This document shows positions 1 to 32,465 of a stretch of DNA of 32,465 nt, one piece after another (position 1 is the stretch's first letter; each line of letters begins with the position of its first letter). The stretch is from NCBI GenBank assembly GCA_030673105.1, contig DAOVJS010000008.1:1-32465 (forward strand). Reading direction: 5' to 3'. A program made the position numbers and the translations under genes. Origin of the DNA: Spirochaetota bacterium (lineage in GTDB: Bacteria; Spirochaetota; B62-G9; DRHN01). The notes below the pieces were generated by a model, which saw nothing but the letters and a program-made list of their open reading frames with translations, had not been told where the DNA came from and did no database searches.

Positions 1-50
1 ATCTGTAATTATTCCTTTCATATAAAAAATTAAAATTAATCTATTCAATA

Positions 51-92
51 TATTCTAAATAATGTACCGAATATTCTAAATAATGTACCGAA
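51..92. repeat. Perfect tandem duplication of a 21-bp unit (TATTCTAAATAATGTACCGAA x2)
   Basis: Read directly: copies at 51-71 and 72-92, just 3' of the minus-strand gene ending at 108. Confidence 0.9.
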
Positions 93-107
93 ATAAAGTG
101 CTTGAAG

Positions 108-578
108 TTAATCTTTACATTTTTTCCCGGAAATCTCATCAATATCCAATCTAAGACTGTATGTTCTGTTAATCATTTCTTCTTCAAAGGGATGCTGCTC
201 TTCTCCAGTATAATGATTCATAAGAATATTCAATGCCTCTATCTTGTCCTCCTTTTTGGTTACAAAAGAGATTTTCCCCACCCCCACGACGCTTCTATAC
301 TGCATACTACACTGACAGCCCATATTTGCTTTTACCAGTTCATGGTCAATATCCATTTGAAAACAGACGGTATTGTTTCTTTTAATTATATCTATTTTCT
401 TCCCTTCACGCGCACAATGAAAAAATAATGCCGGATTATCACCTTTTTTATAACCAAAATTCATTGTTACAATGTAAGGAATATTATCATTTGAAAGCGC
501 AATACGACATACATCAGATTTTTCAATTATTTCTTCAATTTCCTTAAAATTAGTGATTTCTCTCTCTTTTTTTCTCAT
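108..578 (-). CDS. Pyridoxamine 5'-phosphate oxidase-family flavoprotein (NimA-like)
   Basis: 156 aa ORF; N-terminal VCRIALSNDNIPYIVTMNFGYK pattern and C-terminal histidine region typical of the PNPOx-like/Nim family. Confidence 0.75.
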   Translation of the reverse strand: MRKKEREITNFKEIEEIIEKSDVCRIALSNDNIPYIVTMNFGYKKGDNPALFFHCAREGKKIDIIKRNNTVCFQMDIDHELVKANMGCQCSMQYRSVVGVGKISFVTKKEDKIEALNILMNHYTGEEQHPFEEEMINRTYSLRLDIDEISGKKCKD

Positions 579-628
579 ATTTTTTCCTTTGTTATTACAG
601 GATTATTAACTCCTTACTATCTCGTACT

Positions 629-847
629 TTACGTTAAAATGTCGTTATATATTTGAAGAATTTCATCCTCGTATTCAGCCGGAGCCTCAATGTATCCCCA
701 CCCCTTTTGCAACTGAAATAATCCATCTAAAGCCGAGTCATAATAGCTTTTTAGAACGAAGGGTATTTTTCTTTCATCAAGCGTTTTCTGCAATAGCAGT
801 GCGTCCACTTCATTTTCAATCGTTAATATTTTCTTAAAAGGGCCCAT
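629..847 (-). CDS. DUF2007-like small protein (putative signal-transducing protein)
   Basis: 72 aa ORF; ILTIENEVDALLLQKTLDERKIPFVLKS pattern resembles DUF2007. Confidence 0.55.
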   Translation of the reverse strand: MGPFKKILTIENEVDALLLQKTLDERKIPFVLKSYYDSALDGLFQLQKGWGYIEAPAEYEDEILQIYNDILT

Positions 848-939
848 AGTTTATCCTATTGAATAAAACTTGTTGTATATCGCCTGCCTGCCTGTGGTGA
901 GGGAAGATTTGTCAACAAGAACATCTTAAGAAAAGAAAT

Positions 940-1800
940 TTACACCCCGACTTCCTTTACAACACTTTTTAAAAAAGCAAGGCCCTTTACCGCCAGCTCT
1001 TCCCCGGAATCCGCCAGCTTGCGCCATATCGAGCAGAGACGGTTGATCTCCTCGAAGCTCGGGTCGAACGATTCGATGACCACCGGACCGTCGTATCCGA
1101 TCTTTTTCAGGGCCGTGAAAAATTCATTCCATGGGACCAGTCCGGAACCGGGAATTCCCCGCTGACTTTCACATGCATGAATATAGCCTAGATATTCCTT
1201 GCCGCATGTCTCAACTGCCCTGGTAAAATTGTCCTCTTCACGGATCATGTGGAAAGTATCGAGATGAACCTTGACATTGCCGGTTCCAACATCCTTACAG
1301 TATTGGACCGCATCTGTTGCGATGTTCAGGAAGTGTGTCTCAAAGCGGTTGACCACCTCAACGGCGATGATTAAATCATCCCTGTTCTTTGCATACTCTG
1401 CAACTTCGCGCAGAGAAGTGACGGACCACTCCCACTCCTGCTCCGTACGCGGTTTGCCGGAGCGGTATCCCCAAGCTGCGTAAGATAAGCCGGCTGTGAT
1501 CTTAGATCCGAGAACGATGTTAAGATCGATCAGTTTTTTTAAACGCCCCACTCCCTTTGCCCTTATTTCGGGATCAGGAGAAATGGTATTGGCGTCTTCC
1601 GACAATCCATATGTGGTGACTACCTCGATATCTGTCTTTTCCACTTCTTTTTTAACAAGTTCCATGGGGAACGATTCGATATTTGCAATAAATATGTCGA
1701 TCGTCTCGAAACCCAGTTCCTTCGCCTTTGAGATTATCCAGAGGTCCTTTTCGGTAAAATTTTCAGTCCAAATAAATGAATCCACGCCTAAACGGAACAT
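940..1800 (-). CDS. Sugar phosphate isomerase/epimerase (TIM-barrel, tagatose/psicose 3-epimerase-like)
   Basis: ORF runs to 1932, but ATG at 1800 has a strong upstream AAGGAGG; motifs EVVNRFETHFLN, VKVHLDTFHM, GYIHACESQRGIPGSG, VIESF. Confidence 0.85.
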   Translation of the reverse strand: MFRLGVDSFIWTENFTEKDLWIISKAKELGFETIDIFIANIESFPMELVKKEVEKTDIEVVTTYGLSEDANTISPDPEIRAKGVGRLKKLIDLNIVLGSKITAGLSYAAWGYRSGKPRTEQEWEWSVTSLREVAEYAKNRDDLIIAVEVVNRFETHFLNIATDAVQYCKDVGTGNVKVHLDTFHMIREEDNFTRAVETCGKEYLGYIHACESQRGIPGSGLVPWNEFFTALKKIGYDGPVVIESFDPSFEEINRLCSIWRKLADSGEELAVKGLAFLKSVVKEVGV

Positions 1801-2088
1801 ACGCTGCCTCCTTGTTAGATTAATGATAATTTTATTATACTGTGGGTAAGGGTTTTTGTTCAAGGAAAATAACGGCCTAAAAATAAATAAACATGAAATA
1901 TATGTTGTAAAAAATGTGAAAATGATATACATAATAATGGAGATGGATAATAATCATGGGTGGTAACATACAAGGATATTAGGTAACTATGGCAGGGCAT
2001 GTGCCTGCAGATGCCGTTGACAATGGAGCTTCATTGTTTAATATACATAAAATTATCAGATACCAGTTAGAATGAGAGAGGTAAATTA

Positions 2089-2895
2089 ATGAGAGATACT
2101 GTTCTTACGGTAAATAATGTCATTGATCGTTTTAGACTTGATGGCCGAGTTGCACTGGTTACAGGCGCGGCTCAAGGAATAGGCCGGGCTTTTGCTCATG
2201 GACTGTCTGACGCAGGTGCAAAAGTCGCTATAGTGGATTTAAATATGGAAAAAGCGGAGACAGTAGCGCAGGAAATCCTCGATAAGGGGGGAGATGCGAT
2301 CGTAGTTAAAGCTGATGTGACAGATGAAGCTGCTGTTGAGAGAAGCATTAAAGCAATAATTGATACATGGGGACAATTGACGATTGGTGTCAACAATGCA
2401 GGTATTAGTATATGGGAAGATGCGGAATCACAAGCTAAGGATGCATGGGATAAAGTTATAACTTTAAATTTATCCGGAGTCTATCTTTGCTGCAAGCATG
2501 AAGGAAAGGCAATGATTGATAACAATTATGGAAAAATTATAAATACGGCCTCTATGTCCGCCCATATAGTGAATACCCCTCAGCATCAATCTGCATATAA
2601 TGCTTCCAAAGCCGGAGTCGTACATCTTACAAAGAGCCTCGCAGCGGAATGGGCTCCAAAAGGCGTACGCGTAAACAGCATCAGCCCCGGCTATACGAGA
2701 ACTAAACTAGTAGATGACCTTTTAAAAACTCCTGAGGGTATGAAAGTGATGCCGATATGGATGGAGAGAACTCCGGTTGGTAAGATGCTGGACGTTACAG
2801 ACCTGCAAGGAGCTGTAGTCTTTCTAGCCAGCCCCGCTTCAGATCTCATGACAGGGGCTGACATGTTAATTGATGGAGGTTACTGTACCTGGTAG
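2089..2895 (+). CDS. SDR-family oxidoreductase (sorbose/polyol dehydrogenase-like)
   Basis: TGAAQGIG cofactor motif, NNAGIS, YNASK active site, C-terminal DGGYCTW. Confidence 0.85.
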
Positions 2896-3000
2896 GCATT
2901 ATTATTCCTGACAGGTGAGTAGAGTCTCTTCAATTAACAAATTCTCTCATGCTTTAAGTTTCTATGCAAAATTTTTATATTTCCACAGAGTCCCGGAGTG

Positions 3001-3789
3001 CTATTTTAATTTGCTCTGAACGTATTCATGGGCTCTGTAAGGGTTTTGTACCTTAAGCATTCCCCCGTCTATTCCAATTATCGCGCCCGTTATATAGCCC
3101 GCTTCCTCTGAAGCCAGGAATTTAACGAGCGCTGCAACTTCTTTCCCCTCTCCAAAACGGTTCAGCGGTATTTGTTTAACCTGTACATGTCCGCGCTCCT
3201 TAATCATGTCAGCGGTTAAATCAGTAAAAATAATTCCCGGTGCGTATGCGTTTACCGTTATTGCATAAGGCGCAAGCTCTGCTGCGCAAATCTTTGTCAA
3301 CATATTTACGGCCGCTTTACTCACCCCGTATGCTGAAAGGCCAACGTCTGCTAAGTCACTGGAAATTGAAGAAGCGTTCAAAATTCTGCCAAATTTGTTT
3401 TTTTTCATAACTTTTATGCAGGCCTTAATCATAAGGAATTGGCTCTTAAAGTTCACACTAAACATGTTGTCCAGAAACGTTTCTTCCATGTCTTCTACAA
3501 AAGCAAAATCAAATATTCCTGCATTATTCACAAGAATATCGATACGTCCAAAACTTGACCTGACATAGTCAACTACGGCATCAACCCCTGCCTGTTTACT
3601 GATGTCTGCCTTAAGGATGTCAGATTCCAAAGATATCTCTTTAAGTTGTTTTTGAAATTTCAGGGCACGTTCATCATTGGATCTATAAACCGATAAGACT
3701 ATATCCCCGCTTTGCGCCAACACGAGGCTTATGTCCGCTCCTATTCCCCTTGTTCCACCAGTCACAATCGCTACCCGTTTATCAGACAT
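3001..3789 (-). CDS. SDR-family oxidoreductase (FabG-like)
   Basis: TGGTRGIG, NNAGIFD, YGVSK, GIDGGM; RBS-like GGAGG upstream of the ATG. Confidence 0.85.
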   Translation of the reverse strand: MSDKRVAIVTGGTRGIGADISLVLAQSGDIVLSVYRSNDERALKFQKQLKEISLESDILKADISKQAGVDAVVDYVRSSFGRIDILVNNAGIFDFAFVEDMEETFLDNMFSVNFKSQFLMIKACIKVMKKNKFGRILNASSISSDLADVGLSAYGVSKAAVNMLTKICAAELAPYAITVNAYAPGIIFTDLTADMIKERGHVQVKQIPLNRFGEGKEVAALVKFLASEEAGYITGAIIGIDGGMLKVQNPYRAHEYVQSKLK

Positions 3790-4034
3790 TGGTGTCCGCC
3801 TCCTTTATGATAAAATTGATTTCAATGATCCACCAATAGCACAACTAAATACAAAATACAACTGAAAAATGTTGACAGCAATAACCTTATTTAGGTATCA
3901 TGTATGCAATTTATACGCTTATGTTTTAGAAACAAAGATTTCTGATAGGAATTCAAAAAAACAGGAAATCATACTGAATACGGAGCTTATGGCAGCAATT
4001 TATTTTTCAACCGTACGATACTAAGGAGAGTACA

Positions 4035-5003
4035 TTGAGTTCATCTGGTGAGTCAAATAAAAAAATTAAAGCACTGTTCGAAAAACCCGAAATAAACGTA
4101 TTGATTGCGCTGTTGGTTTTATGTATCGGGTTGTCATTCGCGAGTCCATACTTTCTGACAGCTAAAAACATAGTAAATGTGTTGAGACAGTTTTCATTGA
4201 TTGCAATCCTGGCAGTTGGTCAAGCGTTGATCATTGTCACGGGAGGCATTGACCTTTCAGTTGGTTCTGTAGTTGGTTTCACAGCATGCTTTGGCGCAGC
4301 GGTTGCAAGGTGGGGCGCGCCCCCTGGAATTACCCTGCTTTCAATTTTGGCGATGGGAGCCGTGGTAGGGCTGGCAAACGGCATGCTTGTAACCAAAATT
4401 GGTATCGCGCCGTTTATTGCAACCCTGGGCATGATGAGCATTGCAAGAGGGTTTTCGCTGCTCATCACAATGGGGGTGCCGATTCACGTCGACCCGACCT
4501 GGATCTCAGTATTCGGCGGAGGATATGTGGGAATCTTCCCGGTTTCGGTAATAACTATGTTGGTAATTGTGGGGGCCGGTTTTGTTTTAGCAAATAATAC
4601 CACACTGGGAAGAAACGTTTATGCTGTGGGTAACAGCGAACAGGCGGCAAAATTTTCCGGTATCCGTGTTGATCGAGTTAAAATAATGGTTTTCACCATA
4701 ACCGGCGTATTGGCAAGTATATGCGGGCTTATCCTTATTGGTCAGCTTGAAGGCGCGGATGCGTTTTACGGCAACGGGTATGAGCTGGACGTGATAGCGG
4801 CAGCCGTCATAGGCGGCATGAGCCTGTCCGGTGGTGAAGGCAACCTCCTGGGCATTCTCGTCGGTGCGGCCTTGATGGGTGTTCTTAAAAACGCATTCGT
4901 TCTCCTGGCCGTACCCGGCTATTGGCAGGTAGTTGCAACGGGCGTCGTTATCATAGGTGCCGTTTCGCTGGACAGCCTTAGAAGGAAAAGGACCGCAAGG
5001 TAA
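4035..5003 (+). CDS. Sugar ABC transporter permease (RbsC-like), TTG start
   Basis: GGIDLSVGSVVG and GGMSLSGGEGNLLG signatures, multiple TMs; AAGGAGAG upstream of TTG. Confidence 0.9.
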   Translation: MSSSGESNKKIKALFEKPEINVLIALLVLCIGLSFASPYFLTAKNIVNVLRQFSLIAILAVGQALIIVTGGIDLSVGSVVGFTACFGAAVARWGAPPGITLLSILAMGAVVGLANGMLVTKIGIAPFIATLGMMSIARGFSLLITMGVPIHVDPTWISVFGGGYVGIFPVSVITMLVIVGAGFVLANNTTLGRNVYAVGNSEQAAKFSGIRVDRVKIMVFTITGVLASICGLILIGQLEGADAFYGNGYELDVIAAAVIGGMSLSGGEGNLLGILVGAALMGVLKNAFVLLAVPGYWQVVATGVVIIGAVSLDSLRRKRTAR

Positions 5004-5059
5004 TTAAATTAGTTTAATATAGCATAAGCTATAAAATAATAACATGGAGGAAATGTATC

Positions 5060-6103
5060 ATGCTAAAAAGAAAAGTTTTTTTGGTGGTTTTACTCGTTTC
5101 ACTTGTAGGTGCCGGAATGGTATTTACAGGAAGCGGAAAGGAAGGTGCCGCTCCGACTGGTAAGGATTTTGTTCCTGCAGCCGAAATTGAAGCTCCACCC
5201 GGCGCCTCACTCTACGTTCTACCGGAAGATGTAGTGGCTGACAACCAGATTAGAATCGCCACGATCATGGTTCAGAACAACCCGTTCGGAATGGCAGTCA
5301 TGAAGGGCACACTTTTTGCAAAAGAGATACTCAAAGACAGAAATGTGAAAGTCGATTGGATTTCAGTGCCGGATTTTGACCCCAAAAAGTTTGAAGACGC
5401 AATACAGAATGTTATTACGGCACAGTACGATGCGCTTACACTCTTCGGCCTTTCCTCGGCACTGCAGCCGGTTGTCGACAAGGCCGTTGATGAAGGCATT
5501 CTGGTATACACCTTCAACACGGAACCCGGCCTTGAATCCAAGAGGGGGGCGTTCTGGGGACAGGACGGCTTCTGGGGTGGCCAGAAATGCGGCAAACTGT
5601 TGATTGAAGCAGTGGGCGGTGAGGGCAAATATGCTATTATCACCGGTTCCTTCAACGTACTGGGTCATGAGCTCAGAAGAACCGGCGCGCGGGACGTTCT
5701 GGACAAAAACCCCAAAATGAAAATTATCGGAGAATTCGAGAACCAGGATAAAGCGGAAGAGGCATACAACATTACCCAGAACCTGCTTACATCCAATCCT
5801 GATATCGCGGGTATCTATATAACGGCCGGCGGGCCCTTTGGAGCGGCCAAAGCTATCAAGGATGCGGGGCTCACCGGTAAGGTCAAACTTATATGCCATG
5901 ACTGGATGGCTGAAACTGTAGTGTATATACGAAATGGCGTAGTAACGGCATGCCTCGATCAGGATCCATTTAATCAGGGCTTTGCCCCCGTGGTCTCCGC
6001 GTTTAACAAACTTGCAGCTGGAGTCGATCCTCCGGCAGAAATAAACTGGTTTGAAGGAGACGTGGCGACTCCTGAGAATGTGGCCGAGAAGATTCCTGAA
6101 TAA
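5060..6103 (+). CDS. Sugar ABC transporter substrate-binding protein (RbsB-like)
   Basis: Signal peptide, periplasmic-binding fold features (NPFGMAVMKG, DALTLFGLSSALQPVVDKAVDEGI, DIAGIYITAGGPFGAAKAIKDAG); GGAGG RBS. Confidence 0.88.
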   Translation: MLKRKVFLVVLLVSLVGAGMVFTGSGKEGAAPTGKDFVPAAEIEAPPGASLYVLPEDVVADNQIRIATIMVQNNPFGMAVMKGTLFAKEILKDRNVKVDWISVPDFDPKKFEDAIQNVITAQYDALTLFGLSSALQPVVDKAVDEGILVYTFNTEPGLESKRGAFWGQDGFWGGQKCGKLLIEAVGGEGKYAIITGSFNVLGHELRRTGARDVLDKNPKMKIIGEFENQDKAEEAYNITQNLLTSNPDIAGIYITAGGPFGAAKAIKDAGLTGKVKLICHDWMAETVVYIRNGVVTACLDQDPFNQGFAPVVSAFNKLAAGVDPPAEINWFEGDVATPENVAEKIPE

Positions 6104-6124
6104 GAACTTGTCTGCTATCCAATG

Positions 6125-6157
6125 AAAAGCAAAGCAGGGTTTCCCTGCTTTGCTTTT
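6125..6157 (+). terminator. Hairpin between SBP and ATPase genes (15-bp perfect stem, 3-nt loop, T-rich 3' arm)
   Basis: AAAAGCAAAGCAGGG (6125-6139) / TTT / CCCTGCTTTGCTTTT (6143-6157), read directly. Confidence 0.75.
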
Positions 6158-6179
6158 AATAATTCAGAAGGTGTTCATA

Positions 6180-7700
6180 ATGGGAAAAAATGCAATTTGC
6201 AGAGTGGTGGATATTACAAAGTTTTTCCCGGGAGTGGTTGCTCTTAAAAATGTCAGTCTGGACATTAGAAAGGGTGAAATACACGGAATAATAGGAGAAA
6301 ATGGAGCGGGTAAATCTACTCTTATGAATATTCTTGCCGGTGTTTATCAACCGGAAGAAGGCCACATTGAGTTTGATGGAAAAACTGTCAATTTTAAGGA
6401 TCCCAGAGAAGCACAGGATACCGGGGTTGCGATGATCTATCAGGAACTATCGTTGTCCCGTTCTATGAGCGTTGCCGAGAATATTTTTCAGGGTAGAATG
6501 CTGAAAAATAAAATTGGTCTCATTAATCGTAAAAAGATGTTTTCTGAGTGTAGAAAATATCTGAAGAATCTGGGTGTTGACTATATCGATCCGAAAATTC
6601 TCGTGAAAAATTTAAGCGTTTCTCAGATGCAGCTGGTTGAAATTACCAAAGCAGTTCACCTGAATTCAAAGCTGCTCATAATGGACGAGCCGACCTCCTC
6701 TTTAACCTCAGGTGAAATATCTTTTCTTATGAAGATAATGCGAGCCTTAAAAAATGAAGGTGTTTCAATACTGTTCATCACACATAAACTGGAAGAAATA
6801 ATTGAAATTACGGACAGGATAACCGTTTTGCGCGACGGTCGCTTAATAGAAACACTTAATATGAAAGATGCTACCATCAATCAAATGGTGTCCTTAATGG
6901 TCGGCCGGGACTTCGAAAAAATAGTACACAGACAGTTCATAAAGGATTATTCCAATAAGGAAGTTGTGCTGGAAGTCCGGGACCTAAATTATGAAAATAA
7001 AGTAAAGGAAGCCAGCTTTAAATTATTCAAAGGCGAGGTCCTTGGTTTAACAGGCCTGGTGGGAGCTGGCAGAACCGAGCTCCTGCAGTGTATTTTTGGA
7101 GTAGATAGAATCTCTTCAGGGGCTGTTCTGGTAAACGACAAACCCGTAAAGATAAAACATCCTGCAGATGCAATAAAACTAGGCATGGGAATGATTCCGG
7201 AAGGTCGTAAGGAACAGGGAATGTTTTTGAAGCTAACTGTCAAGGATAATATGACAATGGTACACCTAAAGCAGCTTGCGGGCCGATTAACGTTCATTAA
7301 AAAAAAGCGGCAGAGGGATATTGCAAAGAAATATGTCGATGAATTAGCAATTAAAACACCAAGTCTCGAGCAAATAGCTGAAAACCTGAGCGGCGGCAAC
7401 CAGCAAAAAACCATTATTGCACGATGGATCATGCACGAACCCCAGATTTTTTTCCTGGATGAACCTACACATGGTATTGACGTTGGCGCCAAAGCGGAAA
7501 TTTATCATTTTATCGACGATCTGGCAAAGAGCGGCGTATCAGTTATCCTCTTATCTTCCGAGTTGCCGGAAGTGCTTACGATGTGTGACAGAATTATGGT
7601 CATGCATCATGGAGAGATCAAAGGCATTCTTTCTCATAAAGAGGCGGATCAGGTCAAGATCATGAAATTAATTATAGAAGATAAAGAAAAATCGGCATAA
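6180..7700 (+). CDS. Sugar ABC transporter ATP-binding protein (RbsA-like, two ABC domains)
   Basis: GENGAGKST Walker A, LSVSQMQLVEI and LSGGNQQK signatures, LIMDEPTSSL, FLDEPTHGIDVGAK; ATG at 6180 preferred over 6150. Confidence 0.93.
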   Translation: MGKNAICRVVDITKFFPGVVALKNVSLDIRKGEIHGIIGENGAGKSTLMNILAGVYQPEEGHIEFDGKTVNFKDPREAQDTGVAMIYQELSLSRSMSVAENIFQGRMLKNKIGLINRKKMFSECRKYLKNLGVDYIDPKILVKNLSVSQMQLVEITKAVHLNSKLLIMDEPTSSLTSGEISFLMKIMRALKNEGVSILFITHKLEEIIEITDRITVLRDGRLIETLNMKDATINQMVSLMVGRDFEKIVHRQFIKDYSNKEVVLEVRDLNYENKVKEASFKLFKGEVLGLTGLVGAGRTELLQCIFGVDRISSGAVLVNDKPVKIKHPADAIKLGMGMIPEGRKEQGMFLKLTVKDNMTMVHLKQLAGRLTFIKKKRQRDIAKKYVDELAIKTPSLEQIAENLSGGNQQKTIIARWIMHEPQIFFLDEPTHGIDVGAKAEIYHFIDDLAKSGVSVILLSSELPEVLTMCDRIMVMHHGEIKGILSHKEADQVKIMKLIIEDKEKSA

Positions 7701-7755
7701 TCAAAACAGATCCCTGTGTTTGCCCGGCTTGACTGTAGTAAGGAGAATTTTATAA

Positions 7756-8041
7756 ATGCGCTCAGGGCCAACCACATTCATGGCGCATATAATGAATGTT
7801 GATGTTTATAAAGCGCTGTACCGGAAATTTGTTGCATCCCTTGGATATGTGTGAAAATTGTCTATATGCGTGAATGTTAAGCTAATTTTTATTGTATTTG
7901 AGCACTGCCCGGACAGCCTGAAGCCGGAGCATATCGAAAAAATTGCCGGCCGCGGCGTTGGACTGTTTGTGGGGAAAAAAATAAAAACTTTGAACATATT
8001 CAAGTGCTCATTGAGCAGGAAATGAACCGAAATTATCACTA
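7756..8041 (+). pseudogene. Possible gene remnants (short broken ORFs with a good RBS at the first)
   Basis: AAGGAG upstream of ATG 7756 encoding MRSGPTTFMAHIMNVDVYKALYRKFVASLGYV*, then FEHCPDSLKPEHIEKIAGRGVGLFVGKK in another reading frame; family not recognised. Confidence 0.35.
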
Positions 8042-8103
8042 ATTATTACTTCCTGTGGCTGGCAGAGAATATTTCAGTTTAATCCTTGTACACAATAAAA
8101 GTG

Positions 8104-8151
8104 TTGACAAACGCTCACTTAGACACCATATTAATACCATATTGGAACCAT
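8104..8151 (+). promoter_or_regulatory. Putative sigma70-like promoter plus 11-bp-phased ACCAT repeats upstream of the TA operon
   Basis: TTGACA 8104-8109, 17-nt spacer, CATATT 8127-8132; ACCAT at 8125, 8136 and 8147. Confidence 0.5.
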
Positions 8152-8170
8152 GAAAAATATAGAGGTAGTT

Positions 8171-8413
8171 ATGGCAACTATAACAGTAAAAAATATCCCG
8201 GACCAGGAATATAATATGCTGAAAAAGCTGGCGGCTGCACACCATAGGAGCATAAATAGGGAAATTATTTATCTTATTAATAAGGCCACAGGGAGTAACA
8301 GGATTGATCCAACAGAATATATGCTAATTGCCCGAAAATTAAGAGAAAAAACCAGAAACCATGTTATTTCTGATATAGAAATTTCTAATGCCAGAAATGA
8401 AGGTAGATTATGA
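8171..8413 (+). CDS. FitA/VapB-like ribbon-helix-helix antitoxin
   Basis: MATITVKNIPDQEYNMLKKLAAAHHRSINREIIYLINKA; RBS upstream of ATG 8171; 4-nt ATGA overlap with the toxin. Confidence 0.8.
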   Translation: MATITVKNIPDQEYNMLKKLAAAHHRSINREIIYLINKATGSNRIDPTEYMLIARKLREKTRNHVISDIEISNARNEGRL

Positions 8414-8817
8414 TTGTTGTTGATACAAATATAATAAGCTATTTCTATCTTACTTCAGAATATTCTAAATTAGCAGAACAGTTATATATAAAAGAGTCGA
8501 CCTGGTCGGCACCACTCTTATGGCGCAGTGAGCTCAGAAATGTTCTCACCTTATATATCAGGAAGGAACTAATCACATTAAATGATGCTGCTGAAATTTT
8601 TGAAGCAGCAGAAGATTTATTAATAAATAATGAATTTGAAATAAATTCAATTCACGTATTAACGATAGCTCAAGCCAGCGGCTGTCCTGCGTATGATTGT
8701 GAGTTTGTAAGCTTAGCTCAAGATTTAAATGTTCAACTTGTCACAATGGATAAGAAAATATTAGATAATTTTCCAGACACTGCATTATCAATACCGGAAT
8801 TTATTAAGAAAATATAG
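8410..8817 (+). CDS. PIN-domain toxin (VapC/FitB-like)
   Basis: IVVDTNIISYF, WRSELRNVL, YDCEFVSLAQDLNVQLVTMDKKIL carry the conserved acidic residues. Confidence 0.88.
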   Translation: MIVVDTNIISYFYLTSEYSKLAEQLYIKESTWSAPLLWRSELRNVLTLYIRKELITLNDAAEIFEAAEDLLINNEFEINSIHVLTIAQASGCPAYDCEFVSLAQDLNVQLVTMDKKILDNFPDTALSIPEFIKKI

Positions 8818-9079
8818 CCTTCCTGCAGGCCCGAGTATAATCTTGATGTCATCCCATGATGCCCTTTTCAAGGTTCTGAAAAAAATCAGGTACGACAGTT
8901 TTCAACATTTCAGGAATTTACAACGCTAATTCAGACCTGTTAATTTAGTATGTATTACTGAAACTGAAATTTCTATTGAAATTAATTTTAATTTTTGTTC
9001 AAATGTGCAAATTGCATATAAAATCTATGCAAATAATTAGATTATTTTACACAAAATTGTTTAACGTGTTTTGCTTGAA

Positions 9080-9799
9080 ATGAAAAAGCGCATTAAAAAA
9101 AATAATGAATGCAGTTATAACCATTTCCTCTGATGTGAAAAACCGGATTCGCGATATAGCGCAGAAAAATAATTATAAAAAACGGCTTACTAGAGTTAGA
9201 AACATCTCATATGTCATTGATAAGAGATTCTTTTTTTTAACAAGCCATTTTTACAACAGGGTCATTGAAGGAATCGAGCCGGAATGATTATTACGAGCTG
9301 CTATCATGACGATTTCATAATGGAGGTGATAAAAACGGGTATCCCGGTTGTGCTCGTTGATTATTATCTCCCCACAGAGGATATCAACTCGGTGTTGATT
9401 GATAATGTGGACGGGATAATTAAAGGTATGCGGTACCTCTCGTCACTTGGCCATAGACGGGTTGCCTATTTGACGGGGGACATCAATGAAAGAGGGAGCC
9501 GTGACAGGTTTTCCGGTTATCAAAAAGCAGTACAGATGTTTAACCTCGAAGACGATAGTAAGCTGATTCTTAACTGCGATTTCAGCATCAGGGGAGCATA
9601 CAGCGTAATGAAGAATTTCCTGTCTAAGCGCAGCGATTACCCCAGCCCCCCATTATCAACAATTCACGTACGAAAGAGGACAATGGGCCGTCTGTCAGTT
9701 CAGAGGTTGTTCCGGATAGTAAATAGTGAAAATATTGAGTATAACAAGATCCTTGTATCACCGGTACTCATTGAAAGGGAATCAACAAAGAAAGTTTAA
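9080..9799 (+). pseudogene. Decayed LacI-family transcriptional regulator
   Basis: Ordered LacI pieces with gaps and frame changes: MKKRI (9080), ITISSDVKNRIRDIAQKNN...FYNRVIEGIE (9105-9287), IKTGIPVVLVDYYLP...RYLSSLGHRRVAYLTG (9284-...), then PPLSTI...LVSPVLIERESTKK. Confidence 0.8.
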
Positions 9800-9815
9800 A
9801 AGAGGAGGTTTCTTC

Positions 9816-10349
9816 ATGAATACAGCGGGCCTGGAGTTAGTGGGAGAAGAAAAAGAAAAAGCATTGAAAAAGGTCAGGATGCTTTTTGATTCATGGAGCT
9901 TGACCCTTCCTGATGTTCCGTCCTGCCCTTTTCACTTCGGGCTGCACGATTTTTACAATATAGGAGAGATCGAGTTTGACATCAACAACAACATCGAAGA
10001 GGGGTACTGCGGGAAATTCATCGTCATTTTCAAAAACCAGACGTGCCCCATGCATTACCATAAGATCAAGCATGAAACTTTTTACCTGGTGAAGGGCAGG
10101 GTTGAGATGGAGGCTGAAGGCGATATCATCGTCATGAAACAGGGTGATATTAAAGTCATGCCTCAAAATACCAGACACCGGTTTACAGGCCTGGAGGACA
10201 GTCTCATCCTGGAGTGTTCCAAACCGGACATAATGAGCGACAGTATTTTCGACGATAAAAACATAGACCGGCAGGGGAAACGTAATGACAGGAAAATAGA
10301 CATATACCATAATGCCCATGACAGGGTGAAAAGGTCCTGTAAATCATGA
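9816..10349 (+). CDS. D-lyxose ketol-isomerase-like cupin
   Basis: CPMHYHKIKHETFYLVKGRVEMEAEGDIIVMKQGDIKVMPQNTRHRFTG cupin motif; AGAGGAGG RBS before ATG 9816. Confidence 0.75.
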   Translation: MNTAGLELVGEEKEKALKKVRMLFDSWSLTLPDVPSCPFHFGLHDFYNIGEIEFDINNNIEEGYCGKFIVIFKNQTCPMHYHKIKHETFYLVKGRVEMEAEGDIIVMKQGDIKVMPQNTRHRFTGLEDSLILECSKPDIMSDSIFDDKNIDRQGKRNDRKIDIYHNAHDRVKRSCKS

Positions 10350-11005
10350 ATAATAGATATGGGCTTGCTACCTTAATATTAATTATCTTCCTGGTAGCAG
10401 GCGCGTTTTTTAGACTGCTGGTTGGTGTTCCCTTGGTCCAGTCGGATTTAATATATTCCGCTGTGATAAGGAAAAAGCCGCCCGGGACAAAAACACCTGA
10501 AAACACGGTAAAATCCTTTTACTTTTTTATTGACAGCGGAGCCTTTGAGGAAGCCTGGAATATTATTCTGGAACCGGACTGGACAGGAGGGGATGTTTCT
10601 GTTTCATACTTTGATGAGGTGAAGAGGGACCCTGAAGGATTTTCAAACTGGACAGATAAAGAAGAGTTTGTTAACCGTTTGAAAAAGGAGCTCGGGGAGA
10701 AGGGGGCAAGAATTACATTAAATAATATTAATGCGGCACAAGCCGCTATGGGGGAGGCTGAATTCAGCAATGAGGCGATCCCCGTTGTTGATGTGGACAG
10801 GATATATAAGGTAATGGCTGATGGGCACATTCTCGGGGCCTGCACGATTTTCAGGTGGGACAAAGAGTTCTATGTCCTTGAAATGAGGGGTAAATACAAG
10901 GTCTTATTAAGCGGTACAAAAGGAAGAAAAGCGTTTTATTATCAATCGTGGTTCTCAAATCTTGAAATATTCGGAAATATCAGGGGGTTAAAATCGTCGG
11001 GTTGA
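10346..11005 (+). CDS. Membrane-anchored hypothetical protein, possible NTF2-like/DUF4878-type domain
   Basis: N-terminal TM helix; TPENTVKSFYFFIDSGAFEEAWNII resembles NTF2-like lipoprotein domains; ATGA overlap with the preceding CDS. Confidence 0.55.
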   Translation: MNNRYGLATLILIIFLVAGAFFRLLVGVPLVQSDLIYSAVIRKKPPGTKTPENTVKSFYFFIDSGAFEEAWNIILEPDWTGGDVSVSYFDEVKRDPEGFSNWTDKEEFVNRLKKELGEKGARITLNNINAAQAAMGEAEFSNEAIPVVDVDRIYKVMADGHILGACTIFRWDKEFYVLEMRGKYKVLLSGTKGRKAFYYQSWFSNLEIFGNIRGLKSSG

Positions 11006-11019
11006 TGTTTGAATATATC

Positions 11020-11931
11020 TCATAGTTCAAAGGTTGGTGCCATAGAATGATGCCTCATATGGTAGGTTAGTTCAACTATCTCTTTGATTTGTTCAATTTT
11101 TTTATCAATCATATTTAGCTGCTGTGCTAAACTATTTGTGTCCATTCCTTTTTCCAGGCCATACAAGATCAGATCTAACTTTTTCCAATCTATTCGAAGA
11201 ATATCCATATATTTATCTGAAACACCCGGGACGAGATCCGGATTGGGAGTTCTTATGATTATTTCACGAGGGACTTTTAAAAATTCCGCTAATTGAATAA
11301 TATGAGTGCGGAAGAGATTTTTTAACGGCATCAGGTCAGCATTATCATCTATTCCGAATTTTACAAATAAACCTACCATATCTTCTGATTTATTCGCGCT
11401 TCCAGCCACGAGAAGATTATTCTCTTCAGCAAATTTATATGTTGCGACCAGCCGTACCCGCTGTTTCGTATAGAAGCTGGCAATACCTCTATTTATGAAT
11501 TTATTACTGGTACCTTTGATCCCCTTAAGGAACATATTTTCCCTCGAAGGATCAAGATATTTCCTTACCAGCTTAGCTTTTAATCTGTACGATGGTATTT
11601 TATTTAAAATAAATCGATATGTACCCAGGGATTTTAGAATCCTTGAAATATCAATTCTCTCTGTCCTGATTCTTAGAAATCCTGCAAGAACCTTTGCGTA
11701 CATTTCAGCTTCTGGATTCCCCTGTTTCTCAGGTATAATCAATCCCTTCACAATATTTCTACCAACTGCATTTACACAGAGACAGGCGACAACGCTGGAA
11801 TCGAGACCTCCGGAAATAGGAATAACTATACCATTCCTCCTCAATTCATGCATCTTTTCTTTTATAAATTTCTGGGTTGTTTTACAAAATTTTTCAGCAT
11901 CTATTCTTAGACATTCATTTGAAAGTTTCAT
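11020..11931 (-). CDS. NAD+ synthase-like (NadE-type PP-loop) enzyme
   Basis: PISGGLDSSVVACLC PP-loop; NLLVAGSANKSEDMVGLFVKFGIDDNADLMPLKNLFRTHI; no glutaminase domain. Confidence 0.75.
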   Translation of the reverse strand: MKLSNECLRIDAEKFCKTTQKFIKEKMHELRRNGIVIPISGGLDSSVVACLCVNAVGRNIVKGLIIPEKQGNPEAEMYAKVLAGFLRIRTERIDISRILKSLGTYRFILNKIPSYRLKAKLVRKYLDPSRENMFLKGIKGTSNKFINRGIASFYTKQRVRLVATYKFAEENNLLVAGSANKSEDMVGLFVKFGIDDNADLMPLKNLFRTHIIQLAEFLKVPREIIIRTPNPDLVPGVSDKYMDILRIDWKKLDLILYGLEKGMDTNSLAQQLNMIDKKIEQIKEIVELTYHMRHHSMAPTFEL

Positions 11932-11963
11932 AGTGATATAATTTTACCTTTAATATTTAAACA

Positions 11964-12893
11964 TTAATATGTTATTTCAACATCACTCGATACGGTCCTG
12001 ACTGTGATTTTGTTGGAAGCGCTGCCTACGTTTCCCCGGATTGTGCTGCGGTCTGACCCTGTATCCGCTCCGGAGAGCTGGATCGGGAAACCGCAGCTGA
12101 TGTCTCCGGATGCTGACCGGGCATCCAGGTGGAACCCGGAAGATTCTGGCAGTGTCAGCGATACATCGCCGGAGGTGCTTTTGATATTCACCGGGCTGAA
12201 AAAATTAATGAAATCGAGGGTGATGTCCCCTGAGGTGGTTTTGATTCCGGCCTCGCCCAGGAATGATGTTATATATATATCCCCGCTCACGGAAGAGAGT
12301 TCAGAACGCTCAGTAACGAGCTTTTCAGCGATGAACGTCCCTGAGGTGGTTTTCATTCTGAATAGACCGGATTGGATCTGTTTCAGTTCTATGTCCCCGG
12401 AAGTGGTAGTCAGAGCGAGCCCGGCGTAATTGTGGCCTGTTAGAGTGACATCTCCTGAAACGGTTTTGACAGTGAGCCGGTTTTGATACCCCCGGGGAAT
12501 TCCGATATCCAGGACCAAATGGCTCTCATGGAAACCGGTTGAAATTTCCCGCTTGCGTTCGATGTGAATATCCAGTACACTGTCCTTCTGCCCCGCCGAC
12601 AGGTATGGTATGTTTTCCTGCTGCCTGGCACGGGTGGCACCGGTTAAATGTACTTCGATTTTTCCGCTCGCAGTATCGTGGGTACGGATGTCCGCGCTGA
12701 CTGTGTGAAGATCGATCATATCGATCCCACGGGTGCTGAAGGACTTTTCCTCGTCTATGGCAATGATTCCCCATTTCCCGCCTTTTAGCCGGTAGACGCC
12801 TGTTGTGAGGCCGATGAACGCGGCCGCGGTGATCGCCACTGCCGCGATAATGACGGTAATGACAACTATTTTTTTCAGTTTTCTGTCTTCCAT
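11964..12893 (-). CDS. DUF4097-family beta-strand repeat protein (putative adhesin-like)
   Basis: Repeated TTSGDI/KSTSGDVSL/SASGDIS motifs, N-terminal TM. Confidence 0.85.
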   Translation of the reverse strand: MEDRKLKKIVVITVIIAAVAITAAAFIGLTTGVYRLKGGKWGIIAIDEEKSFSTRGIDMIDLHTVSADIRTHDTASGKIEVHLTGATRARQQENIPYLSAGQKDSVLDIHIERKREISTGFHESHLVLDIGIPRGYQNRLTVKTVSGDVTLTGHNYAGLALTTTSGDIELKQIQSGLFRMKTTSGTFIAEKLVTERSELSSVSGDIYITSFLGEAGIKTTSGDITLDFINFFSPVNIKSTSGDVSLTLPESSGFHLDARSASGDISCGFPIQLSGADTGSDRSTIRGNVGSASNKITVRTVSSDVEITY

Positions 12894-12902
12894 ATATGTC
12901 TC

Positions 12903-13475
12903 CTATTTCTTTATTATCCTGAGATTGAACCTGATGTATTTCTCTGTGATCAGCAGGAACCACCTGGTTAGGTACACCATTCCGATGAGTGCCAGAAGTC
13001 CCAGAGCGCTGGCCCCGACGGCGGCAAAGATGGCAAAGGCGATGTTCAGGCCTCCAAAATCAATGAACGCCGGAAGCAGGGGCTGCAGTATCAGTGAAAG
13101 TATCACTGCCAAGCCGGATAAAGCAAGGGAAGCGGCAGAGGCCCAGAGGCTGATGAGTCCCGCCAACAGGGCGGAAAACGGTCCCAGAATGAAGATGATG
13201 TTGAAAAAGCCCAGGCCCAGTGAGGCGAACACGGCCCGCACTACGGCTCCGGCATGTTTTCCTTCCCTACCCTCCTCCAGCAGGGCGTCGATATGAAATA
13301 ATTTGCCCAGGACATTTGGATTCCCCAGGGAACGGGCGATCTCCTCCTCTGTTTTCCCCTCATCCAGGCCGATGCGGAAATGCTCTTCATAGTCATAGAG
13401 GATTTCCTTTTTCTCGTTCTCCGGAAGTCTGGAGAGGGATCTTTTGAGCCGTGTTAAAAATTGAGCTTTGTCCAT
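12903..13475 (-). CDS. DUF1700-family membrane protein
   Basis: MDKAQFLTRLKRSLSRLPENEKKEILYDYEEHFRIGLDEGKTEEEIARSLGNP is the DUF1700 signature. Confidence 0.88.
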   Translation of the reverse strand: MDKAQFLTRLKRSLSRLPENEKKEILYDYEEHFRIGLDEGKTEEEIARSLGNPNVLGKLFHIDALLEEGREGKHAGAVVRAVFASLGLGFFNIIFILGPFSALLAGLISLWASAASLALSGLAVILSLILQPLLPAFIDFGGLNIAFAIFAAVGASALGLLALIGMVYLTRWFLLITEKYIRFNLRIIKK

Positions 13476-13557
13476 GTGATATCCTCCAATGGGAAACTGA
13501 ATATAATAAAACTATTGAATAAATGTTAAAAATTGAGCTTTGTTCATGTGATATCCT
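13452..13557. repeat. 34-bp direct repeat (one mismatch), 72-bp offset, at the PadR/DUF1700 junction
   Basis: TGTTAAAAATTGAGCTTTGT(C/T)CATGTGATATCCT at 13452-13485 and 13524-13557. Confidence 0.9.
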
Positions 13558-13864
13558 TCTCTTCAATCAGGTTGTTGACACCTGTGATAAACTGGTTCCA
13601 TTCTTCCAGCAGGGCCTGCTTGTACTCCTTCCCTTTTTCTGTGATCTGGTAGTATTTTCGTGGAGGGCCTTCCCCGGACTCCCTGATATAGGTGTTGAAA
13701 TGGCCATCCTTTGTCAGTCGTCGGAGCAATGGATAAATGGTTCCTTCGGAGATATCGATATTACTGGAGATGGTCTGGACCAGTTCATACCCGTAGAAGT
13801 CTCTCCTGCATATTATAACCAGTACACACAGCTCCAGAACTCCTTTCTTGAACTGCACATTCAT
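13544..13864 (-). CDS. PadR-family transcriptional regulator
   Basis: [32 protein letters not shown]...[18 protein letters not shown]...[13 protein letters not shown]. Confidence 0.93.
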
Positions 13865-14080
13865 AGGGCCTCCTATTGTTTATTGCAAGCTATCATGCAA
13901 TATTTACTACTATATAATACACTGTAATGAATAAGTCAAGAATATTTTAATATTTTTATTAGCTGTCTGCCGTTTTCGGCAACCGGAGGTTTATGAAAAT
14001 ATGGCATTAAGTATAAAATCTTATTATTGGGCAGAATCTGATACAGGGCCCCGCTTATGGAAGAATGCCCTGCGCGGGTC

Positions 14081-14920
14081 TCATACAGCTACTTTTCGAA
14101 ATGCAACTTTCTTTTTCCCCCAGACTGCGGCAATAATCATTATGTAACTGATATATCCTAATATTTCGATAAGTGACGGATTGCCATTATATCCGAGCAG
14201 GCCTTTTAAAATGCTCCCCACATACCCTTTTTCATGCAGGGCGGGGTAACTTCCATCGGAATTTACTGCCGGATTTATATCCCATACCTGGTCTACCAGC
14301 TGAGGGATTATATGAGCCTCCTGGAGCTCGTGAACTCCGTGGGCGATTAACCCGGCAGCAAAAAGAATAAGTACGATATTTGTGATGCTGAAGAATTTCC
14401 TGATACTAAGTTTAACTGATGTCACAAAGATCAGGAATCCAAGAAACACAGCGGCAATTATCCCGAGAACTGCTCCGAAAATGTTGTTACCTGTTGATGC
14501 GAAACGCGCGGCTGCCAGGAAAATTACCGATTCAATCCCTTCCCTCAGGATCGAGATGAAGACAAGAAAAAATAGACCTGTTTTATGGGTCTTTGAAACT
14601 TCTGCAGCTACCCTGTTCTCTAAATCTCCTGCAATGTTTTCCTGGTTCATCATCCACAGTATCATAGTGGTTAGAAGAATTGCGCCGGAGATCATTGTAA
14701 TACCTTCAAATAGTTCCTCATTTCTTCCGCTGAAACCGCCGGCAAGTTTATTAAAGAGGAACGCGCCAAAAATACTTGTTGCTAATCCGGCAAATATACC
14801 GATGAATACGATTCTTTTATACTCACTCCGGTCTGTTTTGACAAGAAAACTCAAGACAATCCCCACAATGAGTGCGGCCTCTAGAGTTTCCCTGAACATG
14901 ATTATAAATCCCGTAAACAT
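14081..14920 (-). CDS. FTR1-family iron permease (EfeU-like)
   Basis: FRETLEAALIVGI and LREGIES (REXXE-type) motifs, multiple TMs; AAGGAG upstream of ATG 14920. Confidence 0.85.
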   Translation of the reverse strand: MFTGFIIMFRETLEAALIVGIVLSFLVKTDRSEYKRIVFIGIFAGLATSIFGAFLFNKLAGGFSGRNEELFEGITMISGAILLTTMILWMMNQENIAGDLENRVAAEVSKTHKTGLFFLVFISILREGIESVIFLAAARFASTGNNIFGAVLGIIAAVFLGFLIFVTSVKLSIRKFFSITNIVLILFAAGLIAHGVHELQEAHIIPQLVDQVWDINPAVNSDGSYPALHEKGYVGSILKGLLGYNGNPSLIEILGYISYIMIIAAVWGKKKVAFRKVAV

Positions 14921-15157
14921 AACCAGGCTCCTTGATATTATCATACTAATTAAATAATACTTATAATATACTTAAATTAAATTACTATTCCAACATAATT
15001 CATAGATTAAGAGGACCGGTCAATCCCTATAAATCAGCCGGAATACACCGACCAAGGCGTCTGAGTATCAAGAAATAACTTTATGCAGTTATTTAGAAGG
15101 AAGGAGATCATATTGAAGAAAAGTAAATTCAGATGATATTTAAAGGCCGGCTATTAC

Positions 15158-17137
15158 TTAAACTTCCTGTTTTTTTGGATTCTCTCTCCTCTTTCCAATC
15201 GCATAATTTTTAGCGACTGTAAGAGCCCGCAGTACATCTTCTTTTTCTTCCCTGCTCATATCATTATGAATTATAATGCTCTTTAAAACAAGGCCCTCTT
15301 CCACCTGTTTCAAATACCTCTTATAGGATTCTTTTTCTCCCCTGACATGGAGAACCTGATAATTTTTTATCGGATAATGTATACCTTTAACCATGATTTC
15401 ACCGTTGTACTTGCATTCAATTTCATCGGAAATAAGCGAATGTGTTTCATAGCTTAACAGGATTCCATCAACAGGGGCGGCTGCCTCAAGCCTCTGGGCC
15501 AGGTTTACCTGGCTTCCGATAATTGTATAATCCATTCTGTTTTCTGAGCCGAAGTTGCCTACTGTGCAGTAGCCGGTGTTGATACCCATGCGGACATGAA
15601 ACTCATTGGTGTAGCCTTTTTCACTCCACTCCTCTCTGAGCTCTACCAGCCTTCTCTTCATTTCAAGCGCCATTTTCACTGCCCGGAAGGCGTGTGTTTT
15701 GTCGTCAATAAACTCAGGATCACCAAAGAATATCATTATCGCATCGCCTACAAACTTGTCGATTGTGCCTCCGTATTTAAGCGCGATCTTGGCCATTTCA
15801 TCCAGATAATTATTCAAAACTTCGGACAGTGCTTCGGCTTCCATACTGTCTGTTGTAGAAGTAAAGTCTTTTATATCGGAAAAGAAAATTGTAAGTTTCT
15901 TGCGTTCATGCGTGACTTCGACTGTTCTATCACCCCCGCTTATTGACTCATATAACTGCGGTGACAGGTATTTTCTCATCTTATTAAGCAAACCTACTAT
16001 CTGTTCGGTCCTTTCCTTAACAGTCGATTCAAGATTGACATTCATTTCCTGGATTGTTGATATCTTTTCTTTCAACACAATTCTCATGCTGTTAAAGGCA
16101 TCACTCAATGTGCCGATCTCATCCTTTAAATTCACGACAATTTCGTAAGAAAGATCTCCATTACGGATTTTATTTGCTCCGTATACCAGCTTATTGATCG
16201 GATTGACAATATTCCGGGAGATCATATAAGCACCGAAAAATGAAATCACAATAAGAACAATCATAATTGCGGCGACTGCTATCACGGCATTTACAAAGGA
16301 CATGATATATGTATCAGCGCTTACATAGATCCCGAGAGCCCCGACCGGCCGGTTCTTCCAGTCATACAGGGTCGAGTACCGCGCAAAGTTACCGCCAAAC
16401 CACATTCTGGATATTTTATATAATTGTTCTCCGGACATCAGTATCGAAGAAATATCTGTGGAAAGCTCAAAACTGCCGACCATACTCACCGGAACAGTAT
16501 CCAGGAAAATTCCTGCCTGAACGGCCAGAAGATCCCTGATACCTGATACAATTTCATTTCTTTCGTTGAGGACATAACGGATAAGAAGGGCCCCGATTAA
16601 CCGATTGTTCCTGTTGAGCGGAACAGCGCTTGAAATTGATAGTAAATCCTCACCGGTGTTACCTGATATTCTTTCGGTTGTTGTAACAATTTTGCCGGCT
16701 ATTGCCTGCTGCACAAGCTCGCCACTTGCCAGATTTAAATCATCATTATTAAGGACTATCAGTGAACGCGATAATCCAACACTTGATAAAACGTTTCCGT
16801 CTGAATTATAGACAGTTATATGGAACATCTGTTCTCTTTCAACAACTTCCTGCAGGTATTGCGATATCCTGTTAGGAATATCAAGGTCGACAAAGATGGT
16901 CAGGGCCTTTGAATTTGCCTGGCTCAGTGCAAAATATTCTACTTCATTCATCTTGTTCTTATAAATAAGTTCAGCTACTTTCTGGCTGCTGTTCATAGTT
17001 TCCACAGCTTTTACCTTAACTACACGGAAGAAATAAATCAGAGAAAAAACGGTAATTAAGAAGATTGAAACAGTAGCTGTCAATACAAGAGCCAGCTGAA
17101 GTTTCTTACGTAACAGTGATTTTTTCCTTTTTCCCAT
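15158..17137 (-). CDS. Membrane sensor-HAMP-class III adenylate/guanylate cyclase
   Basis: Two TMs around an extracytoplasmic domain, HAMP (YMISRNIVNPINKLVYGANKIRNGDLSYEI), cyclase IFFSDIKDFTSTTDSM...GGTIDKFVGDAIMIFFG. Confidence 0.92.
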   Translation of the reverse strand: MGKRKKSLLRKKLQLALVLTATVSIFLITVFSLIYFFRVVKVKAVETMNSSQKVAELIYKNKMNEVEYFALSQANSKALTIFVDLDIPNRISQYLQEVVEREQMFHITVYNSDGNVLSSVGLSRSLIVLNNDDLNLASGELVQQAIAGKIVTTTERISGNTGEDLLSISSAVPLNRNNRLIGALLIRYVLNERNEIVSGIRDLLAVQAGIFLDTVPVSMVGSFELSTDISSILMSGEQLYKISRMWFGGNFARYSTLYDWKNRPVGALGIYVSADTYIMSFVNAVIAVAAIMIVLIVISFFGAYMISRNIVNPINKLVYGANKIRNGDLSYEIVVNLKDEIGTLSDAFNSMRIVLKEKISTIQEMNVNLESTVKERTEQIVGLLNKMRKYLSPQLYESISGGDRTVEVTHERKKLTIFFSDIKDFTSTTDSMEAEALSEVLNNYLDEMAKIALKYGGTIDKFVGDAIMIFFGDPEFIDDKTHAFRAVKMALEMKRRLVELREEWSEKGYTNEFHVRMGINTGYCTVGNFGSENRMDYTIIGSQVNLAQRLEAAAPVDGILLSYETHSLISDEIECKYNGEIMVKGIHYPIKNYQVLHVRGEKESYKRYLKQVEEGLVLKSIIIHNDMSREEKEDVLRALTVAKNYAIGKRRENPKKQEV

Positions 17138-17262
17138 AAGCTAACCTCGCGGTATAGGAGACGGGCTCCGGATTTTTCCTGCTTAAAAATTATTCATAAG
17201 TTTATGCAATCATACATTTGAACAAGTCACGAAGAAACAAATGACTTCTTCCTGCTAAAAAT

Positions 17263-18345
17263 TTATTCAAAAGTGTAGCTAATCAATCTTTTAAACAGCT
17301 CCGGCACTGTTACACCTGTTTCTTCCCACATACGGTGAAACAGGCTGTTTCCACCCAGGCCGGGTATTGTATTTGCTTCATTCACATAGATCTTACCATC
17401 TTCAATAAAGGAATCTATTCTGGCCATACCTGATAGACCGAGAATTGTGTATACCTTTAGAGCAGTCTGCTGAAGTTGACCTGTCAGTTCCGGACTAAGG
17501 GGGGCTGGAATAATATCCTCTACTGCATCGGGTCCGTATTTGGCAGGGTAGTCAAAAAAATCATTCCAGAGGCTTATCTCGGCAGGAACGCTGACTTCCG
17601 GGTGTGAATTTCCTATAACTGCGACAGAGTATTCCCTCCCGCTAATTGCCCGCTCACATATCAGTTTACTGTCATACACGGCGGCATTGTTTACAGCGGA
17701 AATAAGATCATCTCTATTATCCGCCCGTGAAATGCCTATAGATGAGCCGAGTCTAGCGGGTTTAATAAAACAGGGATAACCGATTTCTCCTTCTATTTGT
17801 CTCAGAAAATCCTGATTTTCATTTTTCCATTGAGGGATAGAAAAGCTCAGGTATTCCAGAACTTTTATTCCGTGGGCCCCGCAAATAGTTTTTGTAACCG
17901 CCTTATCCATAGCCATGGCTGATCCCGCGACTCCGCATCCGATATAGGGAATATTCAGGAATTCCAGGGCACCCTGTATACTGCCGTCCTCTCCGCCGGG
18001 ACCGTGAAAAACAGGAAAGACAACATCATATTGACCGGATATAAGAATATTGAACAGTTTCCCGATATCAGGCGGTTTTTTACATATCAATTCTTCGGTA
18101 AGGATATCTGTATAAGCCCCTTCCGGGAGTATGCCTTCTTCTATCAGAGCTCCTGCCTTTTCAATCAATGAGTCCAGGCCAGCCGGCCTGTTTTGCCGGT
18201 CAAGATAGTATCCGTAGCTTTTAAAACCTGCCTGAATCAGCGATTTCAGCGCGAAAAGGGCCGATTTAACAGATATATCATGTTCAGGTGATATCCCCCC
18301 GAAAAGAACACACACTCTTTCTATTAGCTGCGCCTTATCCTTCAT
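17263..18345 (-). CDS. D-alanine-D-alanine ligase-like ATP-grasp enzyme
   Basis: FGGISPEHDIS, FPVFHGPGGEDGSIQG, FIKPARLGSSIGIS, MARIDSF, VNEANTIPG; start overlaps the upstream CDS. Confidence 0.88.
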   Translation of the reverse strand: MKDKAQLIERVCVLFGGISPEHDISVKSALFALKSLIQAGFKSYGYYLDRQNRPAGLDSLIEKAGALIEEGILPEGAYTDILTEELICKKPPDIGKLFNILISGQYDVVFPVFHGPGGEDGSIQGALEFLNIPYIGCGVAGSAMAMDKAVTKTICGAHGIKVLEYLSFSIPQWKNENQDFLRQIEGEIGYPCFIKPARLGSSIGISRADNRDDLISAVNNAAVYDSKLICERAISGREYSVAVIGNSHPEVSVPAEISLWNDFFDYPAKYGPDAVEDIIPAPLSPELTGQLQQTALKVYTILGLSGMARIDSFIEDGKIYVNEANTIPGLGGNSLFHRMWEETGVTVPELFKRLISYTFE

Positions 18346-20800
18346 CGGCTAAAACCTTTTCCGTTTTATTGTATCGAATATTCTTAGCTATAAGGGCAAA
18401 AAGTATGACTCCGCCGATCGTGAAAACACCAATAAAACCAATACTTGTGGAGAAACCTAATGCGGCGATTAAAACACCCGCAATAATCGGTACAGCAATA
18501 GCAATCATCTTTTCATAGGTGGCATATATACTCATCAGCTTTGTTTCTCCCATTTCCCTCGCTTCTTTTGTTGAAATAATATAGGCTTCATTTACAGAAC
18601 TGACTATCATGCTCCCGATACCCATTGCCAGTATAGTCATTATCATCAGTATTACATTGTCATAGAGGAAAAAGACCAGAAGGAATACACCGGTTATAAG
18701 ATTTCCAATTATTATAAAAAGTTTATTATTTTTAATCCTGTCCGAAGCACGGCTCAAAAGAGGCGTGCTGAGGGCTATTAATCCATATAGGGTAAGTATT
18801 CGTCCTATATTCGACTGGGAGATTTCCATTGTATTCATGTGCAGAGGGAAGACATATTGAAAGAGCCCGATATAGGCCAGCTGAATTGGAATAGTGGTAA
18901 AAAGCAGGTGTGCCACCAGTGTCCGGTCTTTAAAAATATGGAAAAAGGACTTAAGCCCTATTTTTTTAGTCTGCGGTGCCGGGCCTTTATATTCCGCTTG
19001 AAAATATGAAAGCACAAACAGCCCCAGTAAAACAGCGAATCCTGCGGCAACAAAGAACCCCATTCTGTAGCCCAGTCGGTTTACAAGAACACCTCCTATG
19101 GAAATAGCGCAAATGGATGCTGCCGCGAAGCCGCCCAGCCAGCTGCCGAAACCGCTCGTCCTGTTGCCCGGATCGGTAAATCTGATAATCATATTGGTAC
19201 TGTTTATTATTCCCGCTCCATACCCTAATCCTGCTACAAGCCTGGCGATAATAAGCAGTACCATGTTATTCGAAAATGCTGATAACATGGTCCCTCCGCC
19301 AAACAGTACGAGCGACAGAAGAAATATATTGCGGATTGAAAACCTGTTTGAAATAAATCCGATGACAGGGATAATAATCGCCGCCCCTATCATATAACTT
19401 GATATCGGAAGACTGAGAATGGTGTCTTTTGCCAGATTCATCAAGCTGAAATGAGAAACCTCGAAGACTTCTTTTATAAATATAGGTAGAAATGAAAGGG
19501 GAACAAGTGTGGCGAAGAAAAACAGGAAAGATGTTACTCTTATAATCTGAAGTTTCCGGCCGCTGTCGGCTTCTATCAGTTCGATCTGTTTCTTTCCGGG
19601 AGCTTCGGTGGGCAGGATAATTGAAAGAATGCGCAGCAGCTCGATGCTGAATATCATGGCCACGACTATAATGGTTAATGCGTCGAAGAGAATATCATTA
19701 AGCCGCTTCTGTATCAGCTTCGTGTTAATAAAGACTGCCAGGTAGCCCTTTACGGCTCTTCTGCTTTTAAGGGGAATTATTCTTTTTATATCAGTACTGT
19801 CAAGCTTAACCTGATAACCTTCAATATCCGCGGACGAGCTTTCAAGTATGCTGCTAGCGTGATAAATATCATCTTCAAGATTGGCCCGGTATAAGGCTCT
19901 CCCGTCCGGATCCGTTATTGTTATTTCAACAGCCTGGGGATTATTCTCAAGCCGCCCGACAAGTAATTTTTCCGCCTTTTTCAGATTGTCAACAGGTATA
20001 TCCCAGTCAAGAATGTATTCCATGTCATTCTTAATCGCTTTTGAAAGAGTATCAACATTGGCATTAAAAATCCGGATGTACGCTTTTCTATAGTAGTTGT
20101 TGTTCATGTAAGTAAATATAAGCTGTGAAATAACCAGAATAAAAATGATAACAATAGTACTCTTGACCTGGGGTTTTAAACCCTTTTCCCTCTCTTTATG
20201 GAAGAGTCCGATAACTATCTGAAGAATAATCATTACCAGAATGGCGGAAATTAAAATAGCAGTGAAATAGAAAAGGTTATCCTTTATAATTGTTTTAACT
20301 TTATCAGAAATGACAGTAGTGTTAAACTGAAGATGTACAGTACCCACCCACCTCTGCTGGTTATAGTATATAGGCAGGGAAATAAAAGCGGCTCCCCTGT
20401 AAACGCTTACCTCACTCAGATAAAGCTGGTCCTGGTCAGGATTTTCAACAAATACAGGAAATTCATCGGATCCTACTATGTGCCCGACTGTCTGGCTGTC
20501 GGTGCTGTAGATAATTTTTCTGTCCGGAAAGGTGACATACAATTCTTCTATGTTTTCATTTTCAGTCATAATATTGGAAAAGATTGTATCCATTCCGCTG
20601 AAAAGAGATATGGGTTTACCAAAGTTTACCCCGGTTTCTATTTCACGTTTCAGGTCTCTGGCGATTATTCTGAAATTGGATATAAGGGTGTCTCTGTAAG
20701 TTTTTTCGAAGGATGAAATCGCCAGGATCGCGTTCAATGCCTGGGCGACAACAAGTACGATGACTGAAGCGATAATCGCGTTCCTTATTCTTTTATTCAT
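18335..20800 (-). CDS. Fusion protein: two TM-bounded extracytoplasmic sensor-like domains plus C-terminal MFS transporter
   Basis: 821 aa; TM-extracytoplasmic-TM repeated twice, then a 12-TM-like MFS half with RLVAGLGYGAGIINSTNMIIRF. Confidence 0.8.
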   Translation of the reverse strand: MNKRIRNAIIASVIVLVVAQALNAILAISSFEKTYRDTLISNFRIIARDLKREIETGVNFGKPISLFSGMDTIFSNIMTENENIEELYVTFPDRKIIYSTDSQTVGHIVGSDEFPVFVENPDQDQLYLSEVSVYRGAAFISLPIYYNQQRWVGTVHLQFNTTVISDKVKTIIKDNLFYFTAILISAILVMIILQIVIGLFHKEREKGLKPQVKSTIVIIFILVISQLIFTYMNNNYYRKAYIRIFNANVDTLSKAIKNDMEYILDWDIPVDNLKKAEKLLVGRLENNPQAVEITITDPDGRALYRANLEDDIYHASSILESSSADIEGYQVKLDSTDIKRIIPLKSRRAVKGYLAVFINTKLIQKRLNDILFDALTIIVVAMIFSIELLRILSIILPTEAPGKKQIELIEADSGRKLQIIRVTSFLFFFATLVPLSFLPIFIKEVFEVSHFSLMNLAKDTILSLPISSYMIGAAIIIPVIGFISNRFSIRNIFLLSLVLFGGGTMLSAFSNNMVLLIIARLVAGLGYGAGIINSTNMIIRFTDPGNRTSGFGSWLGGFAAASICAISIGGVLVNRLGYRMGFFVAAGFAVLLGLFVLSYFQAEYKGPAPQTKKIGLKSFFHIFKDRTLVAHLLFTTIPIQLAYIGLFQYVFPLHMNTMEISQSNIGRILTLYGLIALSTPLLSRASDRIKNNKLFIIIGNLITGVFLLVFFLYDNVILMIMTILAMGIGSMIVSSVNEAYIISTKEAREMGETKLMSIYATYEKMIAIAVPIIAGVLIAALGFSTSIGFIGVFTIGGVILFALIAKNIRYNKTEKVLADEG

Positions 20801-22068
20801 TTCTGGCCCCTGAAAGGAATATTCGTGTAAATTTCATCAGAACTGGCAATAATGTCTATGGGTATATCGTATTCGATCCTGTTTGCCTCTGCCAGATTTA
20901 TGGCGATATGAGGCACATGCTCGAAAATCTGGTTAATTGAACTCGGCAGTTTTCCCCTCAGAATCTGTATGATATTTTTAGCGTTATGTATCCCTGTTGC
21001 TACTTCCTCGCTTTCTGACACACCAAAAAGCACCCCCAGCTTTACATAGGCTGAGCCTTTCATGGAGAAAGAGGGTATCTGATAGCGGTTCATGATTTCC
21101 ATGATATTCGGCAGGTTCCGGGCGCTCAAACCATTTACTATACCAAGGTAAATCGCGTCAGCCTCCCGGCACAACTCTTCCACGGCGACAAGATACCGGG
21201 TTTCACAGGCCTCTTCTCCTTCGTCAACCGGCAGAACATTCGTGTTATGGACAATCTTAAAACCTTTCTCCTGCGCGATAAGTTCAACATCGCTTACAGC
21301 CCCGTATGCACGGCCTTCATCTGTATCTTCATATATAATACCAAGGCGTTCAAATCCGACAACATCATAGAACATTCTTATCTGGCGCTTGTAACGATCC
21401 GGATCAACACGCACGGTAAGATTATCCCGTCCTGAGTCATCATAGGAGGTGATAATTTCTGAGCCAAGGGGGTCAGATATTGAATCTGCGACAACCGGAA
21501 TTCTCAGATCATCAAGCGCTGAGAAGACCTGTCCCGGGCCTGTGCCCAGCGCGATAATCAGGTCGACACTGCTGTCTTCTGATAAAAGATTCCGGAATGT
21601 CCGGGATTTCGCAGTATCTGTATCCCATTCGAGATCAAAGTATAAGTTCCGGGAAAAGGTGAGATAATCAGAATATTCGTTTTCTTCCAACATTTTTAAA
21701 ATATCTATGACTTCCCTGATCTGTCTCATATCAGGATCATAATAGAAATCAGCTTCCGCGATGTCGTCCATCCACCCGATTTCTATCAGTCCGTTTATCA
21801 TACCGACAAAGACTTCACTGTAATCGGGAAAATCCTCCCATATGCCGTAGATGACTACTGCAATATTGTGTTTCCGGTTCCCTTCCTTTAAAAATGGCTC
21901 GAGACTGAATTCCTGTAAATCGGTATGCGCCTTGTCTGTAATATCTACGGCTGTATCTCTTTTCTCTATTGGAGAAGTGACCGGGCCCTGGGTTTCCTGC
22001 TTTCCGCGCGAGCATGAAAAAATCAGCATAAGAAGAAGAGGAAATATCAATAGAAGAAGTCGTTTCAT
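20797..22068 (-). CDS. Lipoprotein, COG2984-like ABC-type substrate-binding protein
   Basis: Lipobox LIFSC near the N-terminus; DLIIALGTGPGQVFSALDDLRIPVVADSISDPLGS and RLGIIYEDTDEGRAYGA; 4-nt ATGA overlap with the MFS fusion. Confidence 0.75.
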   Translation of the reverse strand: MKRLLLLIFPLLLMLIFSCSRGKQETQGPVTSPIEKRDTAVDITDKAHTDLQEFSLEPFLKEGNRKHNIAVVIYGIWEDFPDYSEVFVGMINGLIEIGWMDDIAEADFYYDPDMRQIREVIDILKMLEENEYSDYLTFSRNLYFDLEWDTDTAKSRTFRNLLSEDSSVDLIIALGTGPGQVFSALDDLRIPVVADSISDPLGSEIITSYDDSGRDNLTVRVDPDRYKRQIRMFYDVVGFERLGIIYEDTDEGRAYGAVSDVELIAQEKGFKIVHNTNVLPVDEGEEACETRYLVAVEELCREADAIYLGIVNGLSARNLPNIMEIMNRYQIPSFSMKGSAYVKLGVLFGVSESEEVATGIHNAKNIIQILRGKLPSSINQIFEHVPHIAINLAEANRIEYDIPIDIIASSDEIYTNIPFRGQK

Positions 22069-22165
22069 TTACCTGCCTCCAGTTAATACTGCTTAACAGA
22101 AATGTTAATATTCTTTATGCAGCATTGATAAAGCATTAAATATTGAACATTTACTTGCCTATTAT

Positions 22166-23215
22166 TTAAGGTTCAGCAAAACACTTTTTTATCTGCGGTG
22201 AAATATATGCCTGAGCGGCACTGTTATAGTTAAGTATAAAATCAATAGACCCTCCAACGCAATACTTTTTTTTACTTTCAGATATATCAACAACTGTATA
22301 GTCGTGGGTCGAACCGGTTATACGTACTCCGGGATCTTTTGGAATCATCCCTTCTATAGGCGATCCGAGTTTTCCAAAATCAAGAACCGCTCTTTTTTGA
22401 TAACCAGAATCTTTATTCATGGTTTTTTCACCGAATGCGTTATAACCATAAATACCCCGGCTATCCACATTCTTATCTCTAATTTCAAGGATTCCTCCTG
22501 ATAGTATGAAGGCATCATTGATTAAGCCCTGTATGGGCTTATTCTCTATAAGATTATAACCGAAAAAGATCGCCTCCCCGATCCGGATCTGGTTCACTTC
22601 ATCAGGAAGAAGGTCATTAACCAGCGCAGGATATACCGCGGTGCCGCCGAAAGAGATAAATTCAAATTCATAGCCTGTTCTACTTTTTACAGCACTAAGT
22701 GCATTCTTGAGAACAGAGGACACATCCCTGTCAGGGAGCTTGCCCATGAGGCATCCGAAATTCGCGCTCAGGCCGGCAATAGAAATGTTTGGAAGCTTTA
22801 AAGATTTCTCAACAAATTCCGGCAGCTCGCCCGGAAGTATTCCTTCCCGCAGGTCACCCAGCTCGAAAGCCAGGAATACCCTGTAATTTTTATGGTCAGC
22901 CCTTTCAGAAAGGGATTTTATAACATCCATGCTTGATGTATAAATATAATCACAGCTAATGTTACCGCTCCTGGCTTCGTTTAATCTTATTTTTAACAGG
23001 AACCGCTTGATATCTGTTGCAAGATTATTAAAATTATCAAGGCTTGAGTCAGCGATCGTGTCTACCCCGCAGCCCTTGAAGGCTTTAACGATAACAGGAT
23101 CTGAGAGGCAGATCTTTGTTACAGGGACAAGACTACATTCCCTGCTCTCGCATAAATTTTTTACTGATTTTAGATTTTTTAAAATCGATGAAATATTAAT
23201 GTTCAGAACAGACAT
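22166..23215 (-). CDS. Alanine/ornithine racemase-family PLP enzyme (Orr-like)
   Basis: LVPVTKICLSDPVIVKAFKGCGVDTIADSSLDN (PLP Lys region), ISFGGTAVYPALV, NQIRIGEAIFFGYN. Confidence 0.78.
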   Translation of the reverse strand: MSVLNINISSILKNLKSVKNLCESRECSLVPVTKICLSDPVIVKAFKGCGVDTIADSSLDNFNNLATDIKRFLLKIRLNEARSGNISCDYIYTSSMDVIKSLSERADHKNYRVFLAFELGDLREGILPGELPEFVEKSLKLPNISIAGLSANFGCLMGKLPDRDVSSVLKNALSAVKSRTGYEFEFISFGGTAVYPALVNDLLPDEVNQIRIGEAIFFGYNLIENKPIQGLINDAFILSGGILEIRDKNVDSRGIYGYNAFGEKTMNKDSGYQKRAVLDFGKLGSPIEGMIPKDPGVRITGSTHDYTVVDISESKKKYCVGGSIDFILNYNSAAQAYISPQIKKCFAEP

Positions 23216-23216
23216 G

Positions 23217-24026
23217 TCAGTTCCCTTTTCTGGCAGTTACAATAATCATCCCGTCTCTTATAGCAGCGTCATGGGGTGTGCCGTTATAATCCGAGTAGAG
23301 GCCGGTTACTTCAAGCCCCGCACGGGCAAACAGGTGTATCAGCTCAAAGGAAAAGAAGTACCGCATGGAGAAACGGTGTACCAGGCGTTCCTTTTTACCA
23401 TTCCTGTGCGTCACATAGAATATAGAATCCTTGACTTCAACCTGCCGGGTATAATCCCGTTCAACGTAACAGAATCTGCGGTACACTTTCCTGCCATCGG
23501 GCATTGTAAACTCAGGGGTAATATCAAATTCCTTGAATGCACCTGTATCCTCAAGGGCCTGGACTGATTCATTGAACACTGTCATGAAAAACGTTCCGCC
23601 GGGCTCTAAATGTCTGTTAACCGATTCAAGGCAGGATAGCTGGTCCTCTACCTCTGTTAGATAGGTAAATGAGCTGTAAGGGATGGTTACAAGGGGAAAA
23701 GTCCTGTTTATATTAAAATCCCGCATGTCTCTTTCAAGCAGGGTTATCCGTGACCTCACCACCTCTTTTTCTTTCTCTATCTGTTTCCGGCAAAGATTCA
23801 GCATTCGTGAAGAGATGTCCAGGCCGATGATTTCTATTCCGGCTTTTGCTAACGGTATTATCGTCCTTCCCGTGCCGGTGGCGAGCTCCAGTACGGGGCC
23901 ACCTGACTGTTTCGCGAGATTAATATAATAATCAATATCATCTGCGTATGGCAGAATATAATCATAGTATTCTGCCACAAAATCGTGTTCTATATATCCG
24001 CCTGAAATATCTGTAATTTCTTCCAT
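23217..24026 (-). CDS. Class I SAM-dependent methyltransferase (paralogue 2)
   Basis: PVLELATGTGRTIIPLAKAGIEIIGLDIS motif I; stop 1 nt before the racemase ATG. Confidence 0.85.
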   Translation of the reverse strand: MEEITDISGGYIEHDFVAEYYDYILPYADDIDYYINLAKQSGGPVLELATGTGRTIIPLAKAGIEIIGLDISSRMLNLCRKQIEKEKEVVRSRITLLERDMRDFNINRTFPLVTIPYSSFTYLTEVEDQLSCLESVNRHLEPGGTFFMTVFNESVQALEDTGAFKEFDITPEFTMPDGRKVYRRFCYVERDYTRQVEVKDSIFYVTHRNGKKERLVHRFSMRYFFSFELIHLFARAGLEVTGLYSDYNGTPHDAAIRDGMIIVTARKGN

Positions 24027-24049
24027 TTTTTCCTGATACTATCTTTCCG
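24013..24049. repeat. Direct repeat copy A (about 37 bp) flanking the aldolase region
   Basis: GTAATTTCTTCCATTTTTT-CCTGATACTATCTTTCCG, covers the start of methyltransferase 2. Confidence 0.85.
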
Positions 24050-24252
24050 TTATTGTACTTTCTTTCAGGTGAAGATGTCAATCCATATAAGTGATACAGG
24101 TAAAACTTTGTAATGACATCACGGATCCATTTTGAGAGTACTCTTATTTGGAGTTTATTGAGAACAAAGATTCAGGTACAGTTGGACATTAAATACAGCA
24201 GCTAAAATAACGGTATTACATAACGGCAATGTCGTTTATATAAGATCCGTTT

Positions 24253-25284
24253 TTACCTGAAAAGTGTTTTTCCGGAAGATTCCAGATCATCACAGGCCTG
24301 CATCAGCCGCTCGGTCATACCTCTTTCCGCAAGTTTGAGATATGACCTCGGGTCATAGGTTTTTTTATTGCCTATGTCGCCATCAATTTTTAATACACCA
24401 TCATAGTTTTTAGCCATGTAATCGAAAATGGGCCTGGTAAAAGCGTACTGAGTATCGGTGTCAATGTTCATCTTAACGGCACCGTACTGGAGTGTTTCCT
24501 TGATTTCTTCTTTTGATGAGCCTGAGCCTCCGTGGAAAACCAGAAAAAATCTTGCGGCGTCTCCGAATTCCTTTACCACTGCTTCCTGGCCCTTGCGGAG
24601 GATTTCAGGTTTCAATTTAACATTTCCGGGCTTGTAAACACCGTGCACATTACCGAATGTAGCCGCGAACATATACCGGGCGCCCTTGACAGCGCTCAAC
24701 CTCCTGTGCACTTCAACCATGTCCTCCGGTGTGGTGTACAGTTTTTCTGCAGGAATTCCTTCCGTGTTTATACCATCTTCTTCGCCGCCCACTACCCCGG
24801 CTTCGACTTCGAGAACAATTCCGCATTTCGAGCACCTTTCAAGAAGTCTTACCGCCATATCCATGTTTTCCTTCAAAGGAAGCTCGCTCCCGTCGAACAT
24901 ATGGCTGTTAAACAGGTTGGGCAGTCCCTTCGAACGCCGTTTTTCGGTTTCCATTATTAATGGAATGAGGAATGAATCTACTTTTTTTGGTGAGCAGTGG
25001 TCGGTATGTATAGCAATGTATACGTTGTAGTTCTCGGCCATCCTGCGGATGTGATCCGCCATTGATATTGTGCCGATCACACTGTTTTTTACACCCAGAC
25101 CGGACGCGAATTCACCTCCTCCGGTAGAAACCTGGATAATTCCATCACTATTTTTCTCGGCAAATGCCTGCAGTGCCGCGTTTGCTGTGACCATGGAGGT
25201 TGTGTTAACCCCCGGATAAGCAAAATGGTTTTGCAGCGCGTTTTCAAGCATTTTACAGTAGGTTTTATAATCTGCAACCGGCAT
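24253..25284 (-). CDS. fba: Class II fructose-bisphosphate aldolase
   Basis: YPGVNTTSMVTANAAL, AIHTDHC, LEVEAGVVGGEEDG, FHGGSGSSKEEI, VKMNIDTDTQYAFT. Confidence 0.9.
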   Translation of the reverse strand: MPVADYKTYCKMLENALQNHFAYPGVNTTSMVTANAALQAFAEKNSDGIIQVSTGGGEFASGLGVKNSVIGTISMADHIRRMAENYNVYIAIHTDHCSPKKVDSFLIPLIMETEKRRSKGLPNLFNSHMFDGSELPLKENMDMAVRLLERCSKCGIVLEVEAGVVGGEEDGINTEGIPAEKLYTTPEDMVEVHRRLSAVKGARYMFAATFGNVHGVYKPGNVKLKPEILRKGQEAVVKEFGDAARFFLVFHGGSGSSKEEIKETLQYGAVKMNIDTDTQYAFTRPIFDYMAKNYDGVLKIDGDIGNKKTYDPRSYLKLAERGMTERLMQACDDLESSGKTLFR

Positions 25285-25455
25285 AAAAAGCTCCTTATCT
25301 ATTTATCAAATTTTGAATATAATCAAGGGCAATGAGCAGCAGGTGATAACAGAGTATAAACTTTATTTAGTTTGAAGTAAATAGTATATAATTCAGGCTG
25401 TCCCTTAACATAAAAAATGACTTTTGAGACACAGCAGGTGGTGCCAGGGGCCTGT

Positions 25456-25492
25456 GTAATTTCTTCCATTTTTTGCTTGATACTATTTTCCG
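25456..25492. repeat. Direct repeat copy B (about 37 bp) flanking the aldolase region
   Basis: GTAATTTCTTCCATTTTTTGCTTGATACTAT-TTTCCG; overlaps the 3' end of methyltransferase 1 and contains a vestigial ATGGAAGAAATTACA on the minus strand. Confidence 0.85.
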
Positions 25493-26298
25493 GCTGATTT
25501 TTCAGCGATGATGATCAGCCGCCCCTCTCTGAAGCCCGCGTCAAAGGGCCTGTAATTATAATCGGAATATACTCCTTTCACTTTTAGACCGGTCCGGGCG
25601 CAAAGGTGGATAAGCTCAAACTGAAAGAAATAGCGCATTCCAAATTTATGAACAAGACGCTCATGCCTTCCATCAGGATGGATAATATAAAAGATAGATT
25701 CCTTAATTTCCACCTGCTTTGTGTAATCCCTTTCAACATATCGAAATCCACGAAAAACCGTTCTTCCATCCGGCATTTTGAATTCCGGGGTAATATCGAA
25801 CTCATTGTAAAGACTTTCGTCTGAAAGGCGCGAAACTGCTTCGTTAAATACTGAAAGGACAAAGAGCCCCCCATCTTCAAGGTGTCTCGCGCATGATTCA
25901 AGGCAGGAGAGTTGATCTTCTACATTTAGTAGATACTGAAAAGTACTGAAAGGAATAATTACAAGAGGATATCTTTTTCCAAGATCGAATTTGCGCAAAT
26001 CAGACTTAATAATCTCAACGTTCCTCATGGTTTCTTCCGATTCAGATTTCAATTTGTTCCCGCATATGTTTATCATCTGTTCGGAAAGGTCAATGCCGGT
26101 AATTGAAACTCCGGCTTGCGCTATCGGAACCATTATACGGCCTGTTCCGGAACCCAGCTCCAGCACCGGGCCGCCGGATTTTAAGGCAAGATCTACATAA
26201 ACCTTTATATCCTGTAATTCTCTGAAAATATAATCATAGTATTCACTTACAAAGGGCAGATCAACATATCCGCCTGTAGAGTCCTGCCGGTTTATCAC
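25483..26298 (-). CDS. Class I SAM-dependent methyltransferase (paralogue 1), likely GTG start
   Basis: PVLELGSGTGRIMVPIAQAGVSITGIDLS; long colinear similarity to the 23217-24026 product; AGGAGA upstream of GTG 26298 (ORF extends to 26343). Confidence 0.85.
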   Translation of the reverse strand: MINRQDSTGGYVDLPFVSEYYDYIFRELQDIKVYVDLALKSGGPVLELGSGTGRIMVPIAQAGVSITGIDLSEQMINICGNKLKSESEETMRNVEIIKSDLRKFDLGKRYPLVIIPFSTFQYLLNVEDQLSCLESCARHLEDGGLFVLSVFNEAVSRLSDESLYNEFDITPEFKMPDGRTVFRGFRYVERDYTKQVEIKESIFYIIHPDGRHERLVHKFGMRYFFQFELIHLCARTGLKVKGVYSDYNYRPFDAGFREGRLIIIAEKSAGK

Positions 26299-26401
26299 AA
26301 ATTTCTCCTGATGGATAAGAATGACAGCACCATCCGGAGACATATGATTCGACTGAATTTAATGTATATTTTCATAATCCTCGTGCACCGTAGATCAAAA
26401 G

Positions 26402-29400
26402 TCACCGCTCTATCCTGTTTATTTGTCTTAACCTAAAGATCAATATCTGTAAAAAACCTTCAATAAGATCATACTGGTTCCACATGAGATCGGTTAAAGT
26501 GCGCTGGTTTATTTCAAGTACCACTGAATCACAGGAAGCCCGGGCGGATGCTTCTCTCTTCCGGGAATCCAGGGCGGAAAGCTCACCGAGAATCTGGTTT
26601 TTCCCGACCGTTTGTACCAGCTTATTGTTACTCTCGACGTTGAACCGGCCCTCAATAACCAGATACAGCCGCGAACTTCTTTCGCTTTTTATAAAGAGGG
26701 TATGCCCCTTTTTTACTTTTAGCCGTTTTTCTCTCTCGGCCACTTCTGTCAGAATAGTAACCGGAAGTTTATGGAATACCGGCTGTGATTTTAAAGAAAG
26801 GAATTTTTTAAGCAGCCCCGGTTCATCATTCAGGTCTGTCGTGATTGTGTTACCGGCCGACTCTGCCTGGCAGCCGGGCATTAAACATTCTTTCTTTTTT
26901 AAAGCATCTCTTATCCGAAGACAAAGCACGGAAATAACAGCCCTGCCGGCATCCAGATTGCTTTTCATAAATTCAATCAGGGCCTTCTGTTCGATATTGA
27001 AGAGCTGTGTGGCGGTAATTCCTGTTATTGAGGCGGAGCGAGGTTCCGGGCTTAAAGCGGCAAGTTCACCGAAGAAACTTCCCCTCCCGATTTCCGCCAG
27101 CACTGTATCACCGTCATGCACTTTGACACGCCCGGCTGCTATTATATACATGGAGGTCCCCGTCTCCCCTTTTGTTATTATCCGCCGGCCTTCAGAATAA
27201 TTGAATTCCTCTGTTATTGGAGCCAGGCCTGCAAGTTTTTCATCCGGTATTTCCGAGAAAAGTTCCGCCTTTCGCAATATCTTCACGGTTTTAACCAGGT
27301 TTTGGGCCCTGCTGTCCCTGTTTAAATACCTGACGCAGGTTTCCAGCCAGCTGTTTTTCCAATGTCCCTGATTAATACTTCCCAGCAGTTCACTTCTGTC
27401 AGGCAGCCGTAGATTTCTGTAGTTCTTTTCAAGCAGTTTTATTTTTCTATCAATGGAAAAATCCTCAATAATCGGGAAAACGAGAGGTTTATATTTCTTG
27501 CTGATCAGCGTATCAGCCAGTTCAAGAGCAAATGCCCGTTTTTCAGCTGATCTGGAATTAAGGTTGTTTAATGCAACAATAATTTCTTCGGAAAAGTATA
27601 TAAAGCTGAGGATAATAAAGATGCGCTCGACTGATTTTTCAACCTCGTGTCTCAGACCGTCAGCGAGGAGGTTGTCGGATTCCCGGATAAGGACCTTTAT
27701 TGCCGAGAATATTTTAAAACAGTATTCTCTTTCGGACTCAAGAAGTCCCTGCAGCATTCCGATATCATAATGCTGTGCTTTATAGCCGCAGGATTGCAGA
27801 GCGTAGAGAAGATCCGCCCGTAAAGCAATATCTTCTTCCTCCAGTTTCGCGCAGAGAAGATACTTATTACTTTCTCTGGCCTGATTTTTATATATCCTGG
27901 TAATACATGCCTTCTTGAATATGTCATTTTCATCTAAATCATTATAAACTGCTTCCAGTTTCCCTGTTATTTCCTTATCTGTCCCGGATAAAGCCTGAAC
28001 AGATGATGTTTCCAATCCCGGCCGGTTCATGACCTTAATAAGAGTGTCCAGGTGAACAGGAACCATATCGGGAGAAAGGGAATTAACAGTTAGTTTCTGA
28101 ATTTCACTTTCTTTATCATTCAGCAGTAATGAGGTATCCCGGATAAACTCCTTATCGGTCAACCCGGGTATGATAAATGCGGCCGAAAATCTTTTTTCCA
28201 CTGCTTCTGAAACTGTCCATTCATGAAGCATCTCCTTCAGGGGAACCACATCCTCATTTTCCGGAAAATACCGTAAAAGAGACAGTATTGCTTCATCACG
28301 CAGCCCGGTATTGCTGCTGTTTAGCAGGCCGGTCAGCAATCGGAATGCTTCCTCTTCTTTTGTCGCCCCTATGGCTTCCATCAGCCCGGGAATCATTCCG
28401 GTATTTTTTCTTTGATTAAAGTGTTTCAACAATTCAGGCAGCAGCACGGGGTCCTGCTCCTGGATCAGCATGGAACAGACTTCCGCCTGTACAAGCGGTG
28501 AACTGTTATTGAGCAGAAGTATTTTATCCCCGGTATTTAAAGTGCAGTTGTTATTGCCCAGAATTGTCAGGCATGCTTTAACCCTCAGGGGGTTGTCACT
28601 TTTCAGTTCATCTTTCAGATAATTTATGTCATTTTTCGACAGGGTAATTTCTCTGCCTTTCAGGCCCATTGTCCTGAGAGCCTCTGCCAGGGATTTTCGG
28701 TATCCCCCGCTTATTCTTAATATGCTGAAAATCCAGATAAAAATTATGAAAAAGAGCAGCAGGTAGACAATCACCGGAGGAAGTACCATGTAGACAAATA
28801 TCAGCAGTAAAAAGAGACCGGCAATACCACCGGCTCCCTGGCCGATTACAGTTTCCGTAAAATTCTGGAGTCTGTCCCGAATATTATCTTCAAAGGGCTG
28901 GAACAGGGTAAAATATGCCGGAACATACATGGAATTGATAAAAACTCTTTCCAGGAATTTGGTTATAATTATGACAATAAAGATCGAGCTCAGGGAAGGA
29001 TTAAACGCTGAAAGAAGAATCGCGGATACAGCACCCAGTCCGATCAAGGCCGGACCCGCAAGCAGACCGCCTCGTATGCCTGTAGCTGTTGTCCAGCGTC
29101 CATAAACTACCGTCCGCATAAACAGGTTCCCGATCCCGACAGCTGACCAGAATACTCCCAGAAAGGAGGCGAGTTCCTGCCCGGGGGTCAGGAGGGATTG
29201 GCTTAAATCGTAAAAGGAGAGATCCACAAAATAATAGACAAGATATCCCAGGCCGACCATCAGGAAAATATTTCTGAGATAATTCTCCTTAATAAAACCG
29301 GATAATGGAATACGGGAAGATTCATCAATAGATGATATATTTTTTTTCCTGTCATCGAACAGACGGTGCAGGTTTAAAAGGATCAGGAGGGAAAAAACAT

Positions 29401-29953
29401 GCCCGCCCACCGATACTGTTAGAAGCAGAGGAATTTCAATGTGCCGAACAAGGAGGGGGATAAGGGCCCCTGCCGCGATATATGCGATTACCTGACCGCT
29501 TCCTATCAGCCCGAACAGCCGTTTAGCCTGGCGGATGTTATACAGCCGGTTGGCTGTCGTCCAGAATACAAGGCCGGAAAGTATGATTTCCGCGTCCACC
29601 CATACCAGCAGGATAAAGGTCAGGATACGGAGGCCGGGGGAAACATAAAACAGTGATAATAACAGAAGAGGCACGCCTGTTAGGAGGAGAAGGATCATAA
29701 TAGATACAAGCTTATGAGACAGCCTTTTCTCCAACCGTATAAGCAGTATGCCGATCACCGGAACTGTCAGCGCCGATGCAATATATACCAGAGGCAGCAG
29801 CTTTGCCTCAAAGTTAATAAGGAATAGTGTGTTTGCCGTTGTTCCCGTAAAGACCTGGCTTGCGCCGATAAAAAAGGATTGAAGAAGGCTGAGCAGGACC
29901 AGTTTTTGTTCTCCCTGCTCAAGATGAAGCAATCCCCGCAGGATCTCCCTCAT
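26402..29953 (-). CDS. Npt1/2-like (MFS-type) transporter fused to HEAT-like repeats and two cyclic-nucleotide-binding domains
   Basis: About 12 TM N-terminus with KRLFGLIGSGQ; helical repeat middle; cNMP domains GTSMYIIAAGRVKV...GRGSFFGELAALSPEPRSASI and SSRLYLVIEGRFNV...ILGELSALDSRKREASA. Confidence 0.85.
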   Translation of the reverse strand: MREILRGLLHLEQGEQKLVLLSLLQSFFIGASQVFTGTTANTLFLINFEAKLLPLVYIASALTVPVIGILLIRLEKRLSHKLVSIMILLLLTGVPLLLLSLFYVSPGLRILTFILLVWVDAEIILSGLVFWTTANRLYNIRQAKRLFGLIGSGQVIAYIAAGALIPLLVRHIEIPLLLTVSVGGHVFSLLILLNLHRLFDDRKKNISSIDESSRIPLSGFIKENYLRNIFLMVGLGYLVYYFVDLSFYDLSQSLLTPGQELASFLGVFWSAVGIGNLFMRTVVYGRWTTATGIRGGLLAGPALIGLGAVSAILLSAFNPSLSSIFIVIIITKFLERVFINSMYVPAYFTLFQPFEDNIRDRLQNFTETVIGQGAGGIAGLFLLLIFVYMVLPPVIVYLLLFFIIFIWIFSILRISGGYRKSLAEALRTMGLKGREITLSKNDINYLKDELKSDNPLRVKACLTILGNNNCTLNTGDKILLLNNSSPLVQAEVCSMLIQEQDPVLLPELLKHFNQRKNTGMIPGLMEAIGATKEEEAFRLLTGLLNSSNTGLRDEAILSLLRYFPENEDVVPLKEMLHEWTVSEAVEKRFSAAFIIPGLTDKEFIRDTSLLLNDKESEIQKLTVNSLSPDMVPVHLDTLIKVMNRPGLETSSVQALSGTDKEITGKLEAVYNDLDENDIFKKACITRIYKNQARESNKYLLCAKLEEEDIALRADLLYALQSCGYKAQHYDIGMLQGLLESEREYCFKIFSAIKVLIRESDNLLADGLRHEVEKSVERIFIILSFIYFSEEIIVALNNLNSRSAEKRAFALELADTLISKKYKPLVFPIIEDFSIDRKIKLLEKNYRNLRLPDRSELLGSINQGHWKNSWLETCVRYLNRDSRAQNLVKTVKILRKAELFSEIPDEKLAGLAPITEEFNYSEGRRIITKGETGTSMYIIAAGRVKVHDGDTVLAEIGRGSFFGELAALSPEPRSASITGITATQLFNIEQKALIEFMKSNLDAGRAVISVLCLRIRDALKKKECLMPGCQAESAGNTITTDLNDEPGLLKKFLSLKSQPVFHKLPVTILTEVAEREKRLKVKKGHTLFIKSERSSRLYLVIEGRFNVESNNKLVQTVGKNQILGELSALDSRKREASARASCDSVVLEINQRTLTDLMWNQYDLIEGFLQILIFRLRQINRIER

Positions 29954-30003
29954 TTATATGAGTGTCTCCATTTTTTTTGCTTACCGGTAAATTACAGGCA
30001 ATC

Positions 30004-30069
30004 TTAACTGGCCGACCAGTCAATGTCAAGAGAAATTTTCTTGACTTAGTTCGGGGCATAGTACAATAT
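30004..30069. promoter_or_regulatory. Divergent promoter/operator region with two palindromes
   Basis: ACTGGccgaCCAGT (30007-30020) and GTCAAGAgaaatttTCTTGAC (30025-30045); minus-strand TTGACA (30029-30024)-17 nt-TAAGAT; plus-strand TACAAT at 30062-30067. Confidence 0.5.
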
Positions 30070-30108
30070 GATTAGGATATCCAATTAAAACGACCGGGGA
30101 TTAAACAT

Positions 30109-30870
30109 ATGGCTGTTGCGCAAAACCAATCCCGACCAAAAGCGGCAAAGGGCAAAAAGAGTAAAGGCAAACTTAAAGGAATTAAGGAGAAGATAACAAA
30201 AGTATCTAAAAAAGCAGCATTAAAGAATGTAAAGACTGCAAGAACTACAAAGACAGGAAAAGGAGCCAGAGTAAAAGCCGGCCATGTGAAGAAAACAGGC
30301 AGGCAAACACCTGTATCCGGGGTCAAGAAATCTGCTGGCGGTAAAGCGGTAATCCTAAAGAAAAAAACAACAGCAGTGAAGAAAAAAGCAGCTCCGAAAA
30401 AAACTCCTGCCAAAAAAAGGGGAGTCGTCATAAAAAGTACTAAAAGCACTGTTAAGCCTCCGTTCAGAGCGTACAGCGGGACGAAACCGTACATTTTTGT
30501 AAGCTATGCCCACAATGATATGAAAGCCGTTTTCGCTATTATCAACAAGCTCAACTACAGCGGTTACCGCTTCTGGTACGATGAAGGATTGGAGCCCGGG
30601 GAGGAATGGCCTGAGATAGTTGGCAGGAAGATCATCAAATGCGGCCAGTTTCTCGTGTTCATGAGCCCTTTCGCGGTGAAGTCTAGGAACATCAGGAACG
30701 AAATCAACCTGGCTTTCAGTGAAAACAAGAATATACTGGTCATATATCTCGATAATACACGCATGTCAAGCGGATTGAAACTTCAGCTCGGATCCGTTCA
30801 CTTTGTAAATAAACATGACCTGAAAGACGAAGAATTCTTTAGAAAACTGCGTTCGGCTCTCAGAAAATAG
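30109..30870 (+). CDS. TIR-domain protein with N-terminal histone-H1-like Lys/Ala-rich tail
   Basis: First ~110 aa Lys/Ala/Thr rich (KKKAAPKKTPAKKRG); TIR: YIFVSYAHNDMKAVFAIINKLNYSGYRFWYDEGLEPGEEWPEIVGRKI...FMSPFAVKSRNIRNEINLAF. Confidence 0.87.
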   Translation: MAVAQNQSRPKAAKGKKSKGKLKGIKEKITKVSKKAALKNVKTARTTKTGKGARVKAGHVKKTGRQTPVSGVKKSAGGKAVILKKKTTAVKKKAAPKKTPAKKRGVVIKSTKSTVKPPFRAYSGTKPYIFVSYAHNDMKAVFAIINKLNYSGYRFWYDEGLEPGEEWPEIVGRKIIKCGQFLVFMSPFAVKSRNIRNEINLAFSENKNILVIYLDNTRMSSGLKLQLGSVHFVNKHDLKDEEFFRKLRSALRK

Positions 30871-30895
30871 GGTTTCCCGACCATAGAGCGATGCC

Positions 30896-32465
30896 ATGAA
30901 AAAACAGCCGGAAGAAAATATACTTGATATTGAATCCTGCCTGTCACAGGGCAGGATTTTCAATGCATACAACCTGGCCAGCACAGCACGAAAGACTTTT
31001 CCCGATAATGTGAGAATAGCACAGTTATATGCTCTCTCCCTCGCACGGCTGGGCTCAACAGAAAAAGCAAAGAACTGCCTTGAAGATCTTTACAACAGGG
31101 GCCATCACGATTCTGAGACCGCAGGTATTCTGGGCAGGGTTTACAAAGATGTTCTGAAAAAGAGCGGAGATATCAAATACGCTTATTTGTCGAGAGACAC
31201 CTACCTGAGGTCTTTCGAGCGCTTGAAAGAGTACTATCTCGGGATCAATGCCGCGACTATGTCATATATCCTCGGAGAGAGAGAAAAAGCTGAGAAAATT
31301 GCGCGGCAGACCATCGATATTATCGATCGTCAGAAGGAAAAAGATTACTGGTGTTTAGCCTCACTCGGAGAGGCTTACTTGATCCTCAATGATCTCAGCG
31401 CATCGATCCGATTTTATAAAAAAGCCCGTGAGGAGGCGCATGGTAATTACGGGGACCTAAACAGCACTTATCAGCAGATCTGCTTTATAGAAAAGTATGC
31501 CCGGGTACCGGTTGAGCTTTTGGCCATTTTCAAACCCCCCGGCATCATTACCTTTTCAGGGCACATGATAGACCGCGCTGATCGAAAAGTACCGAGATTT
31601 CCAGATTTTGCAGCTGGGTCCGTAAAGAAAGAGATAGCAATCGTTCTTGATGAGCTGGATGCCGGGATAGGCTATTGCTCTGCCGCGTGCGGCGCGGATA
31701 TACTGTTTATTGAGGCAATGATCGAGCGGGGTGCCGAGGTGAATGTTTACCTGCCGTTCTGTGCCGGGGATTTCCTGAAGACGAGCGTTTCGTACGCGGG
31801 CATAGAGTGGGAGGACAGATTTTTCGCGATCCTTGAAAAGATCTCCGTAAAATACATAACAGAAGAAGGATATTTTGCGAATGACTCACTATTTTCTTTT
31901 TTGAACTGCGTGATCATGGGAATGAGTATCATCCGTGCTCGCCTCCTTCTTACAGAACCTGAGCTTCTTGTGGTTTTAGGCTCTGCAGCAAAGCATCCGA
32001 AACAGGGAAGCACCAGCGAACTATTCAGCCGATGGCCGCACAAAGAAAAAATCCGGATAATCGATCCAACCGGACTCAATCCTCCGGCCGCGGGCTCAGG
32101 AAAGCATAAGGAAAAAGCAAAGTCTGCAGAGTTCCCCGGTGCGGGTATTCCAACAGGGGTCATCCATTCTATGCAGTGCATCCTTTTCGCGGAAATAATT
32201 GGGCCCGGAAAAGCCGCAGAAGAGCGCACGCCCTATTTTATGCACGACATACTTAAAGCGGTTTCGGAACGTTTAAAGTATCTTGATGGAAAGCCAAAGA
32301 TATTTTCCTTATGGGGAGATATCATGCATGCCGTTTTTGACGGAGCAAAGGACGCGCTTGAGTTTACATCGATGCTGATGGATGTTATTTCGGGCACAAA
32401 AAACATAAATATCCGCGCGGCCCTGCACGCGGGCCCGGTATTTATCGGTGCAGATCCGATTACAG
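30896..32465 (+). CDS. TPR/TRAFs-binding-like (DUF4071-type) plus SLOG-like domain plus class III nucleotide cyclase-like protein, truncated by window edge
   Basis: Open frame from ATG 30896 to the end with no stop (absent from the ORF track); GIITFSGHMIDRADRKVPRFP...GYCSAACGADILFIEAMIERGAEVNVYLPF; C-terminal ILFAEIIGPGKA...KIFSLWGDIMHAVFDGAKDALEF...IRAALHAGPVFIG. Confidence 0.8.
   Translation, partial: MKKQPEENILDIESCLSQGRIFNAYNLASTARKTFPDNVRIAQLYALSLARLGSTEKAKNCLEDLYNRGHHDSETAGILGRVYKDVLKKSGDIKYAYLSRDTYLRSFERLKEYYLGINAATMSYILGEREKAEKIARQTIDIIDRQKEKDYWCLASLGEAYLILNDLSASIRFYKKAREEAHGNYGDLNSTYQQICFIEKYARVPVELLAIFKPPGIITFSGHMIDRADRKVPRFPDFAAGSVKKEIAIVLDELDAGIGYCSAACGADILFIEAMIERGAEVNVYLPFCAGDFLKTSVSYAGIEWEDRFFAILEKISVKYITEEGYFANDSLFSFLNCVIMGMSIIRARLLLTEPELLVVLGSAAKHPKQGSTSELFSRWPHKEKIRIIDPTGLNPPAAGSGKHKEKAKSAEFPGAGIPTGVIHSMQCILFAEIIGPGKAAEERTPYFMHDILKAVSERLKYLDGKPKIFSLWGDIMHAVFDGAKDALEFTSMLMDVISGTKNINIRAALHAGPVFIGADPIT

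Follow-up and report, generated by a model that had tools for sequence, protein, structure and literature searches.

The window, by which we mean the whole stretch of 32,465 nucleotides analysed here, codes for a TIR protein with a long histone H1-like basic tail, and directly beside it for a protein carrying TPR-S, putative Rossmann-like and class III cyclase-like domains. Both the fusion and its linkage to such a partner recur in other uncultured Spirochaetota. We tentatively propose, with slightly less than even confidence, that the two genes form a TIR-based nucleotide-signalling module in which the tail would anchor the TIR protein to nucleic acid and this protein would cleave NAD+ for its partner. 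The TIR gene comprises the following features.

30109-30870, + strand: tailed TIR open reading frame, 253 aa, ATG start
30096..30100, + strand: Shine-Dalgarno-like GGGGA read from the sequence, 8 nt 5′ of the ATG
30109..30453, + strand: H1-like basic tail, residues 1-115, assigned by composition and predicted to be disordered
30454..30867, + strand: TIR domain, residues 116-253 (Pfam TIR_2 at residues 129-247, E=3.7e-16)
30700..30702, + strand: codon of E198, the Glu of SRNIRNE and candidate catalytic Glu of the TIR domain
30072-30494, - strand: antisense open reading frame, a shadow of the Lys/Ala/Thr codons

The tail is made up of K (30%), A (13%), V, T and G (10% each), with 34% K+R against 1% D+E, a net charge of +38 and no aromatic residue. 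AlphaFold modelled it at a pLDDT of 50-66 and without secondary structure. It is therefore long, K/A/T/P-rich, poor in acidic and aromatic residues and probably disordered, as expected of an H1-like tail. Pfam assigned it to no family, a PDB search with the tail alone was uninformative, returning no match, and neither search revealed homology to linker histones, Hc1, HupB or any other known DNA-binding family; judged by its sequence, the resemblance to H1 is one of composition and not of homology. Bacterial H1-like tails such as those of HupB, AlgP, Hc1 and mycobacterial TopA are likewise Lys/Ala/Pro/Thr-rich and disordered, whereas here such a tail is carried by a TIR domain. Since the H1-like tail of mycobacterial HupB is indispensable for nucleoid association (PMC5676037), we infer by analogy of composition that the tail may bind DNA, although a basic disordered segment could alternatively bind RNA, polyphosphate, membrane or an acidic partner.

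The TIR domain scored 60.2 bits against TIR_2 (Pfam cut-off 28) and was modelled with a pLDDT >90 across most of its length. Its best PDB matches in Foldseek were the TIR domains of SARM1 and SPARTA, which are NADases. It shares with them the fold and the conserved Glu, but has a disordered basic tail in place of their SAM/ARM or APAZ domains. The SPARTA TIR is also switched on by nucleic acid, via its Argonaute partner. A Glu on the helix following the strand that ends in (M/I)SP is a hallmark of TIR NADases; it is present as E198 and kept in 84/86 TIR relatives, its equivalence to SARM1 E642 being drawn from motif position rather than from residue-level structural superposition. These relatives were partly chosen by their WYDE motif, so that conservation at W156-E159 is biased, while E198 is unaffected. 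Based on the predicted fold and this Glu, the protein is a probable NAD-cleaving TIR. According to Pfam and the predicted structure, it consists of tail and TIR alone, with no cyclic-nucleotide-binding domain. The Lys/Ala/Thr-rich tail running directly into a TIR domain and the Glu retained in SRNIRNE, both described in a first-pass annotation of this DNA, were confirmed.

Given that the tail is of low complexity and AAA-rich in the window, a mis-called start or a composition-driven read-through with a plain TIR protein as the true product was considered; it is very improbable and largely refuted by the following evidence. No in-frame ATG, GTG or TTG occurs between codons 90 and 138 of the window gene, so that an internal start would either keep some of the tail or truncate the first TIR strand. 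An internal start at the TIR domain was ruled out, as there is no suitable in-frame start and the tail is kept in 5/5 members. Homologues that lack the tail and share an internal start, which the first-pass annotation had named as evidence against the fusion, were looked for and not found. AGGAG precedes the start codon of the tail in two relatives, and SD-like motifs are found there in several members. The antisense open reading frame was rejected as a real gene, because codon use and GC3 fit the sense strand, whose frame enters the TIR domain. The five fusion genomes span a locus GC of 0.42 to 0.61, and the tail of the high-GC relative is rebuilt with 26% Arg and 17% Lys (GC3 0.86), indicating that basicity is kept although the codons change; this speaks against mere low-complexity DNA. 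Together, these results confirm that the fusion is neither a start-codon nor a composition artefact.

The same fusion was found in 3/5 other sampled genomes of the family (G003, G004 and G005, representing three genera), the matched region being 52-57% identical. The remaining two, G001 and G002, have no TIR gene and no full-length partner. A genome scan with the whole protein gave no hits, probably owing to the low-complexity tail, which supplied half of the patterns used, and a tail-only genome search was uninformative, leaving even the known tails of G003 and G005 unrecovered. Relatives were recovered by scanning 84,980 species genomes with a TIR-only alignment, which added a fourth fusion, in Spirochaetes bacterium RBG_16_67_19. 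As to whether homologues keep the tail and the Glu, which the first-pass annotation had suggested checking, the tail is kept in these four relatives and the Glu in nearly all TIR relatives. The five tails measure 115 (window), 175, 200, 223 and 243 residues, with K+R fractions of 0.31-0.43 and D+E fractions of 0-0.01. The five TIR domains form a single clade (support 100/99), so that the tail requires just one gain. An acid-free basic N-terminus of any length was found in none of the ~76 other TIR relatives from the scan of Bacteria and Archaea, and among 30 TIR_2 loci from 393 Spirochaetota genomes the tail was present in three loci of this family and absent from the other 27. Masked or gapped stretches in the source leave runs of X in the translated TIR gene of G004 (L005) and in the translated cyclase gene of RBG_16_67_19 (L026), neither of which is fully readable. 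A phage origin is unsupported, as no TIR homologue was found in the viral contig collection. In the samples searched, the tailed TIR is therefore limited to a few uncultured Spirochaetota. According to the first-pass annotation, the fusion is not known as a characterised system, and our search of largely open-access literature found no publication on such a tail/TIR fusion.

The partner gene and its domains, together with a divergent neighbour of the TIR gene, lie as follows.

30896..32465, + strand: partner gene, running off the contig end
30968-31261, + strand: TPR-S domain of the partner (Pfam TPR-S 1.9e-17, MAP3K_TRAF_bd 1.9e-9)
about 31523-32080, + strand: putative Rossmann-like domain of the partner, by homology to the L006, L008 and L026 partners
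from about 32156, + strand: degenerate class III cyclase-like domain of the partner, by homology to the same three
26402-29953, - strand: divergent 1183-aa gene, product with a transporter-like N-terminus, HEAT repeats and two cNMP-binding domains

In 4/4 members with enough contig, the fusion adjoins a partner gene that shares its strand and is separated from it by 4-25 bp; G005, whose contig stops at the TIR gene, was left out of this count. The partner lies directly upstream of the TIR gene in G003, G004 and RBG_16_67_19 (gaps again of 4-25 bp), whereas the window has the inverted order, with the partner 25 bp downstream. Strong TPR-S matches in the phylum sample were confined to this family. 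The structure predicted for the relatives' partner includes a Rossmann-like alpha/beta domain, to which Foldseek gave no identity, the TPR array dominating the matches. The cyclases of G003 and G004 retain the Asn/Arg pair as well as both metal Asp residues; the latter two are also visible in the cyclase of RBG_16_67_19, the remainder of which is masked.

In the window, Glu replaces the first metal Asp of the cyclase-like domain (LFAEIIG). The last ~158 bases of the contig (32308-32465) match the end of contig C199 (L134 5085-5242, - strand) with few mismatches, and the overlap shows 97% identity over 74 aa, so that the partner gene of the window very probably carries on in C199. The sequence of this overlap suggests that C199 carries the rest of this very gene and not part of a close paralogue. 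In C199, the transition-state Arg of the cyclase is replaced by Cys (VNRAAC), and the cyclase is followed by a cNMP-binding domain (7.7e-11) and a SpoIIE phosphatase domain (2.1e-48). The window partner is thus probably a pseudo-cyclase followed by cNMP-binding and SpoIIE-phosphatase domains. The inverted gene order and the dead-looking cyclase of the window indicate that cyclase output is not universal, a point against our main reading.

With this partner next door, the TIR protein is more likely to work within a two-component signalling unit than as a lone tethered NADase. The interpretation put forward in the first-pass annotation is therefore plausible and incomplete: a real, conserved fusion with a near-invariant Glu and an NADase-like fold stood, while the adjacent TPR-S/cyclase partner had been missed. 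According to our proposal, the disordered tail would hold the TIR enzyme on nucleic acid, either the nucleoid or foreign DNA or RNA. Upon a trigger, the TIR domain would cleave NAD+ via E198 and yield an NAD-derived signal, which the TPR-S and Rossmann-like part of the partner is predicted to sense, unless it binds the TIR protein directly. In the relatives, output would proceed via a class III nucleotide cyclase that appears intact; the window would probably use the pseudo-cyclase and the ensuing cNMP-binding and SpoIIE-type phosphatase domains instead. We consider rather doubtful a more specific version of this mechanism, in which the tail of a DNA-tethered TIR NADase would itself be the nucleic-acid sensor and the NAD-derived signal would feed a relay through the TPR-S-gated cyclase (in the window, the phosphatase), making up a bacterial DNA-sensing pathway with a cyclic-nucleotide amplifier at its end.

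TPR-S genes adjoin TIR genes elsewhere, for instance on a plasmid of Vibrio harveyi and on Agrobacterium pTiCFBP4996, where macro-domain and DarT genes lie close by, indicating that the pairing itself is already of a known kind. Compared to these TPR-S/TIR conflict modules (PF20308 TPR-S, PF13281 MAP3K_TRAF_bd), the spirochaete loci combine an H1-like tail on the TIR protein with Rossmann-like and cyclase domains on the TPR-S protein, and it is the tail and the cyclase output that are new. We take such modules to be prokaryotic counterparts of parts of the ASK signalosome, and a 2020 paper reportedly dealt with TPR-S and ASK-signalosome origins. The comparison with the ASK signalosome draws on Pfam names, general knowledge and a short remark in PMC8195603. 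A Caballeronia plasmid protein, WP_165106814 (L136 5185-6951), has a similar layout of TPR-S, weakly conserved middle and cyclase-like C-terminus, but no TIR gene is annotated within about 5 kb of it. Its gene is preceded by a probable lipoprotein gene and may belong to a related system with another partner. Like Thoeris (ThsA/ThsB), the spirochaete pair possibly combines a TIR signal maker with a separate sensor/effector, and the TIR domain weakly matches ThsB_TIR. Unlike in Thoeris, the TIR protein bears a basic tail and its partner is of the TPR-S/Rossmann-like/cyclase type; no ThsA model matched next door, where neither a ThsA-type (SIR2/SLOG) nor another described Thoeris effector was found.

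G003 and G004 share several flanking genes (identities of 54% for one, 62% for another that codes for a small protein of 174 aa, and 45% for a third), pointing to a partly conserved chromosomal region with no obvious mobile island. This synteny, in which the pair differs from a mobile defence island, counts against our main reading. In G004, the region divergent from the TIR/cyclase pair (L008 10700-11632) holds an ECF sigma factor gene and, behind it, a 98-aa open reading frame without Pfam match. The divergent gene of the window (26402-29953), whose product weakly matches TLC ATP/ADP translocases at its N-terminus and may be a cyclic-nucleotide-responsive transporter, was dropped as a part of the module, since neither G003 nor G004 has a counterpart of it next to the pair. 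The window also contains, at 8150-8817, a couple of small genes (87 and 135 aa) that overlap and resemble by sequence an antitoxin and a PIN-type toxin.

The conserved chromosomal neighbours in two genera, the sigma factor gene beside the pair in G004, the SpoIIE phosphatase domain in what appears to be the rest of the window partner and the lack of TIR homologues among viral contigs would all fit a stress or housekeeping role rather than phage defence, in which a nucleoid-tethered TIR protein would report DNA damage or NAD state to the cyclase/phosphatase relay. We regard this role, which is compatible with our main mechanism, as unlikely given the patchy presence of the pair within the family and the fact that TIR and TPR-S are mostly domains of conflict systems. 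It is quite unlikely that the TIR domain is a non-enzymatic scaffold whose contact with TPR-S recruits the partner to nucleic acid without any NAD chemistry. TIR domains often serve as assembly modules, and ASK-type TPR regions, to which the MAP3K5 matches point, are regulatory domains; however, the almost invariant Glu and a fold nearest to those of NADase TIRs argue for an enzyme.

Signalling could also run in the opposite direction, as in Pycsar (PycC/PycTIR), where a class III cyclase adjoins a TIR protein: a cyclic nucleotide made by the cyclase upon a trigger would turn on the tailed TIR, whose NADase activity would stop the cell. The adjacency of the two genes, with the cyclase first in three relatives, and a weak PADLOC PycC match of the G004 cyclase (E=4e-4; the only match among three partners tested) are consistent with this possibility. 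We nevertheless find it improbable, as the tailed TIR protein lacks the cNMP-binding domain expected of a Pycsar effector, and the window cyclase has lost its first metal Asp and apparently its transition-state Arg as well. Furthermore, the cyclase carries TPR-S and Rossmann-like domains, and to our knowledge TPR-S is not a described part of Pycsar. Signalling from the TIR protein to its partner is preferred because the former has no ligand-binding domain whereas the latter has TPR-S and Rossmann-like domains.

Altogether, these observations suggest that a small uncultured lineage of spirochaetes harbours a signalling enzyme of the immune type, tethered to nucleic acid (DNA or RNA) and previously undescribed. 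If so, a simple histone-like tail could take the place of a folded sensor in localising or switching TIR enzymes, and the product of a TIR domain would be wired to a cyclase or a phosphatase through an ASK-like TPR-S sensor. Such an arrangement would link the logic of bacterial NAD-based immunity with cyclic-nucleotide signalling, and would be relevant to how the eukaryotic ASK signalosome arose.
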